From Actinomadura sp. DC4 (GTDB lineage: Bacteria; Actinomycetota; Actinomycetes; Streptosporangiales; Streptosporangiaceae), in the NCBI RefSeq assembly GCF_030406325.1, contig NZ_JAUEQY010000008.1, positions 62,001 through 126,000 on the forward strand: a stretch of DNA of 64,000 nt, in the 5' to 3' direction. This document shows, piece by piece, positions 1 to 64,000 of this stretch (positions within the stretch are counted from its first letter, which is position 1; the number at the start of each line of letters is the position of its first letter). The translations under genes and the position numbers were made by a program. A model generated the notes under the pieces. It worked only from the letters and a program-made list of their open reading frames with translations. It did no database searches and had not been told where the DNA came from.

Positions 1-205
1 GGAACTCGTTTCGAGCGTCTTGGGCACGGTCGGCGCCGAGCTTCCTGCCGCGTACAAGGCCGCGAAGCCCACTCAGGAATTCGACGTCGAGCAGATGGGG
101 TGCGTGCAGCTGGGCTGCCGCCAGGCGCGACAGGAGCGCGTGGCTCGGGTGGCGTGCCTGGAAGGCGTGGAGGAGCGCCGAGGAGTCGGGGACGACGGGC
201 GTCAC
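1..205 (-). CDS. PIN-domain toxin (VapC-like), partial
   Basis: This is the 5' part of a VapC-type ribonuclease gene; the rest lies beyond the window start. Translation from the GTG at 205-203 gives about 68 residues. They include a PIN-type N-terminus with an early Asp (VVPDSSALLHAF) and a Glu in LLDVEFLSGL, as expected for metal-binding acidic residues of PIN nucleases. The GTG overlaps the stop of the antitoxin gene by GTGA, so the two are translationally coupled. PIN toxins of this kind usually cleave tRNA or rRNA and are held inactive by the partner antitoxin. The remaining acidic residues cannot be checked, so activity is unknown. Confidence 0.8.
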   Translation of the reverse strand, partial: MTPVVPDSSALLHAFQARHPSHALLSRLAAAQLHAPHLLDVEFLSGLRGLVRGRKLGADRAQDARNEF

Positions 206-435
206 TCGCGCCGCCCTTCGTCCAGGGCGGTGAGGATGTCATCCACCGTCGGTCCCTCGTCCCGTGCCCGCCTGGCCGCCCGGGCGAAGACGTCGGCCTG
301 GGTGGGGTGCCGCGCGATGTCCATGATCTGGTTCAGCAGGTATTCCGACACAGAGAGACCCTCCGCCGCGGCCCGCGCCCGGACCGTCGCGTGAACGTCG
401 TCCGGAACGTTGCGGATCTGCAGATTCTTGGACAT
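202..435 (-). CDS. Antitoxin, FitA/VapB-like ribbon-helix-helix
   Basis: A 77-residue protein. Residues 1-40 look like a ribbon-helix-helix DNA-binding fold: a short beta segment (KNLQIRNVPDDV) followed by two helices. The acidic C-terminal tail would wrap the toxin. It directly precedes the PIN toxin gene with a 4-base overlap, the standard order for vapBC-type modules. A GAGG Shine-Dalgarno sits just upstream of the ATG at 435-433. A 15-bp-arm inverted repeat lies immediately upstream and is the likely autoregulatory operator. The family call rests on size, fold pattern and context; the exact antitoxin subclass is inferred. Confidence 0.85.
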   Translation of the reverse strand: MSKNLQIRNVPDDVHATVRARAAAEGLSVSEYLLNQIMDIARHPTQADVFARAARRARDEGPTVDDILTALDEGRRE

Positions 436-447
436 GCCTCAAGCGTA

Positions 448-482
448 CATGCGTGATGCATGCAGGCCATGCATCACGCATG
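448..482. promoter_or_regulatory. Perfect inverted repeat, probable toxin-antitoxin operator
   Basis: Arms CATGCGTGATGCATG (448-462) and CATGCATCACGCATG (468-482) are perfect reverse complements separated by CAGGC. The repeat fills the gap between the antitoxin start (435) and the end of mutY (486). RHH antitoxins normally bind such palindromes to repress their own operon. It could also act as a hairpin ending mutY transcription, but it lacks a T-tract and is AT-richer than other terminators in this window, so the operator reading is preferred. Confidence 0.65.
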
Positions 483-485
483 CGA

Positions 486-1361
486 TCAGCTCGGAAGGGC
501 GTAGCGGCCGTCTTCCAGGGGGTCGACCAGGCCGTCCTCGATGAGGGCGGCCAGGGCGCGCTCGCGCTGCAGGGCGTCGTCCCACACGTCGTCGAGGGCG
601 GGCTTCTCGACCGGGCCGGTGGACTTGCGCAGGACGGCGAGCAGGCGGCCCCGGCACTGGCGGTCGGTGCCCGCGTAAGCCTGGCCCTTGCGGGGCGGCC
701 CGTCGTACGGGGGCTTGCCGGACAGCCGCCACGTGCAGTCGTTCGCGATCGGGCAGTCGGCGCAGCGGGGCGTACGGGCCGTGCAGACCAGCGCGCCGAG
801 CTCCATGACCGCCACCGACCACAGGGCGGCCACGGGCGGGTCGAGGGGGAGCAGCGTCTCCGCCAGGCGTACCTCGGCGGTCGTCTGGGCCTTCGGCGGG
901 TACTCCACGCCCGTCACCGCACGGGCCAGGACCCGCCGGACGTTGGTGTCCAGGACCGCGTGCCGGCGGCGGTAGGCGAAGCTCGCCACGGCCGCGGCCG
1001 TGTAGGCGCCCACGCCGGGAAGGGCCCGCAGCTCGTCGTAGTCGGACGGAACCACGCCCTCGTGGCGCTCCGCGATGGCCCTCGCGCTCGCGTGGAGGTT
1101 GAGGGCGCGCCGGGGGTACCCGAGGCGGTCCCAGGCGCGTACGGCCTCGCCTGGGGGCTCTTTGGCCAGTGCGGCGGGGTCGGGCCAGCGGGTGAGCCAC
1201 GCCTCGTAGGCGGGCAGCACGCGGACGACCGGGGTCTGCTGCAACATGATCTCGCTGACGAGTACGGCCCACGGGGAGGCGCCGGGGTGCCGCCACGGCA
1301 GGTCGCGGGCATTCGCGGCGTACCACGTCAGAACGGGTTCGGTGTATCTGGGCTCATGCAT
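486..1361 (-). CDS. mutY: A/G-specific adenine DNA glycosylase MutY
   Basis: Removes adenine mispaired with 8-oxoguanine in base-excision repair. The 291-residue protein shows the catalytic Glu37 in VSEIMLQQT, a helix-hairpin-helix (LPGVGAYTAAAVASFAY), the downstream catalytic Asp in LDTNVRR, and a 4Fe-4S loop with spacing C-X6-C-X2-C-X5-C (CTARTPRCADCPIANDC). ATG at 1361-1359 gives a start just before the conserved core; the longer open frame upstream runs antisense through another gene. It is shorter than E. coli MutY (about 350), so the C-terminal 8-oxoG-recognition domain is reduced. disA and radA are close by, grouping DNA-integrity genes. Confidence 0.95.
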   Translation of the reverse strand: MHEPRYTEPVLTWYAANARDLPWRHPGASPWAVLVSEIMLQQTPVVRVLPAYEAWLTRWPDPAALAKEPPGEAVRAWDRLGYPRRALNLHASARAIAERHEGVVPSDYDELRALPGVGAYTAAAVASFAYRRRHAVLDTNVRRVLARAVTGVEYPPKAQTTAEVRLAETLLPLDPPVAALWSVAVMELGALVCTARTPRCADCPIANDCTWRLSGKPPYDGPPRKGQAYAGTDRQCRGRLLAVLRKSTGPVEKPALDDVWDDALQRERALAALIEDGLVDPLEDGRYALPS

Positions 1362-1427
1362 GACGCAATCGATCCTGGCACGGCGGGTCGCGACAACTCG
1401 CCATGATCGAAAAAGCATACTGAACGT

Positions 1428-2093
1428 ATGGACGCAGACACCGACCGTAGCGAACGTCTGGACGCCGAAGACGATCTCGAACAGGGCGACGTGGAGGCGT
1501 ACTGGCGCCGCCGGGTCTACGTCCTGGCCGGCGGGATCACCCTGATCGGCCTGGTGGCGTGGGCCTGCTCGGGCTCGGGACACAAGCGTTCGACGGCCCA
1601 GGTGCGCAACGCCGCCGCCACCGTGAGCCCGCAGGCCGCCGCCGCGCCCGCGGTGACGCCGACGGCGACCGTGACGGTCACCGCGTCGCCGGCCGGCGTC
1701 GTGCCGCCCAAGCGGCGCGCGGGCGACCAGTGCGACGCCGGAGACGTCGTGGTGGGCGTCACGCCGTCCGGGACGGTCTTCAAGGGCAAGGAGCACCCGA
1801 GGTTCGGGCTGAGCGTCGTGAACACCGGGAGACGGCCGTGCACGTTCGACGTGGGCCCGAAGGCACTGGTGATCCGCATCACGTCCGGCCCGGACCGCGT
1901 GTGGTCCTCGGCGCAGTGCGTGAACGGCGGCCCGAGCCTGCAGCGGCTCCAGCGGGGCGTGCCGTACCTGGCCACCCTCGACTGGGACCGCAAGCGGTGC
2001 ACGGGCGGCTCGCACGCCGCGCCGGGCACGTACGTGATCTCGGTGGGTGCGCCGGGGATCAAGACCCAGCGTGAGGTCTTCCGCCTGCGCTGA
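1428..2093 (+). CDS. Membrane-anchored hypothetical protein
   Basis: A 221-residue protein of unrecognised family. Residues 1-28 are acidic and cytoplasmic. Residues about 30-48 form one transmembrane helix (VYVLAGGITLIGLVAWAC). A linker rich in Ala, Pro and Thr follows (about 55-95), then a predicted extracytoplasmic beta-rich domain with three Cys (DQCDAGD, RRPCTFDV, SSAQCVNGG) and a fourth near RKRCTGG, possibly two disulfides. The C-terminal domain resembles the Ig-like folds of secreted actinobacterial DUFs. It lies alone on the plus strand between mutY and disA. No Shine-Dalgarno is evident; CATACT about 7 bases before the ATG could be a -10 for a leaderless transcript. Confidence 0.75.
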   Translation: MDADTDRSERLDAEDDLEQGDVEAYWRRRVYVLAGGITLIGLVAWACSGSGHKRSTAQVRNAAATVSPQAAAAPAVTPTATVTVTASPAGVVPPKRRAGDQCDAGDVVVGVTPSGTVFKGKEHPRFGLSVVNTGRRPCTFDVGPKALVIRITSGPDRVWSSAQCVNGGPSLQRLQRGVPYLATLDWDRKRCTGGSHAAPGTYVISVGAPGIKTQREVFRLR

Positions 2094-2106
2094 GGCTCTG
2101 TGCGGC

Positions 2107-3189
2107 TCAGACGTAGCGTTCGAGGATGGAGGACTCGGCGAGCCGCGACAGGCCCTCACGGACGCTGCGAGCGCGCGCCTCGTCGACTCCGCCGACGCTC
2201 TGGAGGTCGTCGATGCCGGCGGCGAGGAGCTTCTGCAGGCCGCCGAAGTGCTCCACGAGCCGTTCGACCACCAGGCTCGGCATGCGGGGGACCTTGGCCA
2301 ACAGGCGGTAGCCCTTAGGGCTCACCGGGATGTCGAGCGGGTCGTTTCCGGAGAACGCGAGGACCTCGGCCACCGTGGGCAGGTCGAGCAGCTCGGTGGC
2401 GGACAGCCCGTTGAGGGAGGCCAGCACCTCGGCGACCGGGCGCGGGCCGCGCTCCTCGGGGACGTAGTCGCGGACGATCAGCTCGCGGTCGATGTCGACG
2501 CCGGAGACCAGCTCGTCGAGCTGGAGGGACAGCAGGCGGCCGTCGGTGCCCAGCTCCACGACGTAGCCGTTGATCTCGTCGGCGATGCGGCGGACCATCT
2601 CCAGGCGCTGGACGACCGCGCTCACGTCACGCACGGTGACGAGATCTTCGATCTCCAGGGCCGAGAGGGTGCCGGCCACCTCGTCCAGGCGGAGCTTGTA
2701 GCGCTCCAGCGTGGCCAGCGCCTGGTTGGCGCGGGACAGGATCGCGGCGGAGTCCTCCAGGACGTAGCGCTGGCCGTCGAGGTAGAGCGCGATGATGCGC
2801 ATCGACTGGCTGACGGACAGCACCGGGAAGCCGGTCTGGCGGGCAACCCGCTCGGCCGTGCGGTGGCGGGTGCCGGATTCCTCGGTCGGGATCGTCGGGT
2901 CGGGCATGAGGTGGACGCCGGCGCGCACGATGCGGGTGCAGGTGCTGTCGATCACGATCGCGCCGTCCATCTTGGCCAGCTCGCGCAGGCGCGTCGAAGA
3001 GAACTCCACGTCGAGCTGGAAACCGCCCGTGCACAGACCGGCGACGATCTTGTCGTATCCCAGCACGATCAGGCCACCGGTGTGGCCGCGCAGGATGCGT
3101 TCGAGCCCGTCGCGGAGCTGCGTACCGGGCGCGACGGCGGCAAGGGTTGCGCGCCGTCGCTCGTCTTTACCCTTGTCATGTGCTGGCAC
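2107..3189 (-). CDS. disA: Diadenylate cyclase / DNA integrity scanning protein DisA
   Basis: Makes the second messenger c-di-AMP from two ATP and pauses on branched DNA. The 360 residues comprise the N-terminal DAC domain with DGA at 75-77 and RHR at 108-110 (in [11 protein letters not shown]), a central helical spine, and a C-terminal helix-hairpin-helix domain ([20 protein letters not shown]). The positions of DGA and RHR match characterised DisA proteins, so the enzyme should be active. It follows radA on the same strand (92-bp gap), the usual arrangement in Gram-positives, where RadA modulates DisA. Confidence 0.96.
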
Positions 3190-3281
3190 GTGACCCCCGG
3201 AGGTCGCTGGACGGCGGTCAGTTTATCGGTGAACGTGCCCGGCCAGCCTCCTCCCCTCGACCCAAAGTGGACAGCTCCTAG

Positions 3282-4679
3282 TCATGCTCCAGGACCACTC
3301 GAGGCAAACGCGATGTCTAGTGCTGACCAGACGGCGTCCGTTTCCATCACCTGCATACCCTCCTCTGTGACTATCGTGCCTGTCGCCCTTTTGGTCGGGT
3401 CCAGCGAGCCCGCCGGGACGATCGCGCGGCGGTAGCCGAGGCGTGCCGCCTCCGACATGCGCCGCTTCGCCGCCTGCACGCCGCGTACCTCCCCGGCGAG
3501 CCCGACCTCCCCGAAGGCGACCAGGTCAGAGGGGAGAGCCAGGTCGTTCGCGGCCCCCGTCACGGCCAGCGCGACGGCGAGATCGACGGACGGCTCGCCG
3601 AGCCGTACGCCGCCGACCGTCGCCGCGTAGACGTCGCGGTCGTGCAACTTGATGCCCGCGCGTCGCTGGAGCACCGCGAGCATCATCGCGACGCGCGAGG
3701 AGTCGAGCCCGGAGGTCATGCGGCGCGGGTTGGCCAGCGGCGAGGGCGCCACGAGGGACTGCACCTCGGCGACGAGCGGCCGCCGCCCTTCGAGCGTGAC
3801 GGTCACGCAGGTGCCCGGGGCGGGCTTCTCCTGGCGGGTGAGGAACAACCCGCTCGGGTCGGGCAGCCCCACGATGCCCATCTCCGACAGGTCGAAGCAG
3901 CCCAGCTCGTCGGTCGGCCCGTAGCGGTTCTTCACCGCGCGGATCATGCGCAGGCGGCTGTGGCGGTCGCCCTCGAAGTAGAGCACCACGTCGACCAGGT
4001 GCTCCAGCACGCGCGGCCCGGCGATCGAGCCGTCCTTGGTCACGTGGCCGACCACGACGGTCGTGATGCCGCGCGCCTTGGCGACGCGGATCAGGTTGGC
4101 GGCGACTTCACGGACCTGGCTGACCCCGCCCGGCGCGCCGTCGATCTCGGCCGAGCCGATCGTCTGGATGGAGTCGACCACGATCAACTCGGGCGCGACG
4201 GAGTCGATCTGGCCCAGCACGGCCGACAGGTCGGTCTCGGCGGCGAGGTAGAGCTTGGCGGCGACGGCGCCCACCCGGTCGGCGCGCAGGCGCACCTGCT
4301 CGGCGGACTCCTCGCCGGTGATGTAGAGCACGGGGCCGCGCGCGGCGTGCAGGGCGGCGACCTCCAGGAGCAGGGTCGACTTGCCGATGCCGGGCTCGCC
4401 GGCCAGCAGCATCACCGCGCCGGGCACCAGGCCGCCGCCGAGGACCCGGTCCAGTTCGTCCAGGCCGGTCGCCGAGGTCTGCGCGGCCTGCACGTCGACC
4501 TCACCGATCGGCCGCGCCGGGGCGGTCACCGGCCCGGCCGTGACGACCCGCGCCGGTTTGGGCGCACCCGCGACGTCGACGGTGCCCCAGGCCTGGCACT
4601 CGCCGCAGCGGCCCACCCACTTGGAGGTCTGCCAGCCGCACTCGGCACAGCGGTACGCCTGTTTCACGGTTTTGGCCAT
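3282..4679 (-). CDS. radA: DNA repair protein RadA (Sms)
   Basis: A RecA-like ATPase and DnaB-like helicase that processes branched recombination intermediates. The 465 residues contain a zinc finger with Cys11, 14, 25 and 28 (CAECGWQTSKWVGRCGEC), Walker A GEPGIGKST (Lys100), the RadA signature KNRYG near residue 260 (a conservative variant of KNRFG), and a C-terminal Lon-protease-like domain. The ATG at 4679-4677 is chosen because MAKTVKQAYRC begins right before the zinc finger; the upstream extension has no homology features. Likely co-transcribed with disA downstream. Confidence 0.95.
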   Translation of the reverse strand: MAKTVKQAYRCAECGWQTSKWVGRCGECQAWGTVDVAGAPKPARVVTAGPVTAPARPIGEVDVQAAQTSATGLDELDRVLGGGLVPGAVMLLAGEPGIGKSTLLLEVAALHAARGPVLYITGEESAEQVRLRADRVGAVAAKLYLAAETDLSAVLGQIDSVAPELIVVDSIQTIGSAEIDGAPGGVSQVREVAANLIRVAKARGITTVVVGHVTKDGSIAGPRVLEHLVDVVLYFEGDRHSRLRMIRAVKNRYGPTDELGCFDLSEMGIVGLPDPSGLFLTRQEKPAPGTCVTVTLEGRRPLVAEVQSLVAPSPLANPRRMTSGLDSSRVAMMLAVLQRRAGIKLHDRDVYAATVGGVRLGEPSVDLAVALAVTGAANDLALPSDLVAFGEVGLAGEVRGVQAAKRRMSEAARLGYRRAIVPAGSLDPTKRATGTIVTEEGMQVMETDAVWSALDIAFASSGPGA

Positions 4680-4832
4680 GGGGGCGACCGTACGCGAGGG
4701 GACTGACAGGTCGGAGTGACGATGGTGGCGCTGGGTAAAACCGTGACTACGGGCGGCGTCGCGGATCGCCCGCCCGACCGCCGCCGGTGACCCGCCCGGC
4801 CAGGTGGGGGCGGGCACAGGGGGAGGGCTTTG

Positions 4833-5900
4833 ATGCGCAGGTGGATCGCGCTCGCGGCAGTTCTACCGATCCTCGCCACCGCCCCACCGACGCAAGCCGC
4901 CTCGGGCGGAACCCCGACGTCCCGTACGGCTGATGCCTCCGCGTGGCCCGCCGCGTACGTCGGCATGAGGGCGCAGGCGGCGGTGGGCGCCGTCCCGCCG
5001 CGAGCCGCCTCGCGGGCAATCCTGGCGGCCGGCGCCTTCGCGCGACCCGCCGGGCCTGGGCGGGATGACGGGGCGATCGGGTCCGTGCCGGGTGACCGGG
5101 TGGGAAGTCCGGCGGCCGGGGGGAAATACGTGGCGCTCGGGGACTCCTTCACCGCCGGGCCGTTGATTCCCCGTAACCACGGGAAGCCGTTCGCCTGTCT
5201 GCGGTCCGATCACAATTACCCCTCCCTCGTCGCGCGCGCCCTGCACGCCGGGGAGTTCGTCGACGTCAGCTGCAGCGCCGCGACCACCGCCGAGATGTTC
5301 CGGCCGCAACGAGTGCTGCTCGGCAGCAATCCGGCGCAGCTCGACGCCGTCACCCCCGACACCGCGCTCGTCACCGTCGGGATCGGCGGGAACGACGTCG
5401 GGTTCAGCCGCACCCTCTACACCTGCGCCGGGCTCAGCATCACCTCGCCCAGGGGTGCGCCCTGCATGAGGCACTTCGGGAACACCCTCAACGAACGCGT
5501 CGCCGCCACGGCGCCCCGGATCGCGGCCATCCTCAAGGCCGTCCACGAACGCGCGCCACGCGCTCTCGTGCTCGTCGTCGGCTACCTCCGGATCCTGCCC
5601 TCCGCCACCGGCTGCTGGCCCGCGGTCCCGGCCTCCGCCGGCGACGTCCCCTACCTCGACCGCGTCGAGCGGTCCCTCAACCGGATGCTCGCCGAGGAGG
5701 CCCGGCGCGGCGGCGCGCTCTTCGTGGACGACTACCGCGGCGGTACCGGGCACGACATGTGCTCGACCCGCCGCTGGGTCGAGCCGATCCTGATCACCCA
5801 CGCCGCCGCGCCCGTGCACCCCAACGCGATCGGCATGCGGGTCGTCGCGGCCAGAGTGGTGGCCACGTACGCGGCGACACGGGCCACCGCCGCACGGTGA
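4833..5900 (+). CDS. Secreted SGNH-hydrolase-type esterase
   Basis: A 355-residue exported esterase/lipase. Residues 1-23 are a Sec signal peptide (RRWIALAAVLPILATAPPTQA). The SGNH blocks follow: block I YVALGDSFTAGP with nucleophile Ser105, block III GIGGNDVGF, and block V with His in HPNAIGM. Six or more Cys suggest disulfides, as in Streptomyces secreted lipases. Between signal peptide and block I is an unusually long, Ala/Gly-rich segment of about 75 residues, possibly a propeptide. ATG at 4833 is preferred over the adjacent TTG. It ends against the convergent methyltransferase with no gap. Substrate unknown. Confidence 0.9.
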   Translation: MRRWIALAAVLPILATAPPTQAASGGTPTSRTADASAWPAAYVGMRAQAAVGAVPPRAASRAILAAGAFARPAGPGRDDGAIGSVPGDRVGSPAAGGKYVALGDSFTAGPLIPRNHGKPFACLRSDHNYPSLVARALHAGEFVDVSCSAATTAEMFRPQRVLLGSNPAQLDAVTPDTALVTVGIGGNDVGFSRTLYTCAGLSITSPRGAPCMRHFGNTLNERVAATAPRIAAILKAVHERAPRALVLVVGYLRILPSATGCWPAVPASAGDVPYLDRVERSLNRMLAEEARRGGALFVDDYRGGTGHDMCSTRRWVEPILITHAAAPVHPNAIGMRVVAARVVATYAATRATAAR

Positions 5901-6593
5901 TCAGTAACGCCGCCACCACAGATTGACGGCGTAGTCCACCTCACACCCGGGGAAACCGGCCAGGAACTCCGTGGCCAGCGCGTCCGGGAACTCGATCCTC
6001 AGCACCGCCTCCAGTGACGACCGGTCCGAGAACCGCCAGTTCATGTCGATCGGCGTGCAGGAGAAACCCTGCCGCGTCCAGAAGCGCGCCACGGCCTCCG
6101 GGTCATAGGACGGCAGCCAGCGGCGGAACCATGACCCGAACGTCGACCTCGTCGCGTCGTTGTCGATCACGAACGCCGCGCCGCCGCGGCGCATCACCCG
6201 GCGGAGCTCGGCGAGGCCGGGTTCGCAGCCCGGCCCGAAGAAGTACGCCCAGCGGGCGTGGGCGACGTCCACGGAGGCGGACGGCAGGGGGAGGGACTGC
6301 GCCGCGCCCACGCGTACGGTGACGTCCGGAAGCCCCGCCACCCGGCGGCGCGCCGCCGACGCCAGGCCCTCGTGCGGCTCGACGCCCATGACCTTCGCCG
6401 CCGTACGAGCGAAGCGCGGGAGGTGGAAGCCGGTGCCGCAGCCGATGTCGAGCACGGTCGCGTCGTCCCAGGTACGGACCGCGCGCATGGCGTCCTCGAT
6501 GCGCCCGTCCGGGTCGGCGGCGAGGTTCTCCAGCTCGTACACACGGGGGGCGTTCCAGATGTTCGGGCTGGGCACGGCTCCGGCAGCGATCAC
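5901..6593 (-). CDS. Class I SAM-dependent methyltransferase
   Basis: About 230 residues with a Rossmann methyltransferase fold. Motif I is [14 protein letters not shown], the acidic end of beta-2 is in GVEPHEGL, and post-motif blocks [23 protein letters not shown] and [17 protein letters not shown] match the Methyltransf_11 type (UbiE/small-molecule). GTG at 6593-6591 is chosen because it leaves space for the divergent isomerase promoter and keeps a normal-length N-terminus. The C-terminus is aromatic-rich and basic (VNLWWRRY). It is a single gene convergent with the esterase. The methyl acceptor cannot be told from sequence. Confidence 0.85.
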
Positions 6594-6661
6594 TATTCCA
6601 CGGTAAACGCGTGGGGTATCCCACAACGTTCCGGGCCACGGAACGCATAGGCTTGCCGATT

Positions 6662-7519
6662 GTGGAAGAAGTCCTCCAGGTACCCGACGCGCCGATCGTG
6701 CTCTCGACGGCATCCGTCTACCCGGAGAAGACCCCTGCCGCCTTCGAGATGGCCGCGCAGCTCGGGTACGACGGCATCGAGATCATGGTGATGACCGACC
6801 CGGCCAGCCAGGACATCGATGTGATGCGGCGGCTGTCGGACTACCACCAGGTGCCGATCCTGGCCGTGCACGCGCCCTGCCTCCTGCTCACGCAGCGGGT
6901 CTGGGGCCGCGAGCCGTGGGGCAAGCTCGTGCGCTCGAAGGACGCCGCCGAGAAGCTCGGCGCCAAGGTCGTCGTGGTGCATCCGCCGTTCCGCTGGCAG
7001 CGGGAGTACGCGCGGGAGTTCGAGCAGGGCATCGCGCGCATGCAGGAGGAGACCGACGTGGTCTTCGCGGTGGAGAACATGTTCCCCGTACGCGCGCGCA
7101 AGAACGAAGTCGGCATGTACGCCCCGCACTGGAACCCCGTCGACCAGCCGTACCCCAACGTCACGGTCGACCTGTCGCACACGGCGGTCTCCGGCTCGGA
7201 CCCGCTCGCGATGGCCGACGCGCTCGGCGACCGGCTCGCCCACCTGCACCTGGCCGACGGCATCGGCGTCGTCAACCGCGACGAGCACCTGGTGCCCGGG
7301 CGCGGCAACCAGCCGGCCGCCGAGATGCTGGAGCGCCTCGCCGCCCAGCGCTACGCCGGACAGGTGGTCGTCGAGATCAACACGCGCCGCGCGACAGGCC
7401 GTGACCAGCGCATCGACGACCTGGCGGAGTCTCTGGCCTTCACCCGGCTGCATCTCGCCGCGGCACGTCCGGCGGGCTCCTGGCGGGTGAACTCCGAGGG
7501 CGAGGTCTCCCCGTCTTGA
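6662..7519 (+). CDS. Sugar phosphate isomerase/epimerase (AP endonuclease 2 fold)
   Basis: A TIM-barrel protein of the xylose-isomerase-like superfamily, about 285 residues. Conserved features include an N-terminal strand and helix ([30 protein letters not shown]), a metal-site His in [10 protein letters not shown], Glu in [14 protein letters not shown], and a C-terminal VEINTR. The mycobacterial orthologue (Rv0498 type) lies two genes before proC, and that neighbourhood is kept here. GTG at 6662 is preferred; an in-frame GTG at 6611 would add 17 unconserved residues. TetR follows with a TTGA overlap. The true sugar substrate is unknown. Confidence 0.85.
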
Positions 7520-8130
7520 CGTCCCCCGCCTCGCGCGACCAGGTGACGCCGCCGTCCACGCGCCGACCCGGACGCCGGCCGGGGCAGTCCTCCTCACGGG
7601 ATGACATCCTGTCGGCGGCCCGCGTGCTGTTCGGCGAGCGCGGGTACGACAAGGCCTCGATCCGGGCGATCGCCGGCGCGGCCGGGGTGGACCCGGCGCT
7701 GGTGCATCACTTCTTCGGCACCAAGGAAGACCTCTTCGCCGCCGCGATGGCCTTCCCGGTCGACACGAACATGATCATTCCGCTCGTCCTCTCCGGCCCT
7801 CGCGAGGGGATCGGCGAGCGCCTCGTGCGCATGGTGCTGAGCCTGTGGAGCGATCCACGGCTGAGGCCGCAGTTCGTCGGCATCATCCGGTCCGCGACGA
7901 CGAGCGAGATGGGCGCGAACCGGCTGCGGGAGTTCGTCTACTCCCAGGTGCTCACGCGGGTGGCCGAGGAGCTGGACGTCCCCCGGCTCAACATCAACGC
8001 GGTGGCCGCGCAGATCGTCGGCGTCCTCATGCTCCGCTACGTGCTGGAGGTCGAGCCGATGGCCTCGGCGTCGGAGCAGGAGCTCACCGAGCTCCTCGCC
8101 CCCACGATCCAGCGCTACCTGAACGGCTGA
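7516..8130 (+). CDS. TetR/AcrR family transcriptional regulator
   Basis: 204 residues with a basic N-terminal arm ([15 protein letters not shown]), a TetR helix-turn-helix at about 40-75 ([27 protein letters not shown]) and a helical ligand-binding C-terminal domain. The start is TTG at 7516, overlapping the isomerase stop as TTGA. It sits 55 bp upstream of an ABC exporter operon on the same strand, and a dyad spans the exporter start codon, so it is the likely local repressor. Its C-terminal sequence is of the type often found beside actinobacterial ABC-2 transporters. The ligand is unknown. Confidence 0.9.
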
Positions 8131-8149
8131 CCCCGTCCCTCTTCCGCGG

Positions 8150-8178
8150 TTGACGTTCGTCCTTTCACGGGCATAAAT
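8150..8178 (+). promoter_or_regulatory. Housekeeping-type promoter for the ABC exporter
   Basis: TTGACG (8150-8155) and ATAAAT (8173-8178) are separated by 17 bp, a strong match to the vegetative consensus. Transcription would start near 8185, at or one base before the ATG at 8186. No Shine-Dalgarno is present, so the mRNA should be leaderless. Confidence 0.7.
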
Positions 8179-8179
8179 T

Positions 8180-8196
8180 CAACACATGGTGAGTTG
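8180..8196. promoter_or_regulatory. Candidate TetR operator over the start codon
   Basis: CAACACATGGTGAGTTG is an imperfect dyad: 7-bp half-sites CAACACA and TGAGTTG with one mismatch around a 3-bp centre. It covers the predicted transcription start and the ATG of the ABC ATPase gene. A repressor bound here would block a leaderless promoter. Assignment to the neighbouring TetR protein is inferred from position. Confidence 0.45.
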
Positions 8197-8908
8197 TGCT
8201 GTAGAGGTGAGCGACCTCCGCGTCGAACGCGGGGGTCGTGAGGTCGTACGGGGCCTGACGTTCGAGGTTCCGCGCGGCTCGGTCGTCGGGCTGCTCGGGC
8301 CGAGCGGCTGCGGCAAGACCACACTGATGCGGTCCGTCGTCGGCGTGCAGATCGTCGCCGGCGGCACCGTGACCGTGCTCGGCCACCCGGCCGGCAGCCG
8401 CGCGCTGCGCCGGAGAGTGGGGTACGCCACGCAGAACCCCGCCCTGTACGCCGACCTGAGCGTCCGGGAGAACCTGCGTTACTTCGCGTCCGTGCTGGGC
8501 GCGCCGCGCGCCGACCCGGACCGCGTGATCGAGGAGGTCGGGCTCGGCGACGCGCGCGACCAGACCGCGGTCAGCCTGTCCGGCGGGCAACTGCACCGGG
8601 CGAGCCTGGCCGTCGCGCTGCTGGGCGCGCCGGAGCTGCTCGTCCTCGACGAGCCGACCGTCGGCCTGGACCCGGTGCTGCGCGTCGAGCTGTGGGCGCT
8701 GTTCCACGAGCTGGCCGCCCGCGAGGTGACGCTGCTGATCTCCAGCCACGTGATGGACGAGGCCGCGCGCTGCGAACGCCTGCTGCTCATGCGCGAAGGC
8801 ACGCTTCTCGCCGACGACACCCCCGAGGCCCTGCGCGCGAGCACGGGGACCGACGACCTGGAGGACGCCTTCCTTCGTCTGGTCCAGGGACAGGAGACCG
8901 TCGTATGA
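8186..8908 (+). CDS. ABC transporter ATP-binding protein
   Basis: A 240-residue nucleotide-binding domain. Walker A is GPSGCGKTT, the signature is LSGGQLHR, Walker B is LLVLDEPTVGLDP, and the H-loop is in LISSHVMDEAARC. The C-terminal DDTPEALRASTGTDDLEDAFL is typical of DrrA-like/ABC-2 exporter ATPases. It overlaps the permease start by ATGA, forming a two-gene efflux operon of the daunorubicin-resistance type. Predicted to be leaderless (promoter at 8150-8178). Substrate unknown; the TetR regulator upstream suggests induction by the exported compound. Confidence 0.93.
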   Translation: MVSCAVEVSDLRVERGGREVVRGLTFEVPRGSVVGLLGPSGCGKTTLMRSVVGVQIVAGGTVTVLGHPAGSRALRRRVGYATQNPALYADLSVRENLRYFASVLGAPRADPDRVIEEVGLGDARDQTAVSLSGGQLHRASLAVALLGAPELLVLDEPTVGLDPVLRVELWALFHELAAREVTLLISSHVMDEAARCERLLLMREGTLLADDTPEALRASTGTDDLEDAFLRLVQGQETVV

Positions 8909-9639
8909 GCCTGACGATCACGCTCGCGACGACGCGGCGCATCCTCAACCAGCTCCGCCGCGACCGCCGCACGCTGGGCCTGCTCATCGCCGTGCCGAGC
9001 GTGCTGATGATCCTCCTGCGCTACGTCCTCGACGCTCCGGGCGCCTTCGACCGGTTCGGGCCGATCCTCATGGGCGTGTTCCCGTTCATCGTGATGTTCA
9101 TCGTGACGAGCGTCGGCACGCTGCGCGAACGCACGAGCGGCACGCTCGAACGCCTGATGACGACGCCGCTCGGCAAGCTCGACCTGCTGCTGGGGTACGC
9201 CCTGGCCTTCGGGGTCACCGCGCTGGTGCAGGCGGCGATCGTCGGCACGATCGCGCTGACCTGGCTCGGCCTCGACCTGCGGGGCCCGGCGTGGACGCTG
9301 TTGCTCGTCACGCTGCTCGACGCGTGGCTGGGCATGGCGCTGGGGCTGTTCGCGAGCGCGTTCGCGCGTACGGAGTTCCAGGCGGTGCAGTTCATGCCGG
9401 CGTTCGCGCTGCCGCAGCTGCTGCTCGCCGGCCTGTTCGTCCCGCGCGGGCAGATGTCGACCGTGCTGCAGTGGGCCGCCGATGTGATGCCTCTCTCATA
9501 CGCCGTCGAGGCGATGCAGGAGCTCACCCGGCATCCGGACGTCACCGGCACGCTCGTACGCGACGTCGCCGTCATCGCCGGTTGCGCACTGCTCGCGCTG
9601 GTCCTGGGGGCCGCGACTCTCCGCCGCCGGACCACCTGA
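8905..9639 (+). CDS. ABC-2 type transporter permease
   Basis: 244 residues with six predicted membrane segments (for example LGLLIAVPSVLMILLRYVL and FIVMFIVTSVGT). The ABC-2 conserved patch is RERTSGTLERLMTTPL, and PQLLLAGLFVPRGQM precedes the last helices. This is the membrane half of a drug or lipid exporter; its ATG lies within the stop region of the ATPase gene. Function and substrate cannot be resolved further. Confidence 0.92.
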   Translation: MSLTITLATTRRILNQLRRDRRTLGLLIAVPSVLMILLRYVLDAPGAFDRFGPILMGVFPFIVMFIVTSVGTLRERTSGTLERLMTTPLGKLDLLLGYALAFGVTALVQAAIVGTIALTWLGLDLRGPAWTLLLVTLLDAWLGMALGLFASAFARTEFQAVQFMPAFALPQLLLAGLFVPRGQMSTVLQWAADVMPLSYAVEAMQELTRHPDVTGTLVRDVAVIAGCALLALVLGAATLRRRTT

Positions 9640-9697
9640 AGGGTGCCTTAACCTGGGGTGGATCGGGACAGTGTGGTCCCTGCCGAGAGGGGGAAGG

Positions 9698-10624
9698 TTG
9701 CTCCGCCAGGTCGTGTTGGCCGCCTCGCGCAGCGGCGGCGTGCGCAAGCTCGTCGAGACCGCGCCGTACACCAGAAGCGTTGTGAAGAGGTTCGTCGCGG
9801 GAGAGTCCGTGACCGATGCCCTCGCAGTCACCGAGCAGCTCATCGCCGACGGGCTGCTCATCACCCTCGACCATCTCGGTGAGGACACCGTCGAGACCGC
9901 CCAGGCCGACACCATCACGAGCCGCTACGAAGAGCTGCTCGGCCGGCTCGCCGAGAACGGATCCGGCGCCCGCGCCGAGGTCTCGGTCAAGCTCACCGCG
10001 CTCGGCCAGCTCCTCGACGACGGGGAGAAGGTCGCGCTGGAGAACGCCCGCCGGATCTGCGCCGCCGCGCGCGAGGCGGGTACGACCGTGACCCTCGACA
10101 TGGAGGACCACACGACGGTCGACTCGACGCTGCGCGTCCTGCGGGAGCTGCGCGAGGAGTACCCCTCCACCGGCGCGGTCATCCAGTCCTACCTCCGGCG
10201 CGCCGAGGAGTACTGCGCGGCGCTCGCGGATGAGGGCTCGCGGGTCCGGCTGTGCAAGGGCGCCTACAGCGCGCCCGACTCGGTCGCCTTCACCGGTCGC
10301 GACGAGGTCGACAAGTCCTACGTCCGCTGCATGAAGGTGCTGATGGGCGGCCGCGGCCACCCCATGCTGGCCACGCACGACCCGCGGCTCATCGAGATCG
10401 GCGGCTCGCTGGCCACACTGCACGGGCGCGAGCACGACGCCTTCGAATACCAGATGCTGTACGGCATCCGCCCGAACGAACAGCGACGGCTCGCCGCGCA
10501 GGGCGCGCAGGTGCGCGTCTACGTCCCGTACGGCGAGCAGTGGTACGGCTACCTCATGCGGCGGCTGGCCGAGCGCCCCGCCAACATGGGCTTCTTCCTC
10601 CGGTCGCTGGCGACCAAGTCCTGA
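9698..10624 (+). CDS. Proline dehydrogenase
   Basis: An FAD enzyme that oxidises proline to pyrroline-5-carboxylate, about 308 residues, monofunctional (no P5C dehydrogenase domain). The PRODH barrel signatures are visible: strand 5 MEDHTTVDSTLRVL, RLCKGAYSAP, and the substrate-binding FEYQMLYGIRPNEQRRL with paired arginines. TTG at 9698 is chosen for its position after the purine-rich GAGAGGGGGAAGG. A hairpin terminator separates it from the convergent subtilase. proC, which runs the opposite reaction, lies 3.5 kb downstream. Confidence 0.93.
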   Translation: MLRQVVLAASRSGGVRKLVETAPYTRSVVKRFVAGESVTDALAVTEQLIADGLLITLDHLGEDTVETAQADTITSRYEELLGRLAENGSGARAEVSVKLTALGQLLDDGEKVALENARRICAAAREAGTTVTLDMEDHTTVDSTLRVLRELREEYPSTGAVIQSYLRRAEEYCAALADEGSRVRLCKGAYSAPDSVAFTGRDEVDKSYVRCMKVLMGGRGHPMLATHDPRLIEIGGSLATLHGREHDAFEYQMLYGIRPNEQRRLAAQGAQVRVYVPYGEQWYGYLMRRLAERPANMGFFLRSLATKS

Positions 10625-10665
10625 CCGAGACGGACCGCCCCCGAGCCGGGGCGGTCCGCGGTCAG
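10621..10665. terminator. Bidirectional stem-loop terminator
   Basis: Inner arms CGGACCGCCCC (10631-10641) and GGGGCGGTCCG (10648-10658) form a perfect 11-bp stem with a 6-base loop. Outer arms CTGACCG (10621-10627) and CGGTCAG (10659-10665) extend it with a bulge. It lies between two convergent genes and overlaps the proline dehydrogenase stop codon. There is no T-tract, as is common for actinobacterial terminators. Confidence 0.75.
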
Positions 10666-10669
10666 CGGG

Positions 10670-13600
10670 TCAGGCGCCGAAGTAGGCGCGGATGAGGGTC
10701 TGGTCGATGACGCCGCCGCCGGCGTCGGTGGCCCGTACGCGCAGCGAGACGGCCTGCCCCTTGCCTGCCGGGGGGAGCTTCGCGGAGTACTTCCCGTCCG
10801 TTCCCGACACGCTCGCCGGCCGCCAGGTCGTGCCGTCGTCCAGCGACGTCCACAGCTGCAGGCCCGTGGCCTTGGCCGTGGCGGCGCCGGCGACACGGGA
10901 GACGCTGAACGTCGCCGTGTCACCGTTCGGGTGGTTGAGCAGGTCCAGCGGCAGCCGGTAGTCCACCAGCAGCAGCGGGAGCCGCTCTTCGACCGGGTCG
11001 CTATGGAAGGTCCACGACGTCGAGGTCTTCGTGGAGACCGGCAGGGCCGCGGAGGCGTCGAGGTCGTAGCGCAGGCGGTACGTCCCGGCGGTGGCCGGCA
11101 CGCCGAAGTCGCCGTACGGAGTGGTGGTGGTGCCCTCCAGGGTGTCGCCCGCGTAGAGCCGCATCGTGCGGCTGCTGACGGCGTCCCACTCCGGCATGCC
11201 GGTCAGGCAGTCGAAGCCGTCGGGCAGGTCCTGCAGGTCGACCAGCTCGACGTGGATGTTGCCCCGGCTGCGAGTGCTCGCGCCGGGCGCGCATTCGCTC
11301 GGCGAGACGCCCGTCGCGGAGTAGGGTCCCGGCCGGAACGGCTGGCGCACCCACTCGTCGGTCTGGGTGCTGCCCGGTGTGTACCTCCGTACCGGCAGCT
11401 CGGTGACCCAGAGCCCCCGGCCGAGGTTCGGCAGGACGGCCTCCTCGGCCCACTGGAGGCCCGGTTCGGCGCTCACGTGGTCCGTACGCGTCGAGCCGCC
11501 CGTCACGTCGCTGATGCCCTCCGACACGAGGAATCCGGCGGGGTCGAGGCCGTACCGGACCTCGCCGACCGGGTCCTTGACGTCCCCGTTGATCGTGCCG
11601 AACCGCTGGTCGACGCGGGCGAGGCTCTTCGGGTCGACCTGGTAGTCGACCGACGCCGGCACGCTGGGCCCGAGGTCGTGCAGGATGTCGTCGACGGTCG
11701 CGCCGCCGTCGGTGAGACGGGTGTAGGCGTACACCCGCATGGCGCCGGTGCGCGGGGCGGCGATCGGGACCGTGTAGACGTCCGGCGAGCCGTCGAAGCT
11801 GAACACCGAGGCGGCCCAGGTGTCCTCGCCCAGCGTCCGCTCGACCTGGAGGCCCGTCGCCGAGCCGGGGTCGACGCTCATGCCGGGCGCCGACAGGCGG
11901 AGGGGCCGGGCGTGGGAGGCGTCGAGCGGCAGGGTCACGTCGGCGTTCACGGTCAGCTCGGCGCTTCCGGCGAGGGCCGCGCGCTCCGCACCCGCGGTCG
12001 TGTCGTCGATCTCGCCGAGGACCAGGTACCGCCCGGAGGGCACGGTGAGCCGCGCCGTCCCGTCGGCGTCGAGAGATACGTCGGACGAGAAGAGCGTGTA
12101 ATCGTCCAGGTCGACCACGCTGACCCAGCCGGACATGGCCCCGTCCGGAGTGCCCGGAAGCGCCGTGGCCTTCATCGTCAGCGTGTGGGTCTCCGGCTCG
12201 GCGTACGCGCCGACCGGTGTGCGCAGCGCGACGCCGTCCGCGCGAGCGGTCACGACGCCGCTCCAGGCGCCGCCGGTCGTGAGCCGCCTCGGGTCGAGCG
12301 ACAGGTCGGCCCCGGCCGACCCGCCGGCCGGCACGGTCACCGTGGCGGGCAGGGAGAGGGCCGCGGCGGCCGTTCCGTGGCTGTCGGCGAGCGTCGCGGC
12401 CAGCCGCAGCGTCACCGGGCTCTTCCCCGCGTTCGTCCAGGTGAGCCTCTTTGTGAGGGGCGCGGTCGAACCGTGCGGAATCGACCCGAACGCCGCCGTC
12501 GCCTGGTCGCCGGTGACCGTCGCGATGGCCGCCGCGCCGACGTCGAGGCGTCCGCTGCCGACGTCGTAGACGGTGCCGGGGACGGCGTCGGCGGTGGAGA
12601 CGAGCGCGGCCTTCAGCCGGGCCGGGTCCCAGGACGGGTGTTCCTGCAGCAGTGCGGCGGCGGCCCCCGCGACGTGCGGGGTGGCCATCGAGGTGCCGCT
12701 GGCGGAGGTGTAGTTCGCGTCGATGATGTGGCCCATCGACGTGCCGGCGGCGCGGGCGGCGACGACGTCGACGCCCGGCGCGGCGATCTCCGGCTTCAGG
12801 ACCCTGCCGCCGCGGCTGGAGAAGCTCGCGACCTTGTCCTGGGCGTCGACCGCGCCGACCGTGAGGGCGGAGGCGGCGAAGCCGGGCGACTCGATGGAGT
12901 CCGGCTCCCCGTCATTGCCGGCGGCGATGACGAACAGGGTGCCGTCCGCGGCGGTCAGGTCGTCGACGGCCTTGGTCACGGGGTCGTTCGCCGGGTCGTC
13001 GGAGAAGCCGCCGAGGCTCATGCTGACGACCGGCGCCTTGGCCGCCGCCCACTCCATGCCGGTGATGACGCCGGACTCGCTGCCGTAGCCGTTGTCGTCC
13101 AGGACCTTGCCGATCAGCAGGTCGGCGTCAGGGGCGACGCCGCGGCGCTCGCCGTTCGCGGCGGCGCCGGTGCCCGCGATCGTCGCGGCCACGTGCGTGC
13201 CGTGCCCGTACCGGTCGACGGTGTCGGCGGACTCGGAGAAGTTCTTCTGCTCCGCGATCCGGCCCTTGAGATCCGGGTGCGTCGCGTCGACGCCGGTGTC
13301 GAGGACGGCGACCTTGACGCCCTTCCCGGTGGCGCCCGCCTTCCAGGCCGCGGGCGCGCCGATCTGGTCCAGGTTGTGGTCCAGGGCCTGGACGTGGACC
13401 CTCCGGTCCAGCCAGACGTGCCGTACGCCGGCCTGGGTCATGGTCTTCGGCGCGAGGGCCTGCTTCTTCGGCTGCCGTACGGCGACGGCGCCGATGCTGG
13501 ACAGCGTCCGGCCCGCGGCCAGGGCGCGGACCCCCGTGCCGTTCTGCACGATCAGCGGCAGGTCGGCCCGGTGCGCGTCGTCGTCGCCGTCCTTGATCAG

Positions 13601-13930
13601 CGTGGTGACGTCGAACAGCGCCGGGTCGTACACGCGGCCGATCTTCGCGGCGACGTCGAGCGGGACGACCCGCACGTCACCGTCCGGCCGGATGTCCTTG
13701 CGGAAGATCACCGACCGGCGTCCCGCCCCGGGCCGTACCGAGACGAGCGGCGGCCGGCCCGACTGCGTGTTCACCTTGACGACGTCCCCGGTCAGCAGGG
13801 TCACCGTCCACGAACGGCCGGGCGCGAGCTTCGGTGGAGAGGCGGGAGCGGCGGCGCTCGCCACCGCGGGAAGGCCGGCGATCACCAGTCCCGCGAGAGC
13901 GAGGGCGGCACCTGCTCTGGATCTACTCAT
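10670..13930 (-). CDS. Large secreted subtilisin-like S8 peptidase
   Basis: A 1086-residue exported serine protease. Residues 1-26 are a signal peptide ending ASA. A propeptide-like region follows to about 190. The S8 catalytic domain has Asp211 (VAVLDTGVDATHPDL), His246 (YGHGTHVAATIAG) and Ser414 (ASGTSMATPHVAG). About 600 further residues are beta-rich, probably Ig-like/jelly-roll domains that aid stability or surface binding. All three catalytic residues are present, so it should be active. It is monocistronic, convergent with proline dehydrogenase and divergent from proC. A role in extracellular protein use, with released proline catabolised, is inferred only from neighbours. Confidence 0.93.
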   Translation of the reverse strand: MSRSRAGAALALAGLVIAGLPAVASAAAPASPPKLAPGRSWTVTLLTGDVVKVNTQSGRPPLVSVRPGAGRRSVIFRKDIRPDGDVRVVPLDVAAKIGRVYDPALFDVTTLIKDGDDDAHRADLPLIVQNGTGVRALAAGRTLSSIGAVAVRQPKKQALAPKTMTQAGVRHVWLDRRVHVQALDHNLDQIGAPAAWKAGATGKGVKVAVLDTGVDATHPDLKGRIAEQKNFSESADTVDRYGHGTHVAATIAGTGAAANGERRGVAPDADLLIGKVLDDNGYGSESGVITGMEWAAAKAPVVSMSLGGFSDDPANDPVTKAVDDLTAADGTLFVIAAGNDGEPDSIESPGFAASALTVGAVDAQDKVASFSSRGGRVLKPEIAAPGVDVVAARAAGTSMGHIIDANYTSASGTSMATPHVAGAAAALLQEHPSWDPARLKAALVSTADAVPGTVYDVGSGRLDVGAAAIATVTGDQATAAFGSIPHGSTAPLTKRLTWTNAGKSPVTLRLAATLADSHGTAAAALSLPATVTVPAGGSAGADLSLDPRRLTTGGAWSGVVTARADGVALRTPVGAYAEPETHTLTMKATALPGTPDGAMSGWVSVVDLDDYTLFSSDVSLDADGTARLTVPSGRYLVLGEIDDTTAGAERAALAGSAELTVNADVTLPLDASHARPLRLSAPGMSVDPGSATGLQVERTLGEDTWAASVFSFDGSPDVYTVPIAAPRTGAMRVYAYTRLTDGGATVDDILHDLGPSVPASVDYQVDPKSLARVDQRFGTINGDVKDPVGEVRYGLDPAGFLVSEGISDVTGGSTRTDHVSAEPGLQWAEEAVLPNLGRGLWVTELPVRRYTPGSTQTDEWVRQPFRPGPYSATGVSPSECAPGASTRSRGNIHVELVDLQDLPDGFDCLTGMPEWDAVSSRTMRLYAGDTLEGTTTTPYGDFGVPATAGTYRLRYDLDASAALPVSTKTSTSWTFHSDPVEERLPLLLVDYRLPLDLLNHPNGDTATFSVSRVAGAATAKATGLQLWTSLDDGTTWRPASVSGTDGKYSAKLPPAGKGQAVSLRVRATDAGGGVIDQTLIRAYFGA

Positions 13931-14079
13931 GCGGCGTCCATCTCATCGACGACAGCGGTCAGTGAGAATTGGCCGCGAACCGGCATTTCTTTCCGGTGAT
14001 TTCGAGCGGATTCCGTACGGGCAGGTGAGGACCGGGGTACCGGGCTCGATACGCTTCGTGAGGTGACAGGAGAGACGAA

Positions 14080-14874
14080 GTGATCGCGATTCTGGGTGCC
14101 GGCAAGATGGGCGAGGCGCTGCTGAGCGGCGTGCTCCGGGCCGGGCGGCGCCCCTCCGACCTGCTCGTCACGGCGCGGCGGGAGGAGCGCGGTGCGCTGC
14201 TGCGCGAGCGGTACGGCGTCGAGGTCGCCACCAACGCCGACGCCGCGCGTACGGCCGACACGCTGGTCCTCGCGGTCAAGCCGCAGGACATGGCGACGCT
14301 GCTGGAGGAGCTCAAGGGACACGTCCCGGACGGCCGCCTGGTGATCTCGATGGCGGCCGGCATCCCGACCGCGTTCATCGAGGAGCGGCTGCCGTCGGAC
14401 GTGCCGGTCGTACGGGTCATGTCCAACACACCGGTGCACGTGGACGAGGCGATGAGCGTGCTCTCGGCCGGCACGCACGCGACCGAGGAGCACCTGAAGC
14501 TCGCCGAAGAGCTGCTCACCCCGGTCGGCAAGGTGCTGCGCATCCCCGAGTCGCTGCAGGACGCCGCGACCGCGCTGTCGGGCAGCGGCCCCGCGTACTT
14601 CTACTACCTCGTCGAGGCGATGGTCGACGCGGGCATCCTGCTCGGCATGCCGCGGGCGGCGGCGCTGGAGATGGTGATCCAGTCGGCGGTGGGCGCGGCG
14701 GTCATGCTGCGCGACTCCGGCGACCACCCGGTGATGCTGCGCGAGGCGGTGACCTCACCGGCCGGGACGACGATCTCGGCCATCCGCGAGCTCGAACGCC
14801 ACGGCGTGCGCGCCGCCGTCATCGAGGCGATCGAGGCCGCCCGTGACCGGGGCCGTGAGCTGGGCAGCGGCTGA
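14080..14874 (+). CDS. proC: Pyrroline-5-carboxylate reductase ProC
   Basis: Last step of proline synthesis: reduces P5C to proline with NAD(P)H. The 264 residues have an N-terminal Rossmann motif IAILGAGKMGEALLSG, the P5CR signature ALSGSGPAYFYYLVEAM and a C-terminal dimer helix region (TSPAGTTISAIRELERHGVRAAVIEAIEAA). GTG at 14080 has a good AGGAGA ribosome site about 6 bases upstream. It is the anchor of the conserved actinobacterial block proC / HTH / bS22 / epimerase, but here 7.5 kb of other genes separate it from the HTH gene. Confidence 0.96.
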   Translation: MIAILGAGKMGEALLSGVLRAGRRPSDLLVTARREERGALLRERYGVEVATNADAARTADTLVLAVKPQDMATLLEELKGHVPDGRLVISMAAGIPTAFIEERLPSDVPVVRVMSNTPVHVDEAMSVLSAGTHATEEHLKLAEELLTPVGKVLRIPESLQDAATALSGSGPAYFYYLVEAMVDAGILLGMPRAAALEMVIQSAVGAAVMLRDSGDHPVMLREAVTSPAGTTISAIRELERHGVRAAVIEAIEAARDRGRELGSG

Positions 14875-14935
14875 CCGGCCGCGCATCTTTTCCCGCCGGG
14901 TTGAACCGAACGGGCGCGGCAGCCGTGCGTTGTGT

Positions 14936-15358
14936 ATGGGCCTACTACTTCGACTGGCCGTCTTCGCCGGACTCGGCGTAGACGCATACGTGCACATCAA
15001 ACTGGCCGGCGACGCGGGCCACACCGGGACCATCACGGCGAGCACGCTGTTCTGGGTCCAGGGCATCCTGGCCGGTGTCGTGGCCGTCCTCGTCCTCGTC
15101 CGCCCGCGTCCCGTGCCGTACCTCATCGCGTTCCTGGTGGCGGCCAGCGCCCTCGGCGCGGTGCTCCTCTACCGGTACGTGGACGTGGGCACCCTCGGCC
15201 CGCTGCCGGAGATGTACGAGCCGGTCTGGTACACGGACAAGGTTCTCGCCGCCGTGGCGGAGGCCGTCGCGACGGTGGCCGCCGCGATCGGCTTCGCCGT
15301 CACCGCGAAGACACCGGGCGCGGTTGGCGCCGGCCGCCGCCGGTCCGTCGACGCCTGA
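14936..15358 (+). CDS. Small integral membrane protein
   Basis: About 140 residues with four predicted transmembrane helices: LLLRLAVFAGLGVDAYVHI, TLFWVQGILAGVVAVLVLV, YLIAFLVAASALGAVLLY and AVAEAVATVAAAIGFAV. No catalytic motif is seen. ATG at 14936 begins immediately before the first helix; a longer frame upstream overlaps proC and is not credible. It lies between proC and the convergent trpS and may be co-transcribed with proC. Family not recognised; a DoxX-like fold is conceivable. Confidence 0.7.
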   Translation: MGLLLRLAVFAGLGVDAYVHIKLAGDAGHTGTITASTLFWVQGILAGVVAVLVLVRPRPVPYLIAFLVAASALGAVLLYRYVDVGTLGPLPEMYEPVWYTDKVLAAVAEAVATVAAAIGFAVTAKTPGAVGAGRRRSVDA

Positions 15359-15397
15359 GGTCTCGGCCGGGCGCCCGGCGCCCGGCCGAGCCGCTCT

Positions 15398-16369
15398 TCA
15401 AGCGGCGAGCAGTCCCATCGCCTCCTTCGCGGCCGTGACCGTACCGGCGGCCCTCTCCCGGGCCCGCTCGGCGCCGTCGCGCAGGATCGCCTCCAGGGTC
15501 GCGGGGTCGGCCGAGAGCTCGGCGTGGCGGCGCTGCAGGGGTTCGAGCAGGGCGATGACCGCGTCGGCGGTGTCACGCTTCAGCGCCCCGTACGAGCCGG
15601 GCGACAGGTCCGCGACCGGGGTCCCGGTGCAGGCGGACAGGATGGACAGCAGGTTGGACACCCCGGGCTTGGCCTCGGGGTCGAACTCCACCGAGGTGCC
15701 CGAGTCGGTGACCGCCCGCATGATCTTGCGCCGGACCACGTCGACCGGGTCGAGCAGGAAGATCGTCCCCGGCGAGTCGACCGACTTGCTCATCTTCGCG
15801 ACCGGGTCGGCCAGGTCCATGACCCGCGCGGCCGCCGGCGGATGGACGGCGTGGGGAAGCGTGAACACCGGGCCGTACCGGTTGTTGAACCGCGTCGCGA
15901 GGTCGCGCGTCAGCTCGACGTGCTGCGCCTGGTCGGCGCCGACCGGCACGTCGGTCGCCTGGTAGAGCAGGATGTCTGCGGCCATCAGCGCCGGATAGGT
16001 CAGCAGCGACAGGCGTACGGCGGACTGCCGCGCCGACTTCTCCCGGAACTGGATCATCCGCTGCATCTCGCCGTAGTGCGCGGTGCTCTCCAGCAGGTAG
16101 GACAGCTCCGCGTGGGCGGGCACGTTGCTCTGCAGGAAGAGCAGGCAGCGGTCCGGGTCGAGGCCGGCCGCGACCGCGAGGCCGGCCAGTTCGAGCGATC
16201 GTTCACGCAGCAGGGCGGGATCGTGCTCGCTGGTGAGGGCGTGCAGGTCCGACACGCCGAACACGCAGTCGGCCGCCGGCAGCAGCCGTACGGACGGGAG
16301 GAAGGCGCCGAGCAGGTTGCCGAGCGTGGGCCGCCCGGACGGGGTGAAGAGGCTGAGCACGCGCTTCAT
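15398..16369 (-). CDS. trpS: Tryptophanyl-tRNA synthetase, attenuator-controlled
   Basis: Charges tRNA-Trp; 323 residues, class Ic. The HIGH-equivalent is in FTPSGRPTLGN, the tRNA/Trp site region is MAADILLYQATDVPVGADQAQHVELTRDLA, and KMSKS lies in DPVAKMSKSVDSPG. ATG at 16369-16367 follows an AGGAG site. Upstream on the same transcript are a 12-codon leader with two adjacent Trp codons and an intrinsic terminator, so expression should rise when charged tRNA-Trp is scarce. In Streptomyces coelicolor an auxiliary, indolmycin-resistant TrpRS gene is known to use ribosome-mediated attenuation; this is probably its counterpart. A second housekeeping trpS elsewhere is expected but not visible. Confidence 0.95.
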   Translation of the reverse strand: MKRVLSLFTPSGRPTLGNLLGAFLPSVRLLPAADCVFGVSDLHALTSEHDPALLRERSLELAGLAVAAGLDPDRCLLFLQSNVPAHAELSYLLESTAHYGEMQRMIQFREKSARQSAVRLSLLTYPALMAADILLYQATDVPVGADQAQHVELTRDLATRFNNRYGPVFTLPHAVHPPAAARVMDLADPVAKMSKSVDSPGTIFLLDPVDVVRRKIMRAVTDSGTSVEFDPEAKPGVSNLLSILSACTGTPVADLSPGSYGALKRDTADAVIALLEPLQRRHAELSADPATLEAILRDGAERARERAAGTVTAAKEAMGLLAA

Positions 16370-16406
16370 GGTTACTCCTGGGAGCTGAGCCGCCCCGGGA
16401 GCACAG

Positions 16407-16433
16407 AAAACGGCCGCCGGGGCGGCGGCCGTT
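16407..16433 (-). terminator. trpS attenuator terminator
   Basis: Read on the minus strand, arms AACGGCCGCCG (16433-16423) and CGGCGGCCGTT (16419-16409) form an 11-bp stem with a 3-base loop, followed by TTTT: a textbook intrinsic terminator inside the trpS leader, 38 bases before the trpS ATG. Its left arm can alternatively pair with CGGCGG (16462-16457), which itself can pair with CCGCC (16470-16466) next to the Trp codons. This gives the classical 1:2, 2:3, 3:4 attenuator logic. Confidence 0.88.
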
Positions 16434-16462
16434 GTCGTAATGCGCAAGGACGGGGACCGCCG

Positions 16463-16501
16463 TCAGGCGGCCCACCAGCTCTGTGACAGAGGTCCTCGCA
16501 C
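16463..16501 (-). CDS. trpS leader peptide with tandem Trp codons
   Basis: A 12-codon open frame from GTG 16501 to TGA 16463 encodes MRGPLSQSWWAA, with TGG TGG at codons 9-10. It lies 94 bases upstream of trpS and just before the attenuator structures. There is no Shine-Dalgarno. A -10-like TATTCT ends seven bases before the GTG, so a leaderless start is likely. The peptide is a sensor of charged tRNA-Trp rather than a functional product. The gene is too short for ordinary gene callers. Confidence 0.85.
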   Translation of the reverse strand: MRGPLSQSWWAA

Positions 16502-16525
16502 GAAGCCGAGAATATCAGGGGGAGT

Positions 16526-17533
16526 TCAGGCGGCCTCGGTGACGGAGTCGACGCCGACGACCTCGCGGATGAAACGCCCGGCCTCGCGCATCGCCTCGTC
16601 GGCCTCGGGGAGCATGCGGTTGAAGATCTGGAAGACGTGCATCTGGCCCGGCCAGATCTGCAGGTCGAACGGGCTGCCGGCCTCGTCCAGCACCTCGGCC
16701 AGGGCCTCGGCCTCGGCGCGCAGCACCTCGATGCCGCCCACCTGGATGAGAAAAGGGGGAAGCTCCTCGCTCGGACAGGTCAGGAGCGACAGCCGTGGAT
16801 CGGTCCAGTCTCCCGCCCCGACGTAGAGCCGGCCGAACCTCGTCGCGACCGCGGGGTCGATGTACGGGTCGTGGCGGCGCATCTCCGAGGCCATGGCCAG
16901 CTCGCCGGTGAGGTCGACCCAGGGGGAGAAGAGCACGACGCCGCCGGGCGAGGGCAGGCCCGTACGGCACGCCTCGGCGGTCAGCGCGGTCGCGAGGTGG
17001 CCGCCGGAGGAGTCGCCGGCCACGATGATGTGCTCGGCGGGGACGCCGCGCGCCAGCAGCAGCCGGTACGCGTCGAGGCAGTCCTCGAACGCGGCCGGAA
17101 AGGGGTGCTCGGGCGCCAGGCGGTAGTCGGGGACGAGTACCGGCAGCCCGGTGTCCATCGCGAGCCGCGCGGTGATGACACGGTGCGTACGGGGGGAGCA
17201 GATGGCGTAGCCACCGCCGTGGAGGTAGAGGATCGCGCCCTGACCGGTCGAGCGGCCGGGGGAGCGCAGCCACTCGCCGCGTACGGCGCGTTTGACGCCG
17301 GGGTCCTCGACGCAGGGGTCGATGATCGGCTCGACGCTGACACGCGGGTCCGGCCGCAGGCAGCGCGAGCCGGCTCCGAGCAGGGAACGCCAGAACCGGA
17401 TCGTGGCCGACCGGCCCTTGATCCGCCCGGCGAACGGCCGGACCCCGAGGCGCACGGCCGTGGTCAACACTCGACTTTGCGAGCTCGGGGTCCGTGCGAA
17501 CGGGGGGAGTTGTACTTCTTTCGCAGAATCCAC
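16526..17533 (-). CDS. HSL-family alpha/beta-hydrolase (lipase/esterase)
   Basis: A 335-residue cytosolic hydrolase of the hormone-sensitive lipase family. The oxyanion motif HGGGYAICS is followed by DYRLAPEHPFPAAFEDCLDAY, the nucleophile in GDSSGG, an acidic residue in the C-terminal half, and the catalytic His in PGQMHVFQ. GTG at 17533 gives the full N-terminal cap. There is no signal peptide. It is divergent from the GntR gene, sharing a 135-bp promoter region that contains two dyads. Its end lies just before the trpS leader, whose promoter must sit at or inside its 3' end. Confidence 0.9.
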   Translation of the reverse strand: MDSAKEVQLPPFARTPSSQSRVLTTAVRLGVRPFAGRIKGRSATIRFWRSLLGAGSRCLRPDPRVSVEPIIDPCVEDPGVKRAVRGEWLRSPGRSTGQGAILYLHGGGYAICSPRTHRVITARLAMDTGLPVLVPDYRLAPEHPFPAAFEDCLDAYRLLLARGVPAEHIIVAGDSSGGHLATALTAEACRTGLPSPGGVVLFSPWVDLTGELAMASEMRRHDPYIDPAVATRFGRLYVGAGDWTDPRLSLLTCPSEELPPFLIQVGGIEVLRAEAEALAEVLDEAGSPFDLQIWPGQMHVFQIFNRMLPEADEAMREAGRFIREVVGVDSVTEAA

Positions 17534-17623
17534 CGCAACCGCCTCCTGTGCCAGGAGTCACCTACCTTGTTAGATGCCCCGGCAGACCGGATCGTTCACG
17601 TCACAAATCGGTTGAGTTATCAG

Positions 17624-17658
17624 ATGTAAGACATTTAACATGCCTGACATCTGGCATG
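17624..17658. promoter_or_regulatory. Two dyads, probable GntR/FCD operator
   Basis: ATGTAAGACAT (17624-17634) has the ATGT-N3-ACAT pattern typical of FadR/FCD-family sites. CATGCC (17639-17644) and GGCATG (17653-17658) form a second dyad with an 8-bp spacer, 10 bp upstream of the GntR start. Both lie in the AT-richer gap between the divergent lipase and GntR genes, consistent with autoregulation and possible control of the lipase. Binding is inferred from pattern and position. Confidence 0.5.
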
Positions 17659-17668
17659 ATCACAAGGT

Positions 17669-18346
17669 GTGACGACACTCGAACCGGTTCCACGGCCGTC
17701 GGCCGTCGAAGCGGTGATCGACCAGATGCAGAGGCAGCTCACCTCGGGAACCTGGTCGGTCGGAGACCGGATTCCCGGTGAGTACGACCTGTCCGCCCGG
17801 CTGCGGGTCAGCCGGCCGGCCGTCCGCGAGGCCATCCGCGCGCTGAGCCACATCGGCGTGCTGGAGGTCCGCCGGGGCGACGGCACCTACGTCCGCAGCG
17901 CCGTCGATCCCCGCCCGCTGCTGCGCCGCTTCGAGCGCGCCACGCTACGGGACGTGTTCGAGCTCCAGCAGGCCTACGACGTGCAGGCGGCGAGCCTCGC
18001 CGCGCGGCGCCGTACGCCGGATGACCTCGTGCGGCTCGGCGCCCTGCTGGAGGACCGCGACGCGGCGGAAGATCCGGAGGAATTCGGCGGAGCCGATGTG
18101 CGCTTCCACATCGGTGTGGCGGAGGCGGCCCACAACGTCCTGCTGGTCGAGGCCTTCCGCTACTTCCAGAGCCGGCTGCGCGAGTCCCTGAGCGCCGTAC
18201 GGCTGGACGGCGAGCTGCCCGACGCCGGTCCCGCCGCGCACCGCGCGGTGGTGGAGGCGATCGCCGCACGCGATCCGGACGCGGCCGGGCGCGCCGCCGA
18301 ACGCATCACCGTGCCCACGCTCGACGCGCTGGAGGCGCTACTTTGA
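17669..18346 (+). CDS. GntR family regulator, FadR/FCD subfamily
   Basis: 225 residues: an N-terminal winged HTH (IPGEYDLSARLRVSRPAVREAI, then HIGVLEVRRGDGTYV) and an all-helical FCD domain with metal/ligand-site residues Asp and His in DVRFHIGVAEAAHN and a late His in GPAAHRAVVEAI. FCD regulators usually sense small organic acids. It is coupled by a TTGA overlap to the MFS transporter, which it likely controls. GTG at 17669 is chosen over an overlapping GTG two bases earlier because only this frame encodes the protein. Confidence 0.92.
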   Translation: MTTLEPVPRPSAVEAVIDQMQRQLTSGTWSVGDRIPGEYDLSARLRVSRPAVREAIRALSHIGVLEVRRGDGTYVRSAVDPRPLLRRFERATLRDVFELQQAYDVQAASLAARRRTPDDLVRLGALLEDRDAAEDPEEFGGADVRFHIGVAEAAHNVLLVEAFRYFQSRLRESLSAVRLDGELPDAGPAAHRAVVEAIAARDPDAAGRAAERITVPTLDALEALL

Positions 18347-19539
18347 GGCGATACGCCGGTGTCATCCTGATCGTTCTGGTCGCGCTCAACCTGCGGCCGG
18401 CCGTGGTCGCGGTCGGGCCGCTGCTGCGGCAGATCCAGCACGATCTCGGACTCTCCGGCGTGGCCGCGGGCGCTCTCACGACGCTTCCGGTGCTGTTCTT
18501 CGGCGCGTTCGGCCTGGCGGCGCCGCTGTTCCGGCGCAACCTGCGCGGTGAGGTGCTCCTCGTCACGAGCATGTTCCTGCTGGTCGTCGCGCTGCTCGCC
18601 CGGGTGGTCCCGGTGCAGGCGGCACTGTTCGGCGGCGCGCTGCTGGCCGGCATCGCGATCAGCATCGGCAACATCGCCGTCCCCTCGATCATCAAGCGGG
18701 ACCACCCACAGGCCATCACGACGGTCACTGCGGTCTACACCGTCGCGATCACCGCCGGCGCCGCGATCTCCTCCGCCGTCGTCGTACCGCTGGAGCACGC
18801 GGCGCACTCGAGCTGGCGGCTGCCGCTCGTCCTGCTGGCCATCCCGGCCGCCGTGGCGGGAGTCGCCTGGCTGCCCCGTCTGCGCCACGGAGCCCCGGCC
18901 GCGGTGGCGCCGGAGGGCGGCTCACCACGCGTGTGGCGCTCCGCGCTCGCCTGGCACGTCACCGGGTTCATGGGCCTGCAGTCGATGCTCGCCTACGTCA
19001 CCTCCGGCTGGCTGCCGACGATCTGCCAGGACCGAGGTCTCAGCGAGGCGGCCGGCGGCTACGCGCTCGGGCTGACCAGCCTGCTCCAGGCGGTCGGGGC
19101 GTTCCTCGTCCCGGTGCTGGAGCGGCGGTTCCGCGACCAGCGTCCCCTGGTCGGGATCGTCGCCGCGCTCTGCATCGTCGGCTTCAGCGGCACGGTGTGG
19201 GCCCCCGCGGGTTCGGTCTGGGTGTGGATCGTGGTGCTCGGCCTCGGTCAGGGCGTCGGGTTCGCCACCGCGCTGTCGTTCATCGGCCTGCGGGCCTCGG
19301 ACACGCACGTGACGACGCAGCTCTCCGGCATGGCCCAGGGGATCGGGTACGTCATCGCGGCGCTCGGCCCGCTCGCCATCGGGGCGGTGCACGACGCGAC
19401 CCACGGCTGGAGCGTTCCGGCCGTGCTCGTGCTCGCCGTCTCGGTCGTCATGCTGGTGCCGGGCCTGAGCGCGGGGCGCGACCGGACGATCGGCGACGAG
19501 AGCCTGTCCGGGGAGGCGCGGACGTCCGTCGCGCGTTGA
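18343..19539 (+). CDS. MFS transporter, CynX/NimT family
   Basis: 398 residues with about twelve transmembrane helices. The N-terminal signature LNLRPAVVAVGPLL is characteristic of the CynX/NimT (cyanate, 2-nitroimidazole) branch. The first half ends near residue 195, where a Pro/Ala-rich loop separates the two six-helix bundles. TTG start overlaps the GntR stop. Direction (import or export) and substrate are unknown. The FCD regulator suggests a small carboxylate or related compound. Confidence 0.9.
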   Translation: MRRYAGVILIVLVALNLRPAVVAVGPLLRQIQHDLGLSGVAAGALTTLPVLFFGAFGLAAPLFRRNLRGEVLLVTSMFLLVVALLARVVPVQAALFGGALLAGIAISIGNIAVPSIIKRDHPQAITTVTAVYTVAITAGAAISSAVVVPLEHAAHSSWRLPLVLLAIPAAVAGVAWLPRLRHGAPAAVAPEGGSPRVWRSALAWHVTGFMGLQSMLAYVTSGWLPTICQDRGLSEAAGGYALGLTSLLQAVGAFLVPVLERRFRDQRPLVGIVAALCIVGFSGTVWAPAGSVWVWIVVLGLGQGVGFATALSFIGLRASDTHVTTQLSGMAQGIGYVIAALGPLAIGAVHDATHGWSVPAVLVLAVSVVMLVPGLSAGRDRTIGDESLSGEARTSVAR

Positions 19540-19546
19540 TCCGGAT

Positions 19547-20065
19547 ATGGACACGGAACTCGCGTTGCGCCCCGTCGGTGAGAACGACCTGGCCGTGCTG
19601 GAGCGGCTGACCCAGGACCCGGAGTCCTCCGGTGAGTTCGCGTGGTTCGGCTGGACCGATCCGTACCGCTATCGCCGCAGGTGGGCCGAGGACGGCCTGC
19701 TCAGCGACGATGACGGCGCGCTGATGGTCCGGCGGGGAGACGAGCGGCTCGGTTTCGTGGTCTGGCACCGCCGGCAGACGGGCCGGGCGTCCCACTGCCT
19801 GTCCGTGGGCATCGGGATGCTCCCCGAGGCGCGCGGCCGCGGATACGGCACCGAGGCGCAGCGGCTCCTGGTCCGCTACCTGTTCGCGCACACGACGGTC
19901 CACCGGATCGAGGCCGACACCGAGGTGGACAACCTGGCGGAGCAGAAGGCACTGGAGAGGGCCGGGTTCAGCCGCGAGGGCGTGCTGCGTGCGTTCGGCT
20001 GGCGGGACGGCGCCTGGCGCGACGGCGTGGTCTACGGCGTCCTCCGTACGGACCCCGCCGTGTAG
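19547..20065 (+). CDS. GNAT family N-acetyltransferase (RimJ/RimL-like)
   Basis: 172 residues. The acetyl-CoA motif A is GIGMLPEARGRGYGTEAQRLLVRYLF, followed by TVHRIEADTEVDNLAEQKALERAGFSREG and RDGAWRDGVVYGVL, the typical RimL-type C-terminus. Small-molecule or protein N-terminal acetylation is possible. ATG at 19547 lies 8 bp after the MFS stop, so it may belong to the same transcript. Substrate unknown. Confidence 0.88.
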   Translation: MDTELALRPVGENDLAVLERLTQDPESSGEFAWFGWTDPYRYRRRWAEDGLLSDDDGALMVRRGDERLGFVVWHRRQTGRASHCLSVGIGMLPEARGRGYGTEAQRLLVRYLFAHTTVHRIEADTEVDNLAEQKALERAGFSREGVLRAFGWRDGAWRDGVVYGVLRTDPAV

Positions 20066-20069
20066 GGCC

Positions 20070-20243
20070 TTAAACGCGCGTGGGACGGCGGACCAGTTCG
20101 CCGCCGCAGTTCGGGCACACGTGGGTCAGCTTCCGGGTGCAGGACGCGCAGAACGTGCATTCGTAGCTGCAGATATAGGCCAGGCCGTTCGCGAACAGCG
20201 GTTCGTCGCAGCGCTCGCAGGTGGCGCGCATCTCCAGCCCCAT
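20070..20243 (-). CDS. DUF1272 small zinc-ribbon protein
   Basis: 57 residues with Cys pairs at CERC, CSYECTFCASC and CPNC, a zinc-binding pattern matching the DUF1272 family. ATG at 20243 (MGLEMRATC) is chosen because family members begin with a similar short leader. Its start region is divergent from the AcuC gene. Molecular role unknown; such proteins may bind nucleic acid or partner proteins through the zinc ribbon. Confidence 0.85.
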   Translation of the reverse strand: MGLEMRATCERCDEPLFANGLAYICSYECTFCASCTRKLTHVCPNCGGELVRRPTRV

Positions 20244-20274
20244 GCCCGCGGAGCCTACCGGTACCGTGACCAAC

Positions 20275-21477
20275 ATGGACGAACGGAGCGAGCAACACGA
20301 TCCGAATGACACGGCGGCCTCGCTCCAGGTCTTCTGGGACGAGCGCCTCACGTCGTACGACTTCGGCCCCGAGCACCCGATGAACCCCGTACGCGTCGAC
20401 CTCACGATGGCACTCGCCCGCGAACTCGGGGTGTTCGACGCGCCCGGCGTGTCCGTCGAGGGGTTCGAGCCGGCCGGTGACGACCTGCTGCGCCTCGTCC
20501 ACGACCAGGCCTACATCGACGCCGTACGCGCCGGGCGGCCCGACCCGGCACGCGGCCTCGGCCTGGCCGACAACCCGGTCTTCCCCGGCATGCACGACGC
20601 GACGGCACTGGTCGCGGGGGCGACCGTGGCCGCGGCGCGCGCGGTGTGGAACGGTACAGCGGCGCACGCCGCCAACGTCGCCGGCGGCCTGCACCACGCG
20701 ATGCGCGGCGCCGCGTCCGGCTTCTGCGTCTACAACGACCCGGCCATCGCGATCGCCTGGCTCCTGGAGCAGGGCGCGCGGAAGGTCGCGTACGTCGACG
20801 TCGACGTCCACCACGGCGACGGCGTCCAGGCGGCCTTCTACGACGACCCGCGCGTGCTGACCATCAGTCTGCACGAGACGCCGCGCACGCTGTTCCCGGG
20901 CACGGGCCTGCCCCAGGAGACCGGGGCCGGTTCCGCCGTGGGCACGGCGGTCAACGTGGCACTGCCGCCGGGCACCGACGACAAGCACTGGCTCCGCGCC
21001 TTCGACGCGGTCGTCCCGCCGCTGCTGCGGGAGTTCGCCCCGGAGGTGCTCCTCACCCAGCAGGGGTGCGACAGCCACGAGCTGGACCCCCTCGCACACC
21101 TGTCGCTGAGCGTCGACGGCCAGCGCGCCGCGTACCGCGCGCTGCACAGGCTGGCCCATGAGACGGCCGGCGGGCGTTGGATCCTCGTCGGCGGAGGCGG
21201 GTACGAGCTGGTCCACGTCGTCCCGCGCGCCTGGACCCACCTGCTGGCCGAGGCGGCGGAGCGGCCGATCCCGCCGGAGACGCCCACGCCGCAGGCCTGG
21301 CGTGAATACGTGCGCGAACGCACCGGAGCGCGGGCTCCGGAACGCATGACCGATGGATCCGAACCGGAGGTGTGGACGTGGGCGAGCGGGTACGACCCGG
21401 CGAATCCGGTGGACCGGGCGGTGCTGGCGACGCGGAAGGCGATCTTCCCCGAGCACGGCCTGGATCCCCTGCAGTGA
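20275..21477 (+). CDS. acuC: Acetoin utilisation protein AcuC (class I/II histone-deacetylase fold)
   Basis: 400 residues. HDAC-family active-site blocks are evident: LVHDQAYIDAV, the catalytic His pair in GGLHHAMRG, the zinc ligands in VDVDVHHGDGVQAAFYDD, LHETPRTLFPGTG, and GGGGYE near the end. AcuC-type enzymes deacetylate proteins such as acetyl-CoA synthetase in bacteria. ATG at 20275 is used; an in-frame GTG at 20266 is possible. The stop overlaps the next gene as GTGA, so the two are probably co-translated. Confidence 0.92.
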   Translation: MDERSEQHDPNDTAASLQVFWDERLTSYDFGPEHPMNPVRVDLTMALARELGVFDAPGVSVEGFEPAGDDLLRLVHDQAYIDAVRAGRPDPARGLGLADNPVFPGMHDATALVAGATVAAARAVWNGTAAHAANVAGGLHHAMRGAASGFCVYNDPAIAIAWLLEQGARKVAYVDVDVHHGDGVQAAFYDDPRVLTISLHETPRTLFPGTGLPQETGAGSAVGTAVNVALPPGTDDKHWLRAFDAVVPPLLREFAPEVLLTQQGCDSHELDPLAHLSLSVDGQRAAYRALHRLAHETAGGRWILVGGGGYELVHVVPRAWTHLLAEAAERPIPPETPTPQAWREYVRERTGARAPERMTDGSEPEVWTWASGYDPANPVDRAVLATRKAIFPEHGLDPLQ

Positions 21478-22277
21478 CGGAGGTGCCGACCCGTACGGAA
21501 CTGCGCGACCACCTCGTCCGTACGCTCATCGCCGGCGAGGTGGCCACACCCAGGCAGAACAACCTCCTGCACTACCGGCGGATGGCGGCGGGCAAGCCGT
21601 ACTACCAGTTCGGGCTGGAGCTGGAGCGCGCGTGGACCTTCGAGGAGATCTTCGCGCTGATGGTGAAGAAGTGCGGGATCGACCCGGACCCGTCCCACGT
21701 CTACGGGGACGACACGATCGACCCGGAGCTCACGATCGACGCCCTGGACGCGATGGGCGATCGGATCGCCCAGGCCGCGGAGCGCCGCGAGACGGTGCTG
21801 CTCGCCACCGGGCACCCCTCCGGGCTGTTGCCGGTGTACCTCGCCGTGGCGCGTGAGTTGGCCGAGCGCGGCTGTGCGGTTCTGACGCCTGCGGCGGGCT
21901 GGTCGTATGAGGTCGACACGCCCCAGGGGCCGCGAACCCGCCAGATTCGCTACATCGACCGCGTGGCCGTACTTTCAGGCGGCGGAGCGCTGCACCATAC
22001 ACATGATCCCCACCCGATGCGTGCGATTCTGGAAGAGCTAACCGTAAACTCGACAGTATGGCCGGATCTGGCCATAGCGGACCACGGCTGGGCGGGGGCC
22101 GCCGGGCAGGCGGGCGTCGCCACGGTCGGGTTCGCCGACTGCAACGATCCGGCGCTGTTCGCAGGGGAGGCCGAGGGGAAGGTCCATGCCGTCGTACCGC
22201 TGGACGACAACGTGCCGCCGCACTACTACACGCCGCTCACTGTGTATCTTTTGGCACGTTCGGGCCTGATTGATTGA
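21474..22277 (+). CDS. Conserved phosphatase-like protein
   Basis: About 267 residues, of a type found in many actinobacteria next to the small HTH gene and generally labelled phosphatase, though no classical catalytic signature is obvious. Notable segments are NNLLHYRRMAAGKPYYQFG, LLATGHPSGLLPVYLAVARELAERG, GGALHHTHDPHPMRAIL and DLAIADHGWAGAAGQAGV. His/Asp-rich loops (HTHDPHP, ADHG) could bind metal. The GTG overlaps the acuC stop. Function is uncertain; the family name is from memory of annotations, not a motif I can prove. Confidence 0.75.
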   Translation: MTEVPTRTELRDHLVRTLIAGEVATPRQNNLLHYRRMAAGKPYYQFGLELERAWTFEEIFALMVKKCGIDPDPSHVYGDDTIDPELTIDALDAMGDRIAQAAERRETVLLATGHPSGLLPVYLAVARELAERGCAVLTPAAGWSYEVDTPQGPRTRQIRYIDRVAVLSGGGALHHTHDPHPMRAILEELTVNSTVWPDLAIADHGWAGAAGQAGVATVGFADCNDPALFAGEAEGKVHAVVPLDDNVPPHYYTPLTVYLLARSGLID

Positions 22278-22286
22278 ACTCCCCTC

Positions 22287-22314
22287 TTGCGACTACAGAT
22301 TCACGATTTACGCT
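22287..22314 (+). promoter_or_regulatory. Candidate promoter for the HTH/bS22 unit
   Basis: TTGCGA (22287-22292) and TACGCT (22309-22314) with a 16-bp spacer lie in a locally AT-richer stretch 72 bp before the HTH gene start. Just downstream is GTGATCAAAGTCAC (22331-22344), a short dyad (GTGA/TCAC) that could bind a regulator. Confidence 0.4.
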
Positions 22315-22385
22315 GGAGAAAGTACACGGCCGTGATCAAAGTCACCGCAAAGGTCTGACGCGCGGCGTGTGGAAGAGGGCGTCCG

Positions 22386-22589
22386 ATGAGCTCAGGCGAG
22401 CGACCTCTCAGCGAGGTCAGGTTCCTGACTGTGGCCGAGGTGGCTGCGGTGATGCGGGTGTCCAAGATGACCGTATACCGCCTCGTTCACTCAGGAGAAC
22501 TACCGGCGATTCGCGTGGGACGTTCGTTCCGCGTACCGGAGCAGGCTGTCCACGACTATCTGCGAGACGCGTTCATCGAAGCGGGCTGA
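22386..22589 (+). CDS. BldC-like MerR-type HTH (excisionase family) DNA-binding protein
   Basis: 67 residues. The winged-helix core FLTVAEVAAVMRVSKMTVYRLVHSG followed by IRVGRSFRVPEQAV is the helix-turn-helix_17/excisionase type used by BldC. It corresponds to the Rv0500A / SCO3328-type gene that always sits beside bS22 and the epimerase in actinobacteria. It is probably a global regulator rather than a phage excisionase, given the conserved chromosomal context. A second, truer BldC is encoded at 57944-58150. Confidence 0.92.
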   Translation: MSSGERPLSEVRFLTVAEVAAVMRVSKMTVYRLVHSGELPAIRVGRSFRVPEQAVHDYLRDAFIEAG

Positions 22590-22721
22590 CCCTCCTACCG
22601 CACGGGGGGTTGCCGAGCCCGCGACCGACGGGCGTACTGGCGGCGGTACCCTTGGGCTTCGGGCTGTGCCCGCCAAGGGTGCTGATCGCCTGTCTCCTGC
22701 CGACCACCTAGTGAGGGTTTC

Positions 22722-22820
22722 GTGGGCTCTGTCATCAAGAAGCGTCGTAAGCGCATGGCCAAGAAGAAGCACCGCAAGCTGCTGAAGAAGACACGCGTCC
22801 AGCGCCGTAACAAGAAGTAA
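22722..22820 (+). CDS. 30S ribosomal protein bS22 (AURKAIP1/COX24 domain)
   Basis: A 32-residue, extremely basic protein: (M)[18 protein letters not shown] followed by [13 protein letters not shown]. This matches the tiny actinobacterial ribosomal protein bS22 seen in mycobacterial 70S structures near the decoding centre, and the genetic position (HTH gene, bS22, epimerase) is conserved. Start GTG at 22722 follows GTGAGGG; stop TAA at 22818-22820. It is below the length limit of most gene finders. Confidence 0.93.
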
Positions 22821-22857
22821 CTTCTCGTTGAGGTAGCCGTAAGGCCTGGGGGGCAGT

Positions 22858-23910
22858 GTGTCATCCATGCGTCCCTCGGCAAGCGGATCGCGTACCTCGG
22901 GTACGGCCCGGGTGGTTCTGGTCACCGGTGTGTCCCGTTTTCTCGGGGCACGGGTCGCGGACACTCTTCAGGCCGATCCCAGCATCGAACGGGTCATCGG
23001 CGTGGACACCGTCGCGCCCACGATGCCGCTCGGACGCACCGAGTTCGTCCGTATCGACATCCGCACGCCGAGTATCGCCAAGATCATTAACGCGGCCGAG
23101 GTCGACACGGTCGTGCACCTCAACCTCGTGACGATGACGTCCGCCGCGCGGATGAAGGCCAAGGAACAGAACGTCATCGGCACCATGCAGCTGCTCGCCG
23201 CCTGCCAGCGGTCGGCGGCGATGCGCAAGGTCGTGGTCCGCTCGTCCGCGGCGGTCTACGGCTCGTCCGGGCACGATCCGGCGGTCTACACCGAGACCGA
23301 CGAGCCGGTGCTGCCGCCGACGTCCGGCTATGCCAAGGACGCGGTCGAGGTCGAGGGGTACGTCCGGGGTCTGGCCCGGCGCCGCTCCGACCTGACCGTG
23401 TCCGTGCTGCGCTTCGCCAACTTCCTCGGGCCGCACGTCGACTCGCCGCTGAGCCGTTACTTCCACATGCCGGTGGTCGCGACGGTGTTCGGCTTCGACC
23501 CCCGGCTGCAGTTCATCCACGAGGACGACGGCGTCGAGGTGCTGCGCCGGATGGCGGTCGAGGACCACCCCGGCACGTTCAACGTGGCCGGCGACGGCGT
23601 CGTACTCCTCTCGCAGGCGCTGCGCCGCGGCGGCCGGCCGATCATGCGGCTGCCCGCGCCCGCCCTGCAGGCGCTGGGCGACGTCGGCCGTCGTTTCGGC
23701 GGGCTCAAGGGTTTTTCTCCCGAGTTGCTCCGTTGGCTGACGTACGGCCGGGTGCTCGACACCGAACTACTCGCCAAGGAGCTTTCCTGGCGTCCGAAAT
23801 ACAGTTCGGAGGAGGCCTTTGCCGATTTCGCCGATTCGCAAGGTCTCGGTCAGGGTCTCCCTCTTGATCTCTTCGACCGATTGACCAGCGTCGTAGGGGG
23901 CAGAAGGTGA
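22858..23910 (+). CDS. NAD-dependent epimerase/dehydratase (extended SDR)
   Basis: 350 residues of the GalE2 (Rv0501) type. The Rossmann motif is VVLVTGVSRFLGARVAD, the NAD-site Asp is in GVDTVAP, and the extended-SDR active site is SSAAVYGSSG with a YxxxK variant in SGYAKDAVEVEGY. RFANFLGPHVDSPLSRY and DDGVEVLRRM are family-typical. It is coupled to the acyltransferase by a GTGA overlap. Mycobacterial homologues are linked to envelope sugar or lipid metabolism; the substrate here is not known. Confidence 0.9.
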   Translation: MSSMRPSASGSRTSGTARVVLVTGVSRFLGARVADTLQADPSIERVIGVDTVAPTMPLGRTEFVRIDIRTPSIAKIINAAEVDTVVHLNLVTMTSAARMKAKEQNVIGTMQLLAACQRSAAMRKVVVRSSAAVYGSSGHDPAVYTETDEPVLPPTSGYAKDAVEVEGYVRGLARRRSDLTVSVLRFANFLGPHVDSPLSRYFHMPVVATVFGFDPRLQFIHEDDGVEVLRRMAVEDHPGTFNVAGDGVVLLSQALRRGGRPIMRLPAPALQALGDVGRRFGGLKGFSPELLRWLTYGRVLDTELLAKELSWRPKYSSEEAFADFADSQGLGQGLPLDLFDRLTSVVGGRR

Positions 23911-24854
23911 ATCACGACCCTGTGGAGGAGGCGAGACCGAAAATGCGGCCAGAAGCGCAGGTAATTCCACTCAACACTGACGCTGCTGACCGACTCGCCC
24001 AAGAACAGGGCGGTTTCGAGCACGCGGTCGCCTCCGCGCTGCGCTTCGTCCGCCGCCGGCTGGCCGGCGACTACGAGGTCGACGAGTTCGGCTTCGACCC
24101 CGAGCTCAACGAGGGCCTGCTGCTGCCGGCGCTGCGCCCGCTGTACGAGCGCTGGTTCCGCGCCGAGATGACCGGTCTGGACAACGTCCCCTCCACCGGC
24201 CCCGCACTCGTCGTCGGCAACCACTCGGGCACGCTGCCGATCGACGGCGTGATGCTGCAGGTCGGGCTGCACGACCACCATCCGGCCCACCGCAACCTGC
24301 GACTGCTCGGCGCCGACCTCGTCTACCAGATCCCGGTGCTGGCCCACCTGGCACGCAAGAGCGGGCACACGCTGGCGTGCCAGGCCGACGCGACGCGGCT
24401 GCTGTCGAAGAACCAGCTCGTCGGGGTCTTCCCCGAGGGCTTCAAGGGCGTCGGCAAGCCGTGGAGCGAGCGCTACAAACTGCAGCGCTTCGGGCGGGGC
24501 GGCTTCGTGGCCACCGCCCTGCGCGCGCAGGTGCCGATCGTCCCGTGCGCGATCGTCGGGGCCGAGGAGATCTATCCCAAGATCGCCGACCTGAAGCCGC
24601 TCGCCCGGCTGCTCGGCCTGCCGTACTTCCCGGTGACCCCGACCTGGCCGCACCTGGGCCTGCTCGGCCTGCTGCCGCTGCCGTCCAAGTGGCTCATCGC
24701 CTTCGGAGAGCCGATCCGCACCGATGAGTACGACCCGGCCCAGGCCGAGGATCACATGACCGTCTTCAACCTGACCGACCAGGTACGCGAGACGATCCAG
24801 AACATGCTGTACGACGTGCTCCGCCGGCGCGGCCCCGCCTTCTTCCGCGCCTGA
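23907..24854 (+). CDS. Acyltransferase, PlsC-like (Rv0502 type)
   Basis: 315 residues of the lysophospholipid acyltransferase superfamily. The catalytic motif is VVGNHSGTLPIDG (NHSG, not the usual HX4D), followed by GVFPEGFKGVGKPWSERYKLQRFGRGGF (the FPEG block) and PIVPCAIVGAEEIYP. The Asp after the catalytic His is seven residues on, as in the diacylglycerol-acyltransferase-like branch. No clear transmembrane helix; probably membrane-associated. Overlaps the epimerase, so both likely act on one envelope lipid pathway. Confidence 0.88.
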   Translation: MNHDPVEEARPKMRPEAQVIPLNTDAADRLAQEQGGFEHAVASALRFVRRRLAGDYEVDEFGFDPELNEGLLLPALRPLYERWFRAEMTGLDNVPSTGPALVVGNHSGTLPIDGVMLQVGLHDHHPAHRNLRLLGADLVYQIPVLAHLARKSGHTLACQADATRLLSKNQLVGVFPEGFKGVGKPWSERYKLQRFGRGGFVATALRAQVPIVPCAIVGAEEIYPKIADLKPLARLLGLPYFPVTPTWPHLGLLGLLPLPSKWLIAFGEPIRTDEYDPAQAEDHMTVFNLTDQVRETIQNMLYDVLRRRGPAFFRA

Positions 24855-24927
24855 CCTGAAGCGCGCTCGTGCCGGTGCCCAGGGCCCGCAGAAATCCGGG
24901 AACAAGGAGCCTCTGTCCGGGCAAGTA

Positions 24928-24949
24928 GGAGAGGACGTACCCCCTCTCC
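24928..24949. terminator. Stem-loop after the acyltransferase gene
   Basis: GGAGAGG (24928-24934) and CCTCTCC (24943-24949) form a 7-bp stem with an 8-base loop, 73 bp after the acyltransferase stop and 33 bp before the sigma factor start. No T-tract. It may end the epimerase-acyltransferase transcript or shape the sigma-factor leader. Confidence 0.35.
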
Positions 24950-24982
24950 GCAGAAGAGCCGCATGACGAAAACGAGTCAGCG

Positions 24983-25543
24983 GTGATCACCGAGGCGTTC
25001 CCCGACGCCGAGGCCATCGCCGCCTCCCTTGCCGATCCCGAGCGATTCACGGTGCTGTACCAGCGGTATGCCGGCGAGATCCACCGCTACGTCGCCGCTC
25101 GTCTCGGCCCGGACACGGCCGATGACCTGATGGCCGAGACGTTTCTGGAGGCGTTCCGGCACCGCGGGCGATACGACGCGGAGCGCGCGGGCGTACGACC
25201 CTGGCTCTACGGGATCGCCACCAACCTCATCGGCCGCCAGCGCCGCTCGGAACTCCGTTTCTACCGCGCCATCGCGCGGACCGGCGTGGATCCATCGGTC
25301 GAGCCGATGGAGCCGGTGATCGACCGGCTTTCCGCCGAGAGCATGCGCGGCGATCTCGCGGCCGGAATGGCCCGTCTCAACCAGGGTGAGCGTGACGTGC
25401 TCGTCCTGGTCGCGGGAAGCGGCCTCGCCTACGAGGAGGTCGCGCAGGCATTGGGTGTCTCCGTCGGAACCGTCTCGTCCCGACTGTTCCGCGCCCGTAA
25501 GAAGATGCGCGCGACGCTGGAGGTGCGCGGTGGACGAGCTTGA
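24983..25543 (+). CDS. ECF RNA polymerase sigma factor
   Basis: 186 residues with region 2 (FTVLYQRYAGEIHRYVAARLG, DDLMAETFLEAFRHR, VRPWLYGIATNLIGRQRRSE) and region 4 (LNQGERDVLVLVAGSGLAYEEVAQALGVSVGTVSSRLFRARKKMR). The GTG start is at 24983; an upstream ATG at 24963 is closed by a stop. The next gene, a membrane-anchored CU044_5270-type protein, overlaps its 3' end, a common sigma/anti-sigma-like pairing in actinobacteria. The operon ends with an L,D-transpeptidase, pointing to envelope stress. Confidence 0.93.
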   Translation: MITEAFPDAEAIAASLADPERFTVLYQRYAGEIHRYVAARLGPDTADDLMAETFLEAFRHRGRYDAERAGVRPWLYGIATNLIGRQRRSELRFYRAIARTGVDPSVEPMEPVIDRLSAESMRGDLAAGMARLNQGERDVLVLVAGSGLAYEEVAQALGVSVGTVSSRLFRARKKMRATLEVRGGRA

Positions 25544-26426
25544 GCTGATCAAGCACAGGTACGAGCGCGTCGCACCGCCCCGGCCGGGCGTACTCGACTC
25601 CGGTCAGGCGCGGCTACTCGACGCCATGAACTCACCGCGGCGCGCCCCGGCCGGCCGTCGCACCGTGTTGCGCCTCGCGGCGGTCGCGACCGCCGTCGTG
25701 GCGCTCGTGGCCGGGCTCTCGGCGGTGCCGGACCGGGATCGCGGCACCGCTCCGGCCGGCAGCCCGGCGGTGCGGCTCGCTCAGCGTGCCGAGACGGTGG
25801 CGCGTAACGAACCGCTGGTGACGATGGGCGCGCATCAGTGGATCTACGTGCGGAGCATGCAGCGCTACACCACGAGCAGGCCCGAACGGCGCGTCGTGGA
25901 GTCCTGGATCCGCATGGACGGTAGGCGATCGCCGGCGAACCGGCTGCCCCTCGCGGTGCACGGCACCGTGCTGGCCGGCATGCCCGAAGACCCGGGTGCG
26001 GCGCTCACCCGGATCTACGCGGAGGTGGACCGCATCCGGGCGCGGCCCGAGCCGAAAGGACGCGTGACGGAGTACGCCGCCGGGATCATGGGCGTGCCAC
26101 GTGACACGGCGGTGTTCGACTTCGTCACCCGGCTGCTCGACGCCTATCCCGTCACACCACGCGTGCAGGCCGCGCTCTACGGCGCGCTGTCCCGGCTGCC
26201 CGGCGTCGGAGTGCTGCCGGACGCACAGGACGCCGCGGGCCGCCACGGCATCGTCCTGTACATCGCCACGAGCGACGACTCGCGGCTCGAACTGATCCTC
26301 GACCCCCGGACCTACCGCTACCTGGGACTACGCGACGTCCTTACCCGCGGCGGGGCCGGAGAAGTCATCTACTGGACGGCGCGACTGTCCGCCCAGCCCG
26401 TCGTACGACCTGGAGAACGTCCTTGA
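25530..26426 (+). CDS. CU044_5270-family membrane protein (putative anti-sigma partner)
   Basis: About 298 residues. A cytoplasmic N-terminus of about 45 residues (ELELIKHRYERVAPPRPGVLDSGQARLLDAM) precedes one transmembrane helix (VLRLAAVATAVVALVAGLSAV), then a 230-residue extracytoplasmic domain containing HQWIYVRSMQRYT and a C-terminal LILDPRTYRYLGLRDVL. These are marks of the CU044_5270 family, which almost always follows an ECF sigma gene. The cytoplasmic tail could hold the sigma factor. GTG at 25530 overlaps the sigma gene by 14 bp. Confidence 0.85.
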   Translation: MDELELIKHRYERVAPPRPGVLDSGQARLLDAMNSPRRAPAGRRTVLRLAAVATAVVALVAGLSAVPDRDRGTAPAGSPAVRLAQRAETVARNEPLVTMGAHQWIYVRSMQRYTTSRPERRVVESWIRMDGRRSPANRLPLAVHGTVLAGMPEDPGAALTRIYAEVDRIRARPEPKGRVTEYAAGIMGVPRDTAVFDFVTRLLDAYPVTPRVQAALYGALSRLPGVGVLPDAQDAAGRHGIVLYIATSDDSRLELILDPRTYRYLGLRDVLTRGGAGEVIYWTARLSAQPVVRPGERP

Positions 26427-27580
26427 AGATCAGGTATGCGGCCATGGCCGTAGTGCTCGCCCTGGTGACAGGCTGCTCCAGCGGCCAGGCCGGGTCACCC
26501 GGCCGCGCCGGCGCCGACGTGGCGGACGCGACCGTGCGGATCAGCGCGTCCGGGCAGAAGGTGCGTCCCGACCAGGGCGTCACGGTGACCGCGTCGGGCG
26601 GGACGCTGCAGGCCGTCACGGGCGCCATCGGCAGGTTCAGCGCCGACCGTACGTCGTGGAGGACGACCTGGGCGCTGAAACCCGGCAGCGCGTACAAGGT
26701 GACGGCCACCGCGAAGAACGTCAGGGGCAAGGTCAGTACGGTCAGCAGCACGTTCCGTACGGAGAGGGCACCACGAACGGTCGGCATCGCGAGCGTGACG
26801 CCGGCCGCGGGAGAGAAGGTCGGCGTCGGAATGCCGGTCATCGTCGACTTCACCGGGCCGGTGGCCGACCGGGCGAACGTCGAGAAGGCGCTGGAGGTCA
26901 CGTCGGGCAAGGGGGACGAGGGCGCCTGGAGCTGGATCTCCGACCGCCGGGTGGTGTACCGCACCAGGAAGTACTGGCACCCGCACCAGAAGATCGCCTT
27001 CACCGCGCACCTGACCGGCGTGCGAGCGGCCAAGGACACCTACGGCGTGCGCGACTTCACCCGGTCCTTCACCATCGGCGCCTCGAACGTCACGGTGGCG
27101 AACGCCAAGACCCACTCCATGACGGTCGATCACGACGGCACCGTGAAGAGGTTCAAGATCAGTACGGGTGCGGGCACGAGGGCCGACACCATCACGACCA
27201 ACGGGATCCACCTGACCCGGGAGAAGCGGCCTGTGGTGACCATGACGGCGACCTGCACGAAGGGCTCGCCCGGCTGCGACTACTACCAGGAGCGGGTCGA
27301 GCTGGCGGTGCGGATCACCGTCGGTGGCGAGTACGTGCACAAGAGCGTCGGCGAGTACTACTACCTGGGCCGGCAGAACGCCAGCCACGGCTGCGTCCGC
27401 ACGTCTCCGGCGGGAGCCCGCTACTTCTATGACATCTCCCAGCGAGGCGACATCGTGGACGTGACACACACGACGCGACGTTTCGCCGACGAGCCGTACG
27501 CCGATGACTGGAAGTTCTGGACCCGGTCGTGGACACAGTGGCTGGCGGGCAGCGCACTTCGCGGAGGCTCACGCGCTTGA
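26423..27580 (+). CDS. L,D-transpeptidase lipoprotein (first copy)
   Basis: Forms 3-3 cross-links in peptidoglycan; 385 residues. A lipobox signal (LALVTGC, Cys18) anchors it to the membrane. Two Ig-like domains (about 40-140 and 140-235) precede the YkuD catalytic domain with His and Cys in SHGCVRTSP and upstream TTNGIHLT. A C-terminal Trp/Arg-rich extension follows (DDWKFWTRSWTQWLAGSAL). TTG start overlaps the preceding stop as TTGA. Closely related to the protein encoded at 54862-56031, including the Ig domains and tail, so the two are paralogues. Being in an ECF operon, this copy is likely stress-inducible. Confidence 0.93.
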   Translation: MKIRYAAMAVVLALVTGCSSGQAGSPGRAGADVADATVRISASGQKVRPDQGVTVTASGGTLQAVTGAIGRFSADRTSWRTTWALKPGSAYKVTATAKNVRGKVSTVSSTFRTERAPRTVGIASVTPAAGEKVGVGMPVIVDFTGPVADRANVEKALEVTSGKGDEGAWSWISDRRVVYRTRKYWHPHQKIAFTAHLTGVRAAKDTYGVRDFTRSFTIGASNVTVANAKTHSMTVDHDGTVKRFKISTGAGTRADTITTNGIHLTREKRPVVTMTATCTKGSPGCDYYQERVELAVRITVGGEYVHKSVGEYYYLGRQNASHGCVRTSPAGARYFYDISQRGDIVDVTHTTRRFADEPYADDWKFWTRSWTQWLAGSALRGGSRA

Positions 27581-27583
27581 CCT

Positions 27584-28465
27584 TCAGGCCGACGCCAGGA
27601 CACGGTCGATCGCCGCCCGGCCCGCGGGTCCCCACGTCACCTTTCCGCCGGGCTGCCCCAGTTCGCCGGCCCGGCCGATGTCGATGAGGCCCATGCCGCG
27701 CAGCACCGCCCATCCCTTCGCGCGGCGGATGGTCGCCTCGTCGACGTCCCCGTAGGCGGTGAGGAACCGCCCGGCGGCGCCTTCGGGGAGGAGCACCCAC
27801 GCGGCCGAGAGGTCCGTCGCCGGATCACCGGCGCACATGTCCCCGAAGTCGAGCACGCCCGCGAGCGTGCCGTCCGCGACGACGACGTTCGCCGGGTGCA
27901 GGTCGCCGTGGAGCCATACCGGGCGGCCCTGCCACTCGGGTGCGGAGACGGCCTCGTCCCAGACCTGCCGGGCGCGGTCGGCGGCACGGAATCTCTCGTC
28001 GGGGTCGAGCGTGAGCGTGTTCAGGGGAACTCCGCGTATCGCGCCGGCCGGCGCGTCCGCGGGCGCGTCCTGATGGAGCGCCCTCAGAAAGCGTGCCAGG
28101 CCGTCCGCCGCATGGTCGGCGCGGGCGATCGGGGTCCGGTCGGCCGGTTCGCCGGGAACCCAGGCCGCGATGGTCCACGGCCGCGGGAAGCGCGCCGACG
28201 GCTCGCCGATCCGTACAGGAGCGGGCACCGGAAGTGGGAGGCGGGAGGCCAGGACGGGCAGCCATCGGTACTCGTTGCGCAACAGGGACGGCGCGCGCGG
28301 TGTCAGCGGGATGCGTACGGCCAGCTCCTCCCCGAGCCGCCACAGGCGGTTGTCCCACCCGCCGTCCACCTCACGCAGGCTCAGCTCCGCCAGGTCCGGA
28401 TGCTGCTCGCGCACCAGGGCGCGTACGAAGTCCTCGTCGATCGTGAAGCCGTCCACGCCCCTCAC
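27584..28465 (-). CDS. Aminoglycoside phosphotransferase (APH) family kinase
   Basis: 293 residues with an APH fold. The catalytic loop is [16 protein letters not shown], the DFG-equivalent is [17 protein letters not shown], and the N-lobe Lys-equivalent strand is [14 protein letters not shown] with Arg at the usual Lys position. These proteins phosphorylate small molecules; most chromosomal members are not resistance genes. Convergent with the L,D-transpeptidase (3-bp gap). GTG at 28465. Substrate unknown. Confidence 0.88.
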
Positions 28466-28516
28466 CCAACCACCGCGCTTGACCTGGAGCGCGCTCTAAG
28501 GTGCAGCCTGGGAGAC

Positions 28517-29491
<975 letters not shown>

Positions 29492-29576
29492 TCGTGCGAG
29501 CCCCGTCCGGGTCGTAGCTTTTAGTGGCGGACCGGGTGCGGAGCGTCGTAGTCATGCGATAAAGTGTTCGAGAGTA

Positions 29577-31184
29577 ATGACCGGGAGCGAAGGGGGAGCG
29601 GCGGTGGGTGAGGTTTCGCAGTGGCCGGACCGCCGACCCGGTCCCTCACTTGGTGTGGCGTTGGCCGAGGTGGAAATACCGGCGCTGACCGACGAGGAGT
29701 TGGTCGATGTGCTGGCGGCTTGGCGGCGGCAGGCCTCGTGGGCGCAGGCGGGCGAGCTTGCCGCCGTCGCGGAGCTGGCGCGCCGGCGTGAGTCCGGCTC
29801 CTCGCGCGGCGAGTTTGCCTCCGCCGAAGTGGGGCTGGCGCTGGTGATCTCGCCACGTTCGGCCGACGCGCACCTGGACCTTGCCCGGGCACTCACCGAC
29901 CGGCTGCCGTTGACGCGGGAAGCTTTGGCGGAGGGCCGGATCGACCTGACGAAGGTCCGTGTGATCGTGCAGGGTACGCGCGCCGTCGATGCCGAGACGG
30001 CCCGCGCGGTGGAGCGGCGGGTGCTGCCCGACGCCGGTGATGTGACGCCGGGCCGACTGCGTGCCCGCGTGCAACGCGTCGTGATCGCCTTGGATCCATC
30101 GGGTGCGGAGAAGCGCCGCGAGGCATCTGAAGCCGAACGTCACATCGACTGCTACGACACCGGGAACGGCACCGCTGTCTTCGGCGGCGTGCACCTGCCG
30201 GCCGGTCCCGCGATCGCCGCCGACAACCGGCTGCACGCCATCGCCAAAGCGCTCAAGGCCGACGGCGACGTCCGTACGCTGGACCAGCTATCGGCGGACG
30301 TCTTCCTCTCGCTGCTGCTGGGCACCCACCCGGCCTCCGGCCTGCCCACCACCGAGCTGACCGCCGCCCTCGCCGAGGCCGCGTTGGATGCCGCCGGTGC
30401 CCGTTCGGCCGGTGACGGCGCGCGCGGGCCAGGGGAGTCGGGTGCTGTGGCCTCGCGTGTCGAGAGCGTGGACAGGCGATCGGAGCGGGGCGAGGTCGGT
30501 CGTTCTTCCGTCGCGGATGCCGGTGCGGGTGCTTTGGCGTTGGAGCGGGCGGTCGGTGACCAAGTCGGTACTGTGCACCTGACCGTGCCGCTGGCGACGA
30601 TGCTCGGCCTGTCCGCCGAGCCGGGACAGGCTGCGGGGTACGGGCCGCTCACGGCTGAGGTCGCCCGCCAGATGGCCGCGGTGGCATCAAGCCCGGCCAC
30701 CCGCTGGTGCGTTACCGTCACCGGCGCGGACGGCGAGCCGCTGCACCACGGCCATCTGAACTACCGGCCACCGGCCGCGATGGCGCACGTGGTCCGGGCA
30801 CTTCAGCCGACTTGCCGCTTCCCCGGCTGCACCCGTCCGTCTCGCGATTGTGATCTGGACCACCGCGTTCCGTACGAGCAGGGCGGTGCGACGTGTCCGT
30901 GCAACCTGCAGCCGCTGTGCCGCCGTCACCACCGCACCAAGGCGGCGAAGGGATGGACGGTCACCCAGAGTGCGGATCGTCTCGCCTGGACGACCCCGGC
31001 GGGAAAGACCTATCGCACCGAACCGGAACGACCGTCGTCCGCGGCTGCCCGCCGCTCGATCCGAAGATCGCCGGTAGAGACCGGATGGCAGCGATGCCTG
31101 GGATCGTCGGTAGAAGCGGGATGGCAGCGATGCGTGCTCGACCTTCCCCGCAGCCACCGATCTTCGATGCCGCTCTTGCGGTGA
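29577..31184 (+). CDS. DUF222/HNH endonuclease domain protein (13E12-type repeat family)
   Basis: 535 residues. The N-terminal DUF222 domain (about 30-330) precedes a C-terminal HNH nuclease: CRFPGCTRPSRDCDLDHRV, then CPCNLQPLCRRHHRTKAAKGW with DLDH, N and HH in HNH order and two Cys pairs binding zinc. This is the REP13E12-like family, present in many copies in actinobacterial genomes. The C-terminal tail contains an in-frame duplicated segment (VETGWQRC and VEAGWQRC) from a 36-bp tandem repeat. Start ATG 29577 is most plausible; GTG 29604 is an alternative. Cellular role unknown. Confidence 0.87.
   Translation: MTGSEGGAAVGEVSQWPDRRPGPSLGVALAEVEIPALTDEELVDVLAAWRRQASWAQAGELAAVAELARRRESGSSRGEFASAEVGLALVISPRSADAHLDLARALTDRLPLTREALAEGRIDLTKVRVIVQGTRAVDAETARAVERRVLPDAGDVTPGRLRARVQRVVIALDPSGAEKRREASEAERHIDCYDTGNGTAVFGGVHLPAGPAIAADNRLHAIAKALKADGDVRTLDQLSADVFLSLLLGTHPASGLPTTELTAALAEAALDAAGARSAGDGARGPGESGAVASRVESVDRRSERGEVGRSSVADAGAGALALERAVGDQVGTVHLTVPLATMLGLSAEPGQAAGYGPLTAEVARQMAAVASSPATRWCVTVTGADGEPLHHGHLNYRPPAAMAHVVRALQPTCRFPGCTRPSRDCDLDHRVPYEQGGATCPCNLQPLCRRHHRTKAAKGWTVTQSADRLAWTTPAGKTYRTEPERPSSAAARRSIRRSPVETGWQRCLGSSVEAGWQRCVLDLPRSHRSSMPLLR
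31066..31137 (+). repeat. Two-copy 36-bp tandem repeat in the HNH gene
   Basis: Units 31066-31101 and 31102-31137 share the pattern GATCG(C/T)CGGTAGA and GGATGGCAGCGATGC with a few substitutions. Being a multiple of three, the repeat keeps the frame and adds a 12-residue unit to the C-terminal tail, next to but outside the HNH fold. Confidence 0.8.
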
Positions 31185-31450
31185 GATGGCTGGTCTGTGG
31201 GCATGGCTGAGCTTGGCGGCGAGCAGGGCCTTACCCGTCGTCTTGCCGCGAACAGCGTCGCACGGTCGTCGCTGCGTTCAAGCGGCGCTACCCGGAGAGC
31301 CGCTCCGGGTGATCGCGCGGACAGTGCTCGGCGTAGGCATAGGACTGGTCTCCGCGGGCTTGGCCGTCGCCCACTTCACCGGCCTCCACCGCCAGAGGAA
31401 CGTTCACATCCGGGGCAGCGGGACGTCGAGACAGACCCTGGGTTCCGGGT

Positions 31451-32326
31451 TCAGCGGCGGTGGTGGCGGCGGAGCGCGACGCCCGCCGCGACGCCGCCGA
31501 CCAGGGCGCCGGTGCCGGCCGCGGCGGGCAGGGCGACCATCGTGACCTTGCGGCCCGTACGGAAGTCGTGCACCGGCCAGTCGTGGTCGCGGGCGTGGTC
31601 GCGCAGGTCACCGTCCGGGTTGACCGCGTGCGGGTGGCCGACCGTGGTGAGCATCGGCAGGTCGTTGTAGGAGTCGCTGTAGGCCGAGCAGCGGGCCAGG
31701 TCCAGGCCCTCGTTGCGGGCCAGCGCGCGTACGGCGCCCGCCTTGGCCGGACCGTGCAGCAGGTGGCCGACCAGGCGCCCGGTGTACACGCCGTCCTCGG
31801 TCTCGGCGACCGTGCCCAGCGCGCCGGTCAGGCCCAGGCGGTGGGAGATGATGCGGGCCAGCTCGACCGGGGTGGCGGTGACCAGCCACACCTGCTGGCC
31901 GGCGTCGAGGTGCTTGAGGGCCAGCGCCCGCGTGCCGTGCCAGATGCGGTCGGCCATCTTCTCGTCGTAGATCTCCTCGCAGAGGCTGACGAGCTCCTCG
32001 ACGCGGCGGCCCGCCACGAACGCCAGGGCCGCCTCGCGGGCGGTGCTGATGTGCTCGGCGTTCTCCGCGCCGCGTACGCGGAAGGAGGCCTGGCCCAGGG
32101 CGAACATGGCCAGGTCGTGGAAGGTGAACAGCTTGCGCGCGGCCAGGCCGCGGGCGAAGTGGTAGATCGAGGCGCCGCGGATGAGCGTGTTGTCGACGTC
32201 GAAGAACGCGGCGGCGTTCGGGTCCGGGTCGATCGGTGTGTCCGGAGCGGCGGCCGCAGCGGCGGCCTCGCCCGCGAGTTCGTCGGCTACCTCGTCGTCA
32301 TCGCTCCATGGCCACAGTCGACGCAT
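31451..32326 (-). CDS. HAD-IB family hydrolase (SerB1-like phosphatase)
   Basis: 291 residues. After an acidic, Ala-rich N-terminus comes the HAD nucleophile motif FFDVDNTLIRG, motif II in VWLVTATPVE, a Lys in GPAKAGAVRAL and motif IV YSDSYNDLPML. The order and spacing match HAD-IB phosphatases annotated as SerB1 (Rv0505c type), found at this point of the conserved block. The C-terminus ends in a hydrophobic Gly/Ala helix (VALPAAAGTGALVGGVAAGVALR), possibly a membrane anchor. Phosphoserine as substrate is not proven. Confidence 0.9.
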   Translation of the reverse strand: MRRLWPWSDDDEVADELAGEAAAAAAAPDTPIDPDPNAAAFFDVDNTLIRGASIYHFARGLAARKLFTFHDLAMFALGQASFRVRGAENAEHISTAREAALAFVAGRRVEELVSLCEEIYDEKMADRIWHGTRALALKHLDAGQQVWLVTATPVELARIISHRLGLTGALGTVAETEDGVYTGRLVGHLLHGPAKAGAVRALARNEGLDLARCSAYSDSYNDLPMLTTVGHPHAVNPDGDLRDHARDHDWPVHDFRTGRKVTMVALPAAAGTGALVGGVAAGVALRRHHRR

Positions 32327-32430
32327 GCCACGAGGGTAACCAGCATTCGCCCGATGTGATTCGGCAGGCCCGCGCGCGGCGCGTCGCGCTTCTCCCCATC
32401 AGGTGGTGGACCTGCGAGAACGGCGATAAG

Positions 32431-33018
32431 TCAGCGAATGTCGGCGGGGAAGACCCGCGCCAGGGAACGCGTGGCGCGGTACTGCAGAGCCTTGATCGCG
32501 CCGGTGTTCTTGCCCATGATCTCGGCGGTCTCGGCCACCGACAGACCCTGCAGGAAGCGCAGGACCACGCACTCGCGCTGTTCCGAGCCGAGCTCCAGGA
32601 CCGCGGAGAACAGCGCGCGGTGGGTGAAGGAGTCGAGCACGGCGCCCTCGGGGCCCTCCTCCCACCGGTCGAAGTCCTGGAGTTCGGCCGTACAGACCTC
32701 CAGGCGGTACCGGCCGGACTTGAAGTGGTCGAGCACCAGGTTGCGGGCGATGGTCACGAGCCACGCGCCGAAGTCCTTGCCCTGCCAGGTGAACACGCTC
32801 ATCCGCCGCAGCGCCCGCAGGAACGTCTCGCTGGTGAGGTCCTCGGCTAGGGCGTGCGTCCCGACCCGGTAGTAGACGAAGCGGTAGACGAGGTCGACGT
32901 ACCGGTCGTAGAGGAGGCCGAACGCGTCGGTCTCGCCCGCACGGGCGCGGAGGACCACGTCGCGCAGCTCGGTATCGGAGACCGCGGCGCCGGAGGCACC
33001 GAGAGTAAGGCTGCGCAT
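32431..33018 (-). CDS. bldN: BldN-like ECF sigma factor
   Basis: 195 residues. Region 2 is FGLLYDRYVDLVYRFVYYRVG, LAEDLTSETFLRALRR and DFGAWLVTIARNLVLDHFKS; region 4 is SVAETAEIMGKNTGAIKALQYRATRSLAR. Both sequence and position (beside the SerB-like, glutaredoxin and rex genes) match BldN, the developmental sigma of Streptomyces needed for chaplin and rodlin expression. Two differences stand out: only about 25 residues precede region 2, versus the long pro-sequence of Streptomyces coelicolor BldN, and no RsbN-like anti-sigma gene follows (the SerB-like gene is next). ATG at 33018. Confidence 0.85.
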   Translation of the reverse strand: MRSLTLGASGAAVSDTELRDVVLRARAGETDAFGLLYDRYVDLVYRFVYYRVGTHALAEDLTSETFLRALRRMSVFTWQGKDFGAWLVTIARNLVLDHFKSGRYRLEVCTAELQDFDRWEEGPEGAVLDSFTHRALFSAVLELGSEQRECVVLRFLQGLSVAETAEIMGKNTGAIKALQYRATRSLARVFPADIR

Positions 33019-33192
33019 GCAGTCCTCCTCGGCGGCGGCACGATCACGGGACGTGTCGGAACATGTTAGATACGTGTGAGTAGCGTGGCAATGGTGGTGC
33101 AGAGGTAAACGTCACCCTTTATCCGCTCTTTGCGGTTATGACGGGGCTCTTCGTTACCCGTCCGCCCGCACGATCGGGCACCATGGGGGGCG

Positions 33193-34452
33193 ATGGTCAA
33201 CGTCGCTCTGGCGCTTCTGGCGACCCTCGCGGCCCTCGGAGGCGCCGGGTTGCTGCTTTCGCGCACCCTGCCGGACCGTCGCATGTACCTCCTCGCCTGG
33301 TGCGGCACGCTTCTCGCGCTGGGCATCGCGCTGGGCTCGATGACGATCGGCTTCGCGTCGGGCTTCCGGCCGGCGCTGCTGCGCTCCATGGAGCTGTTCG
33401 GCTCGCTGATCGCCCCCCTGACCCTGGCCCTGGGCGTGGTCGAGCTCATCGCCCGTACGGTGCAGGCGCGCTTCGCCGCCCGGCTCATCGCCGCCTCGTA
33501 CGTCATCGTCGCCGTCGTCATCATCCTGCTCGACCCGATCATCGGCACCTTCGGCAAGAGCCTGCCGAAGGTGACCGGTCACTACTCGTCGCTGCCCGGC
33601 CTCGTCCTCGACGGGGCGCACATCTTCGCGGTCGTCTCCCTCGTGTCCTGCGTCGCGGTCACCGCGGTGCGGGGAAACAAGCGCGACCGCAAGGCGGCCG
33701 AGGCCATGATGACCCTCGCCATGGTCGCGCTCGCCGGGGTGCTGATCGTCGCCGCGATGCGCAGTCTCCTGCCCGGCCCGCTCGCACCGCTCGCGCTGGG
33801 CGGGGCCGCCGCCCTCATCTGGTTCGGCGCCTCCCGGCTGCCGGGCGCCATCAATGACCACGACCAAGACCAGGAACCGGAGCCGTACGAGGACATGTCG
33901 CGCTTCCGCAAGCAGCCCTACGACGACGGGCAGTACGACAACACCGGACCCCGCCGCCGGCCGCCGCAGCAGCACCCCCAGAACAACGGCGGATACGAGC
34001 GGCAGAGGTACGAGCAGCAGCCGTCGTTCGCGCCGCCCGCCGCGATGCCGATGCCCCAGCCCGGTCCGCCGCTGGCACAGAGCATGGGCCAGTACGGCCG
34101 GATCATGATCTACACGCTGATCGACGGGCACGGCGACGCCTTCGACCGGCTGGCGGCCGAGGTCGCGCACAACGTGCGGCAGACCGAGCCGGGCACGCTG
34201 GTGTACGCCTGCCACACCGTCGACAACGCGCCCAACCAGCGGTTGTTCTACCAGCTCTTCCGCGACGCGAACTCAGTGGAGATGCACACCCGGCAGCCGC
34301 ACGTCCAGAGGTTCGCCCAGGAGGCCAGGGCGCACGTCAGCGGCACCAACGTGATCGAGCTGACCGTCAGCGCGGGCAACATCGCCCAGCAGGCCCCGCC
34401 CCGCCCCGAAGGGCCGCCGCAGGGCCAGCCCGTACGCTGGCAGCATGGCTGA
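33193..34452 (+). CDS. Membrane protein fused to an ABM (quinol-monooxygenase-like) domain
   Basis: 419 residues. Residues 1-220 hold about seven hydrophobic helices (for example VALALLATLAALGGAGLLL and LIAASYVIVAVVIILLDPII). Residues about 222-295 form a Pro/Gln/Tyr-rich, disordered linker. Residues about 300-395 form an antibiotic-biosynthesis-monooxygenase fold: GRIMIYTLIDGHGDAFDRLA, PGTLVYACHTVDNAPNQRLF, and NSVEMHTRQPHVQRFAQEA with the His pair of ABM domains. The stop overlaps the glutaredoxin start. The fusion suggests a membrane-tethered quinone- or haem-related oxygenase, in keeping with the downstream redox genes; this is inference. Confidence 0.82.
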   Translation: MVNVALALLATLAALGGAGLLLSRTLPDRRMYLLAWCGTLLALGIALGSMTIGFASGFRPALLRSMELFGSLIAPLTLALGVVELIARTVQARFAARLIAASYVIVAVVIILLDPIIGTFGKSLPKVTGHYSSLPGLVLDGAHIFAVVSLVSCVAVTAVRGNKRDRKAAEAMMTLAMVALAGVLIVAAMRSLLPGPLAPLALGGAAALIWFGASRLPGAINDHDQDQEPEPYEDMSRFRKQPYDDGQYDNTGPRRRPPQQHPQNNGGYERQRYEQQPSFAPPAAMPMPQPGPPLAQSMGQYGRIMIYTLIDGHGDAFDRLAAEVAHNVRQTEPGTLVYACHTVDNAPNQRLFYQLFRDANSVEMHTRQPHVQRFAQEARAHVSGTNVIELTVSAGNIAQQAPPRPEGPPQGQPVRWQHG

Positions 34453-34690
34453 AGATCCGCGCATCCTCCTGCTCGGCAAGCCGGGCTGTCACCTGTGCGA
34501 CGACGCCCGCGCGGTCGTGGCCAGAGTCGCCGGTGAGCTCGGCGTGGGGTGGGAGGAACGCGACATCACCGTGTCGGAGGAGGACACCCGGCTCTACGGG
34601 GACCAGATCCCGGTCACGTTCGTCGACGGCGTCCAGCACGACTTCTGGAAGGTCGACGAGACCCGCCTCCGCACCGCCCTGGACGGCTGA
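34445..34690 (+). CDS. Glutaredoxin-like thiol protein
   Basis: 81 residues, DUF836/Grx-like thioredoxin fold: ILLLGKPGCHLCDDARAVV with a CHLC active site, the cis-Pro in GDQIPVTFVDG and a C-terminal DFWKVDETRLRTALDG. It corresponds to the Rv0508-type gene that precedes rex/hemA in actinobacteria. It overlaps the membrane/ABM gene by 8 bp. A Grx-like reductase of protein disulfides is likely; the reductant (mycothiol or thioredoxin) is unknown. Confidence 0.9.
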   Translation: MAEDPRILLLGKPGCHLCDDARAVVARVAGELGVGWEERDITVSEEDTRLYGDQIPVTFVDGVQHDFWKVDETRLRTALDG

Positions 34691-34886
34691 GGACCGGCGA
34701 GACTAAAGGCGGCTTTCAGCCGCGCGTGAGCGCCGAGGCGCACGATGGCGAATGTCTGTTAGGTCACATCGCCATCCGAAGCGAGAGCAACTTGGAAGGT
34801 ACGTGCGCCTCCGCGAGCACCCCCGTGAGCAGGGGAATCCGGCCGATCGAAGGTCATCCGCAGGTCCGTCCGCCGGGCTCCCGACT

Positions 34887-34915
34887 TTGTGCGCGTGTTC
34901 ACAAGGGCTTAATCT
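34887..34915 (+). promoter_or_regulatory. Rex operator overlapping the rex-hem promoter
   Basis: TTGTGCGCGTGTTCACAA (34887-34904) matches the Rex-operator core TGTGAA-N4-TTCACA at 10 of 12 fixed positions. Its left end supplies a -35-like TTGTGC; a -10-like TAATCT follows at 34910-34915 after 17 bp. Rex bound under a low NADH/NAD ratio would block the promoter. The rest of the 310-bp gap (34691-35000) holds only a short hairpin, GCGGCT/AGCCGC at 34709-34723, after the glutaredoxin gene. Confidence 0.8.
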
Positions 34916-35000
34916 GGAGAAAGTCCAGGCGGTCGGTACGTCGTGTGGCCCAGGGACCATACGGCGGCGATCGCGTGTCGAGCCCCGGAAAAGCAGGCCT

Positions 35001-35705
35001 GTGACCCGTCGATCCACCCTCGGTGAACGGAACCGCGGCATCCCAGAGGCGACCGTGGCCCGGCTTCCGGTCTACCTCCGAGCGTTGCACGTTCTGGCCG
35101 AACGCGGAGTCGCCACCGTCTCCTCAGAGGAGCTCGCGGCGGCCGCCGGGGTCAACTCCGCCAAGCTCCGCAAGGACCTTTCCCACCTTGGGTCGTACGG
35201 AACCAGGGGTGTCGGGTACGAGGTGGAATATCTCGTCTACCAGATCTCCCGCGAGCTCGGCCTGACCCAGGACTGGTCCGTCGCGATCATCGGCATCGGC
35301 AACCTCGGACGTGCGCTGTCCGGATACGGAGGCTTCGCCTCGCGCGGGTTCCGCATGGCCGCCCTGCTCGACGCCGAACCGGAGATCGTCGGTGAGCCGA
35401 TCTCGGGGCTCACGGTCGAGCACATCGACGATCTCGAAACGGTCATCAAGGATAATAGGATCTCAATCGCCGTTCTGGCCGTCCCAGCGGCCGCGGCGCA
35501 GGCAGTGTGCGATCGAGTGGTGGCGTCCGGTGTGACAAGCATTCTGAACTTCGCCCCTGTCGTACTCTCCGTACCGGACGGTGTCGATGTGCGTAAGGTC
35601 GACCTGTCGATTGAGCTACAGATCCTCGCGTTCCACGAGCAGCGCAAGGCCGGCGGTCCGAGCGGCGTGGAGCAGGAGTACCTCGAGGCGGTAGAAGGCC
35701 AATGA
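35001..35705 (+). CDS. rex: Redox-sensing transcriptional repressor Rex
   Basis: Senses the NADH/NAD ratio and represses respiratory genes when it is low. 234 residues: an N-terminal winged helix (LPVYLRALHVLAERGVATVS, SAKLRKDLSHLGSYGTRGVGYEV) and a C-terminal Rossmann domain with GIGNLGRALSGYGGF and the Asp-ended strand MAALLDAEP. GTG at 35001 is chosen because the sequence becomes Rex-like within about 15 codons. It leads the rex-hemA-hemC-hemD-hemB operon, as in Streptomyces, and the operator upstream implies autoregulation. Confidence 0.96.
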   Translation: MTRRSTLGERNRGIPEATVARLPVYLRALHVLAERGVATVSSEELAAAAGVNSAKLRKDLSHLGSYGTRGVGYEVEYLVYQISRELGLTQDWSVAIIGIGNLGRALSGYGGFASRGFRMAALLDAEPEIVGEPISGLTVEHIDDLETVIKDNRISIAVLAVPAAAAQAVCDRVVASGVTSILNFAPVVLSVPDGVDVRKVDLSIELQILAFHEQRKAGGPSGVEQEYLEAVEGQ

Positions 35706-35754
35706 GCCGTACGAGCAAGAGATCAGCGTGGCCCTCCCCGGGCGAGGTGGTGGC

Positions 35755-37023
35755 ATGAGCAGCATCCTCGTCGTCGGGCTGAGCCATCGCAGCGCCCCGG
35801 TCTCCCTGCTCGAGCGCACCGCGGTCACCGCGGACGAGCTCGTCAAACTGCTCCACGACGTGCACCAGGCGACCAGCGTCAACGGCGCCTTCGTCGTCTC
35901 CACGTGCAACCGCATCGAGATCTACGCCGACGTGGAGAAGTTCCACGCCGGGGTCTCCTCGATCTCCGAGCTGCTGGCGCGCCACTCCGGCGTCCCGCTG
36001 GACGAGCTCTCGCGCCACCTCTACGTGCACTACGAAGAGCGTGCGGTCCATCACATCTTCTCGGTGGCGTGCGGTCTGGACTCGATGGTCGTCGGCGAGG
36101 GCCAGATCTCCGGCCAGCTCCGCGCCGCGCTCAAGCTCGCGCAGGCGAACGAGACCGTCGACCGGGCCCTGAACGAGCTGGTCCAGCAGGCGCTGCGGGT
36201 CGGTAAGCGCGCCCGCAACGAGACCGGCATCGACCGGGCCGGCGCGTCCCTGGTCAGCGTCGGGCTCGGCCGGGCCGGTTCGCTGACCGGCAAGCGCGCC
36301 CTGGTCGTCGGCGCCGGCTCGATGAGCTCCCTGGCCGTCGCCACGCTCGCCCGCGAGGGCATCGGCGAGATCGTCATCGCCAACCGCACCTACGAGCGCG
36401 GCGCCCACCTGGCCCGCGCGGCCGAGGTGCCCGCCCGCGCGATCGAGCTCGCCGACGTACGTGCCGAGCTGGCCGGCGCCGACATCGTGGTCTCCTGCAC
36501 GGGCGCGATCGGCATCGTGATCACCCCCGACATGATCGAGGGCCCGGTGTTCCTGCTGGACCTGGCCCTGCCGCACGACGTGGACCCCGCCGTACGCGAG
36601 CTGTCCGGCGTCACCCTCGTGGGCCTGGACGACCTGCGCGAGACCGACGACGCGCCGGCCGTGGCCGACACCGAGGCCGTACGCCGGATCGTCTGCGAGG
36701 AGGTCCAGGCCTTCCAGCTCGGGCTGATCGCGGCCACGGTCGCGCCGACCGTGGTGGCGCTGCGCAGCAAGGCCGCCGAGGTGGTCGACGCCGAGCTGGT
36801 CCGGCTGGGCGGCCGGCTGCCCGGCCTGGACGACAGGGCCCGCGACGAGGTCGCCCAGACGGTGCGCCGCGTCGTGGACAAGCTTCTGCACGCGCCGACC
36901 GTACGGGTCAAGGAGCTGGCGGCCTCGCCCGACGGCGACACCTACACCGAGGCGCTCCGCGAACTCTTCGATCTCGATCCGAAGACGCCCGAAGCGGTCA
37001 TACGGGCGGAGGACGTCCTGTGA
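35755..37023 (+). CDS. hemA: Glutamyl-tRNA reductase
   Basis: First committed step of C5-pathway haem synthesis: reduces glutamyl-tRNA to glutamate-1-semialdehyde. 422 residues with the catalytic Cys51 in VVSTCNRIEIYA, the conserved GLDSMVVGEGQI, the NADPH Rossmann segment ALVVGAGSMSSLAVATLA and the C-terminal dimerisation helices. ATG at 35755 is preferred to an upstream GTG (35728), because family N-termini begin MSILVVGLSHRSAPV. hemC overlaps or follows within 20 bp. Confidence 0.97.
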   Translation: MSSILVVGLSHRSAPVSLLERTAVTADELVKLLHDVHQATSVNGAFVVSTCNRIEIYADVEKFHAGVSSISELLARHSGVPLDELSRHLYVHYEERAVHHIFSVACGLDSMVVGEGQISGQLRAALKLAQANETVDRALNELVQQALRVGKRARNETGIDRAGASLVSVGLGRAGSLTGKRALVVGAGSMSSLAVATLAREGIGEIVIANRTYERGAHLARAAEVPARAIELADVRAELAGADIVVSCTGAIGIVITPDMIEGPVFLLDLALPHDVDPAVRELSGVTLVGLDDLRETDDAPAVADTEAVRRIVCEEVQAFQLGLIAATVAPTVVALRSKAAEVVDAELVRLGGRLPGLDDRARDEVAQTVRRVVDKLLHAPTVRVKELAASPDGDTYTEALRELFDLDPKTPEAVIRAEDVL

Positions 37024-37040
37024 GGAGCGGTGAGCGACCC

Positions 37041-37946
37041 ATGAAACTCCGCTTGGGTACGCGGCGGAGCCTGATGGCGATGACGCAGTCGGGCCTGGTC
37101 GCCGCCGACCTCACCGCCCGTACCGGCGTCGAGGTCGAGCTCGTCGGCGTGACCACCGAGGGCGACGTCTCCAAGGCCGACCTGGCCCAGATCGGCGGCA
37201 CCGGCGTCTTCGTCAACGGGCTGCGCGAGAAGGTGCTGTCCGGCGAGGTGGACTTCGCCGTGCACTCCCTGAAGGACCTGCCCACCGCGCCGGCCGAGGG
37301 GATCGCGCTGGCCGCGGTCCCGCCGCGCGACGACCCGCGCGACGCCTTGTGCGGGCCGGCCAAGCTGGCCGACCTGCCCCGCGGGGCGCGGATCGGCACC
37401 GGTTCACCGCGCCGGATGGCGCAGCTGCGCGGGCTCCGGCACGACGTGGACGTCGTGCCGATCCGCGGCAACGCCGACACTCGCCTGCGCAAGGTGACGG
37501 ACGGTGACTACGACGCGGTCGTACTGGCCTTCGCGGGCCTGGTGCGGATCAACCGGCTGGAAACGGTTTCGGAGATCTTCGACCCGGGGCTGATGCTGCC
37601 GGCGCCCGGCCAGGGCGCGCTGGGGATCGAGTGCCGGGCCGACCGTACGGACCTCGTCGAGCTTCTCGCGACGCTCGACGACCCGGCCAGCCGGGCCGCC
37701 GTAACGGCGGAAAGAGCCCTGCTCGCGGAGCTTGAGGCGGGTTGTTCAGCCCCCGTCGGCGCATACGCTGCGTTGGAAGAGCGAACACTACATCTGATCG
37801 GGGTCGTTGCCGGGTACGACGGTGAACGACAGATCCGGTTGTCCAAAAGCGGCCACCCTGACACGGCCGAGCGGCTGGGGCGCGATCTCGCGGCCCGGAT
37901 GATCGCCGAGGGGGCCGACCAGTTGATGGGGGAGCGCACATCTTGA
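37041..37946 (+). CDS. hemC: Porphobilinogen deaminase (hydroxymethylbilane synthase)
   Basis: Polymerises four porphobilinogen units. 301 residues with LRLGTRRSLMAMTQ, the Asp of FAVHSLKDLP, the arginine patch GTGSPRRMAQLR and IRGNADTRLRK, and Cys235 in LEAGCSAPVGAYA, which carries the dipyrromethane cofactor. ATG 37041 is used; a GTG at 37020 overlapping the hemA stop is an alternative that adds seven residues. The next gene starts with TTG in a TTGA overlap. Confidence 0.96.
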   Translation: MKLRLGTRRSLMAMTQSGLVAADLTARTGVEVELVGVTTEGDVSKADLAQIGGTGVFVNGLREKVLSGEVDFAVHSLKDLPTAPAEGIALAAVPPRDDPRDALCGPAKLADLPRGARIGTGSPRRMAQLRGLRHDVDVVPIRGNADTRLRKVTDGDYDAVVLAFAGLVRINRLETVSEIFDPGLMLPAPGQGALGIECRADRTDLVELLATLDDPASRAAVTAERALLAELEAGCSAPVGAYAALEERTLHLIGVVAGYDGERQIRLSKSGHPDTAERLGRDLAARMIAEGADQLMGERTS

Positions 37947-39541
37947 GCCCCGCGAGCAAGAGCCCGGCCGCCACGAGCGGTACGGCCCGGCCGGGTAAGC
38001 GGCCGGCCGGCCAGCCGGGCAGAGTGGCCTTTGTCGGTGTCGGCCCGGGAGATCCGGAGCTGCTAACGCTGAGGGCCCTGCGCCTGCTCCGCGCGGCCGA
38101 CGTCATCGTGGTCCACGAGGCGACGGCCTCGGCGTTCCGCGAGCACTTCAACGCGTCCGCGGAGGTCGTGGAGCCCGGCACGGTCAACCCGGTCACGCTG
38201 GCCCGCTCGGGCCGGCTGGTGGCACGGGTCTTCGTCGGCGACCCGGGGATCGGGTCGGTCATGACCGACGAGGCCAAGGCGTGTGTCAAGGGACGCGTGC
38301 CGTTCGAGATCGTTCCTGGCATCTCGGCCGTCAGCGGCGTGCCCGCCTACACCGGCATCCCGCTGACCGACGGCAAGCACCGCGACGTCATGGTGGTCGA
38401 CGCACAGGAGGGCGGCGTCGACTGGAGCGCGTACGCCGGCGCGGCGACCCTGGTGATCATCGGCGCGGAGAACACCATGGGCGAGGTGGCCAAGGGCCTG
38501 ATCGCCGCCGGCCGCCCCGACGCGACGCCGGTCGCGGTGACCTCGATGGGCACCACGACGGAGCAGTACACCGTGTCCTCCACGCTCGCCCGCGTGGCCC
38601 CGGACACCAAGCACCTCGACGCGCCGTCCCTGATCGTGGTCGGCGACGTCGTCGGCTGGCGCGACAAGCTGTCCTGGTTCGAGACCAAGCCGCTGTTCGG
38701 CTGGCGGGTGCTCGTGCCGCGGACCAAGGAGCAGGCCGCCTCGCTGTCCGAACAGCTCCGCTCGTACGGCGCGGTGCCCGAGGAGGTGCCGACGATCTCG
38801 GTCGAGCCCCCTCGCACTCCGCAGCAAATGGAACGTGCCGTCAAGGGTCTCGTCACCGGGCGTTACGAGTGGGTCGTCTTCACCTCCGCCAACGCCGTAC
38901 GCGCCGTGCGCGAGCGGTTCGAGCAGTACGGCCTGGACGCCCGCGCCTTCGCCGGGCTCAAGGTGGCGGCGGTGGGCGACCAGACGGCGGCGTCGCTGGT
39001 GGAGTTCGGCATCCGGCCCGACCTGATGCCCGCCGACCAGCAGTCCTCCGAGGGCCTCCTCGAGGTCTGGCCGCCGTACGACAAGGACCTGGACCCGATC
39101 AACCGGGTCCTGCTGCCGCGCGCCGACATCGCCACCGAGACGCTCGTGGCGGGCCTGACCGACCTCGGCTGGGAGTGTGACGACGTCACGGCCTACCGGA
39201 CCGTACGCGCCGCGCCGCCGCCGCAGCCGATCCGCGAGGCGATCAAGGGCGGCGGCTTCGACGCCGTGCTCTTCACGTCCTCCTCGACGGTCCGCAACCT
39301 CATCGGCATCGCGGGCAAGCCGCACAACGTGACCGTGATCGCGGTGATCGGCCCGCAGACCGCGAAGACGGCTGAGGAGTACGGCCTGCGCGTTGACGTG
39401 ATCGCGGACAAACCGTCCGCGAGCGCCCTCGCGGAGGCGGTTTCGGAGTACGGTGCCAAGCGTCGGGCCGCTCAGGTCGAGGCCGGCGACCCGCTGCGCA
39501 AGCCGAGCGAGATGCGTCGCGGAGCCCGCCGCCGTAAGTGA
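37943..39541 (+). CDS. hemD: Fused tetrapyrrole methylase / uroporphyrinogen-III synthase
   Basis: 532 residues with two domains. Residues about 25-255 resemble uroporphyrinogen-III C-methyltransferase (VAFVGVGPGDPELLTLRALRLL, EIVPGISAVSGVPAYTGIPL). Residues about 258-510 are uroporphyrinogen-III synthase (WRVLVPRTKEQAASLSEQL, VVFTSANAVRAV, VLFTSSSTVRNLIGI). The synthase makes the ring-inverted uroporphyrinogen III needed here. In the methylase half, the usual GGDP loop reads VFVGDPGIGSV and the following FGRGGEE block is missing, so methylation activity is doubtful. TTG start couples it to hemC. The tail is basic. Confidence 0.93.
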   Translation: MSPASKSPAATSGTARPGKRPAGQPGRVAFVGVGPGDPELLTLRALRLLRAADVIVVHEATASAFREHFNASAEVVEPGTVNPVTLARSGRLVARVFVGDPGIGSVMTDEAKACVKGRVPFEIVPGISAVSGVPAYTGIPLTDGKHRDVMVVDAQEGGVDWSAYAGAATLVIIGAENTMGEVAKGLIAAGRPDATPVAVTSMGTTTEQYTVSSTLARVAPDTKHLDAPSLIVVGDVVGWRDKLSWFETKPLFGWRVLVPRTKEQAASLSEQLRSYGAVPEEVPTISVEPPRTPQQMERAVKGLVTGRYEWVVFTSANAVRAVRERFEQYGLDARAFAGLKVAAVGDQTAASLVEFGIRPDLMPADQQSSEGLLEVWPPYDKDLDPINRVLLPRADIATETLVAGLTDLGWECDDVTAYRTVRAAPPPQPIREAIKGGGFDAVLFTSSSTVRNLIGIAGKPHNVTVIAVIGPQTAKTAEEYGLRVDVIADKPSASALAEAVSEYGAKRRAAQVEAGDPLRKPSEMRRGARRRK

Positions 39542-39569
39542 TTTTGATCTGCCGAGAGAGAGCTTTGCC

Positions 39570-40556
39570 GTGACCGCGCAGTTCCCCGTCGTACGTCCCC
39601 GGCGGCTCCGCCGTACTCCCGCGATGCGCCGGATGGTCGCCGAGACCCGGGTGCGCCCGGCCGATCTCGTCCAGCCGCTCTTCGTCAAGGAGGGCATCTC
39701 CGAGGCACAGCCGATCTCGTCCATGCCGGGCGTGATGCAGCACACGAGGGACACCCTGCGCAAGGCCGCCTACGACGCCGCGGAGGCCGGAGTAGGCGGG
39801 CTGATCCTGTTCGGTATCCCGGCGGTCAAGGACGGCCGGGGTTCCGGCGCCGACGACCCGGCCGGGATCGTGCAGAAGGCCCTGCGTGACCTGTCCTCCG
39901 AGGTCGGCGAGGCCACGGTCCTGATGGCCGACCTCTGCCTCGACGAGTACACCGACCACGGGCACTGCGGCATCCTCACCAGCTCCGGCGAGGTGGACAA
40001 CGACGCGACGCTGGAGCGCTACGCCTCGATCGCGGCGGCCCAGGCCGCGGCGGGTGCCGAGGTCGTCGCGCCGAGCGGCATGATGGACGGTCAGGTGGGC
40101 GTGATCCGCACCGCCCTCGACCACGCCGGCTACTCCGGGGTGTCGATCATGGCGTACGCCGTGAAGTACGCCTCGGCGTTCTACGGCCCCTTCCGCGAGG
40201 CCGCCGAGTGCGCACCGCGGTTCGGCGACCGGGCGGCCTACCAGGAGGACCCGGCCAACGCCGAGGAGGCCCTGCGTGAGGTCGCCCTCGACATCGACGA
40301 GGGTGCCGACATGGTCATGGTCAAGCCGGCGATGACCTACCTCGACATCGTGCGGCGGGTCCGCGAGTCCGTACGCGTGCCGGTGGCGGCCTACCAGGTC
40401 AGCGGGGAGTACGCCATGGTCGAGGCGGCCGCCGCCCAGGGCTGGGTGGACCGGCGCCGGATCATCGACGAGACCCTGACCTCGATCCGCCGCGCGGGCG
40501 CGGACATCGTGCTGACCTACTGGGCCACCGAGGTCGCACGGTCGCTCACTGACTGA
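39570..40556 (+). CDS. hemB: Delta-aminolevulinic acid dehydratase (porphobilinogen synthase)
   Basis: Condenses two ALA into porphobilinogen. 328 residues; Schiff-base lysines Lys199 (MAYAVKYASAFYGPFR) and Lys252 (MVMVKPAMTYLD) are present. The metal-site segment LCLDEYTDHGHCG has Cys123, Asp125 and Cys133: a mixed site between the all-Cys zinc type and the Asp-rich magnesium type, common in actinobacteria. GTG at 39570 has GAGAGAGAG about 10 bases upstream. Fifth gene of the rex-hem operon. Confidence 0.96.
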   Translation: MTAQFPVVRPRRLRRTPAMRRMVAETRVRPADLVQPLFVKEGISEAQPISSMPGVMQHTRDTLRKAAYDAAEAGVGGLILFGIPAVKDGRGSGADDPAGIVQKALRDLSSEVGEATVLMADLCLDEYTDHGHCGILTSSGEVDNDATLERYASIAAAQAAAGAEVVAPSGMMDGQVGVIRTALDHAGYSGVSIMAYAVKYASAFYGPFREAAECAPRFGDRAAYQEDPANAEEALREVALDIDEGADMVMVKPAMTYLDIVRRVRESVRVPVAAYQVSGEYAMVEAAAAQGWVDRRRIIDETLTSIRRAGADIVLTYWATEVARSLTD

Positions 40557-40760
40557 TGAGGCCGGGTCGGCCTCCGTTCGACCCGAGCCCACAGCGCCCT
40601 GAGATCCTCTCGCGGCGCCCTATCACACCGCTCTTAAGCGGCTATGAAGCGTGCCCGTCATTTCGGTCAGGTCACGTGTTCGCCGCTATCCCGGGGTTGT
40701 TGCGACCGCGCCAGGACCAGGACGTCATCATCGGTGGTAAGAGGTGGAGGGGGAGCGGAC

Positions 40761-41402
40761 ATGGTAGGAACTTCCGTCACGAAAAACGCCGCGAAGCGGC
40801 AAAAAGTGCAGATAGCGGCCGCGGCTCAGGAGTACGCGGCCCTGGGCTGGCCGTGTTGTCCGGGCGCGCACGCGGCCACGGACGGTGCGCGGGCCTGTTC
40901 GTGCGACCGGATCGGCTGCCCGTCGCCGGGCGCGCATCCGGCCTCACAGGTGTGGCAGCTGCAGGCGACGATCGACGCCGAGCGGGTCGGCCAGTGGTGG
41001 GCGGCGACGCCCGAGGCCAACATCATCCTGCCGACCGGGCGGGTCTTCGACGTGTTCGACGTACCCGCGCCGGCCGGCCGGCTCGCGCTGGCCCGCATGG
41101 CGGCCGAGCAGGTGCCCGCCGGCCCGGTGGCCGCGATGGGGGATGAGCGCCATCTCTTCTTCGTCGCGACCCGCGGCGCGCCGGTGGACGAGGACGAATG
41201 GTGGTCCTGCCACCTCGACACCGTCCCCGAGAGCGTGGCAGAGACGCCGGGCATGCGCTGGCACTGCCGCGACAGCTACGTCGTCGTACCGCCGTCCGTG
41301 CTGCCCTTCGGTGGCGAGGTGACCTGGGTGAACTCCCCGCAGGACGCAGCGCTGCCCGACCCCGTACGCGTCCTGGAGATCCTCGCGGACGTCTGCGAGT
41401 GA
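40761..41402 (+). CDS. Bifunctional primase/polymerase (prim-pol) N-terminal-domain protein
   Basis: About 213 residues. [17 protein letters not shown] and [16 protein letters not shown], with [14 protein letters not shown] and [16 protein letters not shown], resemble the N-terminal archaeo-eukaryotic primase (prim-pol) domain, including a DVxDV-like acidic pair (DVFDV) and a later [13 protein letters not shown]. Four closely spaced Cys may bind zinc. No helicase or C-terminal domain. It lies between hemB and hemL, a position where actinomycetes often keep such a gene, but no link to haem is obvious. ATG 40761 follows AGGGGGAG. Catalytic competence uncertain. Confidence 0.75.
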
Positions 41403-41446
41403 CACCGGATCCTCCCGGGCGGTATTCCTCTGGGAGACTCGAAGAC

Positions 41447-42739
41447 GTGACTTCGCACCAGATCTCCCAAGCCCTTTTCGACCGGGCCGGCACAGTCGTG
41501 CCGGGTGGGGTCAACTCGCCGGTACGCGCGTTCGGCGCGGTCGGCGGAACGCCGCGATTCATCGCCTCCGCCCGTGGGCCCTACCTCACCGACGTCGACG
41601 GCAACGAGTACGTCGACCTGATCTGCTCGTGGGGGCCGATGATCCTCGGCCACGCCCACCCGGCCGTGGTCGAGGCCGTACAACGGGCCACCGCGCTCGG
41701 CACGTCTTACGGCGCGCCCACCGAGGGCGAGGTCCTGCTCGCCGAGGAGATCGTCGCCCGTACACCGGTCGAGCAGGTACGCCTCGTCAGCTCCGGCACC
41801 GAGGCGACGATGTCCGCCATCCGCCTGGCGCGCGGCTTCACGGGCCGCTCCAAGATCGTGAAATTCTCCGGGTGCTACCACGGCCACTCCGACGGGCTGC
41901 TCGCCGCGGCCGGATCGGGCGTGGCGACCTTCGGCCTGCCCGACTCCCCGGGCGTCACCGGAGCGGCCACCGCCGACACGATCGTGCTGCCCTACAACGA
42001 CCTGGCCGCCGTCGAGGAGGCCTTCGCCGAGCATGGCGACCAGATCGCCTGCGTCATCACCGAGGCGTGCCCGGCCAACATGGGCATCGTGCCGCCGGCG
42101 GACGACTTCAACCTGCGGCTCAAGGGCGTCTGCGCGCAGTACGGCGCCCTGCTGATCATGGACGAGGTGCTGACCGGCTTCCGGGTGTCCCGATCGGGCT
42201 GGTACGGCGTCGACGGCGTGGCCGGCGACCTGTGCACGTTCGGCAAGGTCATGGGCGGCGGCCTTCCTGCGGCGGCGTTCGGCGGCCGGGCGGACATCAT
42301 GGCGCAGCTGGCCCCGGCCGGCCCGGTGTACCAGGCGGGCACGCTGTCGGGCAATCCGCTGGCCACCGCGGCCGGCCTGACCACGCTGCGGGAGGCGACG
42401 GACGAGGTCTACGCCCGCATCGACCGCGCCGCCGCGACGGTGGCCCAGGAGGCGTCGGACGCCCTGACCAAGGAGGGCGTGGAACACCGGCTGCAGGTCG
42501 CGGGCAACCTGTTCTCGATCTTCTTCGCCCCGGAGCGGGTACGCGACTTCGCCGGCGCCCAGAGGCAGGACACACGCCGCTACGCGGCGTTCTTCCACGC
42601 CGCCTTGGACCGGGGGGTCTATCTGCCCCCGTCCGCGTACGAGGCCTGGTTCTTGTCCGCGGCCCACGACGACGCGGCCCTGGAACGCATCGCCGAGGCC
42701 CTTCCCCACGCCGCCCGAGCCGCCGCCGAGGCGGAGTAG
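41447..42739 (+). CDS. hemL: Glutamate-1-semialdehyde 2,1-aminomutase
   Basis: Second step of the C5 pathway: converts glutamate semialdehyde to ALA. 430 residues of the class III PLP aminotransferase fold. [34 protein letters not shown], and the PLP lysine Lys267 in [17 protein letters not shown] are all present, with the GTLSGNP loop. GTG 41447 matches the family start. It closes the haem block; beyond it the conserved order is broken by a 7.5-kb insertion. Confidence 0.96.
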
Positions 42740-43409
42740 GAGGGCGCGCGGAGGCGGCGCGGAACCCGTCGGCGGACCTGCCGTCCGGCCACGGCGAGCC
42801 CTTCCGCGCGGCGCGGGGAGTCGCCGAGATGAAGCGACGGTGCGCGCCGCGGCAGACACCCGGCGTCGAAGGCTCGCGACGACGCCACGCGAGGCGGAGC
42901 AAGGACGCGCACCGTACGCGGGAACTGGCGGAAATGCGGAGCCGGACGGGCATTCCACCGGCCGTCCGGTGTGGGTGGGTGGGGCGTTTGTTGAGGTGGA
43001 TGCGAGTGCGCGTTTGCGTTAGCGCGGAGGTACGACGCATGGTTTCGCGCGGCGCCTGATCATGATGCGTACTGCCCTCGCCCGCGTAGGGGCATGTGCA
43101 AACCGGTCAGCGCCGGTGCGGTGGGAAGGGTGCTGCCCTCGCCCGCATAGGAACAAGGCCCCCTCCGACCGCCCGGCCGGCGCCCTTGAGCCAGGTCGCT
43201 GGGCTCTCTGCACGTGACGCGGGCCGCCGCCGTCGCGGCCGGGCGCGCGGCGGTACCTTGTGCGGCGCCAAGCGGTCGTGGAACACGGTCGTCCTCGCCC
43301 GTCCGCGCGCCACTCTTCCCTGCGGCCTGCCCTCGCCGAACCCGGCCGGCCTCGCTCCAGAAAGATCGGCGGGCCGGGTGTCGTGGCCTCGGTTCGGGCG
43401 GGCCTCCCG
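42740..43409. other. 670-bp gene-free region after hemL
   Basis: No convincing coding frame on either strand. Visible elements are a possible hairpin with arms CCGGACGG (42942-42949) and CCGTCCGG (42962-42969), and a pair of direct repeats spaced 61 bp (see 43070-43156). It marks the left edge of the segment that separates hemL from the phosphoglycerate-mutase-like gene. The sequence may be decayed. Confidence 0.6.
43070..43156. repeat. Two direct repeats with 61-bp period
   Basis: CTGCCCTCGCCCGC at 43072-43085 recurs at 43133-43146. Extending to 26 positions from 43070 and 43131 gives 21 matches, with TAGG and CA also shared. Copy 1 has a short dyad (TGCCC...GGGCA). A 61-bp period equals a 29-bp repeat plus 32-bp spacer, the geometry of type I-E CRISPR arrays. 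With only two copies, the second degenerate, and no cas gene nearby, this is at most a remnant. Confidence 0.4.
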
Positions 43410-44327
43410 TCAGGGGGCCAGGGCTTCGAGGATCTCCTTGGCGCGGTCGGTGGCCGCCTCGGTGGTGACGTCAGGCGAGCCCACCAGCGGGTCCCAGTTC
43501 AGGTCGTAGAACAGTTCCGTGACGCCCAGCTCGCCCAGCCAGGCCGCGTCCTCGCGGATCTGTTCGTAGGAGCCCGACAGCCGGACGCGGTCACCGTGGT
43601 CATCCACCGCCTCCTGGCCCGCCCGCACCACGCCCCGTACGACCACGCGGACCTCGGCCGGGTCCTTCCCGGCCTCCTCCGCGGCGGCGCGTACCACGCC
43701 GATCTGTTCGTGGATCTTCGTCAGGTCGGTGGCGCTGCGGCTCATCCAGCCCGCGGCCAGGCGGCCGGCGCGCTGGAGGGCGGCGTCGACCGAGCCGCCC
43801 AGGAGCACCGGCGGGCCCGGTCTCTGGATCGGTTTCGGGGCCATGCGGCTCGGCGGGATCGTGTAGAGCTCGCCCTCGTAGGAGCTGACCTCGTCCGTCC
43901 ACAGCGTGTGCAGGGCGGCGAGGTACTCCTCGGCGCGCGCGCCCCGGCGTTCCTTCGACGCGCCGCTGGCGACGAACTCCTCGTCCTGCCAGCCGGTGCC
44001 GAGGCCCAGGTCGAGCCGCCCGCCGGACAGGACGTCCAGCGTGGCCGCCTGCTTGGCGAGGTACACCGGCGTGACGAACGGCAGGTTGACCAGCGCGACG
44101 CCGAGCCGGATCCGGGACGAGCAGGCGGCGGCGTAGGTCAGCGCGCCCAGAGGATCCAGGACGCTCCGGTACACCGGGGCCATCGCCTCCTTGTCCTCCG
44201 GCACCAGCAGGCGGTGGAACGCCCACAGTGACGCGTACCCCAGCTCCTCGGCGCGGCCGGCGAAGTAACCGAGGTTCTCCGGGGTCGCCCATGCGCCCGC
44301 CACGGGAGCGCCGAATCCGATCTTCAT
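43410..44327 (-). CDS. LLM-class (F420-dependent) oxidoreductase
   Basis: 305 residues of the luciferase-like monooxygenase fold. MKIGFGAPVAGAW, SSRIRLGVALVNLPFV, the LSGGRLDLGLGTGWQDEEF block and GPPVLLGGSVDAALQRAGRLAAGWM are typical of actinobacterial F420-dependent members. ATG at 44327 overlaps the stop of the upstream DapA-like gene (ATGA), making it the last gene of a three-gene minus-strand operon. A longer frame reaching 44423 is rejected because its extra N-terminus is antisense to that gene. Substrate unknown. Confidence 0.9.
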   Translation of the reverse strand: MKIGFGAPVAGAWATPENLGYFAGRAEELGYASLWAFHRLLVPEDKEAMAPVYRSVLDPLGALTYAAACSSRIRLGVALVNLPFVTPVYLAKQAATLDVLSGGRLDLGLGTGWQDEEFVASGASKERRGARAEEYLAALHTLWTDEVSSYEGELYTIPPSRMAPKPIQRPGPPVLLGGSVDAALQRAGRLAAGWMSRSATDLTKIHEQIGVVRAAAEEAGKDPAEVRVVVRGVVRAGQEAVDDHGDRVRLSGSYEQIREDAAWLGELGVTELFYDLNWDPLVGSPDVTTEAATDRAKEILEALAP

Positions 44328-45190
44328 ACCGCCGATTCTTTCAGGGCGTCCATGGCCGCGCCGATCGAGGCACCCGACGGCGGTCGCAGCGGCGCGCGTA
44401 CGCCCGCATGAGAGATCAGGCACTGCTCGGCCAGCACCGCCTTGATGACGCCCGGCGACGGCTCGGCGAACAGGGCGCGCGTCAGCGGCAGCAGGGCCTC
44501 GTGCACGCGGATCGCCCGTACGTTGTCACCGGTGCTCACGGCAGACGACAGAACGGCCATCGAGGCGGGGGCGACGTTGGCGGTCGCCGCGATCCCGCCG
44601 GCCGCGCCCAACTGCAGCATCGGGAGCAGGAACGCGTCGTCGCCGCAGAGGACGGTCCCGGCCCCCGCGAGGAGGGTCAGCGTGTCCGCGTCGATGGCTC
44701 CGGGGCAGTGCTTGACCCCGGCGACGTGCGAAGAGGCCAGGAGCGTCAGCAGGGTCTGGACGCGCAGCGTCTTACCGGTCCGGTACGGGACGTTGTAGAC
44801 GATCAGCGGCACTCCGGCCGCGGCGCCGACCGCCGCGAAGTGCTCGACGACGCCCTCGTCGGAGGGGCGCAGGTAGTACGGCACGAGGACGAGCAGCAGG
44901 TCGGCGGCCGAGGCGCGCTCCTCGGCCTGCCGTACGGACTCCTCCGTGCCGATCGAACCGGCGCCGACCGTGAGCGGCGTGCCGTGCGCGTCGCTGACCC
45001 GGCGGCAGGTCTCGACGACCGTACGGCGCTCGCCGGCGGTCAGCATCGGGGCCTCGCCGGTCGTGCCGAGGGCGACCAGGCCCGCGGCGCCCTGGTCGAG
45101 CAGGTGGTGGGCCAGCCGTTCCAGCGAGGCGACGTCGACCGCGCCGCCGGCGGCGAACGGCGTCACGATCGGGACGTGGACGCCCCTCAT
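44324..45190 (-). CDS. DapA-family aldolase/synthase
   Basis: 288 residues of the dihydrodipicolinate synthase / N-acetylneuraminate lyase superfamily. The Thr pair is in ALGTTGEAPML (43-44), Tyr132 and Arg137 are in VYNVPYRTG, and the Schiff-base Lys160 is in AGVKHCPG. Arg137 favours a true dihydrodipicolinate synthase, but the gene is in an operon with an exporter and an LLM oxidoreductase rather than dapB. It could therefore be an accessory or catabolic paralogue. Overlaps both neighbours by 4 bp. Confidence 0.88.
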   Translation of the reverse strand: MRGVHVPIVTPFAAGGAVDVASLERLAHHLLDQGAAGLVALGTTGEAPMLTAGERRTVVETCRRVSDAHGTPLTVGAGSIGTEESVRQAEERASAADLLLVLVPYYLRPSDEGVVEHFAAVGAAAGVPLIVYNVPYRTGKTLRVQTLLTLLASSHVAGVKHCPGAIDADTLTLLAGAGTVLCGDDAFLLPMLQLGAAGGIAATANVAPASMAVLSSAVSTGDNVRAIRVHEALLPLTRALFAEPSPGVIKAVLAEQCLISHAGVRAPLRPPSGASIGAAMDALKESAV

Positions 45191-46083
45191 CGCACGGCCG
45201 CCGGCTGTGGGAGAGCGGGCAGGGGTCGGCGGCGCCGCCGTACGCTGCCCAGCGCGACGCCGCCCACGATGAGCAGGGCCGCGACGACGTCGGTCACGGT
45301 GATCGGCTCGCCGAGGAACAGCGCCGCCGACGACATGCCGAACGGGGGCACGAGCAGGGAGTACATCGCGACCTGCCCGGCGTCGTAGCGCCGCATCAGC
45401 CAGCCCCACGCGCCGAAGCCGACGAGCGTCGAGACGTACGCGACGTAGAACAGCGCGCCGAGGCCGCCGATCGAGACGTGTGCGAGCGCGTGCAGGTCCG
45501 CGCGCGGTCCCTCGAAGATCGCCGACAGGGCCAGGAGGGGGAGTGGTGGCACGAGGCTGACCCAGACCATGAACGCGAACGAGTCCGGCGGCTGGGCCTT
45601 GCGCAAGCCGATGTTGGCCAGCCCCCACATGCCCGCGGCGCCGATGGCCAGGACGAAGGCGAGCAGCGGGCTGCCCTGGCCGAGCGTCAGGCCGATCAGC
45701 GCGATCCCGGCGAACGCCACGACCATCCCCGCCGTCTGCGTACGGCGCGGGCGCTCGCGCAGCATGACCGCGGCGAACAGCGCGGTGAACAGCGCCTGGG
45801 TCTGCAGCACCAGCGACGAGAGGCCGGCCGGCATGCCGATGTGCATGCTGATGAACAGCAGGCCGAACTGGCCGACGCCGAGCGGCAGGCCGACGAGCAC
45901 GAACCACCGCCACGGGATCGCCGGGCGGCGGACGAACAGGATGGCGGGGAAGGCGGCGGCGACGAACCGCACGCCCGCGAAGAACAGGGGAGGCAGCGAG
46001 TCGAGGCCGACGTCGATGACGACGAAGTTGACGCCCCAGAGCGCGGCGATCACCACCGCGATGGCGACGTGGCGAGGTTTCAT
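45187..46083 (-). CDS. EamA/DMT-family transporter (RhaT-like exporter)
   Basis: 298 residues with ten predicted transmembrane helices in two EamA repeats. The first repeat has VAIAVVIAALWGVNFVVIDVG and LVLQTQALFTALFAAVMLRERP; the second has AIGAAGMWGLANIGLRKAQ and LLVPPFGMSSAALFLGEPI. Members export amino acids and metabolites. It is first in a tight operon with the DapA-like and LLM genes and is divergent from the LysR gene, across a 73-bp promoter gap with a palindrome. Confidence 0.92.
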   Translation of the reverse strand: MKPRHVAIAVVIAALWGVNFVVIDVGLDSLPPLFFAGVRFVAAAFPAILFVRRPAIPWRWFVLVGLPLGVGQFGLLFISMHIGMPAGLSSLVLQTQALFTALFAAVMLRERPRRTQTAGMVVAFAGIALIGLTLGQGSPLLAFVLAIGAAGMWGLANIGLRKAQPPDSFAFMVWVSLVPPLPLLALSAIFEGPRADLHALAHVSIGGLGALFYVAYVSTLVGFGAWGWLMRRYDAGQVAMYSLLVPPFGMSSAALFLGEPITVTDVVAALLIVGGVALGSVRRRRRPLPALPQPAAVR

Positions 46084-46142
46084 GTGGCCGATGCTGGTCT
46101 TACCGACTGTTTAGGACAAGCGACTTTTCTTTACGAAATATG

Positions 46143-46157
46143 TGTAGTGTTACTACA
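46143..46157. promoter_or_regulatory. Palindrome TGTAGT-N3-ACTACA before the LysR gene
   Basis: TGTAGTGTTACTACA is a perfect 6-bp-arm dyad ending at the A of the LysR ATG (46157). It lies in the AT-richer gap between the divergent EamA and LysR genes. LysR proteins usually bind such sites for autoregulation and activation of the divergent operon. No Shine-Dalgarno separates it from the ATG, so the LysR mRNA may be leaderless. Confidence 0.55.
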
Positions 46158-47074
46158 TGCTTGATCTGGACCGGCTCCGGGCACTCAACGCCGTGGCGAC
46201 GTACGGCTCGGTGAGCGCCGCCGCCGACGTGCTGCACGTCACGACCTCCGCCGTCTCCCAGCAGATGGCCAAACTCGAACGCGAGACGGGGCAGAAGCTG
46301 CTCGAACGGTACGGGCGGGGCGTCCGCCTCACCGACGCCGCGACGCTGCTCGCCGCGCACGCCGAGCGCATCCTCGCGATGGTCGAGGAGGCGGAATCGG
46401 ACCTGGAGGCCCAGCGCGGCGAGGTCGTCGGCGAGCTCGCGGTGGCGGCCTTCCCCACGGCGGCGCGCGGCCTCGTGCCCCCGGCGCTGCGCGCCCTGGC
46501 CCAGCAGCATCCGCGCCTGCGGGTCTGCCTGCGCGAGCAGGAGCCGCACTCGGCGGTGCCGCTCGCGGTCCGCGGCGAGGTCGACCTCGGCGTCGTACAG
46601 GACTGGTTCAACGTGCCGCTGGCCATCCCGGACGGCCTGGTCAAGTCCTCGCTGGTGGACGACGTCGCCGACGTGGCGCTGCCCGCGAGCCACCCGCTCG
46701 CCGCACGGTCCGTGATCGACCTCGGCGAGTTGCACGGCGACGCGTGGATCGCCCAGTCGCCGGGCGCGATCTGCCGCGACTGGCTGGTCCACACGCTGCG
46801 CTCGGCCGGGCTGGAGCCGCGGATCGCGCACACGGCCGACGAGTACGCGACGCAGCTCGCGCTGGTCGCCGTGGGACTGGGCGCGGCGATCGTGCCGCGG
46901 CTCGGGCGCTGCGACATCCCGGAGGGCGTCCGGATCCTGCCGGTACGCCCCGCGCTGACCCGTCACGTGTACGCGATCTGGCGGGCCGAGGCCGCGCGCC
47001 GTCCGGCCATCCGCGCCGCCGTCACCGCGCTCCGCGCGTCCGCCCCGACCCTGACCCTCGCCGAGGCCGGCTGA
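46157..47074 (+). CDS. LysR family transcriptional regulator
   Basis: 305 residues. N-terminal winged helix (LRALNAVATYGSVSAAADVLHVTTSAVSQQMAKLERE), a linker helix, then a periplasmic-binding-like effector domain (GELAVAAFPTAARGLVPPAL, LVAVGLGAAIVPRLGR). It is divergent from the EamA-DapA-LLM operon and should control it. The lanthipeptide genes follow on the same strand 116 bp downstream but have their own promoter candidate. Inducer unknown. Confidence 0.93.
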   Translation: MLDLDRLRALNAVATYGSVSAAADVLHVTTSAVSQQMAKLERETGQKLLERYGRGVRLTDAATLLAAHAERILAMVEEAESDLEAQRGEVVGELAVAAFPTAARGLVPPALRALAQQHPRLRVCLREQEPHSAVPLAVRGEVDLGVVQDWFNVPLAIPDGLVKSSLVDDVADVALPASHPLAARSVIDLGELHGDAWIAQSPGAICRDWLVHTLRSAGLEPRIAHTADEYATQLALVAVGLGAAIVPRLGRCDIPEGVRILPVRPALTRHVYAIWRAEAARRPAIRAAVTALRASAPTLTLAEAG

Positions 47075-47112
47075 GCCTCGATCGGTCCGAAATAAGCGGC
47101 AAATCCTAGTTA

Positions 47113-47142
47113 TTGACTGAAGCAACGGGGAAAACTTACCCT
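47113..47142 (+). promoter_or_regulatory. Candidate promoter of the lanthipeptide operon
   Basis: TTGACT (47113-47118) and TACCCT (47137-47142), spacer 18 bp, lie in an AT-rich island between the LysR stop and the synthetase. GGAGGG (47179-47184) then precedes GTG 47191 by 6 bases, which fixes the start codon. Confidence 0.55.
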
Positions 47143-47190
47143 CCGTAAAGGTCGATCTTGACCGCTCGCCGGCGACCTGGAGGGCTGACC

Positions 47191-49950
47191 GTGCCGGCAC
47201 CGTCGTCGCGGTACGACCCGGAGATCTACGCCCGGGTCGTACGGGCCCGGCTGCCCGCCGGCTGGCGGCTCGACCGCGCCGGGACCTGGACGCACGCCGC
47301 GCCCGAGGGCGCTCGCCTACGCGACCAGGGCTGGAAGATCCACCTGTCGGCCGTGCCGCCGTCCGCCGAGCGGGTCCTGGACACGGTCACGCCCGTGCTC
47401 GCGGAGGCGGGCTGCCCGTTCAAGTTCGCCGCCTCACCGGCCGAGATCGCCCGTCTGACGGGACGGCACTTCGACCGCGCCTCGGCCGGGAAGTTCCTCA
47501 CCGTCTATCCGCCCGACGACGCCGGCGTGGCGGCGCTGGCCGAGGCGCTGCACCGGGCCACGGAGGGCCTGGCGGGCCCACGCATCCTGTCCGACCGCCC
47601 GTACCGGCCCGGCAGCCTGGTGCACTTCCGCTTCGGCGGTTTCGTGCGCAAGGTGCGGCTGGCCGGAAACGGTGTCTACGAGCCCGTCGTGACCGCGCCG
47701 GACGGTACGTGCGTCCCCGACCGGCGGTCGGCCTGGTTCGAACCGCCGTCCTGGGCGCCCTCCAGCCCCTTCGGCGAACCGGCCGAGGCTCCTGGGGCCG
47801 CACCGCGCGGGGTGCTGATCGGGGACCGGTTCCTGCTGCGCGGCGCCATCCGGCACGCCAACAAGGGCGGCGTCTTCCGCGCCACGGACCGTACGACGGG
47901 CCGGGAGGTCGTGGTCAAGCAGGGCCGCCGGTACGTCGAGGTACGGCCTGACGGCGGCGACGTACGTGACCTGCTGCGCAACGAGGCGCGTCTGCTCGGC
48001 CGCCTCGCCGCGACGGGAGTCGTGCCCCGCGTCCACGCCCTGATCGAACTCCCCGAGCACGCCTTCCTGGCCGTCGAGGCCATCGACGGCGTGTCGCTGA
48101 GCGTCCACCTGCAGCGTCTCCACCGGGGAGGCGGGCCGGACGAGCGTGCGGTCCTGCGTACGGCGGGCAGGCTCGTGGACCTGGTCGCCGCCGTCCACCG
48201 CGAGGGTGTGGTCATCCGCGACCTGACCCCGGCGAACGTCCTGGTCCTCCCGGACGGCGACCTGCGCCTGATCGACCTGGAACTGGCCGGCACGCCGGAC
48301 GAGGACGCCGTCCCCGGCGGCTCCCCGGGCTACGCGGCCCCGGAACAGTGGACCGCCCGGCGCGCCACCCCGGCCGCCGACCTGTACGGCCTGGGCGCGA
48401 TCCTCTTCGCCCTGACGACGGGCGCCGAGCCGATCCTGGCGAATGACGACCGCGACACCCATCGGCGGCTCGACGACTGGCTGACCCGCGCCGCCCGCGA
48501 CCTCCCGCTCGCCGCCGCCCTCCGCCCCCTGATCCTGGCGCTGCTGCGGGAGGACCCCGCCCTCCGCCCACCGCTCGACCGGGTACAAGAGGCCCTTCAC
48601 GAGACCGCCGGCAATGGTTCGGCCGGGGGACGGGGCCATGGCGTCGCCCTGGGGCCGGCAGGGCGGGGGCCCGGGGCCGGGCGTGACGACGTGGAGCGGC
48701 TGCTGGGCGACGGGCTCGCGTATCTCGTCGGTTCCGGTGGCCGGGACGTCGATCCGGACCGGCTCTCCGAGCCGGGTGCCGGGCGCTGGTGGCCCGCCGA
48801 CCTGTTCGGGGCCACCACCGATCCCGGCAACCTCTACTACGGCGCGGCGGGCATCCTCGGCGTCCTCGCGACGGCCCTGCGGCACCGGCCCACGCCCGAG
48901 ATCCGCACCGCCACCGAACGCGCCGCCCGGCACCTCGAAAGAGCGGCCGCGCGGGAACCTCTCGTCCTGCCCGGCCTGCACTTCGGGCGCTCCGGCACGT
49001 ACTGGGCGCTCCTCGAAGCGGGCATCGCGCTCCAGGACGAGGACCTCATCGCCCGGACCGCCGACGCCGCCGAGCGGCTCCCCGTCTCCGGGCCGGTGCC
49101 GGACGTCAGCCACGGGATCGCCGGAGCGGGGCTGACCGCCCTGCGGTTCTGGCGGCACACCGGCCGGGAGACCTTCCTCGGCCAGGCCGGGGAGTGCGCC
49201 GACGCGCTGCTGACGGCGGCCGTCCGTGACGGCGACGGCATCGTCTGGCCCGTCCCGCCCCACCCGCCCCAGTTGCCCGACGGCGCCACCCACCACGGCT
49301 TCGCGCACGGCACCGCGGGCATCGCCGCCTTCCTCCTCGACGCGGCCACCGCCACAGGACGCGCCGACTGCCGCGAAGCGGCCGACCAGGCCGGCCGTAC
49401 ACTGCTCGCCGCCACGCTCTGGGGCACGGGCGGCACCGCCCGCTGGAGCGCCGGGCCGGGCGACGACGTGCCCCTCACCGGCTGGTGCAGCGGCGCCGCC
49501 GGCGTCGGCGGTTTCCTGGTGCGGCTGTGGCGCGCGACGGGAGCGCCCGCCCTGCTCACCACGGCCGAGGGCGCCGCGGCCGCCGTACGGCACGACATCT
49601 GGCAGTCCCGGCCCGTGAACTGTCACGGCAACGCCGGCTCCATCGGCTACCTGCTCGACCTCGCCGACGCGACCGGCGAGGAGTCCTACCGGGACCGGGC
49701 GCGCGAGGCCGTCTCCGCGCTCGCCGCCCGCGCGGTGGTCCGCGACGGGCTGCTCCTCACCCCCGACCACACCGGCCTGGAGGTCTTTCCCGGCTGGGGC
49801 GTCGGCACCGCCGGCGTCACCGCCGCCCTGCTCCGCCTGGACGGCTCCCCGGTGAGCCTGTTCATGCCGCCGATCGAGGCGGCCCTGAGAACGTGCGGCG
49901 CGATGTCGCACCGATCGAGTCCCATCCCCTCAGAAAGGAAACGCCGATGA
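47191..49950 (+). CDS. Class IV lanthipeptide synthetase (LanL)
   Basis: 919 residues, three domains. A lyase domain (about 1-200) has KIHLSAVPPS with Lys49 and His51, CPFKFAASP, GKFLTVYPPDD and HFRFGGFVRKV. A Ser/Thr-kinase-like domain (about 210-470) has Lys243 (VVVKQGR), Asp344 and Asn349 in VIRDLTPANVLV, and Asp362 in LIDLELAG. A LanC-like cyclase (about 500-919) has the zinc ligands Cys766 (GWCSGAAG), Cys811 and His812 (NCHGNAGS). The intact zinc site indicates class IV rather than class III (LanKC). It would phosphorylate Ser/Thr, eliminate phosphate and close thioether rings on the peptide encoded next. GTG 47191 is set by GGAGGG. Confidence 0.92.
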   Translation: MPAPSSRYDPEIYARVVRARLPAGWRLDRAGTWTHAAPEGARLRDQGWKIHLSAVPPSAERVLDTVTPVLAEAGCPFKFAASPAEIARLTGRHFDRASAGKFLTVYPPDDAGVAALAEALHRATEGLAGPRILSDRPYRPGSLVHFRFGGFVRKVRLAGNGVYEPVVTAPDGTCVPDRRSAWFEPPSWAPSSPFGEPAEAPGAAPRGVLIGDRFLLRGAIRHANKGGVFRATDRTTGREVVVKQGRRYVEVRPDGGDVRDLLRNEARLLGRLAATGVVPRVHALIELPEHAFLAVEAIDGVSLSVHLQRLHRGGGPDERAVLRTAGRLVDLVAAVHREGVVIRDLTPANVLVLPDGDLRLIDLELAGTPDEDAVPGGSPGYAAPEQWTARRATPAADLYGLGAILFALTTGAEPILANDDRDTHRRLDDWLTRAARDLPLAAALRPLILALLREDPALRPPLDRVQEALHETAGNGSAGGRGHGVALGPAGRGPGAGRDDVERLLGDGLAYLVGSGGRDVDPDRLSEPGAGRWWPADLFGATTDPGNLYYGAAGILGVLATALRHRPTPEIRTATERAARHLERAAAREPLVLPGLHFGRSGTYWALLEAGIALQDEDLIARTADAAERLPVSGPVPDVSHGIAGAGLTALRFWRHTGRETFLGQAGECADALLTAAVRDGDGIVWPVPPHPPQLPDGATHHGFAHGTAGIAAFLLDAATATGRADCREAADQAGRTLLAATLWGTGGTARWSAGPGDDVPLTGWCSGAAGVGGFLVRLWRATGAPALLTTAEGAAAAVRHDIWQSRPVNCHGNAGSIGYLLDLADATGEESYRDRAREAVSALAARAVVRDGLLLTPDHTGLEVFPGWGVGTAGVTAALLRLDGSPVSLFMPPIEAALRTCGAMSHRSSPIPSERKRR

Positions 49951-50066
49951 TCACAGCCGACCTGGACGAACTGCAGCGGCTGCCCGAGGAGACCGTGGCC
50001 GAGGACCGGACGCCCTGCATCCCCGCCGCGGCGGACCGGGTACCGACCTGGACCACCGTCTGCTGA
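49947..50066 (+). CDS. Lanthipeptide precursor peptide (LanA)
   Basis: 39 residues starting in an ATGA overlap with the synthetase stop, with AAAGGAA upstream. The leader (about residues 1-21) holds LDELQRLPEE, an amphipathic helix like the LxLQ motif of class III/IV leaders. The C-terminal part, TPCIPAAADRVPTWTTVC, has Cys24, the terminal Cys39 and Thr22, 34, 36 and 37, with no Ser. Plausible rings are Thr22-Cys24 and one of Thr34/36/37 to Cys39, with spare dehydrobutyrines. TVC recalls the TVC of venezuelin-type cores. No dedicated protease or transporter gene lies beside it. Ring pattern and cleavage site are inferred. Confidence 0.85.
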   Translation: MITADLDELQRLPEETVAEDRTPCIPAAADRVPTWTTVC

Positions 50067-50078
50067 TCTGAGCGACGC

Positions 50079-50115
50079 GGCCGGGGCTCTCGAATCGGAA
50101 AAGGGAGCCCCGGCC
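50079..50115 (+). terminator. Terminator after the lanthipeptide operon
   Basis: GGCCGGGGCTC (50079-50089) and GAGCCCCGGCC (50105-50115) make an 11-bp perfect stem, extendable by two pairs, followed by CTGTCTTCC. It lies 13 bp after the precursor stop and ends the two-gene operon. Confidence 0.8.
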
Positions 50116-50120
50116 CTGTC

Positions 50121-50156
50121 TTCCGCAACGGCTTCCGCAACGGCTTCTCCAACGCC
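50121..50156 (+). repeat. 12-bp tandem repeat, three copies
   Basis: TTCCGCAACGGC occurs at 50121-50132 and 50133-50144, followed by the variant TTCTCCAACGCC at 50145-50156. It lies between the lanthipeptide terminator and the next gene; no function evident. Confidence 0.8.
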
Positions 50157-50206
50157 GCCACCCGGGCGGTCCCCCCGCGCCGGGGGCCCGGTAGTGTTAG
50201 GCCGCC

Positions 50207-50839
50207 ATGAAGACCATCGTTCATCTGCTGCGCCACGGTGAGGTGCACAACCCCGAGGGTGTCCTCTACGGGCGCCTGCCGGGCTACCACCTCAGCGACG
50301 ACGGCCGGCTGATGGCCGAGACCGCGGCCAAGTGGCTCACCGGCCGCGACATCACGGTCCTCTGCTCCTCTCCCATGGAGCGCGCCCAGCAGACGGCCGA
50401 GCCGATCGCCCAGGCGCTGAAGCTCCCCGTCTCCACCGACGACCGGCTGATCGAGGCCGGCAACCACTTCGAGGGCCGCACCTTCGGCGTCGGCGACGGT
50501 TCGCTGCGCCGGCCCGAGCACTGGCCCTACCTCTGGAACCCCTTCCGCCCCTCGTGGGGCGAGCCCTACGAAGAGATCGCAAGCCGCATGCTGGCCGCCA
50601 TGGCCGACATACGTGACGCCGCGAGCGGTCACGAGGCGGTGTGCGTCAGCCACCAGCTGCCCATCTGGGTGACCCGCCGCAAGGTCGAGGGCCGCCACCT
50701 GTGGCACAACCCGGCCCGGCGCCAGTGCGGCCTGGCGAGCGTCACGAGCGTGACGTACGACGACGGCCGCATCATCAAGGTCGACTACGCCGAACCCGCG
50801 GGTGAGCTGTCGCGCCGCCCCAGTGTCCCCGGCGCCTGA
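50207..50839 (+). CDS. Histidine phosphatase family protein (Rv0525 type)
   Basis: 210 residues of the phosphoglycerate-mutase-like superfamily. The phosphohistidine motif is HLLRHGEVHNPEG, with Arg in CSSPMERAQQTAEPI and the second His in CVSHQLPIWVTRR. It sits directly before ResA, as in mycobacteria, where hemL is the gene before it. Here the lanthipeptide and LysR operons intervene. Likely a phosphatase rather than a glycolytic mutase. Start ATG 50207. Confidence 0.92.
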   Translation: MKTIVHLLRHGEVHNPEGVLYGRLPGYHLSDDGRLMAETAAKWLTGRDITVLCSSPMERAQQTAEPIAQALKLPVSTDDRLIEAGNHFEGRTFGVGDGSLRRPEHWPYLWNPFRPSWGEPYEEIASRMLAAMADIRDAASGHEAVCVSHQLPIWVTRRKVEGRHLWHNPARRQCGLASVTSVTYDDGRIIKVDYAEPAGELSRRPSVPGA

Positions 50840-50863
50840 CCCCTCAGGCACAATAGGACCAAG

Positions 50864-50880
50864 TACTACGCCCTGTAGTA
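50864..50880. promoter_or_regulatory. Dyad TACTAC-N5-GTAGTA before resA
   Basis: TACTAC (50864-50869) and GTAGTA (50875-50880) flank GCCCT, 14 bp upstream of the resA start. The half-sites resemble those recognised by BlaI/MecI-type winged-helix repressors (TACTACA/TGTAGTA), though with a slightly different spacing. It is the only palindrome in this short gap and may control the cytochrome c maturation operon. Confidence 0.5.
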
Positions 50881-50894
50881 GTAGGAGTCTCGCC

Positions 50895-51467
50895 GTGAAC
50901 CGTCATGTCCTGACCGTGCCGGCCCTGGTTCTTCTCGCCGGCGCCCTCACGGGCTGCGCGGGCGCCGGTGCCGTGCAGAACGGTCCCGGCGGCGAGGCGC
51001 GCTATGTGGCGGGCAACGGCGTCAGCGAAGTGATCAAGGATCGCAAGCCCGCGCCCGCCGTCCAGGGCACCACGCTCGACGGCAGGCCGCTCAAGCTGGC
51101 CGAGTTCCAGGGCAAGATCACCGTCGTCAACTTCTGGGCGTCGTGGTGCGCGCCCTGCCGTGCCGAGGCGCCGACGATGCAGAAGGTCTACGACGAGACC
51201 AAGGCCTCCGGCGTGCAGTTCGTCGGCGTGGACATCAAGGACGGCAAGGACAACGCGCAGGCGTTCCTGCGCACCTTCAAGGTCACCTACCCGAGCCTGT
51301 ACGACCAGGCGGGCCAGATCGCGCTGGCGTTCCGCGACATCCCGCCCAACGCCGTGCCCTCCACGCTCGTCATCGACCGCCAGGGCAACGTCGCCGCCCG
51401 CGCCATCGGCAGCGTCTCGTACTCCCCTTTGAGAGACATCGTCACGCGCCTCGCGGCCGAGAAGTGA
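50895..51467 (+). CDS. resA: TlpA/ResA-family thiol-disulfide lipoprotein
   Basis: 190 residues. A lipoprotein signal ([10 protein letters not shown]) is followed by a thioredoxin fold with WCAPC in [17 protein letters not shown], a [13 protein letters not shown] insertion and cis-Pro in [11 protein letters not shown]. On the outer membrane face it keeps apocytochrome c haem-binding cysteines reduced, using electrons from CcdA. First gene of resA-ccdA-resB-ccsB (system II). GTG 50895 is fixed by the signal peptide. Confidence 0.93.
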
Positions 51468-51483
51468 CCGGGGGGCGGACCCG

Positions 51484-52215
51484 GTGAGCACGGTGACGAG
51501 CGGCTCCCTGGTGCTGGCGTTCCCGGTCGCGGCGGCGGCCGGGCTGGTGTCGTTCCTGTCGCCGTGCGTGCTGCCGCTGGTCCCCGGCTACCTGTCCTAC
51601 GTCACCGGGATGAGCGGCGTCGACCTCGCGGCGCAGCGCCGTGGGCGGCTGCTGCTGGGCGTGGCGCTGTTCGTGCTCGGTTTCACCGTGGTTTTCGTCA
51701 GCGCCGGGCTGGCCTTCGGCGGTTTCGGCGCGCTCCTGCAGCGGCACACGACCGTCCTCACGCGTGTGCTGGGCGCGGTCACCATCGTGCTCGGCCTGGC
51801 GTTCATGGGGTTCGTGCCCGGCCTGCAGCGTACGGTCAGGTCGAGCCGGCTCCCGGCCGCCGGGGTGGCGGGCGCGCCGCTCCTCGGCATGCTGTTCGGC
51901 CTCGGCTGGACTCCGTGCATCGGGCCGACGCTCGCGGCCGTGCAGGCGATGGCCTACAGCGAGGCGAGCGCCTCGCGGGGGGCGCTGCTGTCCTTCGCGT
52001 ACTGTCTCGGGCTGGGCGTCCCGTTCCTGCTCACCGCGCTGGCGTACCGCCGGGCGCTGAGCGCGTTCGGCTTCGTCAAGCGGCACTACCAGGCGGTGAT
52101 GCGCGTCGGCGGCGGCATGCTCGTGGCGATCGGGCTGCTGCTGGTCACCGGGGCCTGGGCGGACCTGACGATCAAGATGCAAGGCTGGGTATCCGGCTTC
52201 AACACGGTGATCTGA
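51484..52215 (+). CDS. ccdA: Cytochrome c biogenesis protein CcdA
   Basis: 243 residues, about six transmembrane helices. Carries reducing power across the membrane through the Cys pair in [13 protein letters not shown] and [14 protein letters not shown]. It passes electrons to ResA. GTG 51484 lies 16 bp after the resA stop. It overlaps the resB start by one base (TGATG). Confidence 0.95.
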
Positions 52216-53819
52216 TGAGTGGTGAGCTGGTGACGACGAGCACGGACGCCCCCGAGGCGCAGGCGGCGCCTCAGGCCCCCCGCGAGCGGCCGGAGGGGAT
52301 CGGCGTCGTGGGCTGGCTCCGCTGGGGGTGGCGGCAGCTCACCTCGATGCGTACGGCCCTGGTGCTGCTGTTCTTCCTGGCGCTCGGCACCGTGCCGGGC
52401 TCGTTCCTCCCGCAGCGCGGAGTGGCGCCGGAGAAGGTCAGCCAGTTCTACACCGACCACAAGGCCATCGCGCCGTGGCTCGACCACCTGTCGCTGTTCG
52501 ACGTGTTCTCGGCGCCGTGGTTCGCCGCGATCTACATCCTGCTGTTCATCTCCCTGTCCGGCTGCGTGCTGCCGCGATCGTGGCAGCACTTCCAGCACAT
52601 CCGCTCCCGGCCGCCGAAGGCCCCGCGCAACCTCGGCCGTCTCGCCGAGTCCACCTCGTACGAGACCGACCTCGCGCCCGAGGAGGTGCTGGCCGGGGCG
52701 GCCGAGGCCCTCAAGGGCCGCCGGTACCGCGTCGACCCGCACGGCGACCACGTCGCGGCCGAGAAGGGCTACCTCCGCGAGACCGGCAACCTGGTCTTCC
52801 ACCTGGCCCTGCTCGTGCTGCTGTTCTCGGTCGGATCCGGCGCGGCGCTCGGCTACAAGGGCAACGTCCTCCTCACCGAGGGCGACGGCTTCTCCAACAC
52901 GCTGACCTCCTACGACGCGTTCAAGGGCGGCCGGGCGTTCAGCTCCTCGGACCTGCCGCCGTTCACCGTCTGGCTCGACTCCTTCAAGGCGACCTACCTG
53001 CCTGACGGGCCCAACCGCGGTCAGCCGCTCTCCTTCGCCGCCAAGATCCGCTACCAGAACGGCCTCAAGGCGCCGGTGCGTTCCTACGACCTGCAGGTCA
53101 ACCACCCGCTCGCCATGGACGGCGCGCGGCTCTACCTGCTCGGCCACGGCTACGCGCCGCGGTTCACCGTCCGCGACGGCAAGGGGCAGGTCGCCTTCCA
53201 GGGCGCCGTGCCGTTCCTGCCGATGGACGAGGCGACCTACTCCTCCGAGGGCGTCATCAAGGTCCCCGACGCCCAGCCGGACCAGCTCGGCTTCATCGGG
53301 CTGTTCTGGCCGACCGCGGTCCCCAACGCCCAGGGCAAGGTCGTCTCGGCCTTCCCCGCGGCCTGGAACCCCCAGGTGGCCCTCTTCGCGTTCAAGGGCG
53401 ACCTCGGGCTGTCCAACGGGCTGCCGCAGTCGGTGTACAAGCTCGACACGGCCAAACTGAAGCCGATCGTGATGGGTTCGAAGACCAAGCCGCTCACGGT
53501 CGGGGAGACCGAGACGCTGCCGGGCGGAGCGGGTTCGGTCACCTTCGACGGCTACCGGCAGTACATCACCGTGCAGGTCAACCACGACCCCGGCCGCGTG
53601 CCGGCGCTCGCCGCCGGCATCATCGCGATCATCGGCATCATCACCTCCTTCCTCGTACGACGCCGCAGGGTGTGGGTCCGTGCACGCGCCGCGGACGGCG
53701 GGCGTACGGTGGTCGAGGTCGGCGGGCTGACTCTCGGTGGAGCCACACCGGAGTTCGACGCGATCGCCGAGCGCCTCCCGGGCGCCGCTCCCAAGCCCAC
53801 AACCCCTGACGAGGAGTGA
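52215..53819 (+). CDS. resB: Cytochrome c biogenesis protein ResB (Ccs1)
   Basis: 534 residues. After a Pro/Ala-rich cytoplasmic tail come helices at MRTALVLLFFLALGTVPGS, FAAIYILLFISLSGCVLP and LVFHLALLVLLFSVGSG, a large extracytoplasmic domain and a last helix (LAAGIIAIIGIITSFLV). Conserved His residues near the helices (TGNLVFHL) may position haem. With CcsB it forms the system II haem handling and cytochrome c synthetase complex. Confidence 0.94.
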   Translation: MSGELVTTSTDAPEAQAAPQAPRERPEGIGVVGWLRWGWRQLTSMRTALVLLFFLALGTVPGSFLPQRGVAPEKVSQFYTDHKAIAPWLDHLSLFDVFSAPWFAAIYILLFISLSGCVLPRSWQHFQHIRSRPPKAPRNLGRLAESTSYETDLAPEEVLAGAAEALKGRRYRVDPHGDHVAAEKGYLRETGNLVFHLALLVLLFSVGSGAALGYKGNVLLTEGDGFSNTLTSYDAFKGGRAFSSSDLPPFTVWLDSFKATYLPDGPNRGQPLSFAAKIRYQNGLKAPVRSYDLQVNHPLAMDGARLYLLGHGYAPRFTVRDGKGQVAFQGAVPFLPMDEATYSSEGVIKVPDAQPDQLGFIGLFWPTAVPNAQGKVVSAFPAAWNPQVALFAFKGDLGLSNGLPQSVYKLDTAKLKPIVMGSKTKPLTVGETETLPGGAGSVTFDGYRQYITVQVNHDPGRVPALAAGIIAIIGIITSFLVRRRRVWVRARAADGGRTVVEVGGLTLGGATPEFDAIAERLPGAAPKPTTPDEE

Positions 53820-53827
53820 CGACGACC

Positions 53828-54784
53828 ATGGTCGACACCCATCTGGCGAACCTGAGCAACCAGTTGATGCTCGGTGCCGTGCTGGTCTACGTCGTGGCCA
53901 TGGTCGCGTACGCCGCCGAGATCGCCTTCGCGCGCGACCGCGCCGTCGCCGAGCCCGCCGAGGTGCCCGAGCCGGCCAAGGTGCTGGTCGGGGCCGGCGG
54001 GCCCGAGGCCGAGGACGACGCGCCGGAGGCCGAGGAGGAGCGGCGCAAGGTCGACTGGGGCCGGTTCGCGATCCTCATGAACATCGTCGCGTGGGGGCTG
54101 CACGGCGCGGAGATCGTCACCCGGGGCATGGCGGCGGACCGCGTGCCGTGGGGCAACATGTACGAGTTCGTGTCCGCGATCACCTTCGCCGCGGTCACCG
54201 TCTACCTCGTGATGCTCTGGCGCTACAAGATCAACTGGCTCGGGCCGTTCCTCATGGTGGCGGTCCTGATCGCGCTCGGGATCGCGACGATCTGGCTCTA
54301 CAACGACCCGGGGCCGCTCCGCCCGGCGCTGCACTCGTACTGGATCGCCATCCACGTGACCGCCGCGGTCACCGCCACGGGCACGTTCACCGTGGCCGGC
54401 GTCGCGACCGTCCTCTATCTCGTCAAGCTGTGGGTCCCGGCCAAGGCCGGCGGGATCCTGGAGCGCGTCCCCCGCCCCGCCGTGCTCGACACGGTGGCGC
54501 ACCGGACGATCATGTTCGCGTTCCCCATCTGGACCTTCGCCATCATCGCGGGTGCGATCTGGGCGGACTCCGCGTGGGGCCGCTACTGGGGCTGGGACCC
54601 CAAGGAGACCTGGTCGTTCATCACCTGGGTCGGCTACGCCGGCTACCTGCACGCCCGTGCGACCGCGGGCTGGCGAGGCAAGAAGGCGGCGATCGTCTCG
54701 CTGATCGCGTTCGGTTGCCTGCTCTTCAACTTCTTCGGAATCAACTATCTGGTGTCCGGGTTGCACTCGTACGCCGGTGGGTGA
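53828..54784 (+). CDS. ccsB: Cytochrome c biogenesis protein CcsB/CcsA (ResC)
   Basis: 318 residues, about eight helices. The tryptophan-rich WWD motif is WGRYWGWDPKETWSFITW, and conserved His residues (WGLHGAEIVTRG, IAIHVTAAV, TVAHRTIM) are haem ligands. Between helix 1 and 2 is an acidic, Pro/Glu-rich loop (about residues 40-75) not found in short homologues. ATG 53828 is chosen with GAGGAG upstream; GTG 53816 overlapping the resB stop is an alternative. It completes the maturation operon. Confidence 0.94.
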   Translation: MVDTHLANLSNQLMLGAVLVYVVAMVAYAAEIAFARDRAVAEPAEVPEPAKVLVGAGGPEAEDDAPEAEEERRKVDWGRFAILMNIVAWGLHGAEIVTRGMAADRVPWGNMYEFVSAITFAAVTVYLVMLWRYKINWLGPFLMVAVLIALGIATIWLYNDPGPLRPALHSYWIAIHVTAAVTATGTFTVAGVATVLYLVKLWVPAKAGGILERVPRPAVLDTVAHRTIMFAFPIWTFAIIAGAIWADSAWGRYWGWDPKETWSFITWVGYAGYLHARATAGWRGKKAAIVSLIAFGCLLFNFFGINYLVSGLHSYAGG

Positions 54785-54861
54785 TTTTCCTTCCCCTGGT
54801 CGCAAACATTTCACGCACTAGGTGCGTCTCATCCGCTGTGGGCAAAGCTGGGAGGACTCGG

Positions 54862-56031
54862 GTGAGTAATAGGCGGTCTGCCGTCGCGCTGGTCATGGCG
54901 GCACTGCTGGCGGGCGCGTGCGCCTGTCAGAGCAGCGAGGCCGGTACGAACGGCAAGGACGGCACCAAGGCGCCGGACGCGTCGGTGCGGATCCTGCCGG
55001 CGAACGGCGACGCGAAGGCCCGGCCGGACCAGGGCATCACCGTCGCCGCGACCGGCGGAAAGCTCGACCAGGTGACCGCGGTGCAGAGCGGCAAGCCCGT
55101 CCCCGGCGCCTTCAACGCCGACCACACGCAGTGGAAGTCCACTTGGACGCTGAAGCCGGGCGCGGCCTACTCGGTCAACGCCGCGGCCAAGAGCGACAAG
55201 GGCAAGACCGTCAGCGCGGCGAGCCAGTTCACCCTGGCGAAGGCCACGGACTCGTTCTCCATCAGCGACGTCACGCCGATGCCGGGCGAGAAGGTCGGCG
55301 TGGGCATGCCGATCATCGTGACGTTCAACCGCGCCATCGCCAACCGCGCGTACGTGGAGAAGGCGCTGGAGGTCAAGTCCGACAAGAACGACGTCGGCGC
55401 CTGGCACTGGACGTCCGACCAGCAGGTCGTCTTCCGTACGCAGAAGTACTGGCAGCCGCACCAGAACATCACCTTCACGGCCCACATGGCCGGCGTGCGC
55501 GGGCTGCGCGGCGTCTACGGCACCACGGACGTCACCAAGTCCTTCAAGATCGGCGCCTCGAACATCACCGTCGCGAACGCCAAGACCCACTACATGCGGG
55601 TCGACCACGACGGCGAGGTGAAGAAGTTCCCGATCAGCACGGGCATGGGCACCACCCGGGAGTACACCACCACCAGCGGCATCCATCTCACCAAGGAGAA
55701 GGCGACGATGGTGCACATGGTGTCGCCGGGCCGCAAACCGGGCGACCCCGGCTACTACGCCGAGGACATCCCGCTGGCGGTGCGGATCAGCGACCGCGGT
55801 GAGTACGTCCACCAGAGCCCCGGCCAGTACTACGCCCTCGGTCACAGCAACGTGAGCCACGGCTGCGTCCGTACGTCCCCGACCGGCGCCCGCTGGTTCT
55901 ACAACATCGCCCAGCGCGGCGACGTCGTGGACGTCACCGGCACCGACCGCAAGCTCGAGCCGGGCAACGGCTGGACCTTCTGGGAGACGTCCTGGGCGAG
56001 CTGGCTGAAGGGCAGCGCGCTGCAGCACTGA
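54862..56031 (+). CDS. L,D-transpeptidase lipoprotein (second copy)
   Basis: 389 residues with the same architecture as the copy at 26423-27580: a Cys-containing signal (LLAGACACQSS), two Ig-like domains, YkuD catalytic domain with SHGCVRTSPTG, and a Trp-rich tail (GWTFWETSWASWLKGSAL). Shared stretches such as GEKVGVGMP, SNITVANAKTH/SNVTVANAKTH show common descent. GTG 54862 follows GGGAGGAC. It is monocistronic with a very strong terminator, unlike the sigma-linked copy, so it may be the constitutive enzyme. Confidence 0.93.
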   Translation: MSNRRSAVALVMAALLAGACACQSSEAGTNGKDGTKAPDASVRILPANGDAKARPDQGITVAATGGKLDQVTAVQSGKPVPGAFNADHTQWKSTWTLKPGAAYSVNAAAKSDKGKTVSAASQFTLAKATDSFSISDVTPMPGEKVGVGMPIIVTFNRAIANRAYVEKALEVKSDKNDVGAWHWTSDQQVVFRTQKYWQPHQNITFTAHMAGVRGLRGVYGTTDVTKSFKIGASNITVANAKTHYMRVDHDGEVKKFPISTGMGTTREYTTTSGIHLTKEKATMVHMVSPGRKPGDPGYYAEDIPLAVRISDRGEYVHQSPGQYYALGHSNVSHGCVRTSPTGARWFYNIAQRGDVVDVTGTDRKLEPGNGWTFWETSWASWLKGSALQH

Positions 56032-56046
56032 CCCGCACGACTCACA

Positions 56047-56090
56047 CAGAACGCCCCGCCGGTGCCTCAGCGCACCGGCGGGGCGTTCTG
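56047..56090. terminator. Strong bidirectional terminator, 19-bp perfect stem
   Basis: CAGAACGCCCCGCCGGTGC (56047-56065) and GCACCGGCGGGGCGTTCTG (56072-56090) pair without mismatch around a 6-base loop. It stands between the convergent L,D-transpeptidase and PLDc_N genes and should stop transcription from both sides. Confidence 0.92.
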
Positions 56091-56104
56091 CCGTGTGGGG
56101 ACGG

Positions 56105-56443
56105 TCATTCGTCGCCGCGGAGGCGACGGTCGAGCTGCCGGAGGAACTCCGGGTCGTCGTCGGGGCCCATCGGAGCGGGCGCGCCCGCCTCGGTGCGGCC
56201 TCCGTCGCCGGATAGAAGGAAGTCCGGTGGCCACGCGGTGACGTCGGCGGTGACGAAACCACGACGGCGCCCGAACACGAGCCAGGCGATGGCACCGAGG
56301 TCGAACCCCAGCAGCACGATCATGAACCAGGCGAACTTCGGTAGATGACGGGCATCGCCCTCGGTGGTCGACAGCACCTCGAAGAGGCAGTAGAGCCAGA
56401 CGCCGAGTGCGACCAGGACGAGCACGGCGGCAAGGACGAGCAT
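56105..56443 (-). CDS. PLD nuclease N-terminal (PLDc_N) domain membrane protein
   Basis: 112 residues. Two helices, LVLAAVLVLVALGVWLYCLFEVL and FAWFMIVLLGFDLGAIAWLVFGR, make up the PLDc_N domain, followed by a soluble acidic/basic tail (DDDPEFLRQLDRRLRGDE). Despite the name it contains no phospholipase catalytic motif. ATG 56443 begins exactly at the first helix. Function unknown. Confidence 0.85.
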   Translation of the reverse strand: MLVLAAVLVLVALGVWLYCLFEVLSTTEGDARHLPKFAWFMIVLLGFDLGAIAWLVFGRRRGFVTADVTAWPPDFLLSGDGGRTEAGAPAPMGPDDDPEFLRQLDRRLRGDE

Positions 56444-56635
56444 GCTTCGCAGCGTAGCTCGGGCCTGCAAGCGCCGGACCCCCCGTGGCCGGAGCGGGCC
56501 GGGGCGGGCGGCCCGTGGACACCGTCCTACCGGCGCGTACGTGCCGCTGACCTGCCCCTCCGGCGGCATCCGTTCACTCGATTTTCTGACCTGGAGTCAT
56601 GGGCGCTGTGCCGGGGGATGACGGACTCTTGAAAT

Positions 56636-56685
56636 CCGGCTTACGCTACGGCGTAGCCGGGCGGGCCTCCGCCGGGCACGGAGGC
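56636..56685 (+). promoter_or_regulatory. Two consecutive hairpins upstream of the zincin gene
   Basis: Hairpin 1 (56636-56660) pairs CCGGCTTACGC with GCGTAGCCGG around TACG, with one bulged T. Hairpin 2 (56665-56685) pairs GCCTCCG with CGGAGGC around seven bases. They end 17 bp before the ATG at 56702, just ahead of the GGGGAC ribosome site. They could be a terminator isolating the unit, or leader structures limiting expression of a toxic product. Confidence 0.45.
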
Positions 56686-56701
56686 GCTGAGGGGACGTGC
56701 G

Positions 56702-57622
56702 ATGCGCTACCGGGGGAACCGCCGCCAGGCCGAGCTGTCGGCCGACGTCCGCGGGCGGCACCGGCGGTCCAAGGACGCGGCCGGCGACACCACGACGGTA
56801 CGGGAGCGGGCCGCCGGGCGGCCACGGCGTTTCCAGCCGCGCGACGCGCGCGGACGCTTCCGGAAGATCGAGCCGGGGGACCGTCTCGAGAGCGCGGGCG
56901 GGCCGGACGCCGCTCCAGGCGACAAACCGCGCTACACCTGGCGCGACTTCGAGCTCGACGAGGACCTGCCGCGCGCGGCGCCGCATCCGCCGGACGCGGT
57001 CGACCTGCGCGACGGGCGCCGGCACTGCGGCGCGCTGGAGGGAATCCTCTACCGCCAGTGGGCCGAGGACGGGCGGTCGGCGCCCGCCGACGCCGTACGC
57101 GCCGTCGACAGCCTCGCGGAGCTGCCGGACGCGCTCAAGGAGCGGCTCGCCGAAGAACTCGACGGGATCTATGTCGGCTCCGGCGGAGTGCCCGATCTGG
57201 ACGACATGCAATATCTGCGCGGTGCTCCCTTGCCGTCCGGCAAGGCCACATGGGACATCTGCGCCGGCGCCTACGGCGACCGCACGATCGTCGTCGGAGA
57301 CAAGCCCTCACCGACGCCCGACGTTATGTTGCATGAGGTCGGACACGCACTCGATGACATCGACGGGCGGATGGTCGAAGACGGGCCCCGACAATGGCAG
57401 TCCGACAGCCCGGAGTTCCGTAGGCTCTACGAGCAATGCCTTCCGCATTTCGCGAGTGATTTTCACATTCCGGCGGGCGATCTCGGGCGCCATGAGTTCT
57501 TCGCGGACGCCTTCGCGGCGATCGCCTCTCGGCAGAGACCCGCACTTGTCGACATGCTCGGTGGGAACACTCGCGTGGCGCTCAATGTGATGCTTTTCTT
57601 CAATCGCAAATACGGGATTTAG
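56702..57622 (+). CDS. ATLF-like (anthrax lethal-factor type) zincin metallopeptidase
   Basis: 306 residues. The first 65 are very Arg-rich (for example RDARGRFRKI) with no signal peptide. The C-terminal half is a zincin: HEVGHALDDIDG with His211, Glu212 and His215, then the third ligand Glu265 in GRHEFFADAFAAI. This mirrors lethal factor (HEFGHAVDDYAG, then AEFFAEAF), including the DD after the motif. The rest of the toxin (receptor-binding and inactive NTase-like domains) is absent. With the small downstream gene it looks like a toxin-immunity or protease-partner pair. Target unknown; it could also be a housekeeping protease. Confidence 0.85.
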   Translation: MRYRGNRRQAELSADVRGRHRRSKDAAGDTTTVRERAAGRPRRFQPRDARGRFRKIEPGDRLESAGGPDAAPGDKPRYTWRDFELDEDLPRAAPHPPDAVDLRDGRRHCGALEGILYRQWAEDGRSAPADAVRAVDSLAELPDALKERLAEELDGIYVGSGGVPDLDDMQYLRGAPLPSGKATWDICAGAYGDRTIVVGDKPSPTPDVMLHEVGHALDDIDGRMVEDGPRQWQSDSPEFRRLYEQCLPHFASDFHIPAGDLGRHEFFADAFAAIASRQRPALVDMLGGNTRVALNVMLFFNRKYGI

Positions 57623-57632
57623 GGGAGAGGCG

Positions 57633-57905
57633 ATGTACGTCATCAGACTCCCCGACGGGAACCTTCGGGTTCCTGTGGGGGTGATGGGGCCCGGCCGTGA
57701 GGGAAAGGGGGGCCAGGGGGAGATCGGCAGCGTGATCGGGCAGGGCTACGTCGAGATCGGCCCTGATGATCCTGACTATCAGCGCCTTCTCGATCAGTCG
57801 ATCACAGAGGAAGAACTGGCGGACAAGCGCCGCCGATGGCGCGCGGACGACGAAGCGCTGCGCCGGGAGTTCGAGGATTTCAAAGCCGAGCAGACTGAAG
57901 AGTGA
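57633..57905 (+). CDS. Small acidic protein, putative partner of the zincin
   Basis: 90 residues, no family recognised. The N-terminus is a beta-like MYVIRLPDGNLRVPVGVMG with a Gly-rich segment (GREGKGGQGEIGSVIGQG); the C-terminus is a charged helix (ITEEELADKRRRWRADDEAL then REFEDFKAEQTEE). It starts 10 bp after the zincin stop with a strong AGGGGAGAGG site, so the two are co-expressed. Size, charge and position would suit an immunity protein or inhibitor; this is inference from context only. Confidence 0.75.
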   Translation: MYVIRLPDGNLRVPVGVMGPGREGKGGQGEIGSVIGQGYVEIGPDDPDYQRLLDQSITEEELADKRRRWRADDEALRREFEDFKAEQTEE

Positions 57906-57943
57906 CGGACACCGGGGGACAGGTGCCGGTCACGACGACTCTG

Positions 57944-58150
57944 CTAACGGCTGAGATCGGAGGAGTCGACGGCCTCCTCGCCACGCAGTAGTGCGTGTAC
58001 CTCTGACTCCCTGAAACGGCGATGCCCACCAGGAGTCCGGATGCTACTGATCCGGCCCGCGGCGGCCCAACGCGTCACAGTTTTCGGATCGACCCGGAAC
58101 AGGGCAGCGACCTCGCCTGGGGTCAGCAGGCGTTCGCTCGTGCTCTCCAC
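57944..58150 (-). CDS. bldC: Developmental regulator BldC
   Basis: 68 residues, nearly the classic BldC: LLTPGEVAALFRVDPKTVTR, WAAAGRISSIRT, PGGHRRFRESEVHALLRG. BldC is a MerR-like one-domain protein that binds direct repeats cooperatively and times the onset of development in Streptomyces. GTG 58150 is the start. Upstream (58151-58382, shared with the dehydratase gene) is AT-richer and contains a palindrome. It converges on the zincin/partner pair. Confidence 0.94.
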   Translation of the reverse strand: MESTSERLLTPGEVAALFRVDPKTVTRWAAAGRISSIRTPGGHRRFRESEVHALLRGEEAVDSSDLSR

Positions 58151-58229
58151 GTTTTCTCTCCCCCTTTGTCCCGCTCTCGTCGCGGAAGGACTGTTTCTAA
58201 GTGTGCCGGGTGAAGACCGGTTTCTCCCT

Positions 58230-58244
58230 TGTTTTCGGAAAACA
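58230..58244. promoter_or_regulatory. Perfect palindrome in the bldC / dehydratase intergenic region
   Basis: TGTTTTCGGAAAACA has 7-bp arms around one base, about 80 bp upstream of the bldC start. It is the most AT-rich dyad in the neighbourhood and a good candidate operator for bldC. The regulator cannot be named. Confidence 0.45.
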
Positions 58245-58382
58245 TCACGCTACGTAGTTTTGTGACATGCAGAAATGACCACATGTGACCGTCCGGTTGC
58301 ACTTCAACGGCGCTCGATCGGCATCCCCGCGCTCGCGGGTGCCCGGTTCTCGCCACGTCTTTGGGGCCCTTAGGGTTCTGGT

Positions 58383-59369
58383 ATGTCGGATCTTGTTACG
58401 GTGGAGGAGATCGAGGGCGCCGCCCGCAGGCTGGACGGCATCGTCCTCCGTACGCCGCTGGTGGCATTCCCTACGAAATCACCTTCGGCGCCACCTCTCC
58501 AGCTGAAGCTGGAATCACTTCAACCGGTCGGCTCGTTCAAGCTCCGCGGCGCCTACACCGCGATCAGTGGCATTCCGGAGGCCGACCGTAAGAACGGCGT
58601 CATCGCGCACTCCAGTGGCAACCACGCGCAGGCGGTCGCGTACGCGGCGAAGGCCCTGGGCATCCCGGCGGTGCTCGTCGTGCCGAACACCACGCCGCAG
58701 ATCAAGATGGACGCGTGCGCCGCGTTGGGGGCCGAGCTCGTGCTCGTGGAGCCCACCATCGAGGCGCGCGTGGAGATGGCCGAACGACTGGCCGCCGCGC
58801 ACGGCTACCCGATGGTCTCCCCGTTCGATGACCGCAGCGTCATCGCCGGCCAGGGAACGATCGGCCTGGAGATCATCGAGGACGCGCCGGACGTGGACAC
58901 GGTGCTCGTGCCGATCAGCGGCGGCGGGCTGATCTCCGGGATCGCCGCCGCGATCAAGGCCAGACGCCCCGAGACCAACGTGATCGGCGTAGAACCGGAA
59001 CTCGCCGCCGACGCCCGCGCGTCCTTCCGCGCCGGCCGCCGCATCGCCTGGCCGAGCGCCGACACCCACCGCACGATCGCCGACGCCCTGCGCGTCGAAT
59101 GCGTGGGCGCCCAGCCGTTCGAGCACATCCGGGCCCTGGTCGACGACATCGTGACGGTGAGCGAGGAGGAGATCCACGACGCGATGCGGCAGCTCGCCCG
59201 GCGGGCGCGCCTGGTCGCCGAGCCGGGCGGAGCCGTGGCGACCGCGGCGTACCTGTCGAGGTTCGGCACGGTCCAGCCACGCGGCCGCCGCCGCAACTTC
59301 GTCGCCGTCGTCTCCGGCGGCAACGCCGACCCCGCCATCTACGCCGACATCCTGAGCGAAGACCTTTAG
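58383..59369 (+). CDS. Threonine/serine ammonia-lyase (PLP)
   Basis: 328 residues of the fold-type II PLP family. Lys53 in VGSFKLRGAYTA binds PLP; SSGNHAQAVAYAAKALG and the phosphate loop SGGGLISGIA follow, with VSGGNADP near the end. It lacks a C-terminal ACT-like regulatory domain, so it is of the short catabolic (TdcB-like) type, or a serine/threonine dehydratase. It deaminates threonine to 2-oxobutyrate. Divergent from bldC. A hairpin terminator follows directly. Confidence 0.93.
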   Translation: MSDLVTVEEIEGAARRLDGIVLRTPLVAFPTKSPSAPPLQLKLESLQPVGSFKLRGAYTAISGIPEADRKNGVIAHSSGNHAQAVAYAAKALGIPAVLVVPNTTPQIKMDACAALGAELVLVEPTIEARVEMAERLAAAHGYPMVSPFDDRSVIAGQGTIGLEIIEDAPDVDTVLVPISGGGLISGIAAAIKARRPETNVIGVEPELAADARASFRAGRRIAWPSADTHRTIADALRVECVGAQPFEHIRALVDDIVTVSEEEIHDAMRQLARRARLVAEPGGAVATAAYLSRFGTVQPRGRRRNFVAVVSGGNADPAIYADILSEDL

Positions 59370-59376
59370 GACCTTC

Positions 59377-59407
59377 AGGGCCTGTTCCCGCTGCGGGGAC
59401 AGGCCCT
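59377..59407 (+). terminator. Terminator after the dehydratase gene
   Basis: AGGGCCTGTTCCCGC and GCGGGGACAGGCCCT pair over about 13 bp with one T-G wobble and a small GCTGC loop, seven bases after the stop codon. Confidence 0.8.
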
Positions 59408-59430
59408 ACGCGGCCGACCTCGCGGGGCGC

Positions 59431-59570
59431 GGGGCGCGGAGCGCGAGGTCGTGGAGTGGAAGGGCATGCCGGGGGTTGTGGGCGGATGGTCGCGAGGTGG
59501 GGGCTGCGGAGCGAGAGGTCGTAGGCGTCAGGGCAACGTGTTGGGGTTGTGGGGCGAGGGCGCGGGGTCA
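59431..59570. repeat. Imperfect 70-bp duplication in a gene-free stretch
   Basis: In the 412-bp gap 59370-59781, GCGGAGCG plus GAGGTCGT at 59436-59452 recurs at 59506-59522, and GGGTTGTGGG at 59473 recurs at 59544, giving two diverged units of 70-71 bp. The rest of the gap is G-rich on this strand with no credible gene; open frames there have no protein-like composition. Confidence 0.5.
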
Positions 59571-59781
59571 GCGCACGAGCTGGGGACTGCGGGGGCGGAA
59601 GGGCGCGGTGCGACAGATCGCGAAGCGTGAGGCTGTGCGGCGTGAAGTGGCGGCTCGTCCGTCGTCGGGCGATTGTGGGCGAGACATGGAACCTTCGGGG
59701 GCCGTGTCCGCGGGGCGTCGAGTGGCGCGGTGGGGAGTCGCCGGCGTGTGTCGCCCAGGTAGGGGATAGCCTCAGAGCGCC

Positions 59782-60024
59782 ATGCGTTCCGTACTCATTT
59801 ACAGCCTCTCGCGGCTGGCGTTGTTCGCCGCGACCGCGGGCGTCCTCTTCCTGGTGGGGGCCCGCGGGTTTCTGCTGCTCGCGCTGTCGATCCTGGTCAG
59901 CGGCATCGTCAGCTTCGTGCTGCTCTCGCGTCAGCGGGACGCGGTGTCCAGCTCGGTCACCGAGCGGGCCGGTCGGATCCGCGACAACCTCGCCGACGGC
60001 GCCGCCCGCGAAGACTCCGACTGA
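59782..60024 (+). CDS. DUF4229 small membrane protein
   Basis: 80 residues with two transmembrane helices, LIYSLSRLALFAATAGVLFLVG and FLLLALSILVSGIVSFVLLS, then a charged tail (RDAVSSSVTERAGRIRDNLA). The pattern matches DUF4229 proteins, which commonly neighbour menaquinone genes in actinobacteria. Convergent with menG. Function unknown. Confidence 0.85.
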   Translation: MRSVLIYSLSRLALFAATAGVLFLVGARGFLLLALSILVSGIVSFVLLSRQRDAVSSSVTERAGRIRDNLADGAAREDSD

Positions 60025-60041
60025 TCACCGGCTTAGGCCGG

Positions 60042-60746
60042 TCACAATGCCGGGCGGGTGGCGTGGTGCAGGGCCACCACGCCGAACGTCAGGTTGCGAT
60101 AACGCACCGATTCCCAGCCGGCCTCGCGCAGCAGGGTGGCCAGTGTCTCCTGGTCGTGCCAGGCCGCGGTCGACTCGGCCAGGTAGTGGTAGGAGTCCGG
60201 GTTCGAGCTCACCTTCGCCATCAGCGGCAGGCCGAATCTCAGGTGCGTCTCGTGCAGGCCGCGCAGCACGCGGTTCGGCGGGTGGCTGACCTCACAGATC
60301 AGCAGGCGTCCGCCCGGCTTGGTCACCCGGAGCATCTCCGAGAGTGCGGCCGGAGTGTCCCGTACGTTGCGGATGCCGAAAGAGATCGTCACCGCGTCGA
60401 AGGACGCGTCGGAGAACGGCAGCCGCAGGGCGTCGCCCGCCGCGAAGCCCAGGCCGCGTACGCCCGCCTGGCGGCGTACGCCCTGCTCAAGCATGCCGAG
60501 GGAGAAGTCGCACGCGACCGTGAGGGCGCCCGCCTCGGCGAACGGCACCGAGGACGTGCCCGTCCCGGCCGCCACGTCGAGCACCAGCTCACCGGGGGCC
60601 GCGCCCACAGCGCGTACGACCTCGCGCCGCCAGCGGCCGTCCAGGCCCGCCGTCATCAGGTGGTTGAGCAGGTCATAGCGCGCGGCCGTGCGGTCGAACA
60701 TGGCCGCGACCTCGGCCGGCTGCTTGTCCAGAGATGCGCGCGTCAT
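60042..60746 (-). CDS. menG: Demethylmenaquinone methyltransferase
   Basis: Last step of menaquinone synthesis, C-methylation of demethylmenaquinone. 234 residues of the UbiE/MenG type: [22 protein letters not shown], motif [46 protein letters not shown] and [14 protein letters not shown] are all family signatures. ATG at 60746 is selected; the ORF extends 13 codons further without conserved sequence. Divergent from menJ across 271 bp that contain a Rex-type operator. Confidence 0.95.
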
Positions 60747-60866
60747 GGTCGTCGAGCCTACGCAAGGGACGGCGCATCCGGACATGCGGCCCGGCCGGAA
60801 CGATCAGGGGTGCCTCGCGGTTCCCGAGCAGCCCCCCATAAGGTTTAGACTCTGCGTGTAGCACGC

Positions 60867-60884
60867 TTGTGAAGCGCTTCACAA
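60867..60884. promoter_or_regulatory. Perfect Rex-type operator upstream of menJ-nuo
   Basis: TTGTGAAGCGCTTCACAA is a perfect 18-bp palindrome matching the Rex consensus TGTGAA-N4-TTCACA at every fixed position. It lies between divergent menG and menJ; a -10-like TAGACT at 60845-60850 would place transcription start just before it. Rex is encoded in this window, and Complex I genes are known Rex targets in actinomycetes. A LacI-type site (central CG) is an alternative reading. Confidence 0.8.
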
Positions 60885-61017
60885 ATGAACAAGACCCGAA
60901 CATGGCACCCCGGGTCGCATCGAGCCTCCTCCAGGGCCGTACGATCCGGCACGGCATCGAGCCCGCCTTCCTTTCCCCGAGGCGGCACCACCGACCACCT
61001 GCCCACAGAGGAATCTC

Positions 61018-62298
61018 GTGTCCGAGACACCCGCCGCAATTCGACAGGACCTCTCCGCGACGGAGGCCGACGTCATCGTCGTCGGCGCCGGACCGGCGGG
61101 CTCGGCGACCGCATACCACCTCGCCCAGGCCGGACTCGACGTCCTGCTGCTGGAGAAGACGAGCTTCCCGCGCGAGAAGGTCTGCGGTGACGGCCTCACT
61201 CCCCGCGCCACCAAGCAACTGATCAAGATGGGCGTCGACCTCGACGCGCCCGGATGGATCCGCAACAAGGGCCTGCGCATCATCGGCGGCGGCGTCCGCC
61301 TCGAGCTGCCCTGGCCCGACCTCGCCAGCTACCCCGACTACGGTCTGGTCCGCACCCGGATGGACTTCGACCAGATCCTCGCCGAGCGTGCCGTCGCCGT
61401 GGGCGTCAAGCTGCGCATGAACACCTCGGTGACCGGGCCGATCGTGGACGACAACGGCCGGATCACCGGAGTGATCGCCAAGACCTCCGACGGAGAGGCC
61501 CGGTTCACCGCGCCCCTCGTCGTGGCCGCAGACGGCAACTCCACCCGGCTCTCGCTGTCCATGGGCCTGCGCAAGCGCGACGACCGCCCGATGGGCGTGG
61601 CCGTACGCCGCTACTACACGAGCCCGCGCCACGACGACGACTACCTCGAGTCCTGGCTGGAGCTGTGGGACGGCGAGCGCCTGCTGCCCGGCTACGGCTG
61701 GGTGTTCGGCGTCGGCGACGGCACCTCCAACGTCGGGCTCGGCCTGCTCAACACGAGTGAGGCCTTCAAGAACGTCGACTACCGTGGGCTGCTGAAGAGC
61801 TGGCTCGCCGGCATGCCCGAAGAGTGGGGCTACGTCGAGGAAAACGCCACCGGGCCGGTACGCGGCGCCGCGCTCCCGATGGGCTTCAACCGCACGCCGC
61901 ACTACACCCGGGGCCTGCTGCTCGTCGGTGACGCGGGCGGGATGATCAACCCGTTCAACGGCGAGGGCATCGCGTACGCGATGGAGTCCGCCGAGATGGC
62001 GGCGGAGATCATCGTGCAGGCACTCGGCCGGCCGACCGCGGCACAGCGGGAGCGTGCGCTGCACGACTACCCGCGTGTGCTCAAGGAGGCCTACGGCGGC
62101 TACTACACGATCGGGCGGATCTTCGTGAAGGCCATCGGGGACCCGCGCGTGATGAAGTTCGCGACGCGTCACGGGCTGCCGCACCCCACACTGATGAGAT
62201 TCACGCTCAAGCTCCTCGCCAATCTCACGGATCCGCGGGGTGGTGACGCGATGGACCGCGTGATCAACGCGATGTCCAAACTCGCACCCGCAGCGTGA
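61018..62298 (+). CDS. menJ: Menaquinone reductase MenJ (geranylgeranyl reductase family)
   Basis: Saturates one isoprene unit of menaquinone. 426 residues of the FAD-dependent GGR fold: dinucleotide site VIVVGAGPAGSATAYHLAQAG, the family CGDGLTPRA block (Cys near residue 58), VAADGNSTRLS and the second FAD motif LLVGDAGGMINPFNGEGIAYAMES. Mycobacterial MenJ (Rv0561c) is the characterised homologue and also neighbours menG. GTG 61018. It stands directly upstream of nuoA on the same strand, so it may head the Complex I transcript. Confidence 0.93.
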   Translation: MSETPAAIRQDLSATEADVIVVGAGPAGSATAYHLAQAGLDVLLLEKTSFPREKVCGDGLTPRATKQLIKMGVDLDAPGWIRNKGLRIIGGGVRLELPWPDLASYPDYGLVRTRMDFDQILAERAVAVGVKLRMNTSVTGPIVDDNGRITGVIAKTSDGEARFTAPLVVAADGNSTRLSLSMGLRKRDDRPMGVAVRRYYTSPRHDDDYLESWLELWDGERLLPGYGWVFGVGDGTSNVGLGLLNTSEAFKNVDYRGLLKSWLAGMPEEWGYVEENATGPVRGAALPMGFNRTPHYTRGLLLVGDAGGMINPFNGEGIAYAMESAEMAAEIIVQALGRPTAAQRERALHDYPRVLKEAYGGYYTIGRIFVKAIGDPRVMKFATRHGLPHPTLMRFTLKLLANLTDPRGGDAMDRVINAMSKLAPAA

Positions 62299-62317
62299 TA
62301 CCCCGAGAGAAGAAGTG

Positions 62318-62413
62318 ATGATCTCCGTGCCTAGGATGGAAATCCCGGTCGTGCTCGACGACCGTGCCGCGCGTGACGCGCGCTCAGTGGCATTCACCGA
62401 GAGGGGGGTGTGA
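62318..62413 (+). CDS. Possible 31-residue peptide upstream of nuoA
   Basis: ATG 62318 follows GAGAGAAGAAG and opens a 31-codon frame, MISVPRMEIPVVLDDRAARD and then ARSVAFTERGV, ending three bases before the nuoA TTG start. It could be a small protein or an upstream frame that couples translation into nuoA, whose weak TTG start would benefit. No homology is recognised; coding status uncertain. Confidence 0.35.
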   Translation: MISVPRMEIPVVLDDRAARDARSVAFTERGV

Positions 62414-62416
62414 GAT

Positions 62417-62776
62417 TTGAACCTCTATGTACCGATTGTCATACTCGGCATCTTGGCGCTGGGTTTTGCGGGCTTTTCGGTGGTCATGGGTTCTTTGACC
62501 GGCCCGAAGCGCTGGAACCGGGCCCGGCTCGAGTCCTACGAATGCGGTATCGAACCCACCCCGCAGCCCGTCGGCGGCGGGCGATTCCCGGTGAAGTACT
62601 ACCTGACGGCGATGCTATTCATCGTTTTCGACATCGAGATCATTTTCCTCTATCCGTGGGCGGTCGCCTTCGACCACCTCGGCATGTTCGGCCTCGTCGA
62701 AATGGTGCTGTTCATCGTCACCGTCCTCATCGCGTACGCCTATGTCTGGCGCCGCGGTGGTCTGGAGTGGGACTGA
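62417..62776 (+). CDS. nuoA: NADH-quinone oxidoreductase subunit A
   Basis: 119 residues, three transmembrane helices ([65 protein letters not shown]). YECGIEP and the acidic [12 protein letters not shown] are NuoA signatures. Start is TTG 62417 with AGGGGGG eight bases upstream. First subunit gene of Complex I; nuoB follows after one base. Confidence 0.96.
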
Positions 62777-62777
62777 G

Positions 62778-63344
62778 ATGGGTCTAGAAGAAAAGCTCCC
62801 CAGCGGGATCGTCCTCACGACGGTCGAGCAGGTCATCGGGCACGCCCGCAAGAGCTCGGTGTGGCCGGCGACCTTCGGCCTGGCCTGTTGCAGCATGGAG
62901 CTGATGGCGGTCGGCGACCCCCGGCACGACTTCTCCCGATGGGGCATGGAGCGGGCCTCCGGCTCGCCGCGCCAGGCCGACCTGATGGTCGTGGCCGGCC
63001 GCGTGAGCCAGAAGATGGCGCCCGTGCTGCGGCAGATCTATGACCAGATGGCCTCGCCGAAGTGGGTCATCGCGATGGGCGTGTGCGCCTCGTCCGGCGG
63101 CATGTTCAACAACTACGCGATCGTGCAGGGCGTCGACCACATCGTGCCCGTCGACATCTACCTGCCGGGCTGCCCGCCGCGGCCGGAGATGCTGCTCGAC
63201 GCGATCCTCAAGCTGCACGACAAGATCCAGCACGCCAAGATGGGCCCGCACCGCAAGAAGGAGATCGAGGAGCTCGAGCGCGCGCGGCTCCGGCAGCTCC
63301 CCCTCCTCGACCAGCCCCAGGCACTGCCGCAGGTGACTTCATGA
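62778..63344 (+). CDS. nuoB: NADH-quinone oxidoreductase subunit B
   Basis: 188 residues carrying iron-sulfur cluster N2. The ligands are the Cys pair in [11 protein letters not shown], one in [10 protein letters not shown] and one in [10 protein letters not shown]. It sits at the quinone site next to NuoD. ATG 62778; overlaps nuoC by ATGA. The C-terminal extension is charged ([15 protein letters not shown]). Confidence 0.97.
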
Positions 63345-64000
63345 GTTCGCAACATCCGGAACAGAAGGCCGAGCAGGCCGCCGACCAGCTTCCCGCCCAG
63401 GGCGAGGAAGAACGGTCCGAGCAGCCGATCGCCCGGCACGGCATGTTCGGCGCCCGTACGACCGGTGACACCTCCGGCTTCGGTGGCCTCGTCGTCCGCC
63501 AGTCGCCCAAGATCGGCAGCGATCGCCCGTACGGCGGGCCGCGCACGACCGGAGCGGAAGGAGAGTTCGACGAGGTCGCCGACTTCCTCGCCGAGGCCTA
63601 CCCCGACTTCGGCGACGCGATCGAACGCGTGGTCGTCGACCGCCACGAGCTGACCTTCGTCGTACGCCGTGAGCACCTCCTCGGCATCGTGCAGGTCCTG
63701 CGCGACGACCCGCGGCTCCGCTTCGAGCTGTGCCTCGGCGTCTCGGGTGTGCACTTCCCCGCGGAGGCCGGCGCCGAGCTGCACGCGACGTACCCGCTGC
63801 TGTCGATCACCCACAACCGGCGCATCCGGCTCGAGGTGACCTGCCCCGACGCCGACCCGCACATCCCGTCGATCGTGTCGGTCTACCCGACCAACAACTG
63901 GCACGAGCGCGAGACGTACGACTTCTTCGGCCTGATCTTCGACGGGCACCCGGCGCTGACCCGGATCATGATGCCGGACGACTGGATGGGCCACCCGCAG
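63341..64000 (+). CDS. nuoC: NADH-quinone oxidoreductase subunit C, partial
   Basis: At least 220 residues; runs off the window end. After a Glu/Gln-rich N-terminal tail of about 75 residues comes the 30-kDa subunit domain with [20 protein letters not shown], and the family signature [16 protein letters not shown] plus [12 protein letters not shown]. The nuo operon presumably continues with nuoD. The long tail is typical of actinobacterial NuoC. Confidence 0.95.

Follow-up and report, generated by a model that had tools for sequence, protein, structure and literature searches.

The question raised by this locus is whether a lanthionine synthetase gene and the very short open reading frame overlapping its end form a genuine class IV lanthipeptide operon and, if so, whether such an operon is out of the ordinary. 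Within the window, i.e. the whole stretch of 64,000 nucleotides of Actinomadura sp. DC4 DNA that was analysed, an initial annotation had described a self-contained unit with a promoter candidate, a terminator and an unusual precursor. We favour, with a probability of roughly 0.9, the reading that lanL and lanA constitute a two-gene class IV lanthipeptide operon in which LanL would modify Thr residues of LanA and, with Cys24 and Cys39, form at most two methyllanthionine rings. The operon is genuine and probably functional, with a precursor that is unseen by NCBIfam models and an architecture that is already known.

The synthetase gene lanL occupies positions 47191..49950 of the forward strand (GTG start, TGA stop) and encodes 919 residues without an internal stop, with lyase, kinase and LanC-like cyclase domains in one chain (Pfam RamC_N 15-200, which we take to be the lyase region, Pkinase 225-463 and LANC_like 545-884). 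Its assignment to class IV holds, as the protein reaches 917.9 bits with NF038150, the NCBIfam model for class IV LanL (cut-off 650), and 472.8 bits with the class III model NF038151, which is under that model's own cut-off of 575. The motifs GWCSG (from residue 764) and NCHGN (from residue 810) supply a Cys-Cys-His zinc site in the cyclase, and the ligand numbers given in the initial annotation (Cys766, Cys811, His812) are exact. We aligned 73 LanL proteins, comprising that of the window, chosen loci of the family search, two further loci and one Kitasatospora protein, with a duplicate (L118) dropped. C766 and C811 are each kept in 72 of them and H812 in 64, and K49, H51, K101, Y106, D135, R147, K243, E265, D344, N349 and D362, eleven lyase and kinase residues hand-picked from motifs in which other positions vary, are invariant in all 73; presumably, these aligned motifs are the catalytic ones of their families. 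Judged from its sequence, the window encodes a complete class IV LanL with intact active sites. The closest solved structure by sequence is chain 8car_A.

The bases ATGA are common to the lanL stop and the start of lanA (49947..50066, forward strand, ATG to TGA), i.e. the genes overlap by four bases as annotated, and the encoded precursor is a peptide of 39 residues, MITADLDELQRLPEETVAEDRTPCIPAAADRVPTWTTVC. We infer a leader of about residues 1-21 and a core of about residues 22-39 (TPCIPAAADRVPTWTTVC); the presumed core contains two Cys, four Thr and, as originally read, no Ser. LanA is a LanL-adjacent precursor with a leader motif and a core of the Ser/Thr and Cys kind, and it remains unmatched at E 10 by the NCBIfam class IV precursor models for ALQxL (NF038157), VenA (NF038147) and SflA (NF038148), thus falling outside these families at 19, 35 and 25 bits, respectively. 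Missing such models is not unique to LanA, since the candidate precursors of two other LanL loci (L120 and L119) also match none of the three; of the seven peptides scanned, four score above cut-off with ALQxL or SflA. The leader stretch DLDELQRLPE aligns with DVQDLQALPE, DIRDLQELPE and others from precursors beside other LanL proteins, and L9, Q10 and L12 are invariant in 11 aligned precursors, three of which are the LanA family itself and from which ALD-type leaders (e.g. L109, L127, L116) were left out. This similarity exceeds that of shuffled sequences for eight of ten other precursors (failing for L132 and L109), with modest P values of 0.0025-0.041 that are uncorrected across the ten tests. 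The leader therefore appears to be of class IV type, on evidence that is partly circular because some of the comparison peptides were chosen by a leucine-spacing motif.

The initial annotation had staked its reading on an orthologous peptide standing beside a LanL homologue, and such pairs exist, so the reading stands on this count. Orthologs of LanA lie directly 3' of LanL at the same locus in two genomes of the same genus (G006 and G011), with peptides 92% identical to that of the window and LanL proteins 75.8% and 71.7% identical in the alignment. The pair was found in three of eight genomes of the genus, own included, and these three copies, all from one genus, are the only ones known. Across 341 family genomes, a LanA search at E 0.01 gave five positive genomes, namely the own one, the two congeners (3e-20 and 5e-20) and two others with weak, local matches only; likewise, 11 of the 12 positives among 394 genomes of the class were local matches. 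These weak matches outside the genus are taken as chance because no LanL was present in the 14 loci concerned (flanked by at most about 1.5 kb on either side), and a further match in the own genome (E 2.4) was also taken as chance. LanA had no match in the plasmids or viral contigs searched, and its core strings were absent from the full-text literature searched, which covers few subscription papers and no supplements and is no proof of absence in print. Independently, the LanL search found a contig of an Actinoallomurus MAG (JAOPYG010000126.1).

All three copies of the pair have a LysR-type regulator on one side and a histidine phosphatase on the other (in the own genome, G000, and in G006 and G011), and beyond the phosphatase follow a ResA-like protein, a DsbD-type membrane protein, ResB and CcsB by family and synteny, where the ResB identity of the synteny comparison is not reliable. 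In G007, a genome of the same genus, regulator and phosphatase lie about 0.16 kb apart (from matched ends) with neither LanL nor the peptide between them, and they are about 0.1 kb apart, again without the pair, in Nonomuraea gerenzanensis. Since both have the flanks joined without the pair, the unit comprises lanL and lanA alone, as had been claimed, and on this sequence comparison it was gained or lost as a two-gene unit. The distance between the two neighbours is 11-13 kb in G008 and G012, and neither LanL nor the peptide of the window had a match in the stretches examined from G007-G010 and G012, which for G009 cover some of the 23 kb that separate these neighbours. The upstream LysR regulator and an EamA exporter were considered as cluster members and rejected, because G007 has both of them but lacks lanL-lanA. 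Neither an ABC exporter nor a protease adjoins the pair.

Could the 39-residue frame be incidental and the true precursor lie elsewhere? The silence of NCBIfam on the peptide would fit this, as would candidate precursors found 1.65-2.45 kb after LanL in some other LanL loci, but we consider it extremely unlikely, given that the position, sequence and silent-site bias of the frame are kept in three species and that the peptide bears a leader of class IV type. Over codons 17-39, the window and G006 differ by five silent changes and no amino-acid change (P 0.0002), the window and L007 by four and one (P 0.019), and G006 and L007 by six and one (P 0.0012), values from a crude model of random substitution and from pairs that are non-independent. 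With orthologs at the same locus and mostly silent codon changes, LanA is a real gene. The same changes bear on the idea that the pair is decaying in this strain or survives there as an inactive remnant. LanL is less conserved than the genes around it (75% and 70%, with eight flanking genes at 84-94% in the synteny comparison) and its C-terminal end varies in frame and length among the three species; nevertheless, a remnant is very unlikely, as LanL has no internal stop and retains the zinc ligands and the listed motif residues, and the changes in the LanA core are mostly silent.

The operon has candidate signals around its genes, of which the promoter and the terminator had been proposed in the initial annotation. 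The candidate promoter, found by eye at 47113..47142 (forward strand), consists of TTGACT (47113-47118), 18 bases and TACCCT (47137-47142). TACC[C/A]T and the CCGTAAAG that comes after it recur in all three genomes, but TTGACT does not, and a consensus promoter scan listed none at lanL-lanA. A putative ribosome-binding site for lanA, read from the sequence, lies at 49932..49940 (AGAAAGGAA, forward strand), and GAAAGGAA precedes the lanA ATG in all three genomes. After lanA, a terminator-like hairpin (50079..50115, forward strand) of 13 bp has a fold z of -4.1, and both orthologous loci carry a hairpin of different sequence in this position (z -3.3 and -4.3). As it lacks a T tract, the hairpin of the window is not reported by the terminator scan.

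A further and unexpected element, a block of 34 bases before lanA (49889..49922, forward strand), contains a 7-bp inverted repeat, GTGCGGC-N5-GCCGCAC, of which the window has a version with one mismatch as DNA, or a G-U pair as RNA. The block is identical at 30 of 34 positions in the three genomes, and identity around it is 39/68 before (the LanL end), 9/24 in the spacer after it and 30/114 after lanA. This conservation does not extend to the protein: in L007, lanL terminates within the block, 28 bases sooner, and the window and G006, in both of which the lanA start overlaps the lanL stop, run through it in different frames to ATGA. With up to three mismatches allowed, every one of the three pair-bearing genomes has a single match to the block, and the remaining five genomes of the genus have none. 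Its folding is not better than that of shuffled sequences in the three genomes (z 0.57, -1.09 and -0.10), so that the case for the block is its sequence conservation and not an RNA fold. It may equally act as an operator at the DNA level, and might otherwise be a processing site or give lanA an internal start.

For the LanA product, dehydration, ring pattern, cleavage site, export and function are inferred in the form of the following model. LanL would bind the leader LDELQRLPE, its kinase would phosphorylate Thr residues of the core and its lyase would take off the phosphate to give dehydrobutyrine. The zinc cyclase would then add Cys24 and Cys39 to two dehydrobutyrines, giving at most two methyllanthionine rings, and leftover core Thr would stay Thr or Dhb. 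For the untagged, unmodified precursor with its initial Met, the calculated [M+H]+ is 4327.10, which each dehydration would lower by 18.01 (to 4291.08 after two and 4255.06 after four); the core TPCIPAAADRVPTWTTVC minus two waters would have 1865.90. In the simplest closure, Cys39 would form a small ring with Thr36, and Cys24 would pair either with Thr22 in a very small ring or, reversed, with Thr34, as assigned in venezuelin, for which the original report proposes Cys34-Dhb39 and Cys45-Dha49 as reverse rings (PMC2843593). It might also be that LanA is modified without gaining two rings, ending with dehydration only, with one thioether and a free Cys, or with a disulfide. The core lends some weight to this outcome, as only Thr22 is N-terminal to Cys24 in the presumed core and a Thr-Pro-Cys ring would be very small, but with the zinc cyclase site of LanL intact and reversed Cys-to-Dhb rings assigned in venezuelin (PMC2843593), it is the less probable course, albeit one to be taken seriously. 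The leader would be cut, perhaps near Arg21-Thr22, by a protease encoded elsewhere. A similar route was described for SflA, which is processed by an unclustered AplP-like protease (PMC10885120). Six Peptidase_M1 matches are present in G000, common enzymes that prove nothing by themselves.

The initial annotation had regarded the gene order, the two-Cys precursor and the absence of peptidase and transporter as unusual. Most of this does not survive comparison with known systems. In venezuelin of Streptomyces venezuelae, the cluster runs venL, venA, venT and venH without protease or regulatory genes, thus sharing with our locus the synthetase placed before the precursor, the lack of a protease and a three-domain LanL with zinc cyclase (PMC2843593). 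Venezuelin differs in having four Cys, with four overlapping rings proposed, where LanA has two Cys, and its transporter genes venTH come next in the cluster, whereas none is found within about 6 kb of lanL-lanA (ven: PMC2843593). SflA (NF038148) from Streptomyces sp. NRRL S-1022 is likewise a class IV product with two thioether rings, described as non-interlaced (PMC8358304 and PMC10885120), and the removal of its leader by an unclustered protease (PMC10885120) is what we propose for LanA; yet LanA gets no score against NF038148.

A further comparison is offered by a group that we call MSFDV, 15 loci in family genomes, several of them closely related, in which LanL is followed by a two-Cys precursor of 36-41 residues. 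Its members resemble lanL-lanA in having LanL first, two Cys and a leader of LQ type, but their cores follow the pattern NC-x-KH-x-GCTDN; the sole member scanned with NCBIfam matches ALQxL. A Kitasatospora sp. NBC_00039 plasmid carries lanL with two 39-residue ALQxL (NF038157) precursors. This system shares LanL first, a 4-base overlap, 39 residues, two Cys and an LQ-x-L leader with ours, and it has no ABC transporter among nine annotated features of an incomplete plasmid gene table; it differs by a LanL of 43.6% identity, an unrelated core and two precursor copies instead of one. From the ALQxL family in general, the window differs by its leader ELQRL, which receives no score against NF038157. 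The order, overlap, two Cys and missing peptidase of lanL-lanA are therefore ordinary, since they recur among the ven, MSFDV and Kitasatospora loci. A motif scan of 22 further LanL loci revealed candidate precursors downstream in 14 (seven within about 0.35 kb) and none in eight.

What is left of the claimed peculiarity is the transporter. An ABC ATPase motif was found in 12 of the 15 MSFDV loci within the stretches examined (one, L132, being doubtful as the motif sits in one long open frame), but the three orthologous pairs have no such motif within about 6 kb. In total, 15 of 72 LanL loci scanned (L118 dropped as a duplicate) had the motif, in what is a motif scan rather than a family search and with 41 of the 72 covering at least 2.5 kb after LanL. 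The lack of a nearby ABC exporter at lanL-lanA, unlike in ven and most MSFDV loci, is a modest but real difference that holds in three species.

Thus, lanL-lanA looks like a real case of a new sequence within a known type of natural-product pathway, and not like a new kind of system. Few class IV products are characterised; a 2022 paper puts the earlier ones at two and contributes another two (PMC9576775). As a minimal system of two genes, with a two-Cys core that is short and strongly conserved, lanL-lanA should lend itself readily to reconstitution, and reconstituted LanA would test non-overlapping against reversed rings in two-Cys cores. Likewise, the conserved block upstream of lanA could be used to test how a single operon sets different amounts of enzyme and substrate, and this block together with the strictly kept core are the parts deserving closer attention. 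Only one of 18 core positions varies among the three species, and the four Thr and both Cys are invariant across the three copies. However, this conservation can be accepted only partly as proof of a fixed function. In the MSFDV group, 94 control pairs have LanL identities of 60-80%; over the C-terminal half they average 54% identity, with one of them attaining 95%, compared with 95-100% in the three LanA pairs; among the 12 control pairs with LanL identities of 70-79%, six reach about 89% and one reaches 100%, placing LanA at the upper end of the controls and not outside them. A more far-reaching but unlikely reading is that lanL-lanA represents an exporter-less, genus-restricted lanthipeptide with a near-fixed core beside a LanL that has drifted to 72-76% identity, whose lanA is separately controlled by the inverted repeat and whose proline-rich two-ring peptide has a fixed cellular role, e.g. 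as a signal, rather than being a diversifying antibiotic.

The LanL tree places the three orthologs in one clade (support 1.0) with L115 as sister (0.83), and a wider branch of 19 members, weakly supported at 0.57, includes ALQxL-type systems such as the Kitasatospora one. Three plasmid LanL regions were examined, and annotated precursors are found only in that of Kitasatospora: the S. clavuligerus plasmid record has no annotation around LanL, and in the region of the Streptomyces sp. NBC_00289 plasmid, no precursor is annotated and an ABC transporter gene follows lanL at a distance of 2.3 kb. The Kitasatospora region also encodes an MFS transporter upstream.

In the alignment column of window His812, Cys replaces the zinc-binding His in 8 of 73 LanL-type proteins (class IV lanthionine synthetases), which suggests that a subset of them has a three-Cys zinc site. 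Short two-Cys MSFDV-type precursors directly follow LanL at 15 loci (L097-L105, L128-L130, L132-L134), with an ABC ATPase motif near 12 of these (one of the 12 doubtful). At the LanL loci L116, L125, L111, L114, L126 and L120, two to four candidate precursors stand in tandem, separated from the upstream LanL stop by 1.65-2.45 kb.

The genome containing the window (G000) encodes a second class IV LanL (G000:C20:38716-41181; locus L119, G000:C20:33716-46181) with a candidate precursor, MLTLTEPRDAGAIQPESLAGVPSDVPQIQAGSCTVCHWGRTLLCDDFSTQA, upstream that matched none of the NCBIfam models, which include the class IV precursor models ALQxL (NF038157), VenA (NF038147) and SflA (NF038148). At another locus, L124, a similar upstream peptide scores above the cut-off for SflA.

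Upstream of lanA in the window, a block at 49889-49922 with a 7-bp inverted repeat is kept in three species, its conservation not being at the protein level. In the congener genome G010 (locus L157, G010:C248:14000-24000), the LysR gene that flanks the lanL-lanA pair in the window is matched by only two short fragments, adjoining the histidine phosphatase gene, and these suggest that the regulator has decayed there.
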